In this document: positions 1 through 64,000 of the stretch, one piece after another
Layout: every line of letters starts with the position of its first letter
Numbering within the stretch: position 1 is the stretch's first letter
Assembly (NCBI RefSeq): GCF_019063845.1
Contig: NZ_CP077683.1
Coordinates: 4,874,501 to 4,938,500 of the forward strand
Source of the DNA: Geomonas subterranea
Lineage (GTDB): Bacteria; Desulfobacterota; Desulfuromonadia; Geobacterales; Geobacteraceae
Length of the DNA: 64,000 nucleotides
Direction of reading: 5' to 3'
Program-made: the position numbers and the translations under genes
The notes under the pieces: model-generated
What the model was told of the DNA's origin: nothing
Databases searched by the model: none
What the model saw: the letters and a program-made list of their open reading frames with translations, nothing else

Positions 1-1
1 T

Positions 2-1723
2 CTCTCCGCCAGTGGCGGCAGGGGGGGGAGCCGCCCCGGTGTAAGCTTCAGCGAGGAAAGGCGGGTGTGCGTATTCTGCCACGTCCCGCACCAGGCCACT
101 CCCGGCCTTCCGCTTTGGAGCCGGCCGCTTTCCCCTGAAGGGACCAATTACAGGCTGTACCAGTCTTCGACACTCAGCGCCACGGCGGTGACGGGAAAGC
201 CGACCGGCGCCTCGCGGCTGTGTCTTAGCTGCCATGACGGCACCATCGCGCTCGGGCAGTTCGCCGGCAGCGGGATCACGACCGCGGTCACCATGCCTGG
301 TGGAACCACCGACAACCCCAATCTCACCATTAACCTTACGGACGACCATCCCATATCCATCCAGTACACCGAGGCCGTGGCGCAGCAAAGTCAGCTCGTC
401 TCACCATCCGCACTGCAGGGACGGGTGCGCCTTGAAGGCGGTTCCGTGCTGCAATGCACCTCGTGCCACGACCCTCACGACAACCAGTTCGGGGATTTTC
501 TGGTCATCAACAACACCAACCCCTCGCTTCCCAACTACCAGCCCGGCGCACCGCTTTGCGTCGCGTGCCACCGCCCGGCAGGGTGGGACAGCGCGGCCCA
601 CAACCCTGTCCGTACTCCAACTCTCCCCAATGGCTGCGTGACCTGCCACGTCGTTCACAACGCCCCCGGTCCCGTGCGTCTTCTGCGCGGCGCCAAGCAG
701 GAGGATACCTGCTATCAAAGCTGCCACAATGGCACCGGGATGGGAGCCGACATCAAATCCCTCCTTGGCACCGGGATGCACCGCCATCCGGTGGGTGAGG
801 ACGGCGGTGGTGTCGGGCATGACGAAAAGGAGTCGTTGCCGGCCGCCGAGCACCATGTCCAATGCGTGGACTGCCACAATCCCCATCAAGCCGCGGTCGA
901 GGCGACACCACTTTCACTGCCGCCGTTTGTGAACGGCACTCTCAGAGGGGTCGTCAAGGACAACCTGGGGGGGAAGGCCGACTACGAGTACGAGATCTGC
1001 TTCAAGTGCCACTCCGGTGCCAATGCCGACAAGTTCGCCGGCGTCCTCGAGCCCAAGCCCAACCGCGTTATCGCGGAGCAGAACCAGGCATTCCGCTTCG
1101 ACATCCTGAACCCGTCCTTTCACCCGGTGATGGCCGACCGCAAGACCTCCGGGGCGAGCCTTCTGGTCGAGCTGCAGAGCTCCATGAAGCGGATCTACTG
1201 TTCCGACTGCCACAACAACAGCCTTGGCACCAGGGCCGGCGGCAGCGGCCCCAGCGGGCCTCACGGGTCGCAGTATCCGCACATACTGATCGGCCAGTAC
1301 GACATGCCGGTGGCCGGGTCGGCAACGACCTCATACAACAAGTCGCAGTATGCCCTTTGCTTCCGGTGCCACTCCGAGGATTACGTCATGGTAACCGGGA
1401 CGGCTTTCAACGACGCCGGAGTGAATGAGCACGCCACCCATGTTCGTGACCGCCTCATTCCCTGCTTCGCCTGTCACGACCCGCACGGCGTTCCATGGAG
1501 GCTTGGTGGGACCGCCGCCAACAACGCGCACCTGGTCAACTTCGACAAGGATTACACCGTGGGTGCCCAAGTTGCCACCCCCGTCTATGTGACCAGCGCT
1601 CCCGGTGTCGGCAGTTGCACCGTCAACTGCCATACCGTAGCCGGCAACACCCATGGCTACACCAAGTCCGCCGCCAAAGGCGTGCTGCGGTTCAAGCCAG
1701 CCGCCTTCCCGAAAAAGCGCTAG
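2..1723 (+). CDS. secreted multihaem c-type cytochrome, 5' end outside window
   Basis: The reading frame is open from the first bases of the window and reads sensibly into an EERRVCVFCH segment. The gene therefore begins upstream, and the GTG at 65 is only an internal codon. I count ten CxxCH haem-binding motifs plus two CX3CH motifs (CYQSCH at 710-727 and CTVNCH at 1616-1633), giving up to twelve covalent haems. The CVFCH..PH, CLSCHDG and CTSCHDPH segments match the style of the tetrahaem cytochrome encoded at 2100, so the two are probably related. The family usually sits in the periplasm or outside the outer membrane and carries electrons to extracellular acceptors. The export signal would lie upstream and cannot be seen. 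A strong terminator follows the stop codon. Exact function and electron partner are unknown. Confidence 0.9.
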   Translation, partial: LSASGGRGGSRPGVSFSEERRVCVFCHVPHQATPGLPLWSRPLSPEGTNYRLYQSSTLSATAVTGKPTGASRLCLSCHDGTIALGQFAGSGITTAVTMPGGTTDNPNLTINLTDDHPISIQYTEAVAQQSQLVSPSALQGRVRLEGGSVLQCTSCHDPHDNQFGDFLVINNTNPSLPNYQPGAPLCVACHRPAGWDSAAHNPVRTPTLPNGCVTCHVVHNAPGPVRLLRGAKQEDTCYQSCHNGTGMGADIKSLLGTGMHRHPVGEDGGGVGHDEKESLPAAEHHVQCVDCHNPHQAAVEATPLSLPPFVNGTLRGVVKDNLGGKADYEYEICFKCHSGANADKFAGVLEPKPNRVIAEQNQAFRFDILNPSFHPVMADRKTSGASLLVELQSSMKRIYCSDCHNNSLGTRAGGSGPSGPHGSQYPHILIGQYDMPVAGSATTSYNKSQYALCFRCHSEDYVMVTGTAFNDAGVNEHATHVRDRLIPCFACHDPHGVPWRLGGTAANNAHLVNFDKDYTVGAQVATPVYVTSAPGVGSCTVNCHTVAGNTHGYTKSAAKGVLRFKPAAFPKKR

Positions 1724-1747
1724 GCTAGCCCTTTCACGCTGCACAGA

Positions 1748-1782
1748 AGCTCCCACCATTAACCTGGTGGGAGCTTTTTTTT
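1748..1782 (+). terminator. rho-independent terminator
   Basis: A perfect 11-bp stem (AGCTCCCACCA / TGGTGGGAGCT) with a 6-base loop is followed by eight T. It lies 25 bases after the stop of the partial multihaem cytochrome and isolates it from the next gene. Confidence 0.9.
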
Positions 1783-1979
1783 CGTCAGCTCCGCCCTCTC
1801 ACGTCATCTCACTTCACATGCGGTTAAAAGACCGCATCCGTCTCCGTTATTTGGCCAGCAAGCGTAGCGTGCAGGGGCCGTGTTTTCGCTACGAAGCGGT
1901 GTGCCGAGGCCTGGTGACAGTAAAAAATAAATAGCTAACCCACCGGAAAAACAGTATTTGGTGGATCTGGTGCAGGGTT

Positions 1980-1996
1980 CGCGAAAATTATTCGCG
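1980..1996. promoter_or_regulatory. palindrome CGCGAA-N5-TTCGCG, possible operator
   Basis: CGCGAA, five bases, then TTCGCG form a perfect inverted repeat. It lies just upstream of the candidate sigma-54-type promoter at 2002 and about 105 bases before the tetrahaem cytochrome start. An operator or upstream activator site is possible from position alone. No regulator is identified. Confidence 0.3.
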
Positions 1997-2001
1997 GTGT
2001 T

Positions 2002-2017
2002 GGGAACGAGGTTTGCT
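2002..2017 (+). promoter_or_regulatory. candidate sigma-54 (RpoN) promoter
   Basis: GGGAAC-N5-TTGCT keeps the GG-N10-GC core spacing of RpoN promoters. The -12 element is perfect and the -24 element has two mismatches to TGGCAC. Initiation would fall near 2028 and leave a leader of about 70 bases before the ATG at 2100. The rest of the 376-base gap (1783-1979) shows no gene or riboswitch I can recognise. Confidence 0.35.
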
Positions 2018-2099
2018 GTAGAGGTGTAATCATAATCGTTTGGTCCCAGATGGGGCTGACATTAAACCGGTTGTAATCAACCAAAAAAAGGAGACGGAA

Positions 2100-2954
2100 A
2101 TGAAAAAGATTTTGGTAGGTGTAGTTGCTCTTGGTTCCATGACTGTTGCTGGCGTAGCAATGGCAGGCCTTCCGGCCGCGACAGGTGTCAACGGCTCCCT
2201 GCACGACATGACCAAGGTCGTCACCAACGCCGACAGCATGGGTCGAGTCTGTGTATTCTGCCACACCCCGCATAACGCGCAGTCCAACCTCGGCGCTGCT
2301 TCCAACGCTCCGCTCTGGAACCACGATGCTGGTACCGCTACCTACACCCCGTACCAGTGGGTCACCCCGCTCAACAAGCAGGATGCCCTCGGTAACTCCT
2401 TCCAGCCGCAGAATGGCGACGAGGCTCTGCAGGGCCCGAGCCGTCTGTGCATGACCTGCCACGACGGCACCATCGCTGTCGATCAGCACGGCAAAGCAAG
2501 GGAGCAGGTCGGCACCGTGAAGATGGGTGCAATCGGCGGCGGTGAAGGCGCACGTGCAGACCTCGGCGGCGACCTGACCAAGACTCACCCGATCGGCTTC
2601 GACTACGTAGCCATCAGGACCCACCGTAACACCGCTGCTGTTGTTGGCGACCTGACCGGTACCGAGATCGTTGACCCGACCGAGAAGTTCGCTACCGCAG
2701 TTGACACCACCGGTACCGTTGGCGGCGTCTACAACGTCGTTACCCGCGCTGGCAACAAGAGGATCGTAGACGTTCTGTTCGACAGCAAGATCATGACCTG
2801 CGCTTCCTGCCACGAAGTTCACAACAAAGAGAACGCCGTTCAGGACAACTACAAGCCGAACAGCCTCGGCCTCAGCACCTCCGATGCTCCTAACTACTTC
2901 CTGTACGCAAAAGAGACCGACTCCCTCATCTGCCTCTCCTGCCACATCAAGTAA
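2100..2954 (+). CDS. secreted tetrahaem c-type cytochrome
   Basis: The protein has 284 residues. I chose the ATG at 2100 because AAGGAGA lies just upstream and MKKILVGVVALG begins a classic Sec signal peptide ending near AMA-GLP. An upstream in-frame ATG at 2040 would bury that signal. There are four CxxCH motifs: CVFCHTPH and CMTCHDG in the N-terminal half, CASCHEVH, and CLSCHIK at the extreme C-terminus. The first two match the pattern of the preceding cytochrome. The likely role is periplasmic or extracellular electron transfer. Codon choice (GCT, GTT, GGT, CGT) is noticeably different from the GCC/CTG-rich polysaccharide genes and suggests high expression (by eye, not computed). It is separated from its neighbours by terminators on both sides, so it is probably monocistronic. 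I do not assign it to a named Omc protein. Confidence 0.9.
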   Translation: MKKILVGVVALGSMTVAGVAMAGLPAATGVNGSLHDMTKVVTNADSMGRVCVFCHTPHNAQSNLGAASNAPLWNHDAGTATYTPYQWVTPLNKQDALGNSFQPQNGDEALQGPSRLCMTCHDGTIAVDQHGKAREQVGTVKMGAIGGGEGARADLGGDLTKTHPIGFDYVAIRTHRNTAAVVGDLTGTEIVDPTEKFATAVDTTGTVGGVYNVVTRAGNKRIVDVLFDSKIMTCASCHEVHNKENAVQDNYKPNSLGLSTSDAPNYFLYAKETDSLICLSCHIK

Positions 2955-2970
2955 TTTTGCTGGCTCGCTG

Positions 2971-2997
2971 GGAGGGGGCGCTCGCCCCCTCCTTTTA
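2971..2997 (+). terminator. rho-independent terminator
   Basis: A GGAGGGGGCG / CGCCCCCTCC stem with a very small loop is followed by four T, 17 bases after the tetrahaem cytochrome stop. The short T-run may allow some read-through into the giant cytochrome gene. Confidence 0.75.
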
Positions 2998-3060
2998 TGA
3001 TTTTGGCTGTCCGGGGTCTCGCGATCACGGGCGATCATTCAATCGAAAAGGGAGACACCT

Positions 3061-6000
3061 ATGTTTAAAAAAGGCATTGCAGCTGCGGGATGCCTAGCCA
3101 TTGTCGCCGCTGGTTGGTCCTATGCGGCAACGACATGGCAGGTGCAGACCAAGCTCAGTACTGCCGGCGGTACGATCCAGGTGCGCGATAAAGCGCTCCA
3201 GACTACTGCGGGTACTACAGCTTACAACAACTTCACCACCTCCACCGGGCTGATTCCGGTCAAGGTTGCCGCCAAACCGGGCTACAAGATCACCACCATC
3301 TACAAGAGCGGCGTTGCCCAGACCGTATCGGACCCCAACCTTTACTCGGTTGACCTGCAGAAAGCCGGCGGTCTGACCCAGAGCGTGGTTGCCAGCTTTG
3401 CAGCACTGCCGAACACCGTGACCGGTGTGGCAGTCGGCTCGGGCACCATCTCCCCGTCCAGCGCTACCGTCTATACCGGCGGCAGCACAACCTTCGCAGT
3501 CACCCCGGCTACCAAGTACCAGGTGCTGACCGCGATTTCCCCTGCCGGCCTCCCGATGAAGGACATGCTGGGCAAGACGGTAACGCTTCCGTACAGCGGC
3601 GGCACCGTCAACGTCACCCTGTCCAACGTGCAGGCTTCCCAGACCATTACCGCGACCTTCGCCACCGCCAGCGTTTCTGCTGGTACTGACAACGTCGTTG
3701 CGGTAGGCGCCCCCGCCACCATCCAGGGCAGCGGTTCCGGCACCATCGCCTGGAGCCAGGTCAGCGGCCCCACCGTTGACACCACCGGGTGGACCACCGC
3801 AACCCCGAGCTTCACCCCGGCCGCTGCCGGTACCTATGTCTTCAAGGCAACTGAGTCCCTCATGGGCCTGAGCGACACCGTCCAGATCATCGCCACCACC
3901 GATATGGACGGTTACGTGAAGTCTGCCTGCGACGGCTGCCACAATGCCACCACCGGCGTGGTTCCCAGCACCGCGTACAACGCCTGGACTGCATCCGGTC
4001 ATAAAACCGTAGGCGTTAACTGCATCACCTGCCACACCGATGGCGCGATGCCGACCCCGGCTAACACCAAGAGCGTCAACCCGGACACCTTCCTCATCAC
4101 GGGTGCAACCGCAGGCAACATTGGCGACAACTACTGTGACAAGTGCCACAACGGTGGAAGGGGCGCCGTGGTTGATCATAACACCACCGTCGTCTCTACT
4201 GCCACCTGCAGCAACTGCCACACACCGCACTACTTCAGCCAGAACGGTATGGATCACTTCGCCGGTCTCCCGTCGACCGGTGGCTACGTTGATGGCACCC
4301 AGAGGACCCAGTACGTGTCCCAGGGCGCTACCTGCGTTGATTGCCACAACCCGCTCTCCAACGATGTCAACAAAGGCTACGCAGAAGGCGGCCACGGCAA
4401 GATCTCCGATGTCGCTCTGAATGCATTCGCTCACTACGACTGGTCCGGCCGCACCAACAACGGCACCCGTCAGAACGGCAACTGCGACCGCTGCCACACC
4501 ACCGGCGGCTTCCTGAAGCTGCTCGGCTCTGCTGACGCGACTCGCCTTGCTCCGCAGGCTGGCGTGCAGAACGTCCTCGCATGCGTTTCCTGCCACAGCG
4601 ACTTCGCTACCGGCGCGCTGCGCACCGGTGCTACCCCGGCCGGCAACCCGACCGCTCTTACCGGCGGCTACTTCGCACTGTTCAGCTCCGCTGCCTCTGC
4701 TGTACCGGCTGGCAAGACCAAGATCCAGGTCCAGTTCCCGGGCTACAAGAACTCCTCGATCTGCATCCCCTGCCACTCCGGCCGCAGCACCGATGACGTG
4801 TTCGTAGCGGTCATCGACAAGGCCAAGGCTGTGAGCGGGAACTACACCACCATCCAGACCAGCTACTACCAGCACGCTGCCAACATGGGCCAGACCTTCA
4901 TTGGTAAAGGTGCGTACAACTTCGACGGCGTTGACTTCGTCGGCACCAACGGCCATGCTGGGGTTAAAAACAACTTCACCGATACCGAAGGGCCCTGCGT
5001 CGGTTGCCACTACAGCAAAACTGGTGCAACTCACTCCCTCGAGCCCGTCGGCTACTCCGAAGTCTGCGGTGCCTGCCACCGTGCCGGTTTCGGCGCCACC
5101 GATGTGGAAGAGAAGAAAGCTGAATTTGATGCAGGCGTAGCAGTTCTCGACGCCCTCATCCGCAGCAAGATGGCTTCCATTCAGACCAAGGTTGGCGACC
5201 TCGCAGAAGAGCGCGCTAACGTCCGCTTCGGCCGCTTCGGCAAAGCAGCAGGCGTAGCTGCTGACGATGTCACCGCCAAGAACGCCTACGGTGCATGGTA
5301 CAACTGGCAGATCCTTGCCACCTACGACAAGGCAGCTTTCGCTCACAACCCGACCTTCGCACGTCAGATCCTGATGGAAACCATCGACTACGTCGACAAC
5401 GCGAAGATCGACGGCTCTGCTGAAGCCACCATCGCTGCAAGCGCTCTTTCTGCAGCCGACAAGGAAAAAGCAGAGAAATACGTGACCAGCGTAGGGTGCG
5501 CAGTCTGCCACGCTACCAAAGACACCCTCATCGCCACCGGCAAGCATGCCAGCGAAGTTTCCACCCACTCCGGCACCTGCGGCCGTTGCCACACCACTGA
5601 AGGCTACACCGCCTTCCTGGCAACCGGTAACAGCCCGACTGGCAACTACACCAAGACCGCCCTGGCTGGCAACCCCAGCTTCAACGGCCTCGACAACTCT
5701 TACAACGGCTCCCAGAACGTTTCCTGCGCTGCCTGCCACGATCAGCACGGCACCGTCCGCAACGTAGCGTGGAATCCGCAGCCGAAGGACACCGCTGCAG
5801 CACCTTCTGTCGAGTACAAACTCTGCACCTCCTGCCACAACCTGACCGACGCGTCCGGTAACGTCATGGCTTCCGGCCTGCTCGTTAACGGCACCCAGAC
5901 CGTGGCTAAGCAGCAGCACTACAAAGACTGGTACCGCAACATCGCATCCACCCACTACGACCTTCCGAGCACTGGTACCGTCACCAACGTTGGTACCATC

Positions 6001-7488
6001 ATCGAGGGTTACAACGTCCGCTACAACAGCGCGACCGCCTGCACCGACTGCCACGGGCATGAGTTCTACACCAACACCAATGGTGTGATCTCCGCTACCC
6101 CGACCGCAGGCACCATTCAGACCGAGTGGGCACAGTCCGGCCACGCTGGCAAGATCCTCAGCGTGAAATTCGCAGCATTCACCACCGCTGGCAACAGCGC
6201 ACGTAGCAGGACCCAGGCCAACAACGCCGCAGTTCAGGGCGCTGGCGTAACCGCCGCAACCGGCATGGCTTGGGAGCACTACAACTGGGATGACTCCACC
6301 GGCACCGCTTCCGACCGTAAGTCCTGCCAGAAGTGCCACACCGCAACCGGTTCGGCCAACTACCTGACCAGCCCGGCCACCTACAACGCGGCTAACAACG
6401 ACTTCTCGCACCTGGCTCAGTGGGCCACCGCGAAAGTCTCCCCGCAGAACGAAGTACTGTACTGCTGGGGCTGCCACACCTCCGCTGAAACCGGCGCGCT
6501 TCGCAACCCGGGTGCAGTAACCACCGCAGACTACACCTTCAAAGGTGCCAACGCATCCTTCCCGGATGTCGGCGCATCCAACGTCTGCATCACCTGCCAC
6601 GGCGGCCAGAAGTCCGGTGAGTCCATCACCGCCCTCACCACCGCTGGCAACACCTTCACCAACGTCAGCTTCGTGAACTCGCACTACATGGCGGCTGCAA
6701 GCATCATGTACGCAAAAGCTGGCTACACCAACTTCATCGATCCGAACACCGTGATCGGTACCAGCACCTACGGCAAGTCCCTGACCACCACCGAAGACGG
6801 CGGTTTGCTCAGCTCCACCCACCGTAAACTGGGTACCGCTGCCATCATCGGCGACCACGGCATCACCGCAGAAATGGGTCTTGCTGACGGCGGTCCGTGC
6901 GCAACCTGCCACTATGCAGGCGGCAACCACGAGCTTGAGATCGGTGCAGTGGCCTTCACCAAAGTCTGCGTGAACTGCCACGACGCAGAAGGCACCACCA
7001 CCCTCACCACTGAAAACTTCAAAGAAGTGTTCATTGAGGAGCAGGCTGTACCGTTCAAAGACGCCATTTCCCTGGCACTGGCTAAACTGTCCGCCAACTA
7101 CGGCATCACCTACAACGCTTCCGCTTACCCGTACTTCTACGACGCTCGCAACGCTAACAGCGCCGTGAAAGACTGGACCCGCGGTGGCCAGCTGACTGCT
7201 GCAGAAGCAGAGAAGCTGATGGGTGCTTGCTTCAACATCAACCTGCTCAACCGCGATCCGGCTGCTTATGTACACGCCAGGACCTACGCTCGCAGGCTGC
7301 TGTATGACACCATCGACTTCCTCGACGACAAGACCATCAACATGTCGACCGGCGCAACCGCCATCGCATGGGATTCTGTCAAGTACGTCAAGGACGCAAC
7401 CGCTGGTGGTACCACCACCGAGGACTTCAAGTACCTTGCTGGCTACAACCGTACCAGCCTGGCTTGGAATGCTCTGCAGCGTCCGTAG
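3061..7488 (+). CDS. giant 20-haem secreted cytochrome with Ig-like N-terminal domains
   Basis: The protein has 1475 residues and starts at an ATG 8 bases after GGGAGA. A signal peptide (MFKKGIAAAGCLAIVAAGW..SYA) precedes two repeat/Ig-like modules: a divergent InlB-type bacterial repeat (about 60-205), then a PKD-like domain (about 205-285, with WSQVSGP). From residue 289 to about 1303 I count 20 canonical CxxCH motifs, with no CX3CH or CX4CH variants. Two helical segments, about 685-790 and 1340-1435, end in similar TIDYVDN / TIDFLDD motifs. This internal similarity suggests an ancient duplication of the haem half. It is probably an extracellular or outer-membrane-associated electron conduit. 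A paralogue of the same architecture lies at 55696-59937. Codon use suggests high expression. The function of the sugar-binding-like N-terminus is unknown. Confidence 0.93.
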   Translation: MFKKGIAAAGCLAIVAAGWSYAATTWQVQTKLSTAGGTIQVRDKALQTTAGTTAYNNFTTSTGLIPVKVAAKPGYKITTIYKSGVAQTVSDPNLYSVDLQKAGGLTQSVVASFAALPNTVTGVAVGSGTISPSSATVYTGGSTTFAVTPATKYQVLTAISPAGLPMKDMLGKTVTLPYSGGTVNVTLSNVQASQTITATFATASVSAGTDNVVAVGAPATIQGSGSGTIAWSQVSGPTVDTTGWTTATPSFTPAAAGTYVFKATESLMGLSDTVQIIATTDMDGYVKSACDGCHNATTGVVPSTAYNAWTASGHKTVGVNCITCHTDGAMPTPANTKSVNPDTFLITGATAGNIGDNYCDKCHNGGRGAVVDHNTTVVSTATCSNCHTPHYFSQNGMDHFAGLPSTGGYVDGTQRTQYVSQGATCVDCHNPLSNDVNKGYAEGGHGKISDVALNAFAHYDWSGRTNNGTRQNGNCDRCHTTGGFLKLLGSADATRLAPQAGVQNVLACVSCHSDFATGALRTGATPAGNPTALTGGYFALFSSAASAVPAGKTKIQVQFPGYKNSSICIPCHSGRSTDDVFVAVIDKAKAVSGNYTTIQTSYYQHAANMGQTFIGKGAYNFDGVDFVGTNGHAGVKNNFTDTEGPCVGCHYSKTGATHSLEPVGYSEVCGACHRAGFGATDVEEKKAEFDAGVAVLDALIRSKMASIQTKVGDLAEERANVRFGRFGKAAGVAADDVTAKNAYGAWYNWQILATYDKAAFAHNPTFARQILMETIDYVDNAKIDGSAEATIAASALSAADKEKAEKYVTSVGCAVCHATKDTLIATGKHASEVSTHSGTCGRCHTTEGYTAFLATGNSPTGNYTKTALAGNPSFNGLDNSYNGSQNVSCAACHDQHGTVRNVAWNPQPKDTAAAPSVEYKLCTSCHNLTDASGNVMASGLLVNGTQTVAKQQHYKDWYRNIASTHYDLPSTGTVTNVGTIIEGYNVRYNSATACTDCHGHEFYTNTNGVISATPTAGTIQTEWAQSGHAGKILSVKFAAFTTAGNSARSRTQANNAAVQGAGVTAATGMAWEHYNWDDSTGTASDRKSCQKCHTATGSANYLTSPATYNAANNDFSHLAQWATAKVSPQNEVLYCWGCHTSAETGALRNPGAVTTADYTFKGANASFPDVGASNVCITCHGGQKSGESITALTTAGNTFTNVSFVNSHYMAAASIMYAKAGYTNFIDPNTVIGTSTYGKSLTTTEDGGLLSSTHRKLGTAAIIGDHGITAEMGLADGGPCATCHYAGGNHELEIGAVAFTKVCVNCHDAEGTTTLTTENFKEVFIEEQAVPFKDAISLALAKLSANYGITYNASAYPYFYDARNANSAVKDWTRGGQLTAAEAEKLMGACFNINLLNRDPAAYVHARTYARRLLYDTIDFLDDKTINMSTGATAIAWDSVKYVKDATAGGTTTEDFKYLAGYNRTSLAWNALQRP

Positions 7489-7520
7489 TAACTGCTAGTT
7501 AGATTCAATGACGTACCTTG

Positions 7521-7549
7521 CCCCGCCTCGAAAGAGGCGGGGTTTTTTT
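7521..7549 (+). terminator. rho-independent terminator
   Basis: A perfect 9-bp stem CCCCGCCTC / GAGGCGGGG with a GAAA tetraloop is followed by seven T, 32 bases after the giant cytochrome stop. Confidence 0.93.
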
Positions 7550-7658
7550 GTTGCGTACATCCGATTCCCACTGCCGGCCTCCGGCGAGCGGAAATTGCAA
7601 TCACGCAACTCTGGCTCCTCGCCCAGCACCTGCCGATAGAAGTTAAGGACGGTGTTTC

Positions 7659-7786
7659 GCCCCTCTCCCTCTGGGAGAGGGTGCCCGAAGGGCGGGTGAG
7701 GGATGGGTGTGCTAAAGCAGAGCCCGTCTTGGAAGCGCCCTCAACCCGGCCCTCACCCCAGCCCTCTCCCAGAGTGAGAGGGAGTG
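7659..7786. repeat. extragenic palindromic (REP/MITE-like) element
   Basis: The left arm (CCCTCTCCCTCTGGGAGAGG, then GTGCCCGAAGGGCGGGTGAGGG) and the right arm (CCCTCACCCCAGCCCTCTCC, then a shorter inverted copy) are long imperfect inverted repeats around about 45 bases. Each arm also contains its own CCCTCTCCC..GGGAGAGGG hairpin. This is the appearance of a dispersed palindromic element found between genes in many proteobacteria. No protein is encoded. Confidence 0.75.
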
Positions 7787-7831
7787 CTTGTCAGTATGGA
7801 TACTAGGTAAAAGAAGAGAGTAAGTAAGGGA

Positions 7832-7867
7832 CAAAAAGAAGCCCCCTCCCGCGAGAGGGGAGGGGGC
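7832..7867 (-). terminator. rho-independent terminator of the two-repeat lipoprotein gene
   Basis: A perfect 10-bp stem GCCCCCTCCC / GGGAGGGGGC has a short GCGAGAG loop. Read on the - strand it is followed by TTCTTTTTGTC. It lies 28 bases beyond the stop of the lipoprotein gene. Confidence 0.85.
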
Positions 7868-7894
7868 TTTGAAGGAAGGAACAGCAGAAGGGAG

Positions 7895-8599
7895 CTACTT
7901 GCCTTGCTTGTCGACTCCGCCGGAGAAGATGACCTTGTCGAAGTTGCGGTTCAGTGCCGCGCTGCCGAAGTTCTTCACCAGTTGTCCGGGCAGGAATTTC
8001 ACCGTCTCCCCCTGCACCACCTTGTCGGCGGAAGGTACCGCCACCCAGATGTCGGTCTCGCCCTGGTCCACCCGCGCATAGTTGTATTCTCCGCCGTTCA
8101 CCACCTCGAGGATTTTACCCGCTACGCTCACGCCTGCAGTCGTCTTTGCCGTCGGGGTAACGGGCGAATGCCAAGCAGGAAGCTTCTTGCCGGGGGAAGC
8201 CGGCTTCACCACTTCCTTGATGGTCAGCTCATCGCTGAAGTAGATGCTGTCAAAGGTGCGATTCAGGCTTTTTGCCAGGTAATTCGTCACCAGCATCCCC
8301 GGTTTCACCTCGACCTGCTGCCCGACTTTCACGTCCGCCGTGGGAATGGCGAACCAGGTCTTGGCGCTGCCGCTATCCACGCTGACATAGCTGTATCTGC
8401 CGGCCTGGAACACCTCGGTTATAGTCCCCTTGTTGATGTCCGCTCCAGGAATCGCGGGGACTTCCTTCACAGCGGGAGCCGGTTCGGCGGCTGGCGTTGC
8501 CGGTGCGGACTCCGGGGCCTTGCCGGTCGTGTGGGCGCATCCTGCGGCCAGAGTGAGAGTTGCTGCACAAAGTGCCAACGGTTTCAGATGATGCCACAT
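7895..8599 (-). CDS. lipoprotein with two SKSLNRTF-type repeats
   Basis: The protein has 234 residues, and its ATG is preceded by AAAGGAG. A lipoprotein signal is visible (lipobox LAAGC), so the mature N-terminus would be a lipidated Cys. A Pro/Ala-rich linker leads to two copies of a domain of about 65 residues (about 55-125 and 155-228). Each reads G-x-I-x-E-...-Y-x-Y-...-W-x-A-x-P-...-VG-...-PG-...-LNRTFD-x-I-x-FS. I know similar proteins in Geobacteraceae only as hypothetical or 'NrfJ-related' proteins, so a function is not claimed. A three-repeat paralogue lies at 60230-61300. Both paralogues sit beside a giant cytochrome, which suggests a periplasmic or surface role connected with cytochrome assembly or anchoring (inference). 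Confidence 0.85.
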   Translation of the reverse strand: MWHHLKPLALCAATLTLAAGCAHTTGKAPESAPATPAAEPAPAVKEVPAIPGADINKGTITEVFQAGRYSYVSVDSGSAKTWFAIPTADVKVGQQVEVKPGMLVTNYLAKSLNRTFDSIYFSDELTIKEVVKPASPGKKLPAWHSPVTPTAKTTAGVSVAGKILEVVNGGEYNYARVDQGETDIWVAVPSADKVVQGETVKFLPGQLVKNFGSAALNRNFDKVIFSGGVDKQGK

Positions 8600-8662
8600 A
8601 GTCTTTTGCTCCTTTTCAGTATTGCTGCTTTCCCGGGAGAAAGGTCCCGTTTAAACACGTTT

Positions 8663-8766
8663 AACAGGGATAAAGGGGATGCAGGGGATAACGGCATAGA
8701 AGTCTGGTGCAGCCAAAAAGCTTGTGCTTTGCCATTCATCCCCTTTATCCCTTTCATCCCTGTGCA
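8663..8766. repeat. intergenic inverted repeat (CAGGGATAAAGGGGAT family)
   Basis: ACAGGGATAAAGGGGATGCA near 8663 is answered by CATCCCCTTTATCCC near 8737 in inverted orientation, followed by a further TTCATCCCTGT. The arms are about 50 bases apart. It resembles a dispersed non-coding element. It also lies just past the stop of the TPR membrane protein gene, so it could act as its terminator. Confidence 0.55.
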
Positions 8767-8777
8767 TCTGGATGGGT

Positions 8778-10565
8778 CTATTTAGTTTGGCTGCCGGCCT
8801 GAGCCCGCATCAGGTCCAGACGGTACTGCGGCGTCGACGGATCGAGGCTTGCCGCGCATTGGAAGAAGACGGCGGCCTTTGGGAGATTCTGCTGCAGGGC
8901 GAACGTGACGCCGATCTTGTGGTAGATGCTGGCGTCGGTAGGTCTTTGTTTCATCGCAGCCTGGTACTGCTCCATCGCCTGGGGCAGCATTCTCTTCAGC
9001 CGGTAGGCGTCGCCCAGGTTAACCTGCGCCTCCGCCAGGGTGGGATCCAGCTTTACCGCCAGGGAGAGGGCGGCAATCGCCTGATCGTAGTCCCCTTTTT
9101 TTCCGAATATGCTGCCGATCAGGTTATACGGGTTCGCCTCCTTCGGAGAGAGGCGGGTGGCGATGAGCGCTTCCTGCAGCGATTGCTCCAAGCGCCCCGA
9201 TTTCTCCAGGGCCAGCGCCAGGTTGTAATGCGGCCGCGCCTTCCTGGGTGATTTCTGCGTCGCATCCCCCCACAGGCTCAATTCGCTTCCCCACACGCTG
9301 TTGCGCGCGAACGTCGTGACCGTCAGCGCGAGGACCACGACGCAGGCGATGGAAACCGCGGCGCGTGACACGGCGCCCTTGAAGAGGAGGGAAAACAGGG
9401 CGGCGAGTGCGATGAAGGCCCCCACGGACGGCAGGTAAACCCGGTGCTCGAAGATGACGTCGGCAATGGGGATCACGCTGGACTCGACCGAAATGGTTAT
9501 GAAAAACCAGAGTATGCCGAAGGACACCAGCATCAGCTCCGGCGCGGCCTGCGGATCGCGGGAGCGGTGCCAGAGGAACAGGGCGGCTCCAAACAGCGCA
9601 AGCAGCAAGAGAAGCGAGAGGATGACCGGCGCGTTGGCAAGCGAGTGGTACACCGGGAAGTCGTAATCCACGTTCTGCCGCACCGGCAGGATGAGAAGAC
9701 GCAGGTACGTGGCGATGACCGGGAACTGCGTGAAAAGGTAGTCCAGACGCGAGAGTTCACTGTCGACACGGGTTACCGCCGTCACGTCTGAGATGATCTG
9801 GCCGATGGGCTTGTTGGTGCCCAAAAGGCTAAGCGGAACGATCAGTACCGTGAGGCCCACCGGAAGTAGGAAAAGAAGCTTCTTCGCGGCGGTCATCCGG
9901 AAGAACATGAATTCGTAGAGCACCACCACGAAAGGGAGGGTGAAGGCGATCTCCTTGGTCTTCATCGCGCATCCCGCGGCCGCCAGCGCCAGGAGGTAGA
10001 AGAAGAGCGGCTTGGGCGCGAAAGGCCTGGCACTTTCTTCCTGGAGTTTCCGGGCCTTTGCGTAACAGGCGATCGAACCGACGAAGAAGAGGGTGGCGAG
10101 CGAAGCCAGCCGCTGGATGATGTAGGTGACCGCCTGGGTCTGTACCGGATGCGCCACGAAGAGAAGCGCGGCGAACAGCGGGATAAACCAGGAGGACGCG
10201 CCGGTCGCGTCGTCGCCGCGACGAAGGGCGGGAGTGGACAGGGTGAGCCGCGCCAGGAGGTAGGTGAGAAAACCGGTGCCGATGTGGATCGCCAGGTTCA
10301 CTGCGTGGTAACCGGTGACGTCGGTACCGCCAAGCCGGTAGTTGAGGGCGACGGTGAGGTAGCCGAGGAAACGGCGCGGGTTGTAGGTGTAGCCGTCGTC
10401 ATGCAGGAAGCGGTTCAGATTCTTGATGACGTTGTTGCTCACGATCGACCCCTCGTCATCGAAGGTGAAGGGGACGTGGAACGAATTGGAATAGGCGATC
10501 AGCCCGACGGCCGCGATAAGAAACAGGTGCAGGGGGAGGCGGGACCAGAAGGATTTGTTCGACAT
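8778..10565 (-). CDS. TMTC-like polytopic membrane protein with C-terminal TPR repeats
   Basis: The protein has 595 residues, and its ATG lies 7 bases after AAAGGT. The N-terminal two thirds consist of about ten hydrophobic segments. Between the first two are the acidic TFDDEG motif (about residues 34-39) and HxVN-type loops, a layout typical of GT-C-fold sugar transferases such as eukaryotic TMTC proteins. The C-terminal 150 residues hold about four tetratricopeptide repeats (for example NPYNLIGSIFGKKGDYDQAI). A role as a membrane glycosyltransferase acting on exported proteins is plausible by family resemblance, but the donor and target are unknown. The gene lies alone between the lipoprotein gene and the DUF3108 gene on the same strand. 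Confidence 0.8.
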   Translation of the reverse strand: MSNKSFWSRLPLHLFLIAAVGLIAYSNSFHVPFTFDDEGSIVSNNVIKNLNRFLHDDGYTYNPRRFLGYLTVALNYRLGGTDVTGYHAVNLAIHIGTGFLTYLLARLTLSTPALRRGDDATGASSWFIPLFAALLFVAHPVQTQAVTYIIQRLASLATLFFVGSIACYAKARKLQEESARPFAPKPLFFYLLALAAAGCAMKTKEIAFTLPFVVVLYEFMFFRMTAAKKLLFLLPVGLTVLIVPLSLLGTNKPIGQIISDVTAVTRVDSELSRLDYLFTQFPVIATYLRLLILPVRQNVDYDFPVYHSLANAPVILSLLLLLALFGAALFLWHRSRDPQAAPELMLVSFGILWFFITISVESSVIPIADVIFEHRVYLPSVGAFIALAALFSLLFKGAVSRAAVSIACVVVLALTVTTFARNSVWGSELSLWGDATQKSPRKARPHYNLALALEKSGRLEQSLQEALIATRLSPKEANPYNLIGSIFGKKGDYDQAIAALSLAVKLDPTLAEAQVNLGDAYRLKRMLPQAMEQYQAAMKQRPTDASIYHKIGVTFALQQNLPKAAVFFQCAASLDPSTPQYRLDLMRAQAGSQTK

Positions 10566-10650
10566 CGGCTTACCTTTCTTGGATGGCAGAATAGGGCGTA
10601 ATCTATCACAAAAAAGGGAAACCTAGAACCAATAAAAAAGGCGAATCGTA

Positions 10651-11454
10651 TCAGTAGCTGCCGCCCACCAGGACGGCGCGGATGGTCTCCATCCTGGGTA
10701 TGTTGCTTTTCACGCTAGCGGGGGTGAACTGCTGCAGGTAGGCCGGTACGCCGTCCCGGAAGAGGTCGTTGATCCTCTTTTCGATCATGACCGGCACCTT
10801 CTTCGCGTCATCGGTGAGCCAGATGGTGAGGGGGCCGCGCGCGTAGAAGAGCCCCTCGCTCTCGATGTCCATGTTGGGTGAGATCACGATGGTCCTGAAA
10901 CTGCCGGCAGGCGTCTGGACCGTCTCCCGTCTCAGCACGCTGACCTTGATCCGGTTCAGCTTCCCCTTGTCGAGGACGTTCACCTCCACCTCCCTGCCGA
11001 CGGCGAGCGGCAGCTGGCGCAGGTGGAAAAGACAGGACACCGGATCCCAGGCAGGCTCCACCAGTTTCGCCGACGATTTCTCGAAGGTCTTCAGGTTGAC
11101 GAACTCGAACCGCTTGCTCTTGCGGTTCACGCTGGCGGCGCGGTGCCAGTCGTTTCTCCCCTCGCGAAGCTTCATCTTGTAGCTGTGCAGCGCGAATCCC
11201 TTACCTTCCCGGTCCAGTTTGCTCGTCTCCAGGTCGTCCACCTTGTAGAAGGGGGCGGACCACGCCGCGGATCTGACCTTGGAGGTGATTTCAACGCCGC
11301 TGCCTGTCGCAGCCGTGGAAAGAGTGGAGGTGCCGATCTTCACCCCGGTCCAGGTCAGCTGGTAATTCAGTGTTTCGGCTGCGTACGCATTGGCGCCGGC
11401 GCTGAAGGCAAAGAAGAAAACGGCGGGTAACAGTCTGTGAGCGAGCTTAGTCAT
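10651..11454 (-). CDS. DUF3108-domain exported protein
   Basis: The protein has 267 residues. I prefer the ATG at 11454 because a clean signal peptide (MTKLAHRLLPAVFFFAFSAG..AYA) starts there, while the longer upstream frame adds an Arg-rich non-signal stretch. The mature part is a beta-rich DUF3108 fold: ETLNYQLTWTGVKIGTS, then repeated strands, then the conserved WLTDDAKKVPVMIE near the end. DUF3108 proteins are periplasmic or outer-membrane-associated proteins of unknown biochemical function. The gene is divergent from the sedolisin gene. It has no obvious operon partner apart from the TPR protein gene 85 bases downstream. Confidence 0.85.
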   Translation of the reverse strand: MTKLAHRLLPAVFFFAFSAGANAYAAETLNYQLTWTGVKIGTSTLSTAATGSGVEITSKVRSAAWSAPFYKVDDLETSKLDREGKGFALHSYKMKLREGRNDWHRAASVNRKSKRFEFVNLKTFEKSSAKLVEPAWDPVSCLFHLRQLPLAVGREVEVNVLDKGKLNRIKVSVLRRETVQTPAGSFRTIVISPNMDIESEGLFYARGPLTIWLTDDAKKVPVMIEKRINDLFRDGVPAYLQQFTPASVKSNIPRMETIRAVLVGGSY

Positions 11455-11940
11455 AGGGAAGTACCTTCGTGTTCGTGGTATGCCATTCAAGCGGACCCTG
11501 CAGTGACGTTTATCTCTCAGCGTTGGAATCCAGAGGCAATGTATCACACAGCGGTATAACTGAGAACAGAAAATGAAAATTGTCAGGCGGCAAAAAACGC
11601 CTTTACGCGGTACCCGGGAGTCGTCGGGATGTCATGGCTTTATCATTTCCCACCTCCGCTCCTGGGGCGAATTTTCTGCTTCTGTATATTCTCGCACGTC
11701 TGTCGGTACGAATCTGGCAGTGTTGAGCCATATCGGCAGCCGGCTATTGAAATACGCCCATTTCTGGCCAAAGCTGCCGGTGCTTACGCCATTTCACTGC
11801 AGCCATCCTTGGCCTTTTCGCCAGGTTTGTAACGAAATGGCATTGACAAAATGAGAACCGCTGGCGTCCCCGTTACATTAACCGTGTTTCGACAAAAAAA
11901 GTTCAGCCTGTGCGGGCGTGACACAGGCCAAGGTGACCCG
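11455..11940. other. 486-base gene-free region between divergent genes
   Basis: It must carry the promoters of the DUF3108 gene (-) and the sedolisin gene (+). A TTGACA occurs at 11843-11848, but no acceptable -10 lies 16-18 bases downstream. The reading frame open from 11851 has no ribosome binding site and no signal peptide, so I did not extend the sedolisin to it. I looked for a GEMM cyclic-di-GMP riboswitch, common in this group, and did not find one. Confidence 0.6.
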
Positions 11941-14268
11941 ATGCGCAAAAAACAATGTCTTGCTGCGGCTGCGGCCGTAACCCTCCTGCTGACTGCCGTT
12001 CCTGCGTTCGCTCGCTCGCCACGCGCCATCGACGACAACGACAGGGTCCCCCTGCGGGGCAACGTCCACCCCAATGCCCGTGCCGAGTTCGATGCCGGCC
12101 CTGCCGAGCCGACGCTGCCGATGGAGCGCATGATCCTGACGCTGAAGCTCGCGCCGGAAAAACACCAGCAACTAAACCAGCTGCTTGCGGAACAGCACGA
12201 CCCCGCTTCACCGAACTACCAGCACTGGCTGACCCCCGAGGAGTTCGCCGACCGCTTTGCGCCTGATCCGGAGGACATAGCCGCCATCAAGGGATGGCTC
12301 ACCTCGCAGGGATTCACCATCGACGAGGTTTCGCGCGGTCGCACCTCGATCAACTTCACCGGTGACGTGGCCAAGGTGGAGAAGGCGTTCCGCACCAAGA
12401 TCCGCAAATACCAGGTCGACGGCAAAATCCGCCACGCCAACGCGCAGGACCCGGAGATCCCGCGGGGGCTCGCCGACGTGGTGGCCGGCGTGGCCACGCT
12501 GCACGACTTCGGCCACAAGCCCATGAACACCGGGGCGCGCCTGCTCGCGGACGTGCAGCCCGAGTACACCTACAGTTCCAGCATCCACTGGATGTCCCCG
12601 ATTGACTTCGCCGCCATCTACAACCTGAACCCGCTTTACAGTGCAGGCTATGACGGCACCGGGCAGAGCATCGCCATCGTCGGGCGTACCCATCCTACCG
12701 GCAACAACTGGAACGATTTCCGCAGCATCATGGGCCTCCCCGCGAAGGCGGTGACGGTGATCGTGAACGGCACCGATCCCGGCTCGGTCAGCACGGGTGA
12801 GGACAACGAAGCGGACCTCGACGTTGAATGGGCCGGCGCCGTCGCGAAAAACGCCACCATCCAGTTCGTCATTTCCAAGACGACTGTCACCACCGACGGT
12901 GTCGACCTCTCCGCCAAGTACATCGTCGACAACAACCTCGCGCCGGTCATGAGCACCAGCTTCGGCCTGTGCGAGGCGTCCATGGGGACGGCGCAGAACA
13001 ACTTCTACAACAACCTCTGGCAGCAGGCCGCGGCCCAGGGGATCACCTCTGTTGTCGCCGCCGGTGACTCGGGGGCCGCAGGCTGCGACAGCGCCAGCGC
13101 CACCACAGGCACCGGGTTGGGGATCAACGGCCTCGCCTCCACACCGTACAACGTCGCGGTCGGCGGGACCACTTTGAACGACCAGGGCGGCGGCTACTGG
13201 AGGAGCACCAACGGCCCCTATTACGATTCCGCCATAGGCTACATCCCGGAGAGCGCCTGGAATGAAAGCGGCCTGGTTTCCGGCGGTTACCAGCTATGGG
13301 CCACGGGCAGCGGTCTTTCCAGCGTCTATGCCAAGCCCTCCTGGCAGGTTGCCCCGGGCGTACCGGCCAGCTCCATGCGCGGCATCCCCGACGTTTCGCT
13401 GACTGCGTCGGCGCACGTTCCTTACCTGGTACGGAGCAAGAACGCGCTCTACATGATGAGCGGAACCTCCGCGTCCTCCCCTGCCTTCGCCGGCATCATG
13501 GCGCTCATCGTTCAGAAGACCGGGGTCAGGCAGGGTAACGCCAACATCAAGCTGTACCAGATGGGCAACGCCCAGTACACCTCGACCGGCCCCGTTGTGT
13601 TCCACGACTCCACCGCCGGCAGCAGCTCCGTACCCGGCGTCACCGGTTATTCCTGCACCAGCGGCTACGACCTCGTCACCGGCCTTGGTTCCGTCAACGC
13701 CAACGCGCTCGTAACCAACTGGCCCACCGCCGCGCCGCTCGCCATCAGCGCGGGCACCCTTGCCAACGGCACCCAGGGCGTCGCCTACAGCGCGACACTC
13801 TCCGCGTCCGGCGGCAGCGCTCCTTACACCTGGTCTCTGGCGACCGGAAGCCTGGCTGGCGGCATGACCCTGTCGAGCGGCGGCGTGTTGAGCGGAACCC
13901 CGACCACCACCGGCGTGTTCGGCTTCACCGTACAGCTCAGTGATACCATGGGAACCACCGTCACCAAGGCCTTCTCCCACGCGGTCAGCGCCACGGCCTG
14001 CAGCAACCAGCCCGTGCAGATCTCCGGCGCCACCCCCGTTCTTTATCCCGACTTCAGCTCGGCCTACCTGGCCGCGACCACCGGGGCGGATCTGCAGCTA
14101 CAGGCTCTTGATTTCACCAGCGACTTCGTTTTCGACAGGGATGTCATCGTTTCCTTGAGCGGCGGCAACGACTGCGCTTATGCCGACAGCTCGAACAAGA
14201 CCGGCCTGCTCGGCAAGCTCCGCGTCAGCAAGGGGACGGTCGCTATAGACAAATTGGCCTTCAAGTAA
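11941..14268 (+). CDS. secreted S53 sedolisin-family serine-carboxyl protease with Ig-like domain
   Basis: The protein has 775 residues. The ATG at 11941 follows AAGGTGA and starts a signal peptide (MRKKQCLAAAAAVTLLLTAV..FA). Residues about 60-200 form a pro-kumamolisin activation domain (SPNYQHWLTPEEFADRFAP). The S53 catalytic domain runs from about 220 to 595. The EADLDVEW motif near 290 holds the presumed catalytic Glu and Asp, and SGTSASSPAFAG near 505-516 holds the Ser. GYDLVTGLGSVN supplies the Ca-binding region. A putative Ig domain (about 600-690) and a short beta-rich tail follow. Sedolisins are secreted acid endopeptidases that self-activate by cutting the propeptide. The next gene, a collagen-like fibre, is 58 bases downstream and may be co-transcribed. 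Confidence 0.93.
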   Translation: MRKKQCLAAAAAVTLLLTAVPAFARSPRAIDDNDRVPLRGNVHPNARAEFDAGPAEPTLPMERMILTLKLAPEKHQQLNQLLAEQHDPASPNYQHWLTPEEFADRFAPDPEDIAAIKGWLTSQGFTIDEVSRGRTSINFTGDVAKVEKAFRTKIRKYQVDGKIRHANAQDPEIPRGLADVVAGVATLHDFGHKPMNTGARLLADVQPEYTYSSSIHWMSPIDFAAIYNLNPLYSAGYDGTGQSIAIVGRTHPTGNNWNDFRSIMGLPAKAVTVIVNGTDPGSVSTGEDNEADLDVEWAGAVAKNATIQFVISKTTVTTDGVDLSAKYIVDNNLAPVMSTSFGLCEASMGTAQNNFYNNLWQQAAAQGITSVVAAGDSGAAGCDSASATTGTGLGINGLASTPYNVAVGGTTLNDQGGGYWRSTNGPYYDSAIGYIPESAWNESGLVSGGYQLWATGSGLSSVYAKPSWQVAPGVPASSMRGIPDVSLTASAHVPYLVRSKNALYMMSGTSASSPAFAGIMALIVQKTGVRQGNANIKLYQMGNAQYTSTGPVVFHDSTAGSSSVPGVTGYSCTSGYDLVTGLGSVNANALVTNWPTAAPLAISAGTLANGTQGVAYSATLSASGGSAPYTWSLATGSLAGGMTLSSGGVLSGTPTTTGVFGFTVQLSDTMGTTVTKAFSHAVSATACSNQPVQISGATPVLYPDFSSAYLAATTGADLQLQALDFTSDFVFDRDVIVSLSGGNDCAYADSSNKTGLLGKLRVSKGTVAIDKLAFK

Positions 14269-14326
14269 CCATGTGATCTAATTTGCCGTTAATCCATGTA
14301 ATCAATTTGCGGAAAAGGAGTAAGAC

Positions 14327-15439
14327 ATGAAAAGCAGGAAGATGATAATTGCAGCGCTGTGCGCCGTACCCCTGAGTGTGCTCCCCGTAGTGGCCGGAGC
14401 AGTCGAGACCGACAGGATCACGGTGGAAGATCCCGCGACCAGTGCCATCAAGTTCAAGGTAACCTCCGATGGAAACGTGACCGCCGCCCAGTACAACGGA
14501 GACGGTGCCAAGCTCGCCAACGTCGCCCACTTCAAAGGGGCCTGGAGCTCCGCCACCGTTTACGCCAAAGACGATGTGGTAACCTATGGCGGCGGCAGCT
14601 ACATCGCCCTCGCCGCAAGCACCAACGCCCAGCCCGACCTCGTGCCGGCCAGCTGGACCGTGATGGCGCAGAAAGGCGCCGCAGGCGCTGATGGCGCTAC
14701 CGGGGCTGCCGGGGCTACCGGCCCGCAGGGGCCGCAAGGTATCCAGGGGCCGCAAGGGCCTGCAGGTTCGCCGGATACCCAGATAGACATCCTGAATAAG
14801 CTCAAGACTCAGACAGCCGGCACGTCCCTGATTCTGCAGCAAGCCGCAGGTGAGGCGGTGACAGTTAACAAGTTTGTCCTCAGGGACTCCGCCAATGTTG
14901 ACCGTTTCACCTTGAGCCCCGGTGACGGAACCGTGAACTTGGTCGGGGGGACCAACCAGAGGATGTACTCCGAAGGCCCCAATGTGCGCTCGGTTTTCGC
15001 AGCCTTCCGTGCCAGAGGTACAGCCGCAGTTCCTGCCATTGTGCAGTTGAATGACAAACTTGGGACTTTCCAGTTCAGCGGTTACGATGGGGCCGCGTTC
15101 CAGACGCCTGCCCTTCTTGAGGGTTTTGTAGACGGACCGGTCGCTGCTGGCTCTGTCCCGGCCCGTCTTTCCATCGTTACCGGCGCAAGCCAGAGCACCA
15201 GGGCCGAGCGACTGGTGGTCAAGTACACCGGAGAAATCGGCGTAGGCACAGCCGCTCCGACTCAGAAAATGGAAATCAACGGTGGTATCAGGCTTAACAC
15301 CGCTACCGCCAAGCCGACCTGCAGCAGCACCATCAGGGGAACCTTCTGGGTCGCCCAGGGGGCAGCCGGTGTAGCGGACACCGTGGAAGTCTGCGTGAAG
15401 GATGCCGCCGACGCCTATGCATGGAAGACCCTCTATTAA
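14327..15439 (+). CDS. secreted collagen-like / tail-fibre-like surface protein
   Basis: The protein has 370 residues, with AAAGGAG 7 bases before the ATG and a signal peptide ending near AGA-VET. A short carbohydrate-binding-like module follows (FKGAWSSATVYAKDDVVTY, about residues 68-105). A Gly-x-y collagen-like stretch occupies about 115-147 (GPQGPQGIQGPQGPAG at its end). A C-terminal region carries GEIGVGTAAPTQKMEINGG, the 'GIGT.SPT.KLDV.G' pattern of trimeric tail-fibre and adhesin shafts, and two Cys near the end (TCSSTIRG, VEVCVK). It is probably a trimeric extracellular adhesin or fibre. It follows the sedolisin gene and ends at a strong terminator, so the two may form a two-gene unit. 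Confidence 0.85.
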   Translation: MKSRKMIIAALCAVPLSVLPVVAGAVETDRITVEDPATSAIKFKVTSDGNVTAAQYNGDGAKLANVAHFKGAWSSATVYAKDDVVTYGGGSYIALAASTNAQPDLVPASWTVMAQKGAAGADGATGAAGATGPQGPQGIQGPQGPAGSPDTQIDILNKLKTQTAGTSLILQQAAGEAVTVNKFVLRDSANVDRFTLSPGDGTVNLVGGTNQRMYSEGPNVRSVFAAFRARGTAAVPAIVQLNDKLGTFQFSGYDGAAFQTPALLEGFVDGPVAAGSVPARLSIVTGASQSTRAERLVVKYTGEIGVGTAAPTQKMEINGGIRLNTATAKPTCSSTIRGTFWVAQGAAGVADTVEVCVKDAADAYAWKTLY

Positions 15440-15461
15440 ACCTGAAGAGCCTTAAGGCAAT

Positions 15462-15495
15462 AAAAAGGGGTGACACGTCTGTGTCACCCCTTTTT
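15462..15495 (+). terminator. rho-independent terminator
   Basis: A 15-bp perfect stem AAAAAGGGGTGACAC / GTGTCACCCCTTTTT has a GTCT loop. It is flanked by A and T runs, so it can work on both strands between the convergent fibre and glycosyltransferase genes. Confidence 0.93.
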
Positions 15496-15552
15496 ATTTG
15501 CTATTTGAATCTTCGCGTGGTGCGGAACTGCCCGGGATTATCACCCGGTCTG

Positions 15553-18500
15553 CTAGGCGCTTTTTTGTTTGCCTGTTCTCAGCAGTTTGCCAAGCACGTC
15601 ATCAACTTTGGCTTGGAAGGCACGCTGCGAGAAGTTGCATTCGACGTAGTTCCTGCCTTCGTCTCGGATCAACTCCCACAGTTCCTGGTTCCGATGCAGG
15701 GCCAAGACGGCTGCGCTGAACGCCTGGGCGTTGTCCGCTATGGCAACGCTCTTGCCGTCGATCAACCCTATCCCCTCAGCACCGACCGAAGTTGTCACCA
15801 CAGGCACCCCGAAGTTGGCAGCCTCCAGCACTTTACCCTTTATGCCTGCTCCAAAGCGTAGTGGAGCGATATATACGAGCGCCTTTTCGAAAAGCGGTCG
15901 CAGATCGTCGACGAAACCCGTGAAGGTGACGTGACTGAGGTCGAGGCCTTTGAGCTCATGGTGCGATACCGCACCCGCAACCGTGAGCGTGAGGTCGGGG
16001 ATCTCGACCAGCAGGAGGGGAAGTATCTCCTGGATGAAGTAGCGCAGCGCATCGACATTTGGCGGATGTGTTCCGCCAACGAAGAGAAGGCCGCTCCTCT
16101 GCGAGAAAGGCGCTGACGATGGTGTCGTGTCCTGTATCGGCAGCGGTATCACCTCGACGTCCGCGCCGGGCATCTCAGCCAGGATGATGTCACGCTCCAC
16201 CGGACTGTGAATGCCGATGATGTCGCAGTTACGGAAGAGATAGAACTCCCGCTCCTTGATCTTCTTCAGCTCCGCCTGCGAACCACCCTCCTGCTCGAAG
16301 CGCCGCTGCTCCCGCAGGAACTCCAGGTCCGGGTCGTGGTAGATGACCCTGGGGATGTGCTTGCGGACCGTGTCGATGAACTTGATGGAGATATGGTTCC
16401 TCGTCAGGATGGCGCCGTCGAAGTAGCTGCCGAACTCAGAGAGGTAGGCGCCGAAATCGTGGTAGCCGAGGATGACTTCGACCCCCATCTGCTGCAGCAC
16501 GTCGGTGTAGGGCTGATGCGCGTAGAGGTTCTCCGGCCAAAAGACAACCTTGTAGTCGAGGGCGACCAGTGCCCTCAGCAGGCTGTACATGAAGTACGAG
16601 CCGGCGTCCCGGTCGTACATGGGGACGTAGTGGTCGATGACCAGCAGGGTCTTGCGGTACCTGCTCCGGTCCCGGGCCTGGAAAACGTGCTGGCCGTTGG
16701 TGAAGTGGTCGCGCTGCAACACCTCCTGCCAGCGTTCGAGGAACTTCTGCTTGTTGGTCTCCTGGTACGCCTTTACGCCCGCTCCCACGTCCTTGCCGTG
16801 CGAGACCCCTTCGAAGTGCACGACCACGGATTTAGGCTGAAATACGACGCGGTAACCCAGGCTGCGTGTCTGGAAGGCGAGGTCGGTGTCCTCGAAGTAG
16901 GCGGGGACGTAGCGCTCGTCGAAGCCGCCGGTCTTTTCCCACAGCTCCCGGCGCACCATGAGGCTCGCGCCCGACACATAATCCACGTCCTTCACGAAGT
17001 TGTAGGAGGACTTCTCCGGATCGTCGCGCCAGCCGAAGTTCCAGCCCGAGGCATCCTGCCAGATGATGCCGCCAGCTTCCTGGAGCATCCCGTCCGGGTA
17101 TACGAGCTTGGAGCCGGTGATACCGACCGCGGCATCCCTTTCCATCACTTCCACCAGGGGCGACAGCCAACCCGGCTGGACGTTGGTGTCGTTGTTGAGA
17201 AAAAGCAGGTAGTCTCCCGCGGCATGTCGGGCCGCCTCGTTGCAGTTGCGCAGGAAGCCGAGGTTGCTTGAATGCCGCACCACACGCACGTTCTGCACGA
17301 TGTCGTCAATACGACAGGTCTCGTCGCTGGAGAGATCGTCGGCGACGATCACCTCGTAGGGTACGTCTCCGGAATGCCGGATGATGGAGGCGAGGCACGA
17401 GTGGGTGAAGGCCCACTGGTTGTGCACCGGGATGATGATGGAAACCACGGGCTTTGCGCACGCGGGGAGCGTCAGCGGGGTCGCCGGATCGATGTTCCCG
17501 TGCAGTATTACCGGTCGAAACTCGGTGGAGGGGGAGGTCCTGCCGACGAAGTAGGAGACGCCGCCAGCGAGCCCTTTTACGTCGCCGTTTTTCAGGTAGC
17601 CCAAGGCAAGCTTGAGCGTGTCCCGGTTGATGGCGCCGATAACTGTCCTTGGATGGCGCAAGATGTTAAGGGCAAGCTTTAGAAAGACGACGAGAGAGCC
17701 GGCTCCGACAAGATCGTACACGAACCGCAGAGGTTGCGTTACCCGCCAGCTCAGGGAGTTGAGGAGCGCTTCGACTTGGTCGCCCTTGGTCTGCGCTTCC
17801 TTTTCCTTCTCCTGGACCAGGGCCTGCTGTCGGGCCAGTTCGGATTGCAGTTCCTCCAGCCGTCCGGTCAAAGCTTGACGTTCGGATTGCAGTTGACGGA
17901 TCTGGTTCATCAAGTCTTGGTGCTCCGCCGGGCCCTGCTGCAAAGCGCAGCGCGCGGAACTGGCAACAATGGTCTCCAGCGAGCCGATGAGCCAGCGGAG
18001 CTGCCTGATGCCGGAAACGGGTGCTGCTGCCGGACCTCCGGATTGCTGCAGCATGAGTTGCTGGATGTACCCGGTGACTTCGCGCCTGATACATTCGCGG
18101 TCGAAGTCGGAAAACGATTGGCCTAGCCGGTACACCGCGAGCAGGTCGAGATAACGCTGCAGTCCCTTGGACAGCTCCGTCTCGCTCCCCGCGTTCATGA
18201 CCGCGTTGGAACGTCCCTGCCAGTAGGTCCTATGGTAGTACCACTGTCTGGTCAGCCGCTCCGCAGGGATCTTGTGGAAGATGACAGCGCCGGCAGCATA
18301 GGCGATTTTCGAACCCGCCGCTTCGATCTTCCTGCATAGCCCGACCTCCTCGTTGGAGAGCAGGCATTTGCCTACCCGCCCCAGGTCGGTGGGGAAGGTG
18401 CCGATGCGCCCGAAGACCTCCCTCCTGAAGGCGATATTGGCTCCCCAGGGATATTCGTGCGGACCTTTGAAGAACCCGGTTTCGGCGGCAGCCGCGAACT

Positions 18501-18930
18501 CGTTGATGGTGAGAAAGCCATGCCAGTCGGCGGTGAGCCATTCAGGCACCGGCCCCGGCCAGATGGGACGGATCGGGCCCCCCGCCGCAGCGACGGCGGG
18601 GTCGGCGAAGACCCTGTCGATCTCCTGCAGGTAATTGGCAGGGGCGGCTATGTCATCATCGGTGAAGACGACGACGTCGCCCACGGCCTTGAGGATGCCG
18701 GCATTCCTGGCGAATGAAAGACCCTGTCTTGCCTCGAAAAGGTACCGTACCGGGACGTTGGATGCCGCTGCCAGCGATTCGACCACCGCACGGGTGTCAT
18801 CCGAGGAGTTGTTGTCCACCACCAGGATCTCGAACTCAGATGACGCGAAATCCTGAGCCAGCAGGTCGGCGACGGAGTCCCTGAGCAGGGCGGAGCGGTT
18901 GTAGGTACAGATGACGACGGATATCTTCAT
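15553..18930 (-). CDS. three-domain glycosyltransferase (GT2-GT2-GT4)
   Basis: The protein has 1125 residues. An N-terminal GT2 domain (1-about 240; VVICTYNRS, VVDNNSSDD, FTDDDI as the DxD-type motif) is followed by a coiled coil (about 340-390). The segment LLNSLSWRVTQPLR (about 389-402) comes next and is shared with three other proteins of this locus. A second GT2 domain (about 495-740; IIIPVHNQ, FLNNDTN, GGFDERY.PAYFEDTDL) and a GT4-like domain (about 790-1110; FVGGTHPPNVDALRYF, APLRFGAGIKGKVLEA) complete it. Three catalytic domains on one chain suggest successive sugar additions to one growing repeat unit at the cytoplasmic membrane face. It lies 99 bases downstream of the double AlgX/J-like gene and is probably co-transcribed. 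Sugar specificity cannot be read from the sequence. Confidence 0.9.
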   Translation of the reverse strand: MKISVVICTYNRSALLRDSVADLLAQDFASSEFEILVVDNNSSDDTRAVVESLAAASNVPVRYLFEARQGLSFARNAGILKAVGDVVVFTDDDIAAPANYLQEIDRVFADPAVAAAGGPIRPIWPGPVPEWLTADWHGFLTINEFAAAAETGFFKGPHEYPWGANIAFRREVFGRIGTFPTDLGRVGKCLLSNEEVGLCRKIEAAGSKIAYAAGAVIFHKIPAERLTRQWYYHRTYWQGRSNAVMNAGSETELSKGLQRYLDLLAVYRLGQSFSDFDRECIRREVTGYIQQLMLQQSGGPAAAPVSGIRQLRWLIGSLETIVASSARCALQQGPAEHQDLMNQIRQLQSERQALTGRLEELQSELARQQALVQEKEKEAQTKGDQVEALLNSLSWRVTQPLRFVYDLVGAGSLVVFLKLALNILRHPRTVIGAINRDTLKLALGYLKNGDVKGLAGGVSYFVGRTSPSTEFRPVILHGNIDPATPLTLPACAKPVVSIIIPVHNQWAFTHSCLASIIRHSGDVPYEVIVADDLSSDETCRIDDIVQNVRVVRHSSNLGFLRNCNEAARHAAGDYLLFLNNDTNVQPGWLSPLVEVMERDAAVGITGSKLVYPDGMLQEAGGIIWQDASGWNFGWRDDPEKSSYNFVKDVDYVSGASLMVRRELWEKTGGFDERYVPAYFEDTDLAFQTRSLGYRVVFQPKSVVVHFEGVSHGKDVGAGVKAYQETNKQKFLERWQEVLQRDHFTNGQHVFQARDRSRYRKTLLVIDHYVPMYDRDAGSYFMYSLLRALVALDYKVVFWPENLYAHQPYTDVLQQMGVEVILGYHDFGAYLSEFGSYFDGAILTRNHISIKFIDTVRKHIPRVIYHDPDLEFLREQRRFEQEGGSQAELKKIKEREFYLFRNCDIIGIHSPVERDIILAEMPGADVEVIPLPIQDTTPSSAPFSQRSGLLFVGGTHPPNVDALRYFIQEILPLLLVEIPDLTLTVAGAVSHHELKGLDLSHVTFTGFVDDLRPLFEKALVYIAPLRFGAGIKGKVLEAANFGVPVVTTSVGAEGIGLIDGKSVAIADNAQAFSAAVLALHRNQELWELIRDEGRNYVECNFSQRAFQAKVDDVLGKLLRTGKQKSA

Positions 18931-19029
18931 TCGGAAGTCACTTTATGATCTAGGAGTAGGGTATTATCCGGCACTTGCCGGTGGTCAACGTACATCATCG
19001 GTACCTGCGCTGCAAGCGCTTTGCCCGAG

Positions 19030-21771
19030 TCAAGGGCGGATCACCGGCACCTTGCGCCAGCCCGTTTGCGATTCCGTATATTCCCGCACGGTGAAGCACC
19101 AGATCGCCAGCTTTTTCCCCGCCATGTTGTCTTTTCTGCGTGCCAGTTCGACGCGTGCCGGTGTCGCTCCAGAGCCGCGCACGCCGATCAGGTCGAGCCT
19201 CACCCCCAGCTCGAAGGCAAGGTTATCGAGCAGCCCCGCGTCCTTGGCATGCATGTCGCCGCCGGAATGGAAGATGAGGGTGTGGCTGTCACCCAGAAGC
19301 ACGATCGGGCTGTTGCGGTCCGGTTGCGGCGCGGGGGAGACGCGGGAGACAGTCACTGTCTCGGCGGCCGCATTCGTCCCTTCGGCAAGGTCGCCCGTCA
19401 CCTGCACGTTCTCCTTGCTCCTGGTGAACTGCTGCTTCTCAAGACCCTGGTACCACGGCCGGGAGGCGATCTTCTCCTTCAGTGCACGGGCCACCGCCGC
19501 TATGCCGGCCGGGGACCAGTGGGTGTCCTTTTGCAGGAACAAGGTCGAAGAGCCGCTTTTCCGAGCGTCGATGAAGAGCTTCGTAAGGTCGAGGTAGTCG
19601 ACTCCGGCGTTGCCGAGCAACTGCAGGAACTGCTGGTGCGCCGTGTCCAAACGTCCAACCTGCGGTGTGATCCCCTGGACGAGCTTGTCCGGGTAGACAT
19701 GGGCCTTCGCCGGCACCGGCACCACGATCAGCTCAATCCCGGCGCGATCCAGCTGCTGCTTGAAGTCCAGAATAGCGGCAAGCGGGTCGCGGCTGTCGGA
19801 TTTCCCGGCGAGGCTGGTGGTCTGGGCGGCATCTCCCCAGAACTGCCCTTTAGCGATGTGGTTCAGCTCCTGGCGAGAAAAGAGCCAGCCATCCAGGCCA
19901 GCGACCGACCGTCCTTCGTCCTTCGCTGCATTTATCTCTGCTACCCGCTTCTGGAACAGGGCATTCGCGTCGGCGGCTGTCAACTGCGGGCTGCTCGCCG
20001 GTTCCTGATGGCGAGCGGGTTCAGGTGCAGGCGGTGCTGGGGGGACTGTCTTGGGAATAGGTGCAGCTGCAGGTTTCGCTGCAGTCGAGGCCGGCACCAC
20101 GGCATCGTCCGGTTGGGCCAGCCAGAAAATGTCGAGCAGCATGGTGGCTTCGTTTTGCAATTCGATGCGCTGGTAGCCGCCGTACTTCTTCTCTACCTGC
20201 GCCCAGGGGCGCAGTTTCAGGCTCACCCGTTCTCCCCGGTGATAGCGGGTGGCGGGGGTGACTGTGTCGTTGCGCATGCCCCAGGCAAACACCACGATCT
20301 GCGAGGCAGCAAAGGGCTTTCCTCCCGCGGTCACCTGCTTCAGGTGCATGGCTATGACGGCGTCTTTATAGGCGGTGCTGCCCGGGCGCGGCGGACGGGT
20401 GATTTCTTCAATGACCCCTTCGAGCTGCAGCCCGTTCGGGGCTGCCTTGGCCGTCTCTACCGCCTGCTGCACTGCCGCGGTCAGGGGAGCCTGGGGACGT
20501 TTCACCACCGCAAGGTCGATCATCTTCCAGTCGCCCAGCGCCAGCTCGCGGGCGGCGAATTCATAGACCACCACCTTTTTTCCAGCCAGGCGGTCCTCGC
20601 CGCGCCTCAGTTCCTTGCTAAGTTGCTGCCGCGTGGAGAAGGAGCCTTTGTCGTTGATCAGGATGGCGTCAACCGGGCGCTTGAGCTGGAAGCTCAACTG
20701 TTCCACCAGGCCGCTGCCGGTGCCCCATCCCATGCCGTCCAGCGAGAAGATGTTGGCGTAGCTGTCGCCGAGGAAGAGGATGTCCGCGTTGCGCGAGGCG
20801 GACCACGGCGTGCTGTCCGCCAGTCGTACCTGGTGCAGCGCGACACGCTGCTTATCGTAATCGGCGGCTGTCTTCAGCATCGCCGCCAGGTCGCCCCTGT
20901 TCTCAGCGGAACTGGCGACCCTGGTGTAGGCCACCGGCGCCCCCTGCGGCAGAAGCCGTTTCTCTTGCAGATACACCGCCAGGTGCTGCGCCACCATTTC
21001 GCTGCCGGCCGGGGTCCAGTGGGTGTCCCTCTTGAGAAAGAGAGCCTCTTTCCCCTTTGCCTCAAACAGCAGCGGAGCTGGATCGAACACGTGCACTCCC
21101 TGCGCTTCGAGGCGGCGCACGAACTCCGGAAAGGAAGGGTTTTGCAGCGGAGCGGCCGTCCTGATGTAGCGGCTGGAGAAGTACTCCGGGTAGATGCTCG
21201 CCTTGGCGGGGGAGGGGAGGACCACCAGTTCGATGCCTCGCCTGGCTAGTTGTTTCTTGAAGTCCACGATGGCCTTGACGGGGTCGGGCTGTACCTCCCT
21301 TCTCACCTTCAGGGCGGCGGGATCGAGAAAAGGAGCCCCGGTCAGGTAATCGATGGTGGGGCGAAAGAAGAGCCACCCCTCCCGCCCGCAGTACACGTCG
21401 CGGCTCCCCGCGCCCAGCGTGCCGATCAGAACCTTCTCGATGGCGGGCCCCGCGGCGGAGAGAAGCCAGGACTCCTCCTCGAGGCTGCTCTCGAACTTCC
21501 TCGCGTTTGCCATGGTCTTTTCATTGATGAGGCGGCTGACCTCGAAGGCGTAGCCCAGGCCGCTTTCCTTAGCGCGTAGCGCTTTCAGGTCGGACGATTG
21601 ATCGTCATAGGTGAAGGCGGCGAACGATTTGGAGAGCGGAGAATTTTCCAGGACGCACTGGGCTACCGGGACCACTGCGATGGTGCAGATAAGGGCGATC
21701 AGCAGGAACCATTTCACAGCACCGCTTGCCTCGGTGCTTTCTATGCCGGTTCCCGCGTTCTTCATGGACAT
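19030..21771 (-). CDS. tandem AlgX/AlgJ-type SGNH O-acetyltransferase, membrane anchored
   Basis: The protein has 913 residues. I use the ATG at 21771, which has GGGAG 8 bases upstream, rather than the TTG at 21786. One N-terminal membrane segment (about 20-42) is followed by a first AlgX/J domain. Its KRDTHWTPAG (about D249, H251) and LFLGDSYA (about S337) provide a Ser-Asp-His set. A beta-rich spacer and an Ala/Pro linker (about 560-595) lead to a second full domain with QKDTHWSPAG (about D749, H751) and LLGDSHT (about S829). AlgJ and AlgX family proteins transfer acetyl groups to exported polysaccharide in the periplasm, using acetyl delivered by an MBOAT protein. Such a protein is encoded directly upstream at 21920-23419. 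Two active-site copies in one chain is uncommon. Confidence 0.88.
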   Translation of the reverse strand: MSMKNAGTGIESTEASGAVKWFLLIALICTIAVVPVAQCVLENSPLSKSFAAFTYDDQSSDLKALRAKESGLGYAFEVSRLINEKTMANARKFESSLEEESWLLSAAGPAIEKVLIGTLGAGSRDVYCGREGWLFFRPTIDYLTGAPFLDPAALKVRREVQPDPVKAIVDFKKQLARRGIELVVLPSPAKASIYPEYFSSRYIRTAAPLQNPSFPEFVRRLEAQGVHVFDPAPLLFEAKGKEALFLKRDTHWTPAGSEMVAQHLAVYLQEKRLLPQGAPVAYTRVASSAENRGDLAAMLKTAADYDKQRVALHQVRLADSTPWSASRNADILFLGDSYANIFSLDGMGWGTGSGLVEQLSFQLKRPVDAILINDKGSFSTRQQLSKELRRGEDRLAGKKVVVYEFAARELALGDWKMIDLAVVKRPQAPLTAAVQQAVETAKAAPNGLQLEGVIEEITRPPRPGSTAYKDAVIAMHLKQVTAGGKPFAASQIVVFAWGMRNDTVTPATRYHRGERVSLKLRPWAQVEKKYGGYQRIELQNEATMLLDIFWLAQPDDAVVPASTAAKPAAAPIPKTVPPAPPAPEPARHQEPASSPQLTAADANALFQKRVAEINAAKDEGRSVAGLDGWLFSRQELNHIAKGQFWGDAAQTTSLAGKSDSRDPLAAILDFKQQLDRAGIELIVVPVPAKAHVYPDKLVQGITPQVGRLDTAHQQFLQLLGNAGVDYLDLTKLFIDARKSGSSTLFLQKDTHWSPAGIAAVARALKEKIASRPWYQGLEKQQFTRSKENVQVTGDLAEGTNAAAETVTVSRVSPAPQPDRNSPIVLLGDSHTLIFHSGGDMHAKDAGLLDNLAFELGVRLDLIGVRGSGATPARVELARRKDNMAGKKLAIWCFTVREYTESQTGWRKVPVIRP

Positions 21772-21800
21772 TGCAGTGACTCCCAAAACATGAACCGTCA

Positions 21801-21912
21801 GCCACAGAGATCTGAAAATATCGGAGAGAGCATTTACATCTCCCTGACAGTTATCCTTGCAGCAGTTGCTTAGCCTCGGTTTTCTCAGACTTTCTCAGAA
21901 GTTCTCCGTGGC
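21801..21912. repeat. intergenic inverted repeat (GCCACAGAGA family)
   Basis: GCCACAGAGATCTGAAAA at the left end is answered in inverse by CTCAGAAGTTCTCCGTGGC at the right end, with partial pairing between. It separates the AlgX/J-like gene from the MBOAT gene upstream of it, and looks like a dispersed non-coding element. Confidence 0.45.
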
Positions 21913-21919
21913 AAATGGT

Positions 21920-23419
21920 TTAAAAGGCCGAGTAGATGAAGGGACTATGGGCTTTGGTGACCAGGGTCGCGATCGACAACAGGAGCAAACCGTAGCACCA
22001 GGCGGCTTTCTTCCAGTTCAGGCTGCTGGTAAAGTCCCAGGTCTGCGGTGCGCTCCATACAAGAACTGCCGCCACGGCGATGCTCAACAGGTAGTACGGC
22101 TGATAGATCACGCCTGCGACCAGGTCGGTGCCTGCATTCTTATCCCGCAGCCCGAACATGCTGCCGAAATAACCGAAGGCGGAGCCGAGGTCGGCGGCGC
22201 GGAAAAAGACCCAGGTCAGCGATACAGGGATGAAGGTACAGCAGACCCTGACCGGTTTGGGCAACTTCCAGTAGCCGCTCTTCCTGGTCCGGAGCTGTTC
22301 CAGTCCCAGCAGCACGCCATGCATCGTTCCCCAGGCCGCGAAGGTCCAGCCAGCACCGTGCCAGATGCCGCAGATGGTGAACACGATGACGCTGCTTGCG
22401 ATGGCGGGGTAGTTGTAGCGGAACTTCTCGCGCACCATGCGCTCCCGGACCTTGTCCGTCAGCAGCATGTAGTTGAGCGGGGTGAAGAGGTAGTCGCGCA
22501 GCCAAGTGGAGAGGGAGATGTGCCAGCGCCGCCAGAAGTCGGCAAACGAATCTGCGAGATAGGGAGAGTCGAAATTCTTGGCGATGGCGAAGCCGAACAT
22601 GAGGCAGACACCGATCGCCATGTCAGAGTAGGCGCTGAAGTCGAAGTAGATCTGCATGGTGTAGGCGAAGAGGCCGTACCAGGCGTCGAACGCGTTCAGC
22701 GTCGCCGCGTTGAAGCAGGTGTCGGCAACCTTGCCGCAGGGGTCAGCCAGGAGGATCTTCTTGGCGAGGCCGAGGCACATGAAGGTGGTGCCGCGGGCGA
22801 ACTTTTCCAAACTGTGGGTGCGGGAGGCGAGTTGCACCGCCACGTCCCGGTAGCGAACGATGGGGCCGGCGATGAGTTGCGGGAACATGGCGACATAGCA
22901 TGCGAAGTCGATGAAGCTGCGGGTGGCGCGCACACTCCCCTGCCAGACGTCGATGGTGTAGCTCACCATCTTGAAGACGTAGAAGCTGATGCCCAGCGGT
23001 AGCGCGATGCGGAACAGTCCCTCCACCCGCAGATGTTCCAACCCGAGCGACGCGAGGAGCGCGTTCAGGTTATCGATGCCGAAGTGGAAGTACTTGAAGA
23101 AGCCGAGCAGCGACAGGTTCGCTGTTATCGCGAGCCAGAAGGCCGCTTTTTGCCGCAGGCTCGCCGGATCGTCCCCATCCAGCAGGGGGAGTTCTCCCGT
23201 CGCCGGCTCCCCCGGCCTGCGCGCCATGGCGTGGGCGCAGTAGTAGGTGATTGTGGTCGAGCCGAAAAGGAGCAGTGTGAAATAGGGATTGGCCCAGCCG
23301 TAAAAGAAGTAGCTGAGACCGGTCAGCGTCAGGTTGCGGCCGCGCGCCGGCATAAGGTAGTAAAGCAGGAGCGCCGCAGGCAGGAACATGAACAGGAAGA
23401 TGTAAGAGCTGAACAGCAT
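21920..23419 (-). CDS. MBOAT-family membrane O-acyltransferase (AlgI-like)
   Basis: The protein has 499 residues and about ten membrane segments, a usual length for AlgI. Typical MBOAT blocks are visible. They include SYFFYGWANPYF near the N-terminus, AGPIVRYRD (about 195), YFDFSAYSDMAIG (about 265), NFDSPYLADSFADFWRRWH (about 293) and GIWHGAGWTFAAWG (about 360), which carries the invariant catalytic His. AlgI proteins move acetyl groups from a cytoplasmic donor to periplasmic SGNH partners. The tandem AlgX/J-type protein encoded 148 bases downstream is the obvious partner. The start has AGGT at suitable spacing. Together the two genes predict acetylation of the exported glycan. Confidence 0.93.
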   Translation of the reverse strand: MLFSSYIFLFMFLPAALLLYYLMPARGRNLTLTGLSYFFYGWANPYFTLLLFGSTTITYYCAHAMARRPGEPATGELPLLDGDDPASLRQKAAFWLAITANLSLLGFFKYFHFGIDNLNALLASLGLEHLRVEGLFRIALPLGISFYVFKMVSYTIDVWQGSVRATRSFIDFACYVAMFPQLIAGPIVRYRDVAVQLASRTHSLEKFARGTTFMCLGLAKKILLADPCGKVADTCFNAATLNAFDAWYGLFAYTMQIYFDFSAYSDMAIGVCLMFGFAIAKNFDSPYLADSFADFWRRWHISLSTWLRDYLFTPLNYMLLTDKVRERMVREKFRYNYPAIASSVIVFTICGIWHGAGWTFAAWGTMHGVLLGLEQLRTRKSGYWKLPKPVRVCCTFIPVSLTWVFFRAADLGSAFGYFGSMFGLRDKNAGTDLVAGVIYQPYYLLSIAVAAVLVWSAPQTWDFTSSLNWKKAAWCYGLLLLSIATLVTKAHSPFIYSAF

Positions 23420-23838
23420 CGGTTTACCTATACGGCTCTAGGGGCAGCTTGGAACGGGGAGAGCCCATTGAAGTTAAAGTTGCCGAAATGGCAGGCACCG
23501 CCAGCTTAAGATTTCTCTGTGCTACGTGGAGATCAGCCATGCAAGCGCCAACACCGCACAGGAAAAGGCGACAAAACAGCCGCAGACAACCGCATTACCG
23601 CATTGCGAAAACTGCAATCCGTCTGCTCCGTGTGCTGCGAAATCCAGCGCGTGGCAATTTTTTTTGCTCCTGACGAGCACGCATTGCTTGCAGAAGAATA
23701 TGCCAGATTTTGAAGTGACCTGATGATTATCTTGAGTCTTGCCAGATATACAGACAGTCCTCGAAGTTACATGCTTATTTATGCAAAAGCTACTTTAAAA
23801 TACTGCATCTGACCAAGCCAGTGACACGGAAGTTCTTC
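23420..23838. other. gene-poor AT-richer region
   Basis: No frame here has both a ribosome binding site and protein-like composition. A run of eight T follows TGGCAA at 23652. It resembles a sigma-54 site, but the GG-to-GC spacing is 11, one too long. The region must contain the promoter of the MBOAT gene (-). Confidence 0.5.
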
Positions 23839-24133
23839 CTACCGGCCTGTCTTGTAATAGGCCGTCTGATCAATGCCGCAGAGTTTTCCTTCTGTGATTT
23901 CGGCGGGAACCTTTCTGAATTTATCGGCCACGACATCGAAAGATAGTGCGGCTCCAACGGTGGTGTCGAAACCGGAGAGTTCTCCCGCAGAAATTGTCAC
24001 CCCAGCGTTGCGCTTTGGCCTCATACTGCTTTGATACGCGACATGAAACTGAAACTGAGAAGTCGAGGCATCTGTTACCGCTTTAGCATCCAGTTCGGAG
24101 AGTGAACTGGGGGTGAGATAAAATTGCGGGACT
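23839..24133 (-). pseudogene. short orphan frame, possible gene remnant
   Basis: From just after the stop of the 24137-26077 gene, one frame stays open for 97 codons and has a protein-like composition throughout (VPQFYLTPSSLSELDAKAV .. FRKVPAEITEGKLCGIDQ). It begins directly after a TAA. The only start codon in frame is the ATG at 24024 (61 residues), which has no ribosome binding site. This fits the 3' remnant of a decayed exported-protein gene. I do not recognise the family. It could also be chance. Confidence 0.3.
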
Positions 24134-24136
24134 TAC

Positions 24137-26077
24137 TCAGTGTTGTTCCCGGTAATAATTGGGTCGTTTCACGCCGAAAAAGCTAATTGATTTTATGGCT
24201 GTAGGCGGAACAACCCCTTTTTGTGGAATAATCCATCCAGTTGAAAGATCAATTTCGATTTTTCTGGATTGGCCATCTGTCGCAAAAGTAAAACTCTCAA
24301 CATTATTTGGCTGAGTATCACTTCTAACAATAGAATCGACAGCTTTGCTGTATCGAGCAGTAAGGTAGGTGATTTCCTTAGATTTAAATTCAATTTCAAC
24401 TATGAAGTACGGAAACTCTGAAACTTTCTCAGGCACTTCGATGGTTAATTGTCCTTCCGCGCCTCGCTTTCCTTTTTCAGGCCACATTTCTAGTACACCA
24501 TCCGAAGAAAACGAAGATTTTCCGGCACTGCTGGTGGGGGTGTAGTGGACAAAGCTTGGTATCAGCGACCCTGTATACGAGGTGATGAAGTCTTTCACTG
24601 AATGGTCTGGGTCGAAAAGAGGAAGGGGCGCAAAAGAGGCATATGGTGTGCCGGGGACGAAGGGAAATAGACAAACGGCCCTCTTGTTGAGGAAACCATT
24701 ACCCTCGCGGGCAACGTTTCGTAAAACCATGGAGTCCCCGCCAGCTCGAAATAGCATGTCGGGAACAATATGTGACAAGTAGGCGAAATAATGCGGAATA
24801 CTACCGCCAGGGTAGAGAGAGGGGGTACTAATGATAGAAGAGCCAATGATAAGGACAGGCGAATCCTGTCCCGGGCCAATCGTCAGCGGTCTGGAATCTT
24901 TGAATACTGCCGAGTAGACTGCAGGCTGAAGCTCATTGAATTTGGGATTCCCCGCCGGCCATTTGAAAGTTTCATGTGGCTGGCGTTTCAAACTCAGACT
25001 GGTGCTGGGCAAGGATGGCACGATGTCGTATCTGCTTATTCTCCTGGCCATTTCTTCGGCGATAACCCATGCAATGCCTTCAGCTGGGTGGATCTCACTG
25101 AAATCTTGATACCAGTACATCAATGGGAACTTAAACCGCTGTGCTTTAGCTGCCGAGATTACATCGGGTATGATCTCTATATCTGCTTCAAGCAGGGTTT
25201 TGTACATTCGAAGCAAATAAGGGTTGTAGGTCTGGTCTTGGGGGACGCCGGTAAACAGATCATCTACGATTTCACCTTTGTGTGGCATCCTGATTAGTAT
25301 TAAATCAACATTGCGTGCTGCTAAGTATTCCTTGAATAGCTTAATGGATTCGACAAATTTGGCATTGAAAGTCTCGCCATTGTCTACTTTGCCTGCACTA
25401 AAGAAACTGTCGCCAATCCATTTTTGTGCCTTGACTTGCTGCTGAGCAGCATATTTCTCTCTAACAGGTTTGAGTGACTGGTACCACTTATCCCAGTCCC
25501 CGCCATTCTTCTGAAGCAGCTTCTCAATTTCAGCGAGGTCGTGCTCCATCTGAGCCTTCCGTAAGGAGTCGCTTTTAGTCCTTACTATTTTCGACGATGG
25601 TTTTTGGGGGGGGCGCTCCTGCTTTTTTAAAGTAAAGCCGATTTTTTCTTTAGGAGTGCTGAATTCATGCACTGTCTGAATTTGTACAGGAAAGAAGAGT
25701 TCCAGGTCTAGATCCTCAATCTCGTCCGCTTGTTGAATTTGCTTCACGTTGTCTGGCATCGAGGAAAAAGGCACTACCGAAACTCTTATCATGTCACCTT
25801 TCTTGTATCCGGCCTCCGAGGAGTATTCCCGCGAAAAAAAACCAGGCAAAACTAGGGTGAATTTCTGAGGAATGCTTTTCCCTGCGATGATTCGAGATGC
25901 TTCAACTACAACTGTAAAATAACAATCTGGATAAGGATTGGTTTTCGGTTCCGGTAGATGGGACGCCTGCACTATCGTGCCCTCTACAACGGTTGGGGAG
26001 GCTTCTGAGGCAGAGGACGATGTTGTGCATTTTATTAAGATGATGAGCGCAATTGTTACAATGGCTATTACCCGCAT
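24137..26077 (-). CDS. AlgX-like SGNH-fold exported protein (paralogue of next gene)
   Basis: The protein has 646 residues, and its ATG is preceded by TGGAGA. The hydrophobic N-terminus (MRVIAIVTIALIILIKC) is a signal or lipoprotein-like segment. It aligns along its length with the product of the gene 23 bases upstream (26101-28047). Shared landmarks are NPYPDCY, LVLPGFF, KWIGDSFF, NPYLLRMYK and RFKFPLMYWY. A D-x4-HPAEG block near 330 resembles the D-x-HW-x-PAG block of AlgX/J proteins. LIIGSS near 430 stands in the place of their GDS serine motif. I infer an SGNH-type periplasmic acyl or acetyl transferase or esterase acting on the glycan. This has not been shown. Base composition is clearly more AT-rich than its paralogue and neighbours, which hints at separate acquisition. 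Confidence 0.8.
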   Translation of the reverse strand: MRVIAIVTIALIILIKCTTSSSASEASPTVVEGTIVQASHLPEPKTNPYPDCYFTVVVEASRIIAGKSIPQKFTLVLPGFFSREYSSEAGYKKGDMIRVSVVPFSSMPDNVKQIQQADEIEDLDLELFFPVQIQTVHEFSTPKEKIGFTLKKQERPPQKPSSKIVRTKSDSLRKAQMEHDLAEIEKLLQKNGGDWDKWYQSLKPVREKYAAQQQVKAQKWIGDSFFSAGKVDNGETFNAKFVESIKLFKEYLAARNVDLILIRMPHKGEIVDDLFTGVPQDQTYNPYLLRMYKTLLEADIEIIPDVISAAKAQRFKFPLMYWYQDFSEIHPAEGIAWVIAEEMARRISRYDIVPSLPSTSLSLKRQPHETFKWPAGNPKFNELQPAVYSAVFKDSRPLTIGPGQDSPVLIIGSSIISTPSLYPGGSIPHYFAYLSHIVPDMLFRAGGDSMVLRNVAREGNGFLNKRAVCLFPFVPGTPYASFAPLPLFDPDHSVKDFITSYTGSLIPSFVHYTPTSSAGKSSFSSDGVLEMWPEKGKRGAEGQLTIEVPEKVSEFPYFIVEIEFKSKEITYLTARYSKAVDSIVRSDTQPNNVESFTFATDGQSRKIEIDLSTGWIIPQKGVVPPTAIKSISFFGVKRPNYYREQH

Positions 26078-26100
26078 GCCTTATCTCCAGTCCCCCTGCT

Positions 26101-28047
26101 TTACTTGACACCAAAAACGGTGATTCTGATTATCTTGGTTGGAATGTCTGAACGAATATTGGTGAGGCTGAGCGTGACGGCCTTTTCAGAAGTAACCCTA
26201 AATGCCAAGGTGTCTGTTCTTTCCGACTGTGAGTAGCTCTTGTGAACCGTATCCGATTGATTGGAGTAGATCCCCTTGATGGTCGGAGCGTCGCCGGGCT
26301 GACTTTCTATTTCGAGTATGAAGAAGCTGAAACCATCCAACTTGGGCAACTGCAACACGAATTCTGCTTCTTCGCGCGCCTTGGCCTCACGAGCCTTCAA
26401 AATGAGTCCTCCGTCTGCAGAGAAAGCGCCGATAGCATCCTGAGTTGCATTCCTCAGTTTGATGACTCCGTTGAGTGCATCCCCTTGATAGGAAGCGACA
26501 GCCGTGCGCGGTGCTTTCGCCGGATCGACAACTGGAGGAAGATCCAAGGCATTGGAGGTTACCATCGGGACCATTGGGAAGATGCAGACGGTCCGCTTCT
26601 CCAGAAAAGCGTCTCCTTCGCGCGCCAGCATCCGGGGGATGCTGGCATCAGAACCTGCCCTGTACAGCATGTCAGGAACAATACCTGTGAGATACGCAAG
26701 GTAAGAGGTGATGTTTCCGCCAAGTTTCAGCGACGGGTACTCCGTGAATGAAGAGCCGACAAGCAGGATGGGTGACTCAGAACCTGTTCTCCTGCCTAAA
26801 GGTTTGTCGTCATCCGTGTAGACTCCGCGGAAGGATATGTAGTCGGCTGAATTGAATTTGGAGTTGCCCTTGGGCCAGAACGGGTTGCACTTCTCAGTCG
26901 CCCAGAGGAAGCTGTTGAGGTCCATGCCGGTTGAGACTTCTTTTAGGTGCAGTTTGGCTGGAGGAGTTGCCGCGATGCTGTCATAACGCTTAACCCGTTC
27001 CGCGATCGCTTCTGCCGCTACCCAAGCCATCCCTTCTGCCGGATGTCTTTCGGGCCGGTCCGAGTACCAGTACATCAGCGGAAACTTGAAACGGGAAGCC
27101 TTCGCCCGGGGAATGATGTCGGTGACTATCTCGACATCGGCTTCAAGAAGCTCCTTATACATCCGCAAAAGGTACGGATTCGGTATCTCTCCTTTGGGAA
27201 GGGCGGAAAAGATATCATCCGTAATTTCTCCTTTGTAGGGGACGCGCAGGACTATCAGATCCACGTTGCGGGCAGAAAGGTAGTTCTTGAAGGCGACGAG
27301 GGATCTGACGAAATCGGGGGAGTAAACGGTGCCTAAAGGCAACTCTCCGATGCCAAAGAAGCTGTCGCCAATCCATTTTCCGGGATTTGACTGAAACTGC
27401 GCCCAGTACTCATTCCTGTACTTTTCAACCGACTTGTACCACTCGTTCCAGTCTCCCCCATGGGCTAGGAGGAGCGCGTTGATTTCCTCTAGATCTTTTT
27501 TGATCCGTTCTCTTCTCTGCCTTGCGGCATTGTCATCACGCTTTCTGCCGGTGGCTGCTTCACGTTTGCCGGGGCTTTTTACCGCAAAGGACGGTTGATG
27601 CTCAGCCGAGGTCAACGCGCTGGTCGCTGTGATGCGCTGGGGGAAAAAGAATTCGAGATCCACGTCCTCGACTTCATCTGCCTGCTGTGTTTGCCTCACC
27701 TTGTCGGGCATCGATGCAAATGGAACTACAGTCGCGCGGACCATGTCTCCGGTCTTGAAATGAGCTTCAGGGGCGTACTGCCTGGCGAAGAAACCGGGCA
27801 GTACGAGAACTACCTTTCTCGGAATGCTTCGGCCGGATAGGATGTTCTTGATCTCTATGACAGCCGTGTAGTAGCAGTCGGGGTACGGGTTGCTCTCTGC
27901 TTTGGGCAGCTTCGAGACCTGGGTGAGAACTCCTTCTATAACCGTCTGCCCGGCGGCGACCGAGGTGGCGCTATCCGCGGCATAGGACAGACAGCACCAC
28001 AAACCGACGACGACAAGCAGCGCGGTGGCAAGAAGGTGTCGTGTCAT
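26101..28047 (-). CDS. AlgX-like SGNH-fold exported protein
   Basis: The protein has 648 residues. I use the ATG at 28047, which overlaps the stop of the upstream glycosyltransferase as ATGA (translational coupling) and begins a signal peptide (MTRHLLATALLVVVGLWCC..YA). An N-terminal beta domain (about 30-135, with NPYPDCYYTA and LVLPGFFARQY) and a charged helical linker lead to an SGNH-like domain. This carries KWIGDSFFG, YSDRPERHPAEG (putative Asp and His) and ILLVGSSFTE (putative Ser). A C-terminal beta-sandwich follows (about 500-648). The arrangement matches AlgX-type polysaccharide modification proteins, but the sequence is far from the classical family, so activity is inferred. It has a divergent tandem paralogue downstream. 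Confidence 0.8.
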   Translation of the reverse strand: MTRHLLATALLVVVGLWCCLSYAADSATSVAAGQTVIEGVLTQVSKLPKAESNPYPDCYYTAVIEIKNILSGRSIPRKVVLVLPGFFARQYAPEAHFKTGDMVRATVVPFASMPDKVRQTQQADEVEDVDLEFFFPQRITATSALTSAEHQPSFAVKSPGKREAATGRKRDDNAARQRRERIKKDLEEINALLLAHGGDWNEWYKSVEKYRNEYWAQFQSNPGKWIGDSFFGIGELPLGTVYSPDFVRSLVAFKNYLSARNVDLIVLRVPYKGEITDDIFSALPKGEIPNPYLLRMYKELLEADVEIVTDIIPRAKASRFKFPLMYWYSDRPERHPAEGMAWVAAEAIAERVKRYDSIAATPPAKLHLKEVSTGMDLNSFLWATEKCNPFWPKGNSKFNSADYISFRGVYTDDDKPLGRRTGSESPILLVGSSFTEYPSLKLGGNITSYLAYLTGIVPDMLYRAGSDASIPRMLAREGDAFLEKRTVCIFPMVPMVTSNALDLPPVVDPAKAPRTAVASYQGDALNGVIKLRNATQDAIGAFSADGGLILKAREAKAREEAEFVLQLPKLDGFSFFILEIESQPGDAPTIKGIYSNQSDTVHKSYSQSERTDTLAFRVTSEKAVTLSLTNIRSDIPTKIIRITVFGVK

Positions 28048-31000
28048 TTCTTCCCCTGCATCTTCTGCGCTACTTCGTACGCCTTTCTGAGCGGCTCGGT
28101 CACCTTCCAACTGGCCGAGTGCAGGAGGTCCTCTATGCGCGCTTCCCGCGCCGCGACCAACTCGTCCTTTGCCGCCAACTGTTCCTGTAACAGCGCCGCG
28201 GTTCTCTCCAGTTCCTCTTTCTCCCTTTGCGCCGCTGCCAGTTGCTGCTGCAGGGCGAGAACCTCGTGCTGGTACTGGGAGAGATCTACCTCCACCTGCA
28301 CCGCGGCTGGCTGCACGGGTACTTCATAAACCCCATCCAGTGCACTCCTGGTGGCTTCCAGGTAGGCCCTGCCGAACTTTTGGTCCGGTTCCAGGTGGTT
28401 TCCTTCGGCCCACTCGTTCCAGGCGTTGACGAAGGCTATCCGCTCGTCGCCGCCGAAGCGCCGCCTGGTAAAGGAAACGACGTGCTCCAGCCACTGGCGG
28501 TATTTCTCCGGCGTGGAACCCACGAAGATGTTGGCGCCTTCCTGGCGCCGCGCCGAGTTGTCCCACGACGGGGTGGCACAGCGGAACCTCTTGTAGCGCA
28601 CGTCCGGCTTCGCCATCATCTCGTCGGCCAGGCTATCGTAGCGGTGCACGTAGTTGTTCTTGTAGACCGCGTTGAGCAGATCCAGGCCCGGCAGCTTTCC
28701 CTCCTGCTCCGGCATGATGCGGGGACCCTTCTTCTGCCAGTCGGGGGCAAACTCCAAGGCGGCATCGAAACCGATTGAGGCGGGATCGCAGGTTCCGATG
28801 CTCTCCACGCGCACCAGGTACAGTTCGCCGATGCCGGCGGCACGGGCTTCCTCGCGCCAGAGGCGCGCGGTAGCGGCGGGATCGGGTATGTTCTCGGTGC
28901 GGTAGACCAGGAACATGGGCTTACCGTTCACCCTGATATACCGCGGATCCCTGAAATAGCGGATGAGGTCCCGGATGTGGTTGCGGTCATCCTCTTCGCT
29001 GTAGTCCTGCTTCATCAGGACGTGCTGCTCTTCGCCGTCCCAGCGCCGGGTCCAGTTCTCATTCGCCCAGCAGACGCAGAACGGGAAGTTGGGCTTGCCT
29101 GACTTCAGCACCGCTTCGAGCGGTGTTTCCAGAAGTCTTCTACCGTTGAACCAGTAGTGGTAGTAGCAGAAGCCATGCACGCCGTACTGCCGGGCGAGCT
29201 CCGCCTGGGCAATGCGGGATTCTTCCAGGCGCAGGTCGTAGAAGCTCAGGTCCGCGGGGACATGCGGCTGGTAGTGTCCCTTGAAGAGCGGCTTGGCCTT
29301 GGCGACGTTGCGCCACTCGGTGAAGCCTTTGCCCCACCACTCGTCGTTTTCCGGGATCGGGTGGTACTGGGGCAGATACATCGCGATAAGGCGCGGCATG
29401 GCTGGCTCCGGTTCCTGTTTGCGGGCGACTGGGCGCCCCTTGAGCGGCACCCCCAGCAGAATTTCCGCCAGCGTCCGCTTCGCCCCGGAGGAATGGAAGG
29501 TGCTTTGGGCGAAGGCGCGGTACAGCGCACTGGTCAGCTCAAGACCCTGCTGGTCCCGGTATTGTGTGACCACCGCCTGCGCAAAATCCCCGGTGCTGTC
29601 GGCCGCCCGGCTCACGGTGCCGATGCCCGGGATACCCTCCAGGCCGATTGCAGTCGACACCATCGGCACACCGTTTCGCAGCGCCTCCACTGTCTTTCCC
29701 TTCACTCCGGCGCCGAAGCGCAGGGGGATCACGACCATCCGGATCTGACGGTAGAAATCCTCGAGATCCTGCTCGCTTACGTGGCCGTGGATGCGGATGT
29801 TGTCGCAGGCCAGGTCCTTCACCTCCTGGGGAGGGTAGGTCCCTATGACGTGCAGCACCATGTCGGGAACTTCGGCGAGGATCTTGGGGAAGATCTCGCG
29901 CGCGAACCAGAGGATCGCGTCAAGGTTGGGCTTGTGACCGCACCCCCCGACGAACATGATGTCTTTGCGGCAGGCAAAGCTCAGGCGCTCTCCGGGGAAG
30001 TCATCGTAGAAGAAGAGGGGGACTGCGTGGATCCTTTCCCCGGGGAGCAGGTCGGCGAGGACCTGCCGCTCGTAGTCGCTGTAGGTCAGCGTGGCGTCGG
30101 TCTTCTCGATGATCTCGAACTCGATCTGGCGGTAGCTTTCCGCTTCCTTCAGCGTCTCCGGGTCACCGTCGATCTCATACTTCCTAGACAGCCGCAGATA
30201 GTGCAGGTCGTGCCCCTGGAACAGGAGGATGCTGTCGGTATGGGCCCTGATGAAGTCGATGTACGAGACGGTGATGTTGGGGCGATTGAAGAGGACGTAA
30301 TGCAGCTCGCGGCCATGCTCGAGGACCCAGCGCTGCCAGTTCTCGCGGTACCACTCCCCCTGCAGGACGGTGATGCCCAGATCCTCGAGCGCCGTCGAGT
30401 ACGGTTCTCGCTGCTCGAAGTCGTCCGGCAGGAAGTACACCTTGAGTCCCAGCTCCGTGAGGAGCTTCAGGTACATGAAGGTGGTGCGCGACCCCGCGTA
30501 CTTGTCGAACTGGGGCACCTCGTAGTCGATCACCAGGATGGACTTGCCGCACAGGGCGGAGGCGCCCTCCGGCAGCGACGTGGCAGCCGCCTGCTGTTGC
30601 GGAACCGTCTGCAACTGGTCCAGGTAGCGGCAGAGCGCCCTGAGCGCCGGGGCGCTCCGCTCCTGGAGCCCGGCAAAGGCGAATTCGAACAGGTAGCCGA
30701 TGGCGATCTTCCTGGCGCAGCGGGCCGTGAAGGAGCCGGCCCCTTCCTTGGAGGCGATGTCGAGGTAGCGGCGCAGGCGAAGGCAGATGCCGTCGTAGCT
30801 CCCCGCCTGCGAAGAGGTGTCCAGGATGGCGTCGGATCTTCCCTGCCAGTAGGTGCGGTGATAAAACCACTGCCTGGTGACCCGGTGCGGATCGATCTTG
30901 TGGTGGATGACCGCTTCCGGGGCGAAGGCGATGCGCAACCCCGCCTGCGCGATCTTCTTGCAGATGTTCACTTCCTCGTTGGAGAGCAGGGAGTTGCCGA

Positions 31001-31553
31001 TGCGCCCGAGGTTGGTGGGGAAGAGTCCGATGCTGTCGAAGACGCTCTTTCTGAAAGAGATGTTGGCGCCCCAGGGTGTGTCGGGCCAGGTGAAGGAGCC
31101 GGTGGTGCGGGCCGCGTCGAACTCGTTGACGGTGAGGTAGGGGACCCAGTCATCGGTGAGCCAAACCGGACGCTCCGAGGGCCAGACCGGCCGGATCGGC
31201 CCCCCCGCGCAGGCGACCTTGCTGTCTGCGAAGGCCGCCACGATAGCCGCGAGCCAGCCCGGTTCCGCGTCGATGTCGTCGTCGACGAAGGCGACGATCT
31301 CTCCCGCTGCGTTCTCGATGCCGGCGTTGCGGGCGAAGGAGAGCCCCTGCCGTGCCTCGAAGATGTACTTGATGGCGACCTCGGAGGAGGCTGCCGCCTG
31401 TTCGGTAACCGCACGGGTGTCGTCGGACGAGTTGTTGTCGACCACCACAATTTCAAAATCAGCTGCAGGGAAGTGCTGCTTCTGAATGGCAGCGATGGAA
31501 TCCCGCAGGAGTCCCACCCTGTTGTAAGTACAGATGATTACCGATGCTTTCAT
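28044..31553 (-). CDS. multidomain glycosyltransferase: GT2 - GT4 - WbsX - coiled coil
   Basis: The protein has 1169 residues, with GCAGG before the ATG. Residues 1-about 240 form a GT2 domain (VIICTYNRVG, VVDNNSSDD, FVDDDI) very close to the N-terminus of the 15553-18930 protein. About 330-710 is GT4-like (FVGGCGHKPNLDAILWF, IPLRFGAGVKGKTVEAL). About 725-1075 is a WbsX/GH99-like domain (YLPQYHPIPENDEWWG, FCYYHYWFNG, FVNAWNEWAEGNHLEPD). A coiled coil then leads to the tail LLHSASWKVTEPLR. WbsX domains occur in O-antigen clusters and are related to GH99-type enzymes. Three catalytic modules on one chain imply several consecutive steps in repeat-unit assembly. Its stop overlaps the next gene's start by ATGA. 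Confidence 0.92.
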   Translation of the reverse strand: MKASVIICTYNRVGLLRDSIAAIQKQHFPAADFEIVVVDNNSSDDTRAVTEQAAASSEVAIKYIFEARQGLSFARNAGIENAAGEIVAFVDDDIDAEPGWLAAIVAAFADSKVACAGGPIRPVWPSERPVWLTDDWVPYLTVNEFDAARTTGSFTWPDTPWGANISFRKSVFDSIGLFPTNLGRIGNSLLSNEEVNICKKIAQAGLRIAFAPEAVIHHKIDPHRVTRQWFYHRTYWQGRSDAILDTSSQAGSYDGICLRLRRYLDIASKEGAGSFTARCARKIAIGYLFEFAFAGLQERSAPALRALCRYLDQLQTVPQQQAAATSLPEGASALCGKSILVIDYEVPQFDKYAGSRTTFMYLKLLTELGLKVYFLPDDFEQREPYSTALEDLGITVLQGEWYRENWQRWVLEHGRELHYVLFNRPNITVSYIDFIRAHTDSILLFQGHDLHYLRLSRKYEIDGDPETLKEAESYRQIEFEIIEKTDATLTYSDYERQVLADLLPGERIHAVPLFFYDDFPGERLSFACRKDIMFVGGCGHKPNLDAILWFAREIFPKILAEVPDMVLHVIGTYPPQEVKDLACDNIRIHGHVSEQDLEDFYRQIRMVVIPLRFGAGVKGKTVEALRNGVPMVSTAIGLEGIPGIGTVSRAADSTGDFAQAVVTQYRDQQGLELTSALYRAFAQSTFHSSGAKRTLAEILLGVPLKGRPVARKQEPEPAMPRLIAMYLPQYHPIPENDEWWGKGFTEWRNVAKAKPLFKGHYQPHVPADLSFYDLRLEESRIAQAELARQYGVHGFCYYHYWFNGRRLLETPLEAVLKSGKPNFPFCVCWANENWTRRWDGEEQHVLMKQDYSEEDDRNHIRDLIRYFRDPRYIRVNGKPMFLVYRTENIPDPAATARLWREEARAAGIGELYLVRVESIGTCDPASIGFDAALEFAPDWQKKGPRIMPEQEGKLPGLDLLNAVYKNNYVHRYDSLADEMMAKPDVRYKRFRCATPSWDNSARRQEGANIFVGSTPEKYRQWLEHVVSFTRRRFGGDERIAFVNAWNEWAEGNHLEPDQKFGRAYLEATRSALDGVYEVPVQPAAVQVEVDLSQYQHEVLALQQQLAAAQREKEELERTAALLQEQLAAKDELVAAREARIEDLLHSASWKVTEPLRKAYEVAQKMQGKK

Positions 31554-31572
31554 GATGAACCTGCGCTTAAAT

Positions 31573-32436
31573 TTATTTTACGTACGACCTGGTGAACCTG
31601 TTTCCTTTGTAGATGAAGAAGGGGCGGATGAAGGGGAAGAGCACCTCGGCCATCCGTTTCACCTCGGACTTCGCCAGGCCGTCGCGAAGCGTCTGCCAGA
31701 TTTCGGCGTCGGTCATGTCCGCGATCATGTCGGAGAAGCCGTAGTGCACCCCTACGTTGCGCCAGCCAAGCCCCTCGTTTTCGCAGCGCTTGGCCAGGCT
31801 GGTGACGCTGTACATGTGGGTGTGGGCGCTCCTTGCCTTGTCCTGGAACACGATCTTGTGGCCGCCGGCCGCCACCCTTTGCTGGAACACCTTGTCCTCG
31901 CTCATCTCCACGGTGCCGAGGGGGTGCCTTGCCCATACCGAGCGCCTGATGGCGCAGCAGGTGAATGAAAGCCCGATGTTGTTGTTATTCTCCATCCACA
32001 TTTTGCAGTCGCGCGTGTAGTAGAACTTGCGGACCTTCTCCCAGAAGAAGAGCTGCTCGTCGCTCCAGTCGGGGAGGACGTCCATGGCCTGGACCACCGC
32101 CACCTGAGGGTCATCAAACGGAGCCACCAGGTTGGCGAGCCAGTCGGAACCGACCGGAACGGAGTCCTGGGATATGACCACGACGATCTCGCCATGCGCC
32201 ACCTCGAACCCGTAATCGCGGGTTCGCCCGAAGTTGAAATCCTTTGGCTCGATCCTGTGCAGCACGACCGGATGCGCCTGGAGCATCTCCAGGGTGCCAT
32301 CGGTGGAACCTGAATCGATGGCGACGACCTCGTACTCGAAATCCGCCTGCTGGGACAAGACCGCTTGCAGCGACTCCTTGAACAACTCCCCGCCGTTTTT
32401 GGTGAGATACACTACCGAGGCTTTCACCGCCATCAT
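31573..32436 (-). CDS. GT2 family glycosyltransferase (rhamnosyltransferase-like)
   Basis: The protein has 287 residues. Its ATG overlaps the stop of the upstream gene (ATGA), and AAGGGG lies just before it. It is a single GT-A domain: SVVYLTKNGGELFKESL at the N-terminus, AIDSGSTDGT, ISQDSVP in place of the usual DxD, and an SEDKVFQQRV acidic motif near 190. These fit inverting GT2 rhamnosyltransferase-like enzymes. It acts at the cytoplasmic face on a lipid-linked glycan by family analogy. It is the third gene of a tightly packed glycosyltransferase operon. Sugar specificity is not certain. Confidence 0.88.
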   Translation of the reverse strand: MMAVKASVVYLTKNGGELFKESLQAVLSQQADFEYEVVAIDSGSTDGTLEMLQAHPVVLHRIEPKDFNFGRTRDYGFEVAHGEIVVVISQDSVPVGSDWLANLVAPFDDPQVAVVQAMDVLPDWSDEQLFFWEKVRKFYYTRDCKMWMENNNNIGLSFTCCAIRRSVWARHPLGTVEMSEDKVFQQRVAAGGHKIVFQDKARSAHTHMYSVTSLAKRCENEGLGWRNVGVHYGFSDMIADMTDAEIWQTLRDGLAKSEVKRMAEVLFPFIRPFFIYKGNRFTRSYVK

Positions 32437-35400
32437 TTACCCCTTACCATGTCGTAGGCCCACCTGAGCGGCGCGGTGACCTTCCAACTGAGCGAATCGT
32501 ACAGGGCCTCGATGTGGCGCTCCTTGTCCTCGACGAGCTTGTTCAGGTCGCAGTACTTCTGCTCCATTTCCACCAGTTTCGCCTTGAGTTCGTTGCAGCA
32601 CTCGCCGTCGAGGGCCGCGCTCCCGGCGAGGTTCGCCTGTTCGCGTTCGGCCGCGGCGAGCTTCAGCTTGAGCTGATCCAGGTGCCAAAGCAGGGACTGG
32701 TGCTCTTCGACCACCTCCACGAAGTCATCCGCGGAAAGCAGGGTGAAGGCCCGCTTGAACATCTCCTTGTGCTTTTGCGCCGAGATGCCCGGATCTTCCT
32801 TGTGTACCAGGCTGATGTTCTTGGTCTGCCGGTTCTGGTAGTTGTAGTGCTCGCAGGTCGCCACCTTCAGGTGGGTGGGCCGTTCCAGGGCCGCCAGGCG
32901 CTGCAGCATGTCCCAATCGATGAAGAAGCTTTTCTCTTCGTCGTACCGTCCCGCCTTGGCGAGGAGCGATCTCGAATGCGCCGAGTTGATGTGGCTTATG
33001 TACCACATGGTCTTGTCGGTCAGCACCCCCTTGTTCAGCGGCTTGCTGGAGAGCTTCACCAGCCGGTCTTCCTCGATCCTCACCTCGACCTCGTGGGCGT
33101 CGGTGTGCACGAACTGTTTTCCGGTCTGCTCCATGTGGGAGATCATGGTTTCCAGGTGGTTCGGATACCAGACGTCGTCGTCGTCGAGATAGGCGATATA
33201 TTTCCCGGTACCGCAGGATATGGCGAAGTTGAGAGCCGCCGGTTTCCCCTGGTGCGGCACCGCGCGGTAATGGATCCTGCCGTCGTTGAAGCTGTCCACG
33301 AACGGCTGCAGGTCGACATCCTCGCCGTCCTGCACCAGGTACAGCTTCCAGTTCCGGAAGGTCTGGTTGCGAATGCTTTCCACTGCGCTTTTCAGGAAGG
33401 CGAGGTTCGGGCGGTAGGTCGGCATGATGATGTCTACGTCGGCCGCTTTCGCGCCGGCGCCTGCCGCAGCCGGCGCCGCGAGGGAGCGCAACAGCGCCGC
33501 CAGCTTGCGCGCCTCGGCGCCCTGGTTGAACTTGCCGAGGACGACCTCTTTGCCCGCGGCGCCGAACCTCTGCCGTAGCGGTGCGGCAAAGCAGAGGGCG
33601 ATCATGTGGTTCGCGAAGGCGGCGACGTCCCTTTCATCGGAGAGAAGCCCGGTCACGCCGTCCAGCACCAGCTCCGGGATGCCGGAGTGCCGGGTCGAGA
33701 TCACCGGCAGGCCGGTGGCGCAGGCCTCCATGATGGATACCGGGATACCCTCCCGGTCGCCGTTGGCGCCGGTGACCGAATGGAGCACGAAAACGTCCGC
33801 CCGCTCCATTTCCGCGATGACGACCTCGCTGGAGACCGAGCCGCCGAAATAGACGCTGTCGGCGACGCCGAGCTGGGCGGCAAGTTCCATCATGGCCGGA
33901 CGGTGGTAGCCGTCCCCCAGCAGGCGCAGCTCGCTCTCGGGGACGACGCGCCGCACCTCGGCGAAGGCCCGCAGCAGGTAGTCGTGCCCTTTCTTTTCCA
34001 CGAAACGGCCGATGCTCAGGAAGGTCACCTTGCCCCGGTCGCCCCTCTCCAGGAAGGTGAACCGGGCCGGGTCGATACCGCAGCGCACGATTTCGATCTT
34101 GTTCCGGTACCGTTCGCCGATCAGGCCGAGGATGTAGGACTTGTTGTACTCCGAGATGGTGACCACCTTGCTGGCGGCTTCCGTCAGCAGCGTGAGCCTT
34201 TGTACCGGGCTCTCTTCGTCGATCACTTTGCGGTCCCGCATGAAGATGTCGTAGGCGTGGGCCGTGAAAGAGAAGGGGACCCCGGTGATCCTGGAGGTGA
34301 TGAAGGCGACCAGCGCGGACTCGGTGGCGAAATGGGCGTGGATGTGATCGATGCCGTTTCCCAGGACGTGTGCCGCGGTCAGTGCCGCTTGCAGCGCCAG
34401 GACGGGCGCAATGCCGGCTTCGGCTGCCACACCCTGCGCCGCGGCCAGGAGGTCCTCCCGGTGAGCGTGCGCCTCGGGCTGCGCGATGTCGTACACCTCG
34501 TGGTTCAGCTTGGCCATCAGGGTTTCATGGCACTTTTGCGCCGGCAGGATAGAGACGGGATAGACCTCGAGCCCCTCCTGCTGCATGGCGATGATCTCGT
34601 TGATGACGAAGGTCTCGGAAGGGACCGGGATGTGGCGCAGAATGTAGGCCACCTTGAGCCCGGTGCTCCCGGCACCCCGGGTGGTCAGGCCGGCGTAGAA
34701 CTCCAGCATCCGCGCCGTCACCTTGGCGGTGTCGAAGACCCGGACCTTCTCCTTTGCTTTTGCCCCGATGGAGGCGAGGTCCGTCCCGGCGAGGCATTGA
34801 AGCATGGCCTTCTGCAACTGCAGGCTGTCGTTGGGAGGGCAGAGGATCCCTTCCTGGCCGTCGTCGATGATCTCGGGGAAGCCGCCGGAATCGGAGGTTA
34901 CCACCGTCTTGCCCAGCGCCATCGCCTCGATGCAGGCGTAGGGGAAGTTCTCCCACAGCGAGGGAAGCACCACGAACTTCGACCTCTCGATGATCGGGTA
35001 GAGGCTCTCGTGCGGGATGTTCTCGATGAAGACGATCCTCTCTTCGTATCCCGCCAGCGCCGCCAAAAGTTTCTGCTTCATGGAGACGGAGTTGTGAATG
35101 GAGTCGCTGCCGATCAGCACTGCCACGAGGCCGGGTGCGGCGTCGAGCACCTTGGGGAGTGCTTGTGCCAGGAGATGTGCACCCTTGCGGTATTCCAGGC
35201 GGCCGAAGAAGAGCAGGTACTCTTTCCCGGTCAGCAGTTGGTCGTAAATCGAGGTGTCGGGGGTGTAGACCTTGAGGTTGAAGAAGTTGGGTATCACCGC
35301 GATGTCCGGCGTGCCCCACTTTTGCCGCACCACCTCCGCCATGGCGTGGGTGGGGGAGGTCACCGCCGTCGAGAGTTCCGTTTGCAGCTTCTCCAGCTCA

Positions 35401-35861
35401 TCCCGCACCAGGTGCTCCGGGGCCTCCGGCATGTCGTTCAGGTGCCGGACCCAGAAAAACGGGGTGTGCAGGCGGGTCACCTTGGCCGGGCCGTCCAAAA
35501 GCTTGAAGACGATGAGGGCCTGGGCGCAGGTTTCCGGTGCCTCGATGACCTCGAACGGTTCGGCGAGGTGGAGTTCCAGCACCTTCTCATATACCCGCTG
35601 GCTGAAGGAGAGGGTCCAGTGCGACAGGTCGGCCACTTCCGGTACGGCGTCAAGATCGATAGGGGAGTGCGGGGTGCGCGAGACGCGGTGCACCGTGACG
35701 CCCATGTCGTCCTTGCTGTATTCCTCCGCGTCGGCGAGGCTGATGACGTGCACCCGGTGCCCCGTGGCGGCCAGTTGGCGCGCCAGCACCTGGGTGTAGG
35801 TGGCAATGCCGCCCCAGTTGGTTTCCGGTGGATATTCTTGTGAGATCAGACAGACATTCAT
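32433..35861 (-). CDS. three-domain glycosyltransferase (GT4-GT4-GT2) with coiled-coil tail
   Basis: The protein has 1142 residues, with GAGGG 6 bases before the ATG. The first GT4 domain (1-about 390) has ISQEYPPETNWGGIATY and the GT-B donor motif WENFPYACIEAMALGK. The second (about 400-790) has VPSETFVINEI, HAHFATES, LSIGRFVEKKGHDYLLRAF and a donor site EGIPVSIMEACATGLPV. A GT2 domain (about 800-1010; DIIMPTYRPN, YLDDDDVWYPNHL) follows. A coiled coil then ends in ALYDSLSWKVTAPLRW. It probably adds three residues to the same acceptor. The stop overlaps the next gene by ATGA. Confidence 0.92.
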   Translation of the reverse strand: MNVCLISQEYPPETNWGGIATYTQVLARQLAATGHRVHVISLADAEEYSKDDMGVTVHRVSRTPHSPIDLDAVPEVADLSHWTLSFSQRVYEKVLELHLAEPFEVIEAPETCAQALIVFKLLDGPAKVTRLHTPFFWVRHLNDMPEAPEHLVRDELEKLQTELSTAVTSPTHAMAEVVRQKWGTPDIAVIPNFFNLKVYTPDTSIYDQLLTGKEYLLFFGRLEYRKGAHLLAQALPKVLDAAPGLVAVLIGSDSIHNSVSMKQKLLAALAGYEERIVFIENIPHESLYPIIERSKFVVLPSLWENFPYACIEAMALGKTVVTSDSGGFPEIIDDGQEGILCPPNDSLQLQKAMLQCLAGTDLASIGAKAKEKVRVFDTAKVTARMLEFYAGLTTRGAGSTGLKVAYILRHIPVPSETFVINEIIAMQQEGLEVYPVSILPAQKCHETLMAKLNHEVYDIAQPEAHAHREDLLAAAQGVAAEAGIAPVLALQAALTAAHVLGNGIDHIHAHFATESALVAFITSRITGVPFSFTAHAYDIFMRDRKVIDEESPVQRLTLLTEAASKVVTISEYNKSYILGLIGERYRNKIEIVRCGIDPARFTFLERGDRGKVTFLSIGRFVEKKGHDYLLRAFAEVRRVVPESELRLLGDGYHRPAMMELAAQLGVADSVYFGGSVSSEVVIAEMERADVFVLHSVTGANGDREGIPVSIMEACATGLPVISTRHSGIPELVLDGVTGLLSDERDVAAFANHMIALCFAAPLRQRFGAAGKEVVLGKFNQGAEARKLAALLRSLAAPAAAGAGAKAADVDIIMPTYRPNLAFLKSAVESIRNQTFRNWKLYLVQDGEDVDLQPFVDSFNDGRIHYRAVPHQGKPAALNFAISCGTGKYIAYLDDDDVWYPNHLETMISHMEQTGKQFVHTDAHEVEVRIEEDRLVKLSSKPLNKGVLTDKTMWYISHINSAHSRSLLAKAGRYDEEKSFFIDWDMLQRLAALERPTHLKVATCEHYNYQNRQTKNISLVHKEDPGISAQKHKEMFKRAFTLLSADDFVEVVEEHQSLLWHLDQLKLKLAAAEREQANLAGSAALDGECCNELKAKLVEMEQKYCDLNKLVEDKERHIEALYDSLSWKVTAPLRWAYDMVRGK

Positions 35862-35934
35862 AACCGGCCCTCGCCCGGAACAATCGAAAGTACTCGCTTA
35901 CTGCAGCCTCGCCACTCGACGAAGCGGCGCATGG

Positions 35935-38058
35935 TCATGAAAAGCTCTTTTCGTAGGCGTCCATCAGCGTCTTGGAAACGATGCTCCAGTCAAACGCCAG
36001 GGACTTTTCGCGTGACTTCCGCCCCATGCACTGCCGCAATTGCGCGTCGGCCGCGAGGGCGAGCACCGCCTCCGCCATCTCCCGGGCTTCGCCGGGACGG
36101 CACAGTCTGGCGCATTCGTCGTCCACATAGTCGCGGATGCCGCCGATGTCGGTGGTGACGATGGGGAGCCCGCAGGCCATCCCCTCCAGGACGGAGTTGT
36201 TGGCGGTGCAATCCTTCATGGGGACCACGAGCAGCATCGCCTCCTGGTACTTGGCCAACAGCTCCGCCTCCGGAATGCCGGAGTGGAACCTGACGTTGGA
36301 GCACCCCTCGAAAAAGGCCCGGTTACGCTCCAGGGTGACCACGTCGAGGACCAACTGCGGCGCCTTCGACGCCAGGATCTTGGACACCGCCACCAGCGTA
36401 TCGAAGTCCCTGAGCCAGTTCCCCACGAACAGGATGCGGTCCTCCCGCTTGAGTCCCGGGTTGGGCGCGAAGAAGTCGGTATCGACGCCGTGCGGCACGA
36501 AGTGGATCTTCGCGGGGTCGATGTACTGCGAGAAGAACGGGATCTGGTTGGTCCCGACCACCACGACGCCGTCCACGTTCTTGAGAGGTTCCCTGGTCCG
36601 GACGAACTCCAGGTGGGCCGCCGGGGGCTGGTGGAAGGAGACGAATATCTTCTTGTTCGGGTCTTTCGAGCGCCCGGTGTGGTACAGGGAGTTCTCGCCG
36701 TACAGGTAGTGGCAGACGTGCCGGTTGGTGCCGCAGGCCAGTTCGTTGACCGCGCTCTCCAGTTCCAGGTCGCTCGGGTTGTACCAGCTCACCTCCTTTT
36801 TTGCCTGCTGGTACAGTCGCTCGCGCTCCGCTTCGGTGACAGAGTCGAAGCTCGCCGCCTTGGGCAGCCTGCGATGCGGAACGAAGTCGATAAAGCGGTC
36901 GTAGCCGGAGTGGGGCGAGTGGTGCGCGGTTCTCACGTTCGCGAAATGAACCCTGATCTGGTCGCTGCTCTCGCGCGTCACGGCCCTGCGCGTCGCCTCC
37001 AGGTAGGCGTTGCCCCACCTGAGGTCGGGCTCGAGGTAGTTGGTTTCCGCCCATTCGTTCCACGATTTGACGAAGATCACGCGCTCGTCTTCGGGGCGGT
37101 CCTCGACGAGGTCCACCGCTTCCTCCAGGTGCCGCTCGTACAACTGCGGCGTCGAGCCGTGCAGCACGAAGCCGTTTTTCCCGGAGCGCGGGGTGTTGTC
37201 CCAGTTGGGCACCACGCACGGGTGGAAGTCGCGGCGCAGCGTCTTGTCCGGGAAGGCGTTCTCCACGAAGGACTGGTAGGAGTAGACCTGCGGCAGCTCG
37301 GGCTTTTCCTTGCTGAAGAAGCGCCATTTGAGGATCTCCTTCTCGAGTTCCTCGTTGAGCGGCTGCACCTCCTGCCGTGTCACCATGGCTACCGGCGGAT
37401 TGGAGGAGTAGGCGTCGAAGCCGCCCGCTACCGGGTCCCACGGGAAGTCGACCATGGCCACGAAGTGGAAGCCGCCGAGCCCTTCCTTGGCGGCGAGCTC
37501 GCGCCAGGTGTTCATGAACAACTCAGGTTCCTTGAGGTCCTTGGGCTTGTAGACCCCGAAGATGTTCTTGCCGTTCACCTTGAGGTAACGCGGGTCGCGG
37601 AAGGCGTCCAGCATGGCATAGAAGTGAGCGGTGTAATCCTCGACGCCCGGGTAGGTCTGCTCGATCAGGATGCGGTCAGGGCAGCCGTGCCAGACCCCGG
37701 ACCAGGTGTGGTTGGCCCAGGCCAGGCAGAAGGGGAAGTCCGGTTTGCCCGACTGCACCACCTCGTGGAAGGGGCGCTCCAATAGCCTCTTGCCGCCGCC
37801 GAACCAGTAGTGCCAGTAACAGAACCCTTCGATGCCGTACTCGCGGGCGAGGTTCGCCTGATCCTCCCGGGACTCGGGGAGGCGCAGGTCGTAAAAACCG
37901 AGGTCTGCCGGGAGGTTGGGCTGCTGGTGCCCGATGAACAGGGGCTTCGCCTTCACGGTGTTGGTCCACTCGGTGAATCCGGGACCCCACCACTCGTCGT
38001 TTTCCGGGATCGGGTGGAACTGGGGGAGGTAAAGGGCGATGAGGCGGGCTTTCTTCAT
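35935..38058 (-). CDS. WbsX-domain / GT4 fusion glycosyltransferase
   Basis: The protein has 707 residues. The ATG at 38058 has AGAGGA 5 bases upstream, which is better placed than for the ATG 15 bases earlier. Residues 1-about 360 are a WbsX/GH99-like domain (YLPQFHPIPENDEWWG, FCYWHYWFGGGKRLL, FVKSWNEWAETNYLEPD). It is clearly homologous to the third domain of the 28044-31553 protein. About 400-700 is a GT4-type domain with a short N-lobe. It has VSFHQPPAAHLEFV and a donor motif DCTANNSVLEGMACGLPIV, close to the consensus E-x7-E. It probably builds or trims part of the O-antigen or capsule repeat. The gene is the second of the operon starting with the exported carbohydrate-binding protein. 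Confidence 0.9.
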   Translation of the reverse strand: MKKARLIALYLPQFHPIPENDEWWGPGFTEWTNTVKAKPLFIGHQQPNLPADLGFYDLRLPESREDQANLAREYGIEGFCYWHYWFGGGKRLLERPFHEVVQSGKPDFPFCLAWANHTWSGVWHGCPDRILIEQTYPGVEDYTAHFYAMLDAFRDPRYLKVNGKNIFGVYKPKDLKEPELFMNTWRELAAKEGLGGFHFVAMVDFPWDPVAGGFDAYSSNPPVAMVTRQEVQPLNEELEKEILKWRFFSKEKPELPQVYSYQSFVENAFPDKTLRRDFHPCVVPNWDNTPRSGKNGFVLHGSTPQLYERHLEEAVDLVEDRPEDERVIFVKSWNEWAETNYLEPDLRWGNAYLEATRRAVTRESSDQIRVHFANVRTAHHSPHSGYDRFIDFVPHRRLPKAASFDSVTEAERERLYQQAKKEVSWYNPSDLELESAVNELACGTNRHVCHYLYGENSLYHTGRSKDPNKKIFVSFHQPPAAHLEFVRTREPLKNVDGVVVVGTNQIPFFSQYIDPAKIHFVPHGVDTDFFAPNPGLKREDRILFVGNWLRDFDTLVAVSKILASKAPQLVLDVVTLERNRAFFEGCSNVRFHSGIPEAELLAKYQEAMLLVVPMKDCTANNSVLEGMACGLPIVTTDIGGIRDYVDDECARLCRPGEAREMAEAVLALAADAQLRQCMGRKSREKSLAFDWSIVSKTLMDAYEKSFS

Positions 38059-38113
38059 TGGTTCCTCTGGCATGACAAGGGGGGCACATCCTTCGCGCCC
38101 CCCGCTAGTAAAC

Positions 38114-38725
38114 TCACTTCACGGCCTGCAGTTTTACCTCGTCGAGGTTCATGGTTGCCTTTATCTGCTCCTGTGTCCCTTTCTCCACCGAAAGGGCCCC
38201 GGCGATCTTGCCGCCGGCAGGCGCCGCCACCGTGACGGTCAGCTTCTGCCACTGGTTCTTCTTCTTGAGGTCGTAGCTGTTGCTGAAGGTGTTGCTGAGG
38301 AATTTGCCGTCCTTGTAGAGGGCGATTTTCAAAAGCGGAGCCGTGCCTGCATGGTCCCACTCCTTGACGAGGAGCCAGGCGGTGGCCTGGTACTGCTTAC
38401 CCGGCTGCAGTTCCTTGCGGGGGGAGGCTGCGAAGTTGTACAGGCCGGCCGAGGAGGTGCCGGCGATCTTCAGGCTCCCCTTGCCGCTCTTCTTCGGTGC
38501 GGTTGCTGTGCCGAGGCTGATGGTTTTGGCCGGGGCGGACCAGCCGGCTGCCCCCGCCTCGAAATCAAATTTTTCTACCACTGCACCGGTTGCCGCTGGT
38601 GCAGCCGGGGGAGCTACGGTAGACTTCTTCGCAGTCTGTTGGGCTTGGGCGGCACCGCCCGCAGTCAGAAACACAGCCGTTGTCAGTATGACCGCTACTG
38701 TTTGTGTGTGAGCCTTAATTGTCAT
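38114..38725 (-). CDS. exported carbohydrate-binding-module-like protein
   Basis: The protein has 203 residues, with AAAGGAG 7 bases before the ATG. A signal peptide ends near AQA-QQT and a short Ala/Pro/Thr linker follows. The rest is one beta-jelly-roll of the CBM4/9 type (KFDFEAGAAGWSAP near 52, LKPGKQYQATAWL-like block near 110, DEVKLQAVK at the end). A role in binding the exported glycan in the periplasm or at the surface is likely from fold and context. It is the first gene of a long operon and has a good sigma-70-type promoter. Confidence 0.8.
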   Translation of the reverse strand: MTIKAHTQTVAVILTTAVFLTAGGAAQAQQTAKKSTVAPPAAPAATGAVVEKFDFEAGAAGWSAPAKTISLGTATAPKKSGKGSLKIAGTSSAGLYNFAASPRKELQPGKQYQATAWLLVKEWDHAGTAPLLKIALYKDGKFLSNTFSNSYDLKKKNQWQKLTVTVAAPAGGKIAGALSVEKGTQEQIKATMNLDEVKLQAVK

Positions 38726-38760
38726 TGAAGTTGCTCCTTTTACCTGATGTTAAAAAGGCT

Positions 38761-38789
38761 TTTATATGCTTTTTTGACCAAAAAGACAA
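38761..38789 (-). promoter_or_regulatory. sigma-70-type promoter for the WbsX/glycosyltransferase operon
   Basis: Reading on the - strand, TTGTCT, 17 bases, then TATAAA match the -35 (4 of 6) and -10 (5 of 6) consensus. Initiation near 38754 would give a leader of about 28 bases carrying AAAGGAG. The seven or so closely spaced genes down to 24137 may all depend on it. Confidence 0.6.
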
Positions 38790-38819
38790 GTTGCTGTTGG
38801 CCGAGGCGAACGTCAGAAT

Positions 38820-40001
38820 ATGACCTTTTTTGAATACATGCGGCGCCTACATCCAAAGGTGTACTTCCGGATGACGGTAAACGCAGTGGCCGCAATCCTG
38901 CTGACACAATCAGCATATGCGGGAGAGCTTCGTCCGGTGGTCGGTGCCATTCGCTGGGATGCCTGGTATGCCGGCAGCCCCTACGAATACAGCCTCTCGG
39001 CACCGCAGTGGCGGGGGCGGCTCCCGTTTTATGCCACAAACGGCAAGGACGGGCGAGCGAGCCTGCGCGCGGACAGCCAGGAGGTCATGGACCGCGAGAT
39101 CGTCCTCGCCAGCGCGGCGGGCATCGACTACTGGGCCTTTTGCTATTACAGTACCCGCCACAACCCCGCCCTGGCCCAGTTAGACGAAGGCTTGCGGCGC
39201 TACCTCGCCAGCGCGCGAAAGAACGAGATCCGCTTCTGCCTGATCCTTGAGACCAACCATCTGGGACCGGTTGAGGATTGGCCCGTAACGATCAAGAGGC
39301 TGGTGGCCTTTTTCAAGGAACCGACCTACCAGACGGTGGCGGGGGGGCGCCCGCTGCTCTTTCTCTTCGACCCCGGGGAGATGGAAAAGTGGGCCGGTTC
39401 GAGCGCCGCCGTAAAAGCGATGCTGGGCGAACTCGACCGCGCCGCTCTCGACGCCGGGCTGCAGGAGCCGTACATGGCGGCCCAGGGAGGGGAACCCGCC
39501 AGGGTGAGCAACTGGGTGGAGAAATTCGATCTCGACGCGATAAGCGCCTACACTGCGCCCGGGACTGGAGGGGACGGCGAATATCCTCACAGTGCCCTCG
39601 CCGAGGCTAACAGGGGGTTCTGGGAAGCGTGCAAGGCGCTGGCAAAGCAGACGATCCCGATAGTGAACGCCGGATGGGACAACCGTCCACGCCGAAACTC
39701 CACGGAGCAGGCCCGGAAGCTTCGCGGCCCCTGGTACGTGCCGCCCACCCCGGCGGAGCTGGCCCGGCATCTCAAGTCGGCAATCGAATGGGAAAGGGCG
39801 AACCCCGAGTACACCGAGGCCGACGCCATCATCATCTATGCTTGGAACGAAAGCGACGAGGGGGGGTGGCTGGTGCCGACGCTCACGGAAGGGGACGCAC
39901 GGTTGCAGGCGATAAAGAGCGTACTGCGGACGCGTGAGCCCGCTACCTCCCCCGCACCAGGTCGTACGCCTTCCGCAGCGGCCCCGTTACCTTCCAACTG
40001 A
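38820..40001 (+). CDS. secreted GH99/WbsX-like glycan-acting enzyme
   Basis: The protein has 393 residues and is encoded on the opposite strand to the surrounding glycosyltransferases. The start is uncertain. The ATG at 38820 keeps a basic n-region (MRRLHPKVYFR) before the hydrophobic ILLTQSAYAG signal. An ATG at 38871 has the better ribosome site (AAAGGTG) but a poor signal. The mature protein resembles the GH99/WbsX group: GAIRWDAWYAGS, GIDYWAFCYYSTRHN, LILETNHLG, then AIIIYAWNESDEGGWLVPT near the end. A periplasmic or extracellular endo-acting glycosidase for the locus's own glycan is plausible. The last 20 codons overlap antisense with the tail of the 39943-42237 gene. Confidence 0.8.
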   Translation: MTFFEYMRRLHPKVYFRMTVNAVAAILLTQSAYAGELRPVVGAIRWDAWYAGSPYEYSLSAPQWRGRLPFYATNGKDGRASLRADSQEVMDREIVLASAAGIDYWAFCYYSTRHNPALAQLDEGLRRYLASARKNEIRFCLILETNHLGPVEDWPVTIKRLVAFFKEPTYQTVAGGRPLLFLFDPGEMEKWAGSSAAVKAMLGELDRAALDAGLQEPYMAAQGGEPARVSNWVEKFDLDAISAYTAPGTGGDGEYPHSALAEANRGFWEACKALAKQTIPIVNAGWDNRPRRNSTEQARKLRGPWYVPPTPAELARHLKSAIEWERANPEYTEADAIIIYAWNESDEGGWLVPTLTEGDARLQAIKSVLRTREPATSPAPGRTPSAAAPLPSN

Positions 40002-42237
40002 GCGAGTTGAGCAGATCCTCGATGCGCTGCTCCCGCTCCCGCAGTTGAGTGTGGCAAGCGGTTCTTTCCTCCTCCTGCGCGGTCCTGGCCAGCACCAGTT
40101 CCTGCTCCGCCGCCTTGAGCCTGTGCGCCGCGTTCTCCAGCATTTCGCCCAATTCGCGGATGGTCTCTTCCTTGGCGGCCAGGTGCGCCTCGGCAAGCGC
40201 GCTCTGGCGCGCCAGTTCCTCCAGCGCTTGGCGGTTCATCTGCTCCTGGGCCTGGATCCGGACCGCCTGCTGCTGCAGCCGCCCCTCCAGGTCCGCCCTG
40301 AGGCCCTCCGCCGCCGTCATGCTTTCTTCATGCAGCGCCACGAACTGGGCCACGCGCTCCTGTTCCTGGAGCATCACCTCCTCGACCTGCCTCAGACGCT
40401 GGTTAAGTGCCTGGATCTCAACGATCTTCGAGCGCAGCTCTCCTTCCAGTTCGATCCGGTTCCGCCGCGCCTCCTCTTCTCTCTGATTCAGCTCTGCCGC
40501 AGCCTGCTCGAGCCCGGTACGTGCCGCCTCGGCCATCTCCAGTGCGGTCGCCAGTTCCCCGGCACGCCCGGTCAACGCGGCAATTTCTGCGTCCCGCTGC
40601 TGCAACCCTGTTTCCAACTCGGCCCGCAGCGTGGAGAAACCCGCCAGTTCCTCCTCCATCTGCCGGATCCGCTCTTCCCGGTTCACGATCTCTTTCGAGC
40701 GGTAATCTAGGTACCTTTCCAACTCGGCGCGCAACTCGCCCGCGAGCGCCAACTCATCGGCGAGATCGTTCAGCCGCTCCTTCAGGTCCGCCTTCTCGAT
40801 CTTCTTGTTCTCCAGCCGCGTCTCGAGGTGGGCGCGCTTGTCTTCCACTGCCCGGGCGAGCGACAGGAGCTGCTCCGCGTGCTCCTGTGCCTGGGCGGTC
40901 TTTTCCCGCTCGCAGGCCAGCAGGGCCTCCTGCTGCCGGGAGAGCTGGACGCTTACCTCGGCAAACTGTCTTTTCTGCAAGGTCAGCTCTTGCTCGAGAT
41001 TGGGGATCACCCGCATGGTTTTCAGGTGTTCGAGGTACGCCTCTATGAAGCAGTTCAAAAGCGAGGCCTGTCTGGAGTTGAGCGGCGCCTTGGCTGAGGC
41101 GGAGAGTTCCTGATACAGGCTCGCGAAGCTGTCGACGTAGCGTTCGAGGGTGAAGTTCTCGCAGTAGCGTTTTCGGGCCGCCTCGCCCATGGCGGTCCCG
41201 CGTGCCGGATCGCTGCAGAGTTCGAGGATCTTTTCCGCCAGCGCCTCGGGGTCCTGCACCGGGACGATGTAACCGGTCTCCGCTTCGAGCACCATCTCGC
41301 GCGTGCCGCCGCAGTCGGTCGCGACCACCGGCTTGCCCTGCGACATGGCCTCGAGGACCACCAGCGGAAACGCCTCCTTGGTCGAGGGGAGCACGAACAG
41401 GTCCGCACCAGCCAGGATGTCGGCGACGTCGTTGCGGAAGCCGAGGTGGAAAACCTTGTCCTCCAGGTTCAGATCCTTCACCTGCTGGCGCAGCTCCGCG
41501 ACCGCCTCGGGTGAGCCGCCCCCCGCTATGGCAAAGAGCAGCCGCTCATCCCGTGTGCAGGCCTTGGCGGCCGCGGCCACGAGGTTGTCGAGTCCCTTGT
41601 ATTTTTGCAGCGAAGTGACGCATACCGCTATGCGCTGCTTTGGCCCGGCACCAAGCTCTGCACGCAGCTTGTCCGGGGCGGCCGCAGCATGGCAGGGGAC
41701 GCCGTTGTAGATGAGCCGCACCTTGGCCGGCTCCACGAAGCCGGCCAGTTCGTCGCTTACCGCCTGGGAAACGGTGACGGCCCGGTCGGTGAGGAAGTTG
41801 ATCGACTCGTAGAGCAGGGGGAGTGGGAGGATGGACTGCAGGCTCGGGTGCCCGTTCAGGATCTCGTGCACGTGCCAGACGTGCGGGATCCCTTTCAAGG
41901 CGGCGGCGATGGCCCCCCAGCAGATCACGGAGGTGTTGGAATGGATGACGTCCGGCTTTTCCTCATCGATGATGCGCAAGAGCCGGTCCAGCGCCAGCGG
42001 GATCTCCTGCTGTGCATGAAGCAGCCTCCCCTCGTTCTTCACCCACCACTCCAGCGGCAAGATGTGTGTCTTTACGCCAAGCTCGGCGAGCCTTTGCTTG
42101 AACAGGCCGTCGGCGGGGAGCACCACGGCAGACTCGAAGCGCTCCTTGTCCAACCCCTCGATCAGCGCGAGTGCGCAGTTCTCGGCTCCGAACAGGTACG
42201 AAGAGTGGGAGATAAAGAGGATTTTCAGCTTAGGCAT
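39943..42237 (-). CDS. GT4 glycosyltransferase with very long coiled coil
   Basis: The protein has 764 residues, and its start overlaps the upstream GT2 stop by 8 bases with GAGG inside that gene. Residues 1-about 375 are a GT4 enzyme (FISHSSYLFGAENCALALIE, donor motif KEAFPLVVLEAMSQGKPVVA). Residues about 400-740 are an unbroken Glu/Arg/Leu-rich coiled coil of roughly 340 residues. The protein ends in DLLNSLSWKVTGPLRK, the tail shared with three other locus proteins. The coil could set chain length as a molecular ruler or hold the glycosyltransferases in one complex. That is inference, though known for some O-antigen terminator proteins. Confidence 0.9.
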   Translation of the reverse strand: MPKLKILFISHSSYLFGAENCALALIEGLDKERFESAVVLPADGLFKQRLAELGVKTHILPLEWWVKNEGRLLHAQQEIPLALDRLLRIIDEEKPDVIHSNTSVICWGAIAAALKGIPHVWHVHEILNGHPSLQSILPLPLLYESINFLTDRAVTVSQAVSDELAGFVEPAKVRLIYNGVPCHAAAAPDKLRAELGAGPKQRIAVCVTSLQKYKGLDNLVAAAAKACTRDERLLFAIAGGGSPEAVAELRQQVKDLNLEDKVFHLGFRNDVADILAGADLFVLPSTKEAFPLVVLEAMSQGKPVVATDCGGTREMVLEAETGYIVPVQDPEALAEKILELCSDPARGTAMGEAARKRYCENFTLERYVDSFASLYQELSASAKAPLNSRQASLLNCFIEAYLEHLKTMRVIPNLEQELTLQKRQFAEVSVQLSRQQEALLACEREKTAQAQEHAEQLLSLARAVEDKRAHLETRLENKKIEKADLKERLNDLADELALAGELRAELERYLDYRSKEIVNREERIRQMEEELAGFSTLRAELETGLQQRDAEIAALTGRAGELATALEMAEAARTGLEQAAAELNQREEEARRNRIELEGELRSKIVEIQALNQRLRQVEEVMLQEQERVAQFVALHEESMTAAEGLRADLEGRLQQQAVRIQAQEQMNRQALEELARQSALAEAHLAAKEETIRELGEMLENAAHRLKAAEQELVLARTAQEEERTACHTQLREREQRIEDLLNSLSWKVTGPLRKAYDLVRGR

Positions 42238-43180
42238 GTTCCAGGAACCTCGTGAGTACCGATGGGGTGTTGGTCAGCCTGGCGACGGCGAACGCCAGCC
42301 GGAAGAGGGGGCGCGGGTGGTGTTTGAAGATGGCGGCCATCAGGGTCGCCGCCTCCCCGGTGAGGCCGTTTTTGAGCAGCAGCCGGCACCAGGGCTTGTA
42401 GTTGTTGATGATCTGGCGCCTCTCGGCGAGGGTGAGCGGAAGGGCGAGGTAGGGTGCGACGTCCTGGGCGGGGCCCTGGCTCCCTCCCGCACGCTCCTCG
42501 GCCAGCCGCCGCGCCAGCACGGCCAGGCGGTGCTGCGACACCATCCGCTGCACGGTCACCGACTCGACGGTGAAGCGATAGGCGTAGAGGGGCTCCGGGA
42601 GGTTGGCGAGCTGGTTGCGCTCGCTGAAGCGCAGCCACATGTCGTAGTCCTGCGCGGTGATGAACCTCTCGTCGTATCCCCCCAGCTCGACGAAGCGGTC
42701 GCGCCGGAACATGATGGAGCCGTGCCAGAAACAGTTGTAGCTGCACAGGGTGGCGGCGATCTCGGCCGGTGCCGTCGGGTGACGGAAGGTGGCGAGTTCG
42801 GCCCCTTGGCTGCTGATCACCTTTACGGCGGAGCCGACCAGGGCTATCTCGGGGTGTGTCTCGAGGAAATCGGCCTGGATGGCCAGGCGCCCGGGGAGTG
42901 AGCGGTCATCGGCATCCTGGCGGGCGACATACTCGCCGCGCGCCTCACGGATGGCGAGGTTGAGCGACTTGGTGAGCCCCTGGTTGTCATGCCTGATGAC
43001 CCTGAGGCGGGGGTCGGTGTAGGAATCAAGGATGGCTGCAGTGCCGTCGGTTGAGCCATCGTCGACAACGATCAGCTCGAAGTGGGGTCGGGACTGCTCC
43101 AGGATGCTGTCCATCGCCTCGCGCAGGTACCGTTCACCGTTGTAGACGCTCATCACTACGGATATCAATGGCTTGCTCAA
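42230..43180 (-). CDS. GT2 family glycosyltransferase
   Basis: The protein has 316 residues. The start is a TTG with AGGGTG 6 bases upstream. The N-terminal GT-A domain shows SVVMSVYNGERYLREAMDS, VVDDGSTDGT, RQDADDRSLPGRL (DxD region) and the acceptor-site motif TAQDYDMWLRF. The C-terminal 100 residues are helical. It resembles WcaA- or SpsA-like enzymes that add one residue to a lipid-linked glycan in the cytoplasm. It follows cysN by 55 bases and overlaps the next glycosyltransferase, so it belongs to the exporter and sulfation operon. Confidence 0.9.
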   Translation of the reverse strand: MSKPLISVVMSVYNGERYLREAMDSILEQSRPHFELIVVDDGSTDGTAAILDSYTDPRLRVIRHDNQGLTKSLNLAIREARGEYVARQDADDRSLPGRLAIQADFLETHPEIALVGSAVKVISSQGAELATFRHPTAPAEIAATLCSYNCFWHGSIMFRRDRFVELGGYDERFITAQDYDMWLRFSERNQLANLPEPLYAYRFTVESVTVQRMVSQHRLAVLARRLAEERAGGSQGPAQDVAPYLALPLTLAERRQIINNYKPWCRLLLKNGLTGEAATLMAAIFKHHPRPLFRLAFAVARLTNTPSVLTRFLEHA

Positions 43181-43235
43181 AAAGGCACCCTGTGCACCGC
43201 CTGCAGTATTAGGGATCTTGCAGCCCCGATTAGTA

Positions 43236-45011
43236 TCACAAAAGGATGTTTTTTTCTTCCATTAATTCCATGATGGTTTTCGCGGCTGCCTTCAGGTCGT
43301 CGGACTCGAGGAAGTGGAGGTCCGTGTTGTCCGGCAGGGGTCCCTCGACAAAGGACATGTGCACCGCGATCACGGTGTGGGGGTGCACCAGGGCCCGGAT
43401 GATCTGGTGGTCTGCCAGTGCGAAGGTATTGGTGGTGGAGACCACGATCTGCCCGGCACGGAGCAGGATCTGCGCCACTTCGCCGAAACGGCGCACCATC
43501 TCTTCCTTGTCCGAATCGCTCAGGTCGGTCCCCAGCCCGTACTGCAGGTTCTTGCCGTCGAGGAGGTAGACCTGTTTCCCGCCGTTGAACAGGCGGCGCT
43601 CCAGGTGCCTGGCCAGCCGGGCCTTGCCGCTCCCTTTTTCGCCGGTGAACAGGACGATGCCGGGGTAGTGGCCGTTTCTCAGGACTCTTTCGTCGAGGTG
43701 GATCTCGCCGCGTCGCCATTCGAAATCGCGCCTGCGTGCCTCCGCGCGGAAGGGCTCCTGCTCGTCCTTGAACACCTCCATGACGATGCCGCCCCCCTGG
43801 ATGTCGTAACCCTCGATGATGACGAAACGCCCCGTCGTGTCGATGTCGGCGTAGCGGTCCAGGGCGATGGGGCGCCTGGTCCTGATGATCACCTCGGCCA
43901 CGTCGTTTTTCTCGATCCGTTCAGGGGATTCGCCGCGCCCCAGGGTCGAGGCGTCGATGATCCCGAGGATCGCCTCCACCTCCATTTCCACCTCGGCCGT
44001 GGCGATCCGGAGCAGGTACCTCCCCCCCACCGGCACCGGGTTCTTCCCCATCCAGAAGATGTTGGCCTTGAACCGGTCGGACACCTCCGGCGCGGCATCC
44101 TTGTGCGACGCCACCTCGCCCCTTTCCACGAAGATCTGCTCGTCCAGCGTGAAGCCGGCGGACCTCCCGGCCGGGACCGAGTGGACGACATTGGGGACGT
44201 TGAAGGCCTCGATGCTCTTCACCACCGCGGTCTTGTTCGACGGGGAGAACACCAGGGTGTCGCCGACGCTGAACTGGCCCGCCTCCACCCGCCCCGCGAT
44301 GATGCGCCTGGGGTCGAACTTGTAGATGTCCTGCACCGGGATCCGCAACGGGAGATCGGTCCGCGCCGGAAGCTTCACGAAGTTCGCCAGACTTTCCAGG
44401 AGGGTGAGCCCCCCGTACCACGGCATCGCGCCGCTTCGTGCCGCCACGTTGTCGCCGTTGCGGGCGCTGGCGGGGATGAAGTACTGCGGCTCCAGTTTGA
44501 GGTGGGAGAGGAAGGCGCGGTACTCCTTCTCGATGGCGCGGAAGGCCTCCTCGCTATACCCCACCAGGTCCATCTTGTTGACCACTACCACCACCTGCCG
44601 GATGCCCAAGAGACTCAGCAGGTAGCCGTGCCGCTTGGACTGTTCCTGGATCCCCTCGCCGGCGTCTATGATCAGCACCGCCGCCTCGGCCCGTGCGGCG
44701 CCGGAGATCATGTTCTTGAGAAACTCCTTGTGCCCTGGCGCGTCGATGATGATGTACTGCCTATCCCCCCAGCTGAAGAAGGTGCGGGCGGTATCGATGG
44801 TGATCCCCTGCTCCTGCTCCTCGAGAAAGGCGTCGAACAGGAACGCGTATTCGAAGACCTTTCCCTGCCTGGCGCAGATGTCCCGCACCTTGTCCAGGTG
44901 TCCTACCGGGAGAGAATCGGTGTCGGCGTAGAGACGTCCGAGCAGGGTGGATTTCCCATGGTCGACGTGTCCCACGAAAACGATCTGGAAGTGTTCCTTG
45001 GCGGTATCCAT
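43236..45011 (-). CDS. cysN: sulfate adenylyltransferase GTPase subunit fused to a degenerate APS kinase domain
   Basis: The protein has 591 residues. The ATG at 45011 overlaps the cysD stop by one base (TGATG). The N-terminal EF-Tu-like GTPase has [16 protein letters not shown] and NKMD, followed by the two beta-barrel domains (about 210-430). With CysD it drives ATP + sulfate to APS by GTP hydrolysis. From about 445 a C-terminal domain of the NodQ/CysNC type resembles APS kinase, but its key motifs are altered. The P-loop is GEKGSGKA instead of GLSGAGKST, and [10 protein letters not shown] replaces [10 protein letters not shown]. Kinase activity is therefore doubtful. A separate intact CysC is encoded two genes upstream. 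Both sit between sulfotransferase and glycosyltransferase genes. Confidence 0.93.
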
Positions 45012-45808
45012 CACATGTACCCGTCCTTGCGCAGCTTCTCCATGCCGCGGTCGGCGTCCTGGGCCCTTCCGGAGCGTTCGGCGACCTTGGTGTTGCGCAG
45101 CTCGGTGATGATTTCATCAACGGTCTTGGCCGTGGACCTTATGGGGGTGGTGCAGGGGGCGCAGCCGAGGCTGCGGTAGCGCAATCCATCGCCGCGGTCG
45201 AAGTAAAGGGGGATCACCGGGATGTCTTCCTTCTTGATGTATTCCCAGATGTTGATCTCAGTCCAGTCCAGAAGCGGATGGATGCGGACATGGGTGCCGG
45301 GCTCGAAGCGGGTCTTGAACTGGTCCCAAAGCTCGGGGGGCTGGTCCCTGAAGTCCCAGTCGTTGTTCTTGTCCCGGGGGGAGAAGTAGCGCTCCTTGGC
45401 CCGGGTCCCTTCTTCGTCCGACCTCACCCCGACGATGACGCCGTTGTAGCGCTTCTCGTCGAGCACCTGCTGCAGCCCCCGGGTCTTCAGCGCCGTGCAG
45501 CATTCCATCCTGCCGCGCTCCGGTGACATTCCCGCCTCCAGCGCCTCTTTGTTCTGGCCGACCACCAGCGTGAGGTCCCAGTCCCGCGCCAGGCGGTCCC
45601 GGTACTCGATCATCTCCTTGATCTTGTAGGAGGTGTCTATGTGCAAAAGCGGAATGGGGGCGTGCCCGAAAAAGGCCTTGCGCATGAGCCAAAGCAGTAC
45701 GGTGGAATCTTTTCCGATCGACCACAGCATGCAGAGGTTGTCGAAGTTCTTGTAGGCCTCGCGCAGGATGTAGACCGACTTGTCCTCGAGTTCTTCCAGG
45801 TGCTTCAT
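45011..45808 (-). CDS. cysD: sulfate adenylyltransferase small subunit
   Basis: The protein has 265 residues, somewhat shorter than E. coli CysD (about 300). Its start overlaps the cysC stop by ATGA. PP-loop ATP pyrophosphatase features are clear: [19 protein letters not shown] near 30, HIDTSYK near 57, [20 protein letters not shown] near 127, and the C-terminal [20 protein letters not shown]. CysD makes APS from ATP and sulfate with CysN. The tight cysC-cysD-cysN overlap and the flanking sulfotransferases point to use in glycan sulfation rather than assimilation (inference). Confidence 0.95.
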
Positions 45809-46452
45809 GGCGAGACCCCGTCACCGCCGCAGGGCGCTGCGGCCCATCTGCACTTCGGCTCCCGGTCCCGGAGGTGGTCGAGGATCAGCGCAACGGACTG
45901 GTCTATGTCGAGCAGCGCGGTGTCGATGATCAGTTCCGAAGCGAGCGGTTCTTCGTAGGGGCTGTCGATGCCGGTGAATTCGGGGAGCTCGCCGGCGCGC
46001 GACTTCCGGTAGAGCCCTTTGGGGTCGCGCTTTTCGCAGACGTCCAGCGCGCACTTCACGTGGATCTCGATGAAGTCCCCTGGTTCGAAGAGGGCGCGGA
46101 CCCGGTCCCGGTCCTCACGGTACGGCGAGATGAAGGCTGCCAGCACCACTACGCCCGCGTCGACGAACAGCTTGGAGACCTCGCCGACCCGCCTGATGTT
46201 CTCACGCCGGTCGTGCTCCGAGAAACCGAGATCGCTGTTCAGACCGTGGCGCACGTTGTCCCCGTCGAGGATGTAGGTGTACCACCTCTTTTCGAAGAGC
46301 TTTTCCTCCACCCTTTGGGCCAGGGTCGATTTCCCCGCACCCGAGAGCCCGGTGAACCAGAGGACCATGGAGGGATGGCCGTTTCGTTCCAGGTAGTCCT
46401 CGCGGGAGAGCTTTCTGTGTTCCCATCTGATGTTGCTGCTTTTTTTTGTCAT
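45805..46452 (-). CDS. cysC: adenylylsulfate kinase
   Basis: The protein has 215 residues, from an ATG with TGGAG 6 bases upstream. All APS kinase motifs are intact: [15 protein letters not shown] (P-loop), [41 protein letters not shown] and [20 protein letters not shown]. It converts APS + ATP to PAPS, the sulfate donor used by the two sulfotransferases encoded immediately upstream. Its presence compensates for the altered kinase domain at the C-terminus of the CysN fusion. The extra Cys- and Gly-rich C-terminus (after about 200) is not part of the family core. Confidence 0.95.
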
Positions 46453-46553
46453 CAAAGACTCCAGAAGCGGTTACGGGAATAACTGCCGTTGCCTAGACTG
46501 CTTTGACGGGGGGACGTTGGAGAGGAAGGCTCCGGTAGTGGTCCCATCCCGTG

Positions 46554-47390
46554 TCACAGCTGTTCCTGGTACAGGTCGATGCCGAAGGCGTTGATGATCC
46601 GCGCCACTTCCCTGCGCTCATCTTCCGGCAGGGCGTGCCGCGGGTCGGTCAGCGCCTCCGTCGAGCGGTCGGTGGGCTTCCGGGAGCAGGTTCTGGAGAG
46701 TTCCGCCAGCGCCTGCATGCGGCCAGGCGTGAACTCAAGCCCCAGGCGGCTGAGCAGGTGATCCGCTTCCCGCTCGGGATGGGCCGCCAGTTCCTCGTAG
46801 CGGCAGAAGAGCCACGGGTACTGCGACATCTGCCGCAAGGGGACCAGGTTTTCCAGGCACCACATCACCGCATGTTTTTGCACGTTCCCCTGTGCCGACT
46901 CGATCACCGGGAGGTACGGTTCCAGGAAATCCTGCACCAGGCGGGGCTGGCACAGATAGGCCTCGATGTGGGAATCCCATTGCTGTTTCACGCGGGACGC
47001 GATCACCGCGTACGGGTGGCGCACCAGGTAGACGATGCGGCAGGGGAAATTGTTGCTGAGCCACGCCAGCATGCCGTTGGCGCGGATCTCCTTGATCACC
47101 ACTCCACCGGTGTCGCGTTCGGGATCCAGCCGCTTCCGGTCCTGGTCGGTCCACTCGTTGCCGATCCGGCCGGAGAAGAGTGCCTCCACCTTCGAGTGCC
47201 ATTGAGGCTGGGCTTCCGCCGGGCTGAAATAGGGGCGCATGCCGAGTTCGGCGAATTCCGCCACGCGCCTGCACTCGAAAGGCTCGAAGATGATCCGGCG
47301 GTCGTCCCCGGCGATCACATTTCCCAACCAGGTGGTCCCGCTGCGGCCCGACCCGGCGACGATGATGATATCTGCTGCTTGTGAAGTCAC
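46554..47390 (-). CDS. PAPS-dependent sulfotransferase
   Basis: The protein has 278 residues. The start is a GTG with GGAGGGTG 5 bases upstream. GSGRSGTTWLGNVI near residue 13 is the 5'-phosphosulfate-binding loop. YLVRHPYAVIASR near 120 is the 3'-phosphate-binding motif, whose RHP arginine contacts PAP. The fold and length fit Sulfotransfer_1/3 enzymes. The likely reaction is transfer of sulfate from PAPS to a hydroxyl of a sugar in the lipid-linked or exported glycan. The gene lies between a second sulfotransferase and cysC in one transcription unit. Acceptor sugar unknown. Confidence 0.9.
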   Translation of the reverse strand: MTSQAADIIIVAGSGRSGTTWLGNVIAGDDRRIIFEPFECRRVAEFAELGMRPYFSPAEAQPQWHSKVEALFSGRIGNEWTDQDRKRLDPERDTGGVVIKEIRANGMLAWLSNNFPCRIVYLVRHPYAVIASRVKQQWDSHIEAYLCQPRLVQDFLEPYLPVIESAQGNVQKHAVMWCLENLVPLRQMSQYPWLFCRYEELAAHPEREADHLLSRLGLEFTPGRMQALAELSRTCSRKPTDRSTEALTDPRHALPEDERREVARIINAFGIDLYQEQL

Positions 47391-47427
47391 CCGTTCACCC
47401 TCCGGATGGGTTGATTGCCTGCCTCTC

Positions 47428-48300
47428 TCACAGCGACAGGTCGTAATCGAGCTGCAGCCTCCGCCTCAGTTCGTCGGTGGAGAGTTCCTTGCGCTCTTTG
47501 TCGAGGGTGGTTAGGAGCTTGCCGTACTTGGCGCAGAAGCGCCCCAGCACCTCGTACTTGTTGCCGAATTCGAGCCGGAGCGTCTTGTCCTCCATCTTCT
47601 GAATGAAGGAGTTGATCTCCTCGTGTTGGCAGCCGAGTTCGATCATGACCCGCATCACCGTGAGCAGCCGGTCCGCCAGCATCTGCTCGTAATCGAGAGG
47701 GAAGTAGTCGATCCCTTCCCGCTGGAAGAAGGCCGCCATGCGGCGCTCCTTGGCGAGGATGTCGATGAGCTCCTTCCACATCTGGGCGTCGGAGAGTTCG
47801 ACGTGATCCTGCTTCTGCTCCGTGGTTTTGGCGGTGAAGTCGTGCCAGTGGCCGGTCGTCTTGGCGCGTCCGAAGGAGAATGCCTGGCTCACCAGGTCGC
47901 GGCGGGTCATCCAGAAACAGCGCGTGATGTCCGCCGGGAAAAGGGTGCGGAAGTCGATGAGCGGCAGCAGGTGGCTCAGGCGCCACTCGTCGATCTTGAA
48001 GCCGAACCGGCCTCCGCTGGAAAACTGCGTCACCGCCCCGGCGAAGTACTCCCTGAAGTTTGCCGCCTCGATGCTCTTGTTGAACCGGGGCATCAGCGTC
48101 TCGTTGAAGAGTTCATGGGGGTGTCCGCAGATGCCGGAATCCTCCAGAAGGTGGGTGAGCCAGGTGCTGCCGCAGCGACCCGTGATGAAGATGATGTAGA
48201 TGCAGTCGATGCCATCCGCCTGCCAGTCGTGTGATTCCACCCGGTTGGCGGAGAGGTTGGAGGCGTCCGCTCCGAAGAAGTTCAGTATGTTGTTGTTCAC
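47428..48300 (-). CDS. Stf0-type sulfotransferase
   Basis: The protein has 290 residues. I place the start at the GTG 48300 because CGGAGGTACCAC precedes it at ideal spacing and VNNNILNFFGADASN then reads as the N-terminus. A frame opening at 48366 would overlap the fucosyltransferase gene and lacks such a site. IIFITGRCGSTWLTHLLEDSG near 35-55 and GHPHELFNE match the Stf0 family, whose known member sulfates trehalose. WMTRRDLVSQAFSF near 130 is the 3'-phosphate loop. It presumably uses PAPS made by the neighbouring cysC/D/N products to sulfate a second position or sugar. Confidence 0.9.
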   Translation of the reverse strand: MNNNILNFFGADASNLSANRVESHDWQADGIDCIYIIFITGRCGSTWLTHLLEDSGICGHPHELFNETLMPRFNKSIEAANFREYFAGAVTQFSSGGRFGFKIDEWRLSHLLPLIDFRTLFPADITRCFWMTRRDLVSQAFSFGRAKTTGHWHDFTAKTTEQKQDHVELSDAQMWKELIDILAKERRMAAFFQREGIDYFPLDYEQMLADRLLTVMRVMIELGCQHEEINSFIQKMEDKTLRLEFGNKYEVLGRFCAKYGKLLTTLDKERKELSTDELRRRLQLDYDLSL

Positions 48301-48331
48301 GTGGTACCTCCGTGCAGTTGCTGCCTTTACC

Positions 48332-49168
48332 CTAGATCCGCATCCACTGGGGGGGGACGATGTCACGGGTGTCTATCTCGGGCTTGGCGAACCACCTCAA
48401 GGGGGCGATCACCCGCTTGTCGGCATTGCCGGAGAGCCAGGCGCCCCACCAGCTGAAACTGCTGTTGGCGATGATGAAGTGCTTGCAGTTGCGCATAAGC
48501 CACAGGTCTTCGTGTCCGTTCCATGCGTCGTTGCCGTCGATGCACACGGAGGGGCCGGGAGGGGTGATGTTCTCCCTGGCCCATTGCGGGTCGTCCGAGA
48601 AGATGAAAAATACCGGGTCCGGGACCATCGCGGCCATGCGCCGCATCGCCTCCTCGTAGTACTCAAGGGGCAGGACGCCGTGGTGCAGCGTCGTCTTCGG
48701 GTTGGTCACGTAGTCGGAGCGGCGCACATGCAGGGCAACCGCATTGCTTGCCTCGATCTGGCCCAGCATCTTCATGGCCCCCTCTCCGGGAGGAGCCTCG
48801 AGCTGGAACTCGTCGAGCAGCAATTCCCGGATCCCGGCGAAGTACCGCTCGGTCTGCCAGAAACCGTGCAGGTAGATGTTGCCGCGGGCCTCCAGGACAG
48901 CGGGGTCGAACAGCCTGCTTTTTTGCATCAGGCGCAGGTAGTGCTGCGGATCCACGGTTTCCATCTCCCTGAAATGGGCGACTTCCGCGGCGCTCGCGAT
49001 GCAACCCCGCACCTTGAACCTGTGCAGTTCGTACTCCCTGAGCGGGTCGTCGGCGAAGGCGCCGGTGTCGATCTTCAGTTCCGTCCCGTTCAGCACGGCA
49101 AGGTGGCGGCCCAGTGCGTACTGGAACATCTGGTTGCCCAGTCCGTTGTAAGCCCTGACGATCACCAT
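48332..49168 (-). CDS. alpha-1,2-fucosyltransferase-like GT11 enzyme
   Basis: The protein has 278 residues, with AGGGG 9 bases before the ATG. The GT11 signatures are present: AYNGLGNQMFQYALGRHLA at the N-terminus, HVRRSDYVTNPKT near 145 (the HxRR-x-D GDP-binding motif), and NSSFSWWGAWLSGNADKRV near 235. Such enzymes transfer fucose from GDP-fucose to the 2-hydroxyl of a galactose-type acceptor. No GDP-fucose biosynthesis genes occur in the window, so the donor must come from elsewhere. A run of nine G lies in the spacer upstream of this gene. It is co-oriented with the exporter genes. Confidence 0.93.
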   Translation of the reverse strand: MVIVRAYNGLGNQMFQYALGRHLAVLNGTELKIDTGAFADDPLREYELHRFKVRGCIASAAEVAHFREMETVDPQHYLRLMQKSRLFDPAVLEARGNIYLHGFWQTERYFAGIRELLLDEFQLEAPPGEGAMKMLGQIEASNAVALHVRRSDYVTNPKTTLHHGVLPLEYYEEAMRRMAAMVPDPVFFIFSDDPQWARENITPPGPSVCIDGNDAWNGHEDLWLMRNCKHFIIANSSFSWWGAWLSGNADKRVIAPLRWFAKPEIDTRDIVPPQWMRI

Positions 49169-49218
49169 CGGGTCATCCCCTCTGCCAGGTGTCTTTCTTC
49201 AAGAATATGGATGTGTGT

Positions 49219-49227
49219 GGGGGGGGG
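49219..49227. repeat. nine-base G homopolymer upstream of the fucosyltransferase gene
   Basis: Nine G in a row (nine C on the coding strand) lie 51 bases before the fucosyltransferase start, in the 84-base gap after wzt. Such tracts can change length by slippage. Here it is non-coding, so any effect would be on transcript or leader only. Confidence 0.6.
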
Positions 49228-49252
49228 TAGCGCTCCTGGTATCGGATGCAAA

Positions 49253-50530
49253 TTAGCATATCCGGTCACATTCAATGTTGCACTCTTTGTTGATAACGGT
49301 GTAGTGCCTAAACTGTAAATCCTTGTTTGCTACTTGGAAGATCACGGCTTCATGGACGATGTGATTTTGTACGTGGCACTGGTAGGTTCCATCGGAAATA
49401 GCGGTTGTTATGGAGTAATCACCGTTTTTAATCAGTGGCATCTTGAAGGAAAATTTCACGGTATGGATTTCGGCTGGCGACATTTTGGCGACTTCCTTTT
49501 CCAGGAAAATGCTGTTGACGCCGAAAATGAGGATGCCGAGGCTATTCTTGATGTCGATGGAGAGGATCGGCTGAAGCACCTGCTCCTTTATGTGCACCTC
49601 GATCATGAATACAACGGATTCGCCTCCCTCCAAAAGTTCCGCAGACTCCCCCGTGACCGCGTCGTAAAAAGCGACTCTGGTTATGACTGCCCTTTTGTCA
49701 CCTAACGATGCGAACATAGTGACATCCTGCCATTGCCAAGTCGTTCCCGCCGAAGTGGCCGTGACAGCCGGTTTGTGCGTCTTTGTCGGCACCATGTCGT
49801 AGGCCATGAAGTTCGCAAACCGTTTGCAAACTTCCTTAGAATCTCCCATTTCGATGATTTTCCCCTTCCCGATCCAGATGGCTTTGCGACAGAAGGTTTT
49901 TACCGACGGCATATCGTGCGAAACGAAAAGCACCGTCACGCCTTTGTTGATAAACTCATTTATCTTGCGCAGGCATTTCTGTTTGAATCTGCTGTCTCCG
50001 ACGCTGAGTGCCTCGTCGACGATGAGGATGTCTGGCTCGACATTTGAGGCAACCGCGAAAGCCAAGCGCACCATCATGCCGCTGGAATAGGTTTTCACCG
50101 GCTGATGAATGAAGTCGCCGATATCGGCGAACGACAGTATTTCATCGAGCTTGCGGTTCATCGCTTCCCGAGAGAAGCCGAGGATGGCTCCGTTGAAATA
50201 GACGTTTTCGAGGCCGCTAATGTCGGGGTTGAATCCAGCCCCCAGTTCCAGAAGCGCCGAGATTTTTCCGTTTACTTCCACCGAGCCCGTGGTGGGGGCG
50301 ATGACTCCGGTGATTGCCTTAAGGAGGGTGGACTTGCCGGCGCCGTTTGGCCCGACCAGCCCTATGGTCTCACCGCTCATGACATCCAAGTTGATCCCCT
50401 GCAGTGCGTAGAACTCGTGGTGATACTTTTTACCGAAGGGGTGTAGAGCCTCCTTCAACCGCTCGGCCGGGGAATCATAGAGTTTATAGACCTTGGAGAG
50501 GTCGCGTATTTTTATGATCGGGTTGTGCAA
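49253..50530 (-). CDS. wzt: O-antigen/polysaccharide ABC exporter ATPase with C-terminal domain
   Basis: The protein has 425 residues. The start is a TTG with AAGGA 7 bases upstream. The ABC domain shows GLVGPNGAGKSTLLKAI (Walker A), YSSGMMVRLAFAVA (signature), ILIVDEALSVGD (Walker B) and FVSHD (H-loop). From about 265 a beta-rich C-terminal domain follows (TRVAFYDAVTGESAELLEGG). This is the Wzt-C type that recognises the finished, terminally capped glycan in known O-antigen systems. With the permease encoded 34 bases upstream it exports lipid-linked polysaccharide. Composition is more AT-rich than the glycosyltransferases. Confidence 0.95.
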   Translation of the reverse strand: MHNPIIKIRDLSKVYKLYDSPAERLKEALHPFGKKYHHEFYALQGINLDVMSGETIGLVGPNGAGKSTLLKAITGVIAPTTGSVEVNGKISALLELGAGFNPDISGLENVYFNGAILGFSREAMNRKLDEILSFADIGDFIHQPVKTYSSGMMVRLAFAVASNVEPDILIVDEALSVGDSRFKQKCLRKINEFINKGVTVLFVSHDMPSVKTFCRKAIWIGKGKIIEMGDSKEVCKRFANFMAYDMVPTKTHKPAVTATSAGTTWQWQDVTMFASLGDKRAVITRVAFYDAVTGESAELLEGGESVVFMIEVHIKEQVLQPILSIDIKNSLGILIFGVNSIFLEKEVAKMSPAEIHTVKFSFKMPLIKNGDYSITTAISDGTYQCHVQNHIVHEAVIFQVANKDLQFRHYTVINKECNIECDRIC

Positions 50531-50564
50531 ATCGTGTCCTTCTTGCCTTTCAGTTGTGGCAATG

Positions 50565-51383
50565 TCAGATTACATCTGCAAAATGAGGCCTAAGTCTCCG
50601 GAACACAAGGGCCCCCAGTATGAAGGTCGCTATGGTGAAGGACCAGAAGAACAGGGCTGACGCCATGTTTTCCCAGAACCAGACTTTGTGAATGAAACTG
50701 TCCCGGTAGCCGTTCACCAGGTAGAAGATAGGGTTGAACTTGATCACGGCCTGATATTTCGGAGGCAAAATGGTCACGCTCCAGAAGATCGGAGTAAGGA
50801 AGAAGCCGAACTGCAGCAGGATGGCGATGATCTGCCGCAGATCCCGGAAGAAGATCACCACCGATGCTGTGAGCCAGGAAAGGCCGGTCACCAGGACCAG
50901 GGTGGCCAGGAGGTAGTAGAACACCTGCAGCCAATAGAGGTCCGGGTAGTAGCCGTAGCAGACGAAGAGGATGCCGACGAAGACGAGGAAAAAGGCATGG
51001 ATGGCAAGTGCGGATAGGATCTTAATGATGGGCAGTATACCGATGCTGAATGCTACTTTCTTCACTACGAAGGCATTTTGCGCTACCGAGTTCATGCCGT
51101 TGTTCACGGAATCACTGAAGAAGTTCCAGATGATCATCCCCACAATGTACCAGAGTATATAGGGGAAGTCCTGCACAGGCTTGGAACGAAATCCTATCTG
51201 GAAGACGAACCAGAAGATGAAGATGTTGGCGATAGGAAGGAGAAAAGCCCATATCATGCCCAGATATGAACCGAGGTAATTTGCTTTGAAGTCCCGCTGG
51301 GTTAGTTCATAAATAACATTTTTCTTCTCCGAAAGTTCTTTGATGAAGTCGGAGAACATTTTAATGTTTTGCATGCTGGCCAT
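50565..51383 (-). CDS. wzm: O-antigen/polysaccharide ABC exporter permease
   Basis: The protein has 272 residues, the usual length for Wzm, with six membrane segments. RDFKANYLGSYLGMIWAFLLP near residue 31 and the later TPIFWSVTILPPKYQAVIKFNP / YLVNGYRDSF block are characteristic of ABC-2 type polysaccharide permeases. It forms the channel for lipid-linked glycan across the inner membrane together with Wzt. No clear ribosome binding site precedes the first ATG (51383), and the ATG at 51374 is an alternative. It is the first gene of the exporter-sulfation operon. Confidence 0.95.
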   Translation of the reverse strand: MASMQNIKMFSDFIKELSEKKNVIYELTQRDFKANYLGSYLGMIWAFLLPIANIFIFWFVFQIGFRSKPVQDFPYILWYIVGMIIWNFFSDSVNNGMNSVAQNAFVVKKVAFSIGILPIIKILSALAIHAFFLVFVGILFVCYGYYPDLYWLQVFYYLLATLVLVTGLSWLTASVVIFFRDLRQIIAILLQFGFFLTPIFWSVTILPPKYQAVIKFNPIFYLVNGYRDSFIHKVWFWENMASALFFWSFTIATFILGALVFRRLRPHFADVI

Positions 51384-51423
51384 ATATTAAGAAGAAAGTG
51401 CGTAAAGGTGAGGTCTCAGCGAG

Positions 51424-51452
51424 ACAATACTCTAGTTCTTTTTAGAACACAA
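51424..51452 (-). promoter_or_regulatory. candidate promoter of the wzm operon with palindrome in the spacer
   Basis: On the - strand TTGTGT, 17 bases, then TATTGT lie so that initiation would fall near 51417, about 34 bases before the ATG. A perfect inverted repeat GTTCT-TTTT-AGAAC (51435-51448) sits mostly in the spacer, overlapping the -35 by two bases. That is a usual position for a repressor operator. The -35 matches consensus in only three positions. Confidence 0.4.
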
Positions 51453-51767
51453 GGCCATTTTTAAGGTAAAAGCCTTGGCTGGTGCAGAGTTAATGTAGTG
51501 TTTTGTCGAGGCTTTACCGTTGTTACGGTCGCGGTTTTTTCCTTAGCTATTCCACATGTCGAAGCATTTGTGGGCAGTCTGGCGGTGCGCTTGAGGAACC
51601 ATAGCGTTTCCCTTCCCGGACCTTCCTGCACTCTATTGTCGATCCGCTCAAAGAGGACGAGACAGAACAGAACGTGGTCGTGTTGATGGACACAGCAGCA
51701 CGATCGGGCGGAAAACCCAGCATTATGTATATGTTGTTGCTTGCAATCCAGTTTTATGGGAAGGGGC
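51453..51767. other. gene-free stretch upstream of the wzm operon
   Basis: No frame has a ribosome binding site and protein-like composition. I looked for the ops/JUMPstart element (GGCGGTAG) used by RfaH in polysaccharide operons and found only a weak GGCGGTGC near 51579, which I do not accept. Confidence 0.5.
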
Positions 51768-51811
51768 GCGAAAAACGGGCTCAGCGTTTTGACGCTGAGC
51801 CCGTTTTTCGC
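51768..51811 (-). terminator. long bidirectional hairpin terminator
   Basis: A perfect 20-bp stem (GCGAAAAACGGGCTCAGCGT and its complement) has a TTTG loop. A5 and T5 tracts lie inside the stem ends. It lies 31 bases beyond the stop of the Fn3-like gene and separates it from the wzm operon. Confidence 0.85.
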
Positions 51812-51841
51812 TGTCGAACATGCTCGGTTACCTTGCCAGAA

Positions 51842-52492
51842 TCATGTGATGATGAGTGTGACGTAGTTGGACCAGGGGCTGACACCAGTGGTGGCGACGG
51901 CCCTGACTCTCAGGGAACAGTTCTTTCCTGCTTCCAGGTTCCTCGAGACCATCTTGCTGGCAGTCGGGTGCACTGCCAGGTGTCCCCAGTTCGCCTCTAC
52001 GGTCGGATCACCGTAGGTGTACTGCATTTCATAGCTTCTGGCTTTCGCTACTCCGGTCACCTTCCCTAACACGGCTCCGCGTTCGTTCAGGTTGGACACG
52101 GTAAGAGTAGGGATGTTCTTGCCCACAGCTACAGTGCGGATCGGGCTGGCTTTCTTGTGCCAGAAGTACTCGCACCCGGCCCGGTAGGGTAGGGTGGGAT
52201 CCTTCCGCGCGGCCAGTTCCACGAAATCCATGATGTCGATAAAGACCTGGTTAAATGGGGGGCGAAGGGAGTTCCGTTCGGCAACCATGGTATGATTGCC
52301 GGTTTCTGCTCCCCGGTGCACTTCCTTGAAATGTTCGTACATGTTCCTGAGCGGATCGCCGACAACGAGGAACGACGGGGTTGGCCCTTGTATCGGGTTT
52401 CCCGTGGTGAAGGCATCGACGATCGGTTCGGCTCTGACGATCACCTCTGAGTGGCTCATGCGTGTTATCATCGTGGTGGTATTTGCGCCCAC
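51842..52492 (-). CDS. protein with C-terminal fibronectin-III-like domain, function unknown
   Basis: The protein has 216 residues. The start is a GTG with GGGAGGTG about 8 bases upstream. There is no signal peptide. The N-terminal 125 residues (ERNSLRPPFNQVFIDIMDF, CEYFWHKKASPIRTVAVGKN) are not a family I recognise. They may be helical and are followed by an Fn3-like sandwich (about 135-216). This contains VTGVAKARSYEMQYTYGDP and the Fn3-typical ending SLRVRAVATTGVSPWSNYVT. The gene stands alone between a strong terminator and a 628-base upstream region carrying the phased palindrome arrays. That suggests unusual regulation. A surface or adhesion role is only a guess. Confidence 0.75.
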   Translation of the reverse strand: MGANTTTMITRMSHSEVIVRAEPIVDAFTTGNPIQGPTPSFLVVGDPLRNMYEHFKEVHRGAETGNHTMVAERNSLRPPFNQVFIDIMDFVELAARKDPTLPYRAGCEYFWHKKASPIRTVAVGKNIPTLTVSNLNERGAVLGKVTGVAKARSYEMQYTYGDPTVEANWGHLAVHPTASKMVSRNLEAGKNCSLRVRAVATTGVSPWSNYVTLIIT

Positions 52493-52531
52493 AGGCTTTC
52501 ACCTCCCTCGGCCCAGCCAGGTTTTTTCTTA

Positions 52532-52559
52532 AGCGTATAAGAGATTTCTAATTTGTCAA
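52532..52559 (-). promoter_or_regulatory. candidate promoter of the Fn3-like gene
   Basis: On the - strand a perfect TTGACA (52554-52559) is followed after 16 bases by TACGCT, or after 14 by TATACG. The -10 is weak, as expected for an activator-dependent promoter. The inverted repeat CGCCAA-N14-TTGGCG lies directly upstream (52561-52586). Confidence 0.4.
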
Positions 52560-52672
52560 TCGCCAATGTGCCATCGGTGTTTGGCGCATGCTGCGTCCGA
52601 CCGAGGTGAGGGGGGGCTTCCCGAGTCGCGCAGAAAACGGTTGCGTTGACCTCGCGGCGGTTGTACAGGCCC

Positions 52673-52729
52673 ATGTAACGATTACATTAGGCGATGTAAC
52701 GCTTACATGAGGCAATGTAACCCTTACAT
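52673..52729. repeat. palindrome array A: three ATGTAA-NNN-TTACAT copies, 21-bp period
   Basis: The copies at 52673-52687, 52694-52708 and 52715-52729 read ATGTAACGATTACAT, ATGTAACGCTTACAT and ATGTAACCCTTACAT. Starts are exactly 21 bp apart, two helical turns, so all centres face the same side of the DNA. Each 12-bp arm set is perfect and the 6-bp spacers differ. This fits a cooperative dimeric DNA-binding protein. The array is about 115-170 bp upstream of the Fn3-like gene's -35 element. Confidence 0.9.
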
Positions 52730-52903
52730 GCAACTCGGATCGGCAATTTTTGACGGTTTTTGCCGTGCCATGGGGGGATGCGATGGTTGCAGAGCGCAAT
52801 GTAGCCTCTGCCTCGGGGTAGGCACGCCTGTCGCGCGAGGATTTCGCTTTAACTTTGGCATTTGCAGGCTGTGATTCGGGCGATGTGTGGAAGACCGGAT
52901 GAG

Positions 52904-52960
52904 CTGTAACCGTTACAACGTGCCATGTAACCGTTACATCGGGCCATGTAACCGTTACAT
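52904..52960. repeat. palindrome array B: three further copies, 21-bp period
   Basis: The copies at 52904-52918 (CTGTAACCGTTACAA), 52925-52939 and 52946-52960 (both ATGTAACCGTTACAT) again start exactly 21 bp apart. Here the three middle bases are CCG in every copy, so most of the sequence TGTAACCGTTACA is perfectly conserved. The first copy of this triplet starts 189 bp (9 x 21) after the last copy of array A, in helical phase with it. Confidence 0.9.
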
Positions 52961-53120
52961 TAAACGTCTAGGAACTGCAAAGAGCGTGAAGCTGCCGCTA
53001 AGGGGGCAGATTTCTCCTCAAAGGAGCCACCATTGTCGTGGCGCCGATCGACGGCGAGACGCGCCTGTCTTGCGGCGGGCAAGCGAGATGATTTTCCAAA
53101 GACGATGGTGGTGCTCGGTT

Positions 53121-54140
53121 TCAGGAGGGCGGCACATCGAGCAGTTCGTGGAAGGTCAGGTGGTGGCGCCTTAGTAGTTGCATTGTTTCACGGGGGGACA
53201 GGTTCTTGTGCCGCATCACCTCGGCGCGTTTCCTGGTTAGGGTGGGGAGGGCGAGCAGGGCGTCGCGCATTCCGCGCAACAGGGCGAGTGCGCACTCGTT
53301 CCTGCTGCCGCTGGTCTTGAACTCGCCTCCGGTTCCTTTGCCGTGCAGCACCACCCTGGCCTGTACCAGGTAGCGCAGCAGGGTGTACAGGGGGAGCGTA
53401 AGGAGCAGCACCAGCGGGAAGTTTTTCACAACTGCGTAGAAATGGTTGCGCTCGACGAGGTAGAGCTTCAAGGGGGACAGGGTCCCCGCGGTCATGGAGT
53501 ACTTGTGGTACACGACGGCGTCACGGGCCAAAACGGCCTGCCACCCGGCGAGCCGCCCCCTAAGACCCAGGTCGCTGTCCTCGCAGTAGGCGAAGAAGTC
53601 GCCGTCGAAGAAGCCGATCTGGTCGACCATGGCGCGCCGGTACAGCGCGACGCAGGCCGAGGGGAACAGGATCTCGGCTTCGTCCTCGACGGCAAGCTCT
53701 GCATAGCGCCTCCCCCGGAAGTTGCCGCGGGACATGCCGTCCCTGCAGATCGCCATCCCCATCGAATCAACCCGCTCCGGATCCTGATAGCTGAGGATCC
53801 GGCATCCCACCATCCCCGCCTCCGGGTGCCGGTCGGCTACCGCCACCAGCTTTTCCAACCAGTCGGGCTCGGCCTTGGTGTCGTTGTTCAGGGTGACCAG
53901 GTACTCGCCCCGGGCGAAGGGAAGGGCGGCGTTGTTGCCGGCGGCGAAGCCTGCATTCTTCTCTAACGGGACCAGCCGCACCTCCGGGCGCTGCTCGAGG
54001 TAGGGGACGGATCCGTCGCTGGATCCGTTGTCCACCACGATGACCTGGAAATCCCTGAAGGTCTGCTTTTGCAGGCTGTCCAGGCATTCCGGCAAATGGC
54101 CGAGGCCGTTCCAGTTGACGATGATTACGGATACGCGCAC
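53121..54140 (-). CDS. GT2 family glycosyltransferase (rhamnosyltransferase/WbbL-like)
   Basis: The protein has 339 residues. I use the GTG at 54140 (GGAG 6 bases upstream), which gives the typical N-terminus VRVSVIIVNWNGLGHLPECL. The upstream ATGs have no ribosome site and add atypical sequence. The GT-A domain shows VVDNGSSDGS, TLNNDTKAEPDWLE (DxD) and GFFDGDFFAYCEDSDLGLRG, the WbbL-type acceptor region. A C-terminal helical/hydrophobic part (LVLLLTLPLYTLLRYLVQA) may attach it to the membrane. A single-residue transferase for surface glycan assembly is likely. It is divergent from the DPM1-like gene. Confidence 0.9.
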   Translation of the reverse strand: MRVSVIIVNWNGLGHLPECLDSLQKQTFRDFQVIVVDNGSSDGSVPYLEQRPEVRLVPLEKNAGFAAGNNAALPFARGEYLVTLNNDTKAEPDWLEKLVAVADRHPEAGMVGCRILSYQDPERVDSMGMAICRDGMSRGNFRGRRYAELAVEDEAEILFPSACVALYRRAMVDQIGFFDGDFFAYCEDSDLGLRGRLAGWQAVLARDAVVYHKYSMTAGTLSPLKLYLVERNHFYAVVKNFPLVLLLTLPLYTLLRYLVQARVVLHGKGTGGEFKTSGSRNECALALLRGMRDALLALPTLTRKRAEVMRHKNLSPRETMQLLRRHHLTFHELLDVPPS

Positions 54141-54427
54141 GCCTGCTCCGGTTACTGACATTGAAAAAGTTGAATCATGGTTGTGGCGCGGTTCCCGCTC
54201 TCTGTGCTGCAGCCCGGCACCGGCCGGTAAAGCGTCTGCCCGCACGGCGCCCTCTCTATGACTTTTTTAATTGCGCGCCGCCAGATATTTATATTAGTAT
54301 CGGGCTCCTTGGCAAGTCTTATCTCCTGTCCTAATGCCTGAAAGTTGGTCCGGATCTTGTATTCATTCAGAAAAGGTCCGTTTCCGGCTTTTCATTACGC
54401 CATATGGCGTTGGCATAGGTGGGTGAT

Positions 54428-55129
54428 ATGAGGATTCTTGCAATAATCCCGGCGTACAACGAGGCCCGTAATATCACGGCTGTCATCGAGGACCTCAAGT
54501 GTTTTAGCGGGGACATCCTGGTCGTGAACGACGGATCGACCGACGATACCGCCGCCGTTGCCAAGGGGCTCGGCGCGGAAGTGGTCAGCCACCCGTTCAA
54601 CCTCGGCATCGGCGGGACGGTGCAGACCGGCCTGAGATACGCCTACGAGCACGGCTACGACATGGCCATCCAGTTCGACGGCGACGGCCAGCACCGCGGC
54701 GACCAGATCTTCAAGATCGTCGAGCTGGTGCAAAGGGGGGAGGCCGACCTGGTGATCGGTTCGCGCACCCTGCCCGGCGGCTACAAGATGGGGATCACCC
54801 GCTTCATCGGTTCGCGCATCTTCCACTGCCTGATCCGCTGCCTGGCGGGGAAGGCGATTCACGACCCGACTTCCGGGTTTCGCTGCTACGGCAAACAGAC
54901 CATTCGCCTGTTCTCGCGCTTTTACACCGACGACTACCCCGAGGTCGAGTCGATCATCACCGCCGCACGCAACGGGCTGCGCGTGGTGGAGGTCCCGGTG
55001 CTGATGCGGGGCAGGCTTTCCGGGCACTCCTCCATTACCAGGAGAAAGTCCGCCTACTACATGCTGAAGGTCACGCTGGCGATGGTGGTTGATGCCATGC
55101 GCGGCAGGGATCTGGTCGGGGAATCATAA
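54428..55129 (+). CDS. DPM1/DolP-mannosyltransferase-like GT2 enzyme
   Basis: The protein has 233 residues. The ATG at 54428 has TAGGTGGG upstream and gives the classic start MRILAIIPAYNEARNI. Motifs LVVNDGSTDDT, HPFNLGIGGTVQTGL, QFDGDGQHRGD (DxD) and DPTSGFRCY identify the polyprenyl-phosphate sugar transferase branch of GT2. Such enzymes load a sugar onto undecaprenyl phosphate for later use on the periplasmic side. The gene for a DUF2304 protein follows after 3 bases, a frequent pairing. Likely donor sugar unknown. Confidence 0.92.
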   Translation: MRILAIIPAYNEARNITAVIEDLKCFSGDILVVNDGSTDDTAAVAKGLGAEVVSHPFNLGIGGTVQTGLRYAYEHGYDMAIQFDGDGQHRGDQIFKIVELVQRGEADLVIGSRTLPGGYKMGITRFIGSRIFHCLIRCLAGKAIHDPTSGFRCYGKQTIRLFSRFYTDDYPEVESIITAARNGLRVVEVPVLMRGRLSGHSSITRRKSAYYMLKVTLAMVVDAMRGRDLVGES

Positions 55130-55132
55130 CCT

Positions 55133-55498
55133 GTGGATTTAACCAAAATCGCTTCGCTGGGCCTCAGCGTTGGCATTTTCTGCTTCGTGGTCTGGCTGGT
55201 CAGGGAGCGCCGCCTGCGCGAGAAGTACGCCCTGCTCTGGCTCTGCACCTCCGTTTTCGTCATCCTCCTCACCGTGTCGCGCCGTATCCTCGAGGTGGCG
55301 GCGCTCGGCATCGGCATCTACTATCCCCCCTCTCTGCTCTTCCTGGTCGGCGTCCTGTTCCTGCTGCTCGTCGCCATCGGGCATTCCGTCACCCTCTCCA
55401 GGCTCTCCGAGAGTAACCACAACCTGGCGCAGGAGGTGGCACTCTTGAGGAAGCAGGTTGAGGATCTGAAAGATCTGCAAAAGGGCGACAAGCTGTGA
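55133..55498 (+). CDS. DUF2304 small membrane protein
   Basis: The protein has 121 residues, with a GTG start 3 bases after the preceding stop. Three membrane segments (about 8-23, 35-52, 62-85) are joined by the REKYALLWLCTSVFVILL motif. They are followed by a short C-terminal coiled coil (LSESNHNLAQEVALLRKQ). This layout defines DUF2304, a family often encoded directly downstream of DPM1-like GT2 genes. It may act as a membrane partner of that enzyme. No activity is known. A dispersed repeat and terminator follow. Confidence 0.9.
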   Translation: MDLTKIASLGLSVGIFCFVVWLVRERRLREKYALLWLCTSVFVILLTVSRRILEVAALGIGIYYPPSLLFLVGVLFLLLVAIGHSVTLSRLSESNHNLAQEVALLRKQVEDLKDLQKGDKL

Positions 55499-55508
55499 AA
55501 AATTATTT

Positions 55509-55618
55509 TTAACGCAAAGCCGCAAAGCCGCAAAGGAAAACCTAAACGGAACAAAACGGGTTGAGTCAATGAGCGCTTGAGCTGTTGGTGTCCTTGCGCC
55601 TCTTCGCCTTTGCGTTAA
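55509..55618. repeat. intergenic inverted repeat (AACGCAAAGCCGCAAAG family)
   Basis: TTAACGCAAAGCCGCAAAG near 55509 is answered in inverse by CGCCTTTGCGTTAA ending at 55618, about 50 bases apart, with a tandem GCAAAGCC inside the left arm. This looks like a dispersed non-coding palindromic element between convergent genes. Confidence 0.6.
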
Positions 55619-55633
55619 TCCAGACTTTTAAAA

Positions 55634-55669
55634 AACGAAGGCTTCGGGGAAATCCCCGAAGCCTTCGTT
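55634..55669 (-). terminator. bidirectional terminator between convergent genes
   Basis: A perfect 16-bp stem AACGAAGGCTTCGGGG / CCCCGAAGCCTTCGTT has an AAAT loop. On the - strand the T-rich TTTTTAAAAG follows, serving the giant cytochrome. On the + strand only GCGTTTAACG follows. Confidence 0.85.
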
Positions 55670-55695
55670 GCGTTTAACGTTCCCTTACTGTCGGG

Positions 55696-58600
55696 TCAAA
55701 ATAGCGGGCGCGGCGTGACGTAGCCAAAAACCGCCGGGTTCTGCAGCACAGTGGCTTCGACGCTGTTGTTGTCCGGCGCTCCGTCGTCGAGGTAGTCGAT
55801 GGTGTCGTAGAGAAGCCGCTTGGCGTAGCTGGCGTTGTGGACCCAGCCGCTTCCTGAGTCGAGCAGCCTCAGGTTGAACGCCGCCCCCATCACGTGCGCC
55901 CCCTGGACGGTGCCGGAGAGGTTCCAGTCCACCACGCGCGTCTCCTGCGACTGCTGCGCCGGGTCGGGGGTGGTGAAGAAGTACGGGTACCGGCCGCTGT
56001 TGTAGTGGATCCCCCTGGCGGCGAGCTGGGCCCAGATGAAGGACAATGCCGCCCGGTACCCCGCTCTCTTAGTCTCGAGCGCGGAAGGCGTCATGGCAAA
56101 GGCGACGCCACCGTGGCAACTGGCGCTGGAGCAGGAAGTGGCGGTCACCCCGCTGATCACCCCGTTACTGGACGTGGAAATGGCCTTGAAGGAGTGCTTG
56201 GCCGGTGCACTCATGTGGCACCCGACGCAGGGGCCGCGCCACGTGCCGTCCATTCCCAGGTTGACATGGAAGGTACTCGTCGTGGTCTGGCCGGGGCGGT
56301 ATTCGTAGCCTTGGGGGAGGTCGCCGGGGTACATCAGGTTCGGCCCCGTGCCGCCGTGCGGGTCGATGAAGTCGACGTTGCTCCAGAAGCTGTTGCTGAG
56401 GCCGGGGTCGTGCGCTCCTCCCCCCAGCCGGCAGACGATGGAGGGGGCGTCGGGGGGGCAGATGAACGCTCCCCTGAAGCCGGGCGTCACCTGCTTGATG
56501 ACTCCGCCTGCCCCCTTGCCGGCGTGGCAGGCGATGCAGATGTTGGAGTCCCCCATGTCCCGCGACCCGCTGGTGGTGCTGTACAGCTTCGGCCGGACGA
56601 TCTTCCCGGTGGCGGCGGACGAGTAGCCGCTCCAGGAGATGACGTCATAGGTGTAGGTGGCGTAGTTGGCGATTCCCACGATGTTCCTGCTGTACCGGGA
56701 ATCGAACGGGGTGGGGGCGTGGCAGGCCGGACAGCCGATCATCTCGCGGGTGCGGTCGCCTCCGGGCGCGCTCCCGGGGACGCCGAAGGGGGCGATGGCG
56801 GTGAAGTTCGAGTTGACGTAGTTGTTGAAGCCCGTGGTGGTGTGGCAGCGGACGCAGTCGAACTGCACGGTGGTCGCGGGAGTGGCCGGCGCAGGCGTCC
56901 CCATGCTCTTGAAGTCGAAGCTGGTCACCGCGGCCGACCGGTAGTCTCCCTTGGCGCTCCGGGCCCATTCGCGGTGCTCAGGCAGGACCTGGAACGTGCT
57001 CCCCGTCTGGGCGTCCACTTGGTAGTGGCAGCTCTGGCACTGGAGGTTGGGTGTCACGTACTGCGCCGTGCTGAAGCTGGCGAGGTGCGGTGCCGGCAGT
57101 ACCGCCTTCAGGCGGTGGCCGTTATGGCAATTGGTGCAGATACCGGCGCTGGGCCAGCTGTGGACCGGGTGGCACTGGAGGCACCTGGGGTTGATGTCGG
57201 CGGTTGCCTTCAGCATCGGCTCCGCGCCGGGGTGGGCGCTCGTGGGGGCCGGTGCATGGCAGGACACGCAGGCGGCGCCTGCCGCGCTCAGGGCATGCTT
57301 GCTGGCGCCGTAGTCGGCGAATATGTCGCCGCCGGTGAGCGGGTCGGTCGCGCCCCGGTGGCATACCTGGCACGCGGAGGCGCCGCTCCCGGAGAGGGAA
57401 AGGAAGGCGGTGGCGTTGTCCCTGTCGCCGCTGCCGGAAAGGAGTCCCGCGATGGTGGGGGCGAGGTCGCGGCCGCGGTCGACGCTGCCGAAGGTAAGAA
57501 AGTCGATGGAGTCGCGCACCAGCCGCTTCACGTAGGCCGGGTTGTGGGCGTAGGCGCCGGGGTCGTGCACGAGGAGGTTGTAGTTGAAGGCGGCGCCGAG
57601 GTTTCCCGGCCCGTCGGCACGGCCGCCCCAGTTGGTCGCGGTGAAATAGGGGTACTGCGGTTTCCCGTCAGGGGAGGTGAGCGGGGTGAAGCCCCTGGCC
57701 GCCAGCGCCGCGGACAGCGCCTTCAGGGCGGAGGCGAACTGCTCGCTTCTCCCGGTGAGGAAGCCGGCGCTCACCGTGCCGCCGTCGATGTGGCAGCCGT
57801 TGCAGAGCGTGAAGCCCCCCGCTGCGGCCGAGAGGGTGTGCGAGCTGCCGGGGAGGTGGCAGGCCACGCAGGGGCCGGCCTCTGTGCCGCCGATGACGCT
57901 GTGGTTCACGCCGGCGTTGCCGTAGGGGAGGCCGGGGTAGTGGTACCCGGTGGCACCGTAGAGCTGGCCGCCGGCGGAGAGGTAGTGCGCGTCGACGAAG
58001 CGCAGGTCGCGCCAGAAGGCGCTCGAGTAGGCTGTCTGTGCCGTCACCCGGGAGAGCGCTTGCACGGTGGCGCCCGCCTGGCGGCCGGCGTGGCACCCAA
58101 GGCAGAGGTTGGACCTTCCGGCGTCGGGGAAGGTCGCGGTGACGCGAACCCTTCCGGTGGCGGCGCCCGAGTAGTTGTAGTAACCGGTGCGGCTGGAGAG
58201 GGAGCGCGGGGCGGAGAAATCGCCGGATTGGTGGCAGGCGTCGCAGGTAAGGGGTTCGCTGTAGCTGACAGCCGTCGCCGAGACCGGCTCGATGCTGGTG
58301 TAGAGGGCGAACCTCTGGTAGCCGGCGGCGCTGTGACAGCGCTGGCAATCGGTGGCTACGCTCGCGCTTTCCTTGGCGTCGGCCGCGGCACTCCCGGCCG
58401 TTTTCCAGGTGAAGTAGACGGAATTTTTCCATGCGGCGGCGTTGCCGTCGCCGTGGCCGGAAGAGGCCCACTCGGTGCGGAACTGCCGCAGCGCCTGGTC
58501 GGCGCTCCCCGCGGGATCCCCCCCCTGGTGGCAATCGCCGCAGGTGGTGGCCGGGGTCACGTAGGCCGCGGCATAGGATGGGTTGGCGAGGGAGGTATAG

Positions 58601-59937
58601 CCGTTGAAGTGCGCCGGGGTGACCCTCGCGTCCGGTGCCGGGTCGTGTCCCGAGGGGGTGTGGCAGACCAGACAGTCGGTGGCGGCGAGGGTGGTTTGGA
58701 CGTGGTAGTGGGGGGAGTTGGCCGCGCCGTGACAGCTGAAGCAGGCGTTCAAGGCCGCGGGGAACGTGGTCGCCGGGTTGTGGTCCTTATAGGTGCCGTG
58801 ACATCCCGAGCAGGTCATGCCTGCAGTACGGTGCGTGGTGCCGGGCTTGTGGCAGTTTCCATTGAGGCAGAAGCTCCCGGCGCCGGAACGGTAGGCGAAG
58901 GTGTTCGCGTCGACGCTGGATGAGTTGACCGGCGTCGGCATCTCCCCGTCGGTGTGACAGGTGATGCAGGAAACGCCGGCGGACTGATGCCGCGACGAGG
59001 ACCAGCCGGGGAAGACGTAGGGGGCGGGAACGACCCCTGTGGCGGCGTGGCATCCCATGCAGCCACGACGCATCTCGTCAACCAGTGAGTCCACTACCGC
59101 GACCTGCGTGGTTGCCGAGGCGACGGCGATGCCGGAAACGGTCTGGGTGAGCCTGAACTGGTAGGTGCCTGCGCTTGGCGGGACGAAGCTCGGGGTGAGG
59201 GTGTCCGCGCCGGACAGCTGCACAGCGGGACCGGAGAGCTGGCTCCAGGATGGCGCCCCGCTTCCCACCATGCTTCCGGAAAGCGCGACGGTACCGTTCA
59301 CCCGGGCGAGCTGGTCGACGCCGGCATTGACGCTGTAGGAGGCGTAATAGGCGGTCACGGTACGGGGCGCGGTGACGTTGCTTGCGGTGATCCTGACCGG
59401 CCCGGAGTAGGGGAGGGGGACCGGGGCCCCGTTGAGGTCGGCGACACTGCCGCCGGTGGCCGAGGTGAGGTAGCAGCCGGTGGCGCTGGGTGTGCCGGTG
59501 AAGACCGTGCTCCCGCCGTAGGCCACTTTGGCACTGGCGGGAGTGATGCTCCCGGGTCCCGATGCCGAGGCGGTCACGGTGACCTGTTGCGCTGTGAACC
59601 CTGCGACCAGCGACTGGGTGGCTCCTCCGCTCTTTTGGAAGGTGGTGAGGTAGTGCGAGGTGTAGTTCCCGATGGGGAGTGCAACCCCGTTCCTGAAGAG
59701 GGACGAGATCTTGTAGCCGGTGTTGGCGGTGACTTTCACCGGAACGGGGGCGGAGGTGGTGAAGTTGTTGTAGACGACGATCCCGGCGGTGGTTTGCGGG
59801 GCCTTGTCTCTCACCTGGAAGGTTCCCCCGGCATTGGATAGCTTGGTTTGCAACTGCCAGGTGGTGGCACTCCAGCAAAAGACCGCGACGGAGACAGGCA
59901 GCAAAGCGATAAGGAACAGCAGAGATTTCTTACCCAT
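55696..59937 (-). CDS. giant secreted cytochrome with 20 CxxCH and two CX4CH motifs
   Basis: The protein has 1413 residues, with GGGAGGG about 7 bases before the ATG and a signal peptide ending WSA-TTW. The N-terminus is collinear with the 3061-7488 protein: TTWQLQTKLSNAGGTFQVRDKA, an InlB-like repeat, then a PKD-like domain (WSQLSGPAVQLSGADTL). From about residue 290 I count 20 CxxCH plus CLNGNCH (58849-58869) and CSSASCH (56113-56133), so 22 possible haems. The C-terminus repeats the TIDYLDD segment of the paralogue (RLLYDTIDYLDDGAP). An extracellular electron conduit is likely. It has its own promoter and terminator. Codon use is less biased than in the left paralogue. Confidence 0.93.
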   Translation of the reverse strand: MGKKSLLFLIALLPVSVAVFCWSATTWQLQTKLSNAGGTFQVRDKAPQTTAGIVVYNNFTTSAPVPVKVTANTGYKISSLFRNGVALPIGNYTSHYLTTFQKSGGATQSLVAGFTAQQVTVTASASGPGSITPASAKVAYGGSTVFTGTPSATGCYLTSATGGSVADLNGAPVPLPYSGPVRITASNVTAPRTVTAYYASYSVNAGVDQLARVNGTVALSGSMVGSGAPSWSQLSGPAVQLSGADTLTPSFVPPSAGTYQFRLTQTVSGIAVASATTQVAVVDSLVDEMRRGCMGCHAATGVVPAPYVFPGWSSSRHQSAGVSCITCHTDGEMPTPVNSSSVDANTFAYRSGAGSFCLNGNCHKPGTTHRTAGMTCSGCHGTYKDHNPATTFPAALNACFSCHGAANSPHYHVQTTLAATDCLVCHTPSGHDPAPDARVTPAHFNGYTSLANPSYAAAYVTPATTCGDCHQGGDPAGSADQALRQFRTEWASSGHGDGNAAAWKNSVYFTWKTAGSAAADAKESASVATDCQRCHSAAGYQRFALYTSIEPVSATAVSYSEPLTCDACHQSGDFSAPRSLSSRTGYYNYSGAATGRVRVTATFPDAGRSNLCLGCHAGRQAGATVQALSRVTAQTAYSSAFWRDLRFVDAHYLSAGGQLYGATGYHYPGLPYGNAGVNHSVIGGTEAGPCVACHLPGSSHTLSAAAGGFTLCNGCHIDGGTVSAGFLTGRSEQFASALKALSAALAARGFTPLTSPDGKPQYPYFTATNWGGRADGPGNLGAAFNYNLLVHDPGAYAHNPAYVKRLVRDSIDFLTFGSVDRGRDLAPTIAGLLSGSGDRDNATAFLSLSGSGASACQVCHRGATDPLTGGDIFADYGASKHALSAAGAACVSCHAPAPTSAHPGAEPMLKATADINPRCLQCHPVHSWPSAGICTNCHNGHRLKAVLPAPHLASFSTAQYVTPNLQCQSCHYQVDAQTGSTFQVLPEHREWARSAKGDYRSAAVTSFDFKSMGTPAPATPATTVQFDCVRCHTTTGFNNYVNSNFTAIAPFGVPGSAPGGDRTREMIGCPACHAPTPFDSRYSRNIVGIANYATYTYDVISWSGYSSAATGKIVRPKLYSTTSGSRDMGDSNICIACHAGKGAGGVIKQVTPGFRGAFICPPDAPSIVCRLGGGAHDPGLSNSFWSNVDFIDPHGGTGPNLMYPGDLPQGYEYRPGQTTTSTFHVNLGMDGTWRGPCVGCHMSAPAKHSFKAISTSSNGVISGVTATSCSSASCHGGVAFAMTPSALETKRAGYRAALSFIWAQLAARGIHYNSGRYPYFFTTPDPAQQSQETRVVDWNLSGTVQGAHVMGAAFNLRLLDSGSGWVHNASYAKRLLYDTIDYLDDGAPDNNSVEATVLQNPAVFGYVTPRPLF

Positions 59938-59998
59938 ACCGAACCCTCCCTTCCTGTGGTTATGCCAATTGGACTCCTGGTCTGATCCTCCCGCTTAA

Positions 59999-60026
59999 TT
60001 AATATGGGGGTGAAACGCGTTGTCAA
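59999..60026 (-). promoter_or_regulatory. sigma-70-type promoter of the giant cytochrome gene
   Basis: On the - strand a perfect TTGACA (60021-60026), 16 bases, then TATTAA (59999-60004) give an initiation point near 59992 and a leader of about 55 bases with GGGAGGG. AT-rich DNA (AAAATATAATATTTTT) lies just upstream and could act as an UP element. Confidence 0.6.
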
Positions 60027-60172
60027 GAACGGTGGAATGGTAAAAATATTATATTTTTCAAAGAGATACGGTGCCGGGGTGGTGATTTGGCGGGCGGCCT
60101 GGAGGGGCGCTCAGGAGAGGACCGGCGGGTTGCGACGCTGCGGGGGGCGCGGCGAGAGGGAAGTTGGAAATG

Positions 60173-60202
60173 AAAAAGGGGGCGGACATGTCGTCCGCCC
60201 CC
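60173..60202 (-). terminator. rho-independent terminator of the three-repeat lipoprotein gene
   Basis: A perfect 10-bp stem GGGGGCGGAC / GTCCGCCCCC has an ATGTC loop and is followed on the - strand by five T. It lies 27 bases past the lipoprotein stop. Confidence 0.88.
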
Positions 60203-60229
60203 AAAGGGGCTTTTCTGCCGAAAAAACGG

Positions 60230-61300
60230 TTATTTCGCTGCGGGGCCGTTGGAGAAGATGATCTTGTCGAAGGTGCGATTCAGGCTTTTGCTGGAGAAGT
60301 TCGTCATCACGTTGCCGGGGAGGAGAGATACCTCCTCGCCGACCTTCACCTCCATGGGAGGGACGGCAACCCAGGTTTTCACGCCGTCCTTTTCCACGCA
60401 GATATAGGTGTAGCCGCCGGCGTTGGCGGTTTCGGTCACCTTGCCGGTGATGGGAGCCGCTGCCGCGGCCTTCGCCTTTTCCACGGCTTTCTCCATGTCG
60501 GCGGGTTCGATCTTCGGATGCCCGGCGAACAGCGACGCGTTTTCCCCGGCGGGAGCCGCAGCGGCAGGAGCAGCGGGAGCCGTGGCGGCAGGCGCCGCTT
60601 CCGGGGTCGCCGGAGCTTTCGGGTTCTTCTTGGTCACCTCCACCCCTCCGGCGAAGTAGATGGATTTGAAGGTACGGTTCAGGCTCTTGCTGCTGAATTC
60701 TCCCATCGCCGTCCCGGGAGCGAGCTGGACTTCGTCGCCTACCGTGACATCGGTCTTAGGCACGGCAGACCATGAGGCCTTGCCGTCTTTCTCGATGCGG
60801 AGGTAGGTGTAATTGGCGGCGGCGATGGTCTCGATCACCGTGCCTGCCAGAATCGCTTCATCGGCCTCGGCAGGACCGCCTTCGGCAACGGCCGTACCGG
60901 CTGCTCCCGCAGCGGGAGCGCCCGCGTCGGCCGCTGCCGTTGCCGGACCCTTCAAGTGGGAGGGGAGTCCGCCAGAGAAGACGATGTTTTCAAAGGTGCG
61001 GCCAAGGGACTTGCTGGTGAAGCGCGGCATGGTGGCGCCCGGCAGGAGCTGCAATTCCTGTCCCACGGCAACCTTCATCACAGGTGCCGCAACCCAGGTG
61101 CTCTCGCCGTCCTTGAGCAGATTGATGTAGGTGTATCCGCCCGCGTCGAAGGTCTCGGTCACCTTCCCGGTGATGAGGTAGGGACTCGAGGCCGGGGCGG
61201 GGGCAGGCTTGGCGGTCTTGGCCGGAAGAAGGGAGCAACCCGCGCAGGCAGCCAGTATGCTGAGAGCCGTGGCGGTGGTCAGTGTCTTGATGGTTTTCAT
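60230..61300 (-). CDS. lipoprotein with three SKSLNRTF-type repeats
   Basis: The protein has 356 residues, with CAGGAG 7 bases before the ATG. A lipoprotein signal precedes the lipobox LAAC (Cys about 19). Three repeats of about 68 residues (about 43-110, 150-218, 285-352) are separated by Ala/Pro-rich linkers. Each carries GKVTET..AGGYTY, W.A.P..V.VG, L.PG, then SSKSLNRTF..I.FSGG. The repeats are the same domain as in the two-repeat protein at 7895-8599. I know of no proven function. The protein is encoded upstream of, and on the same strand as, a giant cytochrome, and downstream of an OmpA-like porin. A periplasmic or outer-membrane scaffold for the cytochrome is a reasonable inference. Confidence 0.88.
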   Translation of the reverse strand: MKTIKTLTTATALSILAACAGCSLLPAKTAKPAPAPASSPYLITGKVTETFDAGGYTYINLLKDGESTWVAAPVMKVAVGQELQLLPGATMPRFTSKSLGRTFENIVFSGGLPSHLKGPATAAADAGAPAAGAAGTAVAEGGPAEADEAILAGTVIETIAAANYTYLRIEKDGKASWSAVPKTDVTVGDEVQLAPGTAMGEFSSKSLNRTFKSIYFAGGVEVTKKNPKAPATPEAAPAATAPAAPAAAAPAGENASLFAGHPKIEPADMEKAVEKAKAAAAAPITGKVTETANAGGYTYICVEKDGVKTWVAVPPMEVKVGEEVSLLPGNVMTNFSSKSLNRTFDKIIFSNGPAAK

Positions 61301-61367
61301 TTACAACTCCTGTCGTTTGGTCCGGCTTGAGCCGGAGGCTGTACGTCTCGGCGGCGTCGTCTGCGTG

Positions 61368-62762
61368 TTACTGCGTGATCACCAGGGTGAGCGTCACAAC
61401 CGCCCTGCGGTTTTTCTGTCTCCCCTCGTTGGTCTTGTTGCTGGCCCGCGGCTTGGAGAAGCCGTAACCCTTGATGGTTACCTTGGCGGGATCGACGCCG
61501 TGCTTGAGCAGCTCGTTCTTGACGTTCTGCGCGCGCTGCTGCGAGAGGTCCAGGTTGGACTTGCTGTCGCCCACGTTGTCCGTGTGCCCTTCGATAAGGG
61601 CGGTCGATTCGGTGTTCGCCTTCATCAGTGCGGCGAACGCTGCCAACTGCGCCTGGTAGATAGGCCGGATGGCAGGACTGCTGAACAGGAACTCTATGGT
61701 GAGAGTCCTGATGGAGCGCTGCGGCTGGCGCGCCGGCTCCTGCGGGGGCGCCGCCGGTTGGGGCGCTTGCGCAACTGCCGGCGGCGGCACGGCCGCAGGC
61801 GGCTGAACCGGTACCGGTGCAGGCTTGGATATCGGAGCCGGGGCCGGTACCGCCTCCGGGACCTTGGCAACGGGCGGAGCAGGTTCGGCGACCGGTGCCG
61901 CCTTGGGCGGCGCCGCGACCTTGGGCATCTGCTTGAGCGTGGACTTGTACGCCTGCGCGGGAACCTTTGGCTGCGCCTGGGGCGCCGTGCCGGGCTGGAA
62001 CTGCGGCGGCAGGGTGTTGAGACCCAGCGCCGCTGCGCCCGTCGCTCCCAAAAGCTCGACGATGTCGGGGGGCGGTGCCGCCACCGCAGGGGCTTCCTGC
62101 GTCGCCGGGGTGGCCGCGGGTGCTTCCTCCACGATCTGGGGCACCGGGATCACCGGCTTGGGCGGGGGGGGAGGAGGCGCCTTCTTCTTGCGTTCCTTGC
62201 CGAAGTAGTAGGTCAGGCCGGTGGTGAGCTCGAAGTCGTTGCTGGTGTTGACGTTGTTGTAGACCATCAGCTGGCGCAGGTCCGCCCTGACGGCCAGGTA
62301 GTCATCGAAGAAGTACTTGATGCCAACGCCGAAGTTGAGAAAGGGGCTGCTGTCCCGGGCCCCGTCGCGGTTCTCGAAGATCCCCCCCGCCCCCAGTGCG
62401 AGGAACGGAACCCACTTGCTCCTGGGATCGAAGGAGTAGATCGCGTCGGTGCGGAACAGGTAGGCGGTCGCCTTCTTGTCCGAATTCTTCACGGTGGTGC
62501 TGAGGTAGTTGAAGGTGGCCTCGACGCCGATGCTGTCGATTAAGCCCTTGCCCACATGGTCATAGCTCACTCTCACACCGTAGGTGGGGGCGGGGTCGAG
62601 GGCGTGAGTGGAGGAAAAATAATAGCCGCCGACAACAGGAGAGAGCCCGAAGGAGTCTATGGCCTTCAGTGTCTTGGGTGCTGTGGTCACTGCATGTCCT
62701 GGGGATGGCAGAAACAGGGACAGGCTGAGAACGGCTATCAGGCGGCAAAATAATCGGGGCAA
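61368..62762 (-). CDS. OmpA-family outer-membrane beta-barrel protein with long Pro-rich linker
   Basis: The protein has 464 residues. The annotated-style ATG at 62798 has no ribosome site and would abut a TATAAG hexamer. The TTG at 62762 has GGGAG 7 bases upstream and starts a typical signal peptide (LPRLFCRLIAVLSLSLF..GHA). I therefore prefer it. An N-terminal eight-strand barrel region (about 35-200) ends in LTTGLTYYFGK. A Pro/Ala linker of about 150 residues follows, then a C-terminal OmpA peptidoglycan-binding domain (IEGHTDNVGDSKSNLDLS, then KGYGFSKPRASNKTNEGRQK). It probably ties outer membrane to cell wall. It lies 67 bases upstream of the repeat lipoprotein, possibly in one unit. Confidence 0.9.
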   Translation of the reverse strand: MPRLFCRLIAVLSLSLFLPSPGHAVTTAPKTLKAIDSFGLSPVVGGYYFSSTHALDPAPTYGVRVSYDHVGKGLIDSIGVEATFNYLSTTVKNSDKKATAYLFRTDAIYSFDPRSKWVPFLALGAGGIFENRDGARDSSPFLNFGVGIKYFFDDYLAVRADLRQLMVYNNVNTSNDFELTTGLTYYFGKERKKKAPPPPPPKPVIPVPQIVEEAPAATPATQEAPAVAAPPPDIVELLGATGAAALGLNTLPPQFQPGTAPQAQPKVPAQAYKSTLKQMPKVAAPPKAAPVAEPAPPVAKVPEAVPAPAPISKPAPVPVQPPAAVPPPAVAQAPQPAAPPQEPARQPQRSIRTLTIEFLFSSPAIRPIYQAQLAAFAALMKANTESTALIEGHTDNVGDSKSNLDLSQQRAQNVKNELLKHGVDPAKVTIKGYGFSKPRASNKTNEGRQKNRRAVVTLTLVITQ

Positions 62763-62798
62763 CTTCCCACTCCCATAGAAGACGTGTGATTGCCGCAT

Positions 62799-63176
62799 CT
62801 TATACTAAGTAAAGGCTTACTTCAACCACAAATCCTGCGGCCACAACAGCAATTCAAGCCGTTTAGCCGCGCTCTGAGCCGCTCTGTCTCCCCCCTTTGG
62901 TCCTGCACGCCCTCCCCCTTCTCCGCAACCGTTTCCCCTGTTCAATGCTTGACCGCCCGCAAACCCTTCCCCGCAGGCGCTTTGCGACCAGTTTGAAAAT
63001 ACTCCCTGTTCAAGTGTTCAACGGTTGCACAGCATGTTTTTGAAAAAGGAAATCAGATTTGTTTTTCTGAGATCAAAATAACCATGTGATTCAAGGGTCT
63101 TAAAAGATTATTTCGGTCGTGCCGCCAAATGGTATCCCGCTTGTAACTGGTTGGGTAACGAACCGGGAGGTGGGCC
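62799..63176. other. gene-free region between divergent OmpA and trihaem cytochrome genes
   Basis: TTGAAG (62820-62825) and TATAAG (62799-62804) on the - strand are a possible OmpA promoter, but the 15-base spacer is short. On the + strand TGGTAT-N5-TTGT (63130-63144) resembles a sigma-54 site but lacks the -12 GC. A CCTGTTCAA motif occurs twice (62938, 63006). No riboswitch or gene was found. Confidence 0.45.
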
Positions 63177-63863
63177 ATGAGAACTCAACTGAGCAAACAG
63201 AGCGTGATGCGGAAGATGGTAGGGCTGGCATGTGCGGCATCGATGATTCTGGGCCTGGCCCAGGGCGCCGGCGCTTTTGGAACCGTCGGCTCCAGCACTG
63301 GCAGCGAGACCTGTGCCTACACCCTTCAGCTGCAAAACTCGGTGCAGGCCCGCAGGGATTACCTGGTGAAGGTAGACGCGATCCGTGGCTCTAACTACAC
63401 CGCCGGCGGCAGCGTCGACGAGATGTATGGCAACGTGGTTCCCGCAGCCTACTCCGATGATGATTCCGCCGGTGCCACAGGGAGCCTCACGGTCCTCTTC
63501 CGTTCCGTCAAGCGCGAAGCCACCGCGAACTTCGGTGGAACACCCGACGACCTCTCCGTCGGTTGCCTTAGCTGCCATGACGGCGTGGGGGCTTCCCAGA
63601 TCAACGTCGACTTTAGGGATCGCCCCTCCGACCGGAGGTCGATGGTCAATTCCTTCAGCAGCGACCACCCCCTGGGGATGACTTACGACGCCTACGTGGC
63701 CGCGAACCGGGGCTACAAACCCGTCGGCAGCAACACCAAGATGATCTTCGTGAACGGCAAGGTCGGCTGCCTCACCTGCCACGATCCCCTGAACACGGAG
63801 AAAGGGCACCTGGTGATGAGCGATTACGGCAGCGCTCTCTGCAAGACCTGCCACGACAAGTAA
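63177..63863 (+). CDS. small secreted trihaem c-type cytochrome
   Basis: The protein has 228 residues, with GGGAGGTGGGCC giving a strong ribosome site before the ATG. A signal peptide (KMVGLACAASMILGLAQ..AGA) is followed by a region without haem motifs (about 35-120), with one unpaired Cys near 46 (SETCAYT). Three CxxCH motifs sit in the C-terminal half: CLSCHDG (about 130), CLTCHDP (about 200) and CKTCHDK at the end. The CLSCHDG and ending style match the tetrahaem cytochrome at 2100. It is a probable periplasmic or surface electron carrier. It is terminated immediately downstream, so it is probably monocistronic. Confidence 0.9.
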   Translation: MRTQLSKQSVMRKMVGLACAASMILGLAQGAGAFGTVGSSTGSETCAYTLQLQNSVQARRDYLVKVDAIRGSNYTAGGSVDEMYGNVVPAAYSDDDSAGATGSLTVLFRSVKREATANFGGTPDDLSVGCLSCHDGVGASQINVDFRDRPSDRRSMVNSFSSDHPLGMTYDAYVAANRGYKPVGSNTKMIFVNGKVGCLTCHDPLNTEKGHLVMSDYGSALCKTCHDK

Positions 63864-63898
63864 GCATCGATCGCAGCTCTACCCCATCCTCCCCCTGC

Positions 63899-63931
63899 AT
63901 CCCGAGCCGGTCCTCCGGTTCGGGATTTTTG
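63899..63931 (+). terminator. rho-independent terminator
   Basis: ATCCCGAGCCGG / CCGGTTCGGGAT form a 12-bp stem with one G:T pair and a TCCT loop. Five T follow, 36 bases after the trihaem cytochrome stop. The last 69 bases of the window hold nothing further I can identify. Confidence 0.88.
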
Positions 63932-64000
63932 TTTTCACCTCAAAGGCACGCGGTTGTGGGCGAATGGGGGGCTGAAGGGGCGACTGCGGGTGCGCCTGCC

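Follow-up and report, generated by a model that had tools for sequence, protein, structure and literature searches.

Why should six near-identical palindromes stand at exact 21-bp steps in the gap between an Fn3-like gene and a family 2 glycosyltransferase gene, and what might read them? We addressed this question within a 64,000-nucleotide stretch of the Geomonas subterranea chromosome (hereafter ‘the window’, C1:4874501–4938500; its single-contig genome is G000 in our set). The features of the locus, in window coordinates, are as follows.

49253–51383, minus strand: a gene pair lying downstream of the Fn3-like gene and taken by eye to encode the ATPase and permease of a polysaccharide-export ABC transporter
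51842–52492, minus strand: Fn3-like protein of 216 amino acids, with a helical domain predicted at the N terminus and an Fn3 domain at the C terminus
52673–52729, no strand: near cluster, three exact 15-bp palindromes in 21-bp steps (motif search and register scoring)
52730–52903, no strand: array core, decayed 21-bp units in register with both clusters
52904–52960, no strand: far cluster, one two-mismatch palindrome and two exact ones in 21-bp steps
53121–54245, minus strand: family 2 glycosyltransferase, the upstream neighbour, syntenic in two relatives

Architecture of the window array

The six palindromes start at positions 52673, 52694, 52715, 52904, 52925 and 52946, in 21-bp steps, just as the original prediction had placed them. 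Five of the six match ATGTAANNNTTACAT exactly, while the copy at 52904 (CTGTAACCGTTACAA) carries two mismatches. A palindrome search of the window allowing up to three mismatches returned 10 matches (4.5 were expected in shuffled sequence), and the four that fall outside the array all carry three mismatches. The two clusters are also the highest-scoring tandem repeats in the window, with scores of 98 and 88; the next scores 52.

The palindromes had been described as two triplets offset by 189 bp. The clusters and their offset stand, but the triplets are the ends of a single array: across the 174-bp core, the eight in-register positions match the palindrome at a mean of 6.5 of 14 bases, versus at most 4.3 in any of the other 20 phases, and the in-register sum was reached by none of 5000 shuffles (a test applied to the window core alone among the six elements described below). 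Register scoring likewise supports the helical register claimed for all six palindromes, and ranks the core units at 52757, 52778, 52799 and 52841 as closest to the palindrome and that at 52736 as the weakest. The feature is therefore a single array of 14 registers, intact at both ends and decayed in between, and the cluster offset equals 9 × 21 bp because both clusters are ends of that single array. The spacers, previously thought to be free to vary around conserved palindromes, are themselves constrained, in that many of the 6-bp spacers are G+C-rich and of GRGGC type when read in the orientation of the element.

A simple scan of positions 52300–53200 passed no sigma-70-like promoter. A structured RNA was considered and rejected, the sole Rfam match in 51300–54400 reaching 25 bits where the gathering score is 68.

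The TGTAAC class in the genome and among relatives

Across the 4.99-Mb genome the core TGTAACNNTTACA gives 19 strand-matches and its reversed control none. These sites lie in the window array, in a second, similarly built array (C1:4520710–4521017; five copies and then two, in 21-bp steps) and at two isolated positions, and nowhere else in the genome. When the 15-mer ATGTAACNGTTACAT is searched with up to two mismatches, four further sites appear, scattered and each with two mismatches, versus one for the reversed control.

Among 48 genomes of the family, a spaced palindrome pair with up to two mismatches occurs in five, of which G000, G013, G021 and G024 hold true arrays and G015 just one two-mismatch pair that does not form an array. 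The arrays occupy two loci. At locus A (Fn3-like gene, array, glycosyltransferase) the arrangement is syntenic in G000, G021 and G024, and a close copy of the window's Fn3-like protein is found in exactly these three genomes. At locus B (glycosyltransferase, array, MarR_EPS-like gene) a TGTAAC array is present in G000, G013 and G021, so that G000 and G021 carry arrays at both loci, in the same orientation, while G013 has a TGTAAC array and no close ortholog of the window's Fn3-like protein. All six elements face the same way with respect to the genes downstream of them. Two outcomes had been named beforehand as counting against the observation, namely a palindrome scattered at random spacing and an array missing from every relative that conserves the Fn3-like locus; the palindrome instead groups into two arrays and two isolated TGTAACNNTTACA sites, and array and gene have been kept together in both other genomes that encode a closely similar protein (87–92% identical), so that both outcomes favour the observation.

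The six TGTAAC elements (two loci, four genomes) share a common build, either end carrying two to five well-matched units. Interior in-register matches of at least 8 of 14 are found in five of them, with one-base shifts in three; the G024 element has no interior in-register match. The inner end units are separated, start to start, by 167–189 bp (units that match at 9 and 11 of 14 bases are counted). Because the six elements occupy just two syntenic places, we rejected the idea of a mobile element that keeps its ends.

The Fn3-like protein family

The window's Fn3-like protein has a pI of 9.3 (family median 9.2) and, judged by hydropathy alone, no evident signal peptide; a hydrophobic N-terminus was seen in two of 35 family members. 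The N-terminal helical domain of the family has a net charge of about +1 and is a structure prediction (pLDDT 91 for the domain of the L190 member). No solved structure in the PDB matched the predicted fold below E 1 (best E 1.8), and the sequence profile of the domain gave weak matches to helical proteins (best E 0.002). Pfam searches of the 35 members recovered mainly Fn3, in 20 of them, and detected no ParA, ParB, ParR or Rep domain in those members or in 14 of the neighbouring ORFs.

The gene had been regarded as an orphan. The window genome in fact encodes at least nine family members, eight among the matches listed (the window's own included) and one from a control tile. In the one genome compared, the neighbours of the Fn3-like genes vary from locus to locus. 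An origin in plasmids or phages was rejected, because tblastn searches with one Geomonas member (against plasmids) and one Bacteroidota member (against plasmids and phages) returned no match; viral contigs contained no relative of the same two queries. Assignment to a defence-system family was likewise rejected, one of 15 members having matched, at E 0.01. Two neighbouring genes were noted in passing: at L206:9511–10509 a Y1 transposase, which also weakly resembles the DnaA C-terminal domain, comes immediately after an Fn3 gene and its 41-bp array, and a fragment of a phage integrase N-terminal (SAM-like) domain directly follows the 21-bp array of an Fn3 paralog (L193:5223–5783).

Arrays accompany Fn3-like genes in the Geobacteraceae

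Within 1.4 kb to either side, 27 of 36 Fn3-like loci carry an array of the 20/21-bp class, versus six of 91 control tiles of the same size, all drawn from the window genome (p = 2e-14, orthologous loci not being independent). One of the six positive tiles (L206) itself holds a family gene, and counting 5/91 gives p = 4e-15; with one locus per genome the count is 13 of 21 (p = 1e-7). The 36 loci comprise 30 matches listed and six other listed copies from the window genome, the window itself included, and are part of a family whose matches number well over 100; L160, L163, L164 and L206, which were found via their arrays, stand outside them. Nine of the 36 fall below threshold, as do seven of the 16 loci from other phyla described below, and some of these have weak arrays (0.53–0.58). 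L101, whose array was seen by eye (0.57), was counted as negative, and L109 had 208 nt of 3′ flank.

In the window genome, seven of the eight listed family genes have a nearby 20/21-bp array, each with its own unit, and the eighth has a 102-bp (5 × 20.4) array 3′ of the gene; the ninth copy was the one found through a control tile that contained an array. Across the family most arrays lie 3′ of the gene, starting 48–362 bp past the stop codon, and eight loci, among them the window and the weak ortholog L101, have the array 5′; it does not always precede the gene.

We compared repeat lags of 12–65 bp in the flanks of 40 loci. At an identity of at least 0.62, all top lags belong to the 20–21-bp family, save a 54-bp repeat at L118. 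Full symmetry of the palindrome, which had been taken as the conserved feature, is special to the TGTAAC class, and what recurs more broadly is tandem repetition every 20–21 bp or so. The linkage was also examined in reverse, starting from a second unit sequence: a pattern search located eight ATTCGWCGAAT arrays, spread over six genomes. Four of these adjoin an Fn3-like gene (G000, G011, G021 and G023), three are at the MarR_EPS-like locus (G016, G020 and G023) and the last lies where a G016 contig ends, with no family gene in the adjoining 1.8 kb.

Homologues in other phyla

Family profiles found relatives in at least eight of 395 genomes from the phylum of Bacteroides nordii (at least six full-length loci) and in at least six of 387 from the phylum of a Victivallales genome (at least 10 full-length loci, with at least seven in one genome). 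Because the profile searches scored no more than seven candidates in any genome, these counts are lower bounds; the phylum names Bacteroidota and Verrucomicrobiota rest on the two genomes at the search centres. Among the at most seven candidates scored in each of 394 other genomes of the window's own phylum no relative was recognized, an absence that is soft.

At the same threshold, nine of 16 of these loci have an array, versus two of 140 control tiles from six genomes (p = 5e-9); the 16 exclude L232, whose frame is broken, and also L224–L226 and L233, which match partially or are fragments of longer ORFs. Arrays 5′ of the gene have 10 units of 21 bp at L219, 13 units of 21 bp at L231, and periods of 42/21 bp at L229 and 84/42 bp at L221. 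Genome G1085, with at least seven family members, shows 10–11-bp repeats, about one helical turn, 3′ of three family genes (L238, L239 and L236), the first of which is the only one among the nine positives. The gene for a small two-domain protein, often beside a two-turn array, is thus seen in three bacterial phyla.

Unit sequence, period and co-inheritance

The unit sequence is mostly private to its locus and the two-turn period is largely constant, with multiples of 40–42, 63, 84 and 102 bp also seen. We compared arrays and proteins across 33 loci, with array bounds set by hand. Seventeen of 18 protein pairs that are at least 66% identical share their array sequence, the exception being L191 and L112, whose proteins are 75% identical and whose arrays are unrelated; at 57–65% identity array similarity is mixed, and among the 489 pairs below 40% it averages the chance level (11.2, at most 13.6). 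Array class therefore tends to follow the protein, with exceptions, a pattern that fits co-inheritance and is short of proof of recognition. A coding reading of the repeat (21 bp as seven codons) was dropped because 20-, 41- and 44-bp arrays occur.

Unlike arrays at locus B

The stretch upstream of the MarR_EPS-like gene was compared in 20 genomes (for G027 and G038, in which no glycosyltransferase was detected, 1.2 kb was taken). A strong repeat of 20, 21, 40 or 41 bp is present in 12 of them (0.66–0.98 identity over 80 nt), and its sequence varies: it is of TGTAAC type in three genomes, of ATTCG type in G016, G020 and G023 (by pattern search) and in G012 (by eye), and of other kinds in G017, G018, G024, G027 and G006, the last with about 26 units of no marked palindromic character. 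The other eight (G011, G014, G015, G019, G022, G025, G026 and G038) have no array at this locus. In ten more distant genomes, G032 shows strong lags of 28, 42 and 21 bp and G047 a 17-bp repeat, the others remaining below 0.6. No Fn3-like gene is present in the 19–20 kb around the locus B arrays of L009, L072 and L074.

In G000 and G013 a GxxExxY gene lies between the array and the MarR_EPS-like gene. A GxxExxY (PDDEXK_3) gene lies between the glycosyltransferase and MarR_EPS-like genes at L009:9680–10550 and at locus B of G022 and G026; by eye it is flanked by inverted GGAGAAAATCTGAG-like repeats and looks inserted.

A proposed helically phased platform and its alternatives

What recurs from locus to locus is the gene and the two-turn period, and the combination of a nearly fixed phase with a free sequence suggests that numerous copies of a protein line up along the same helical face. 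We tentatively favour a reading in which the arrays are helically phased platforms where many copies of one protein, perhaps the cognate Fn3-like protein, assemble. The module would be a stand-alone unit of two parts, a gene whose small and mostly basic product has a predicted helical and an Fn3 domain, and a neighbouring tandem array whose unit spans about two helical turns (20–21 bp or multiples). Every unit would show the same face of the helix, so that many copies of one protein could assemble cooperatively; a full array might then carry a protein filament, and an array reduced to its ends, as in the window, might support a loop of about 190 bp. The cooperative binding or looping first proposed for the window is kept as the natural reading of this geometry. 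The most economical candidate for the binding protein would be the cognate Fn3 protein. Two TGTAAC arrays lie upstream of polysaccharide genes, and control of those genes is therefore the likeliest local effect, so that in the window genome the probable output would be control of two sets of such genes. The linkage, the period, a partial co-inheritance and the preserved ends are observed, whereas the binding, the identity of the bound protein and an effect on transcription are inferred. Several findings weigh against the reading: the unmatched fold and low net charge of the N-terminal domain, the G013 array that lacks a close ortholog of the window's protein, the unrelated arrays of L191 and L112 and the mixed pairs at 57–65% identity, the loci below threshold, the placement of arrays 5′ of some genes and 3′ of others, and the locus B arrays with no Fn3-like gene nearby.

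If this reading is right, the Fn3-like protein reads periodicity and repetition, instead of or besides a fixed sequence, and the module is a portable assembly site on DNA; the gene–array pair may then exhibit a principle of DNA recognition based on phase and repetition. The protein family gains a concrete candidate partner in the DNA adjoining its gene, and the dozens of diverse arrays with matching proteins form a natural set for the study of protein–DNA co-evolution. It is possible, and we would put it no higher, that this is a new gene-plus-array system of at least three phyla in which the unit sequence turns over while the helical period is nearly fixed. Such a combination of near-fixed period and free sequence fits poorly with models based on CRISPR, REP elements, iterons, ordinary operators or neutral satellites, and a search of the literature outside preprints and most subscription journals found no published description of the module.

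The arrays might instead be operators at which ordinary dimeric regulators bind, with the genes for these regulators lying elsewhere and the Fn3-like genes being regulated targets or passengers, an explanation that we consider somewhat unlikely. The TGTAAC class is fully palindromic, as a dimer operator would be: the window unit has full 7/7 dyad symmetry (attained by 0.2% of shuffles) and is exceptional among the arrays in this respect. At least five of seven dyad matches are found in 16 of 24 units, versus 37% in shuffles (p = 0.003), and in 13 of 21 once three orthologs are dropped (p = 0.02), a modest excess of partial palindromes that favours this alternative and leaves room for dimer operators. 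The locus B arrays, present in 12/20 genomes without an Fn3-like gene where checked, also suit regulators of this kind. Most arrays, however, lie 3′ of the Fn3-like gene, outside its promoter region; units differ between paralogs, so that many regulators would be needed; and the gene–array linkage persists across three phyla.

Among the closest known systems are operator arrays bound cooperatively by dimeric or octameric regulators, for example those of the Lrp/AsnC family. The window's 15-bp palindromes resemble these in their two-turn spacing and in the cooperative wrapping or looping that it would allow, and palindromes spaced by whole turns are a property of the window array that other arrays share as a partial tendency. 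Unlike Lrp/AsnC operator arrays, the present ones run to about 23 units next to a gene, have a unit mostly private to the locus and are linked to an Fn3 family.

A second alternative, which appears distinctly unlikely, is that the arrays are minisatellites produced by replication slippage or a selfish process and favoured in certain intergenic gaps, with the period of ∼21 bp arising from the mechanism and the Fn3-like gene marking permissive or mobile sites. Array sequence does vary by locus and species, even at one orthologous position; a Y1 transposase-like gene stands beside one array and an integrase fragment beside another; and TRF finds other repeats near family genes (175 bp at L121; 8–15 bp at L115 and L227). 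Multicopy intergenic sequences, direct repeats of 6–42 nt included, are moreover described in the accessible parts of two reports on Geobacter bemidjiensis and G. metallireducens (PMC2996986, PMC2700814), one of which mentions a GEMM-regulated Fn3 protein. As described in those parts, they are likewise short direct or palindromic intergenic repeats of the same bacterial family; they form families copied through the genome, whereas the Geomonas arrays have a locus-specific unit, a two-turn period and a linked protein family, and the same parts draw no link between the repeats and the Fn3-like family.

Several observations oppose a minisatellite origin. Arrays are rarer in control gaps: among 37 gaps of at least 300 nt in 260 kb of the window genome (heuristic gene calls), three pass the threshold, namely L206 (period 41, beside the ninth Fn3-like gene), L200 (42/43 bp) and L209 (8 bp). 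The period is also narrow; an ordinary minisatellite (VNTR) has an unconstrained period and no gene linkage, and the arrays differ from it in their 20–21-bp period family and in a linkage of p = 2e-14. In addition, the TGTAAC elements keep their end units while the interior decays, the opposite of what is expected of a neutral satellite.

That the MarR_EPS-like regulator is itself the binding protein seems very improbable. Its gene adjoins the second TGTAAC array, and the protein resembles TIGR04176, a model named for polysaccharide loci (73 bits, below the cut-off of 88). It is, however, 86–98% identical in 14 other Geomonas genomes, two of which (G013 and G021) have a TGTAAC array at the locus and 12 of which do not, and it is present in 47 of the 48 family genomes, with TGTAAC arrays in four. 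Being nearly constant among Geomonas, it is therefore a poor candidate reader of the varying locus B arrays. Action through intrinsic DNA curvature, any bend of which would be summed by a two-turn period, is hardly credible, since the predicted curvature of 24 units is not above that found after permutation (mean z 0.02).

The assembly-platform reading can also be set beside other systems that pair repeats with a protein. In REP-RAYT systems, palindromic repeats lie beside a gene of matching specificity, and the present repeats similarly adjoin a gene; the Fn3-like protein is not a Y1 transposase, however, and the repeats are tandem and local rather than dispersed. No Y1 transposase is encoded by the two genes flanking the window array, the ten neighbouring ORFs scanned gave one Y1_Tnp match (at L206), and the TGTAAC core is limited to two arrays and two single sites. 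Plasmid R1 parC consists of two iteron clusters around a promoter. Like such centromeres and iterons, the window array has two direct-repeat clusters in helical phase, those of parC being bound by one small protein; unlike them, the arrays are chromosomal and several per genome, with no ParA/ParM or Rep among the neighbours scanned. CRISPR arrays have repeats of about 25–40 bp and unique spacers of similar length, and are set apart by repeat layout alone from 21-bp units with 6-bp semi-conserved spacers.

Phased repeats elsewhere

A wider search for TGTAAC palindrome pairs at 21-bp spacing returned 39 genome stretches and six viral stretches. A family member is present in the two Geomonas stretches only, and elsewhere one 827-amino acid protein matched (E 1.5e-5); when 18 spaced-pair genomes were searched whole, two gave Fn3 domains, only inside ORFs longer than 1,200 amino acids. 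A wide TGTAAC regulon in other phyla was therefore rejected, as the spaced pairs there occur without an Fn3-like family gene in the DNA searched, and these occurrences are probably separate cases.

Several further repeats were noted in passing. In the window genome, the L200 array (L200:3596–4367; G000:C1 1203595–1204366) is built of 42/43-bp units that contain an inverted motif, CGGCATACC...GGTATGCCG, and has no Fn3-like gene in the surrounding 20 kb. Short arrays of four or five GTAA...TTAC palindromes at 21-bp spacing occur in a Treponema MAG (L060), a Lachnospiraceae MAG (L043) and a viral contig (L070), with no Fn3-like gene in the DNA read around them. The Bacteroidales MAG SUG481 has nine stretches (L041, L046–L048, L053, L056, L057, L059 and L065) with two or three CTGTAAGCGTTACAG-like palindromes each, in exact 21-bp steps, which form a separate family with the same phasing. 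Finally, a viral contig (L068:13429–13880) carries ten GTAACNGTTAC palindromes at spacings of 13, 21/22 and 107 bp, in a pattern that repeats after 270 bp.
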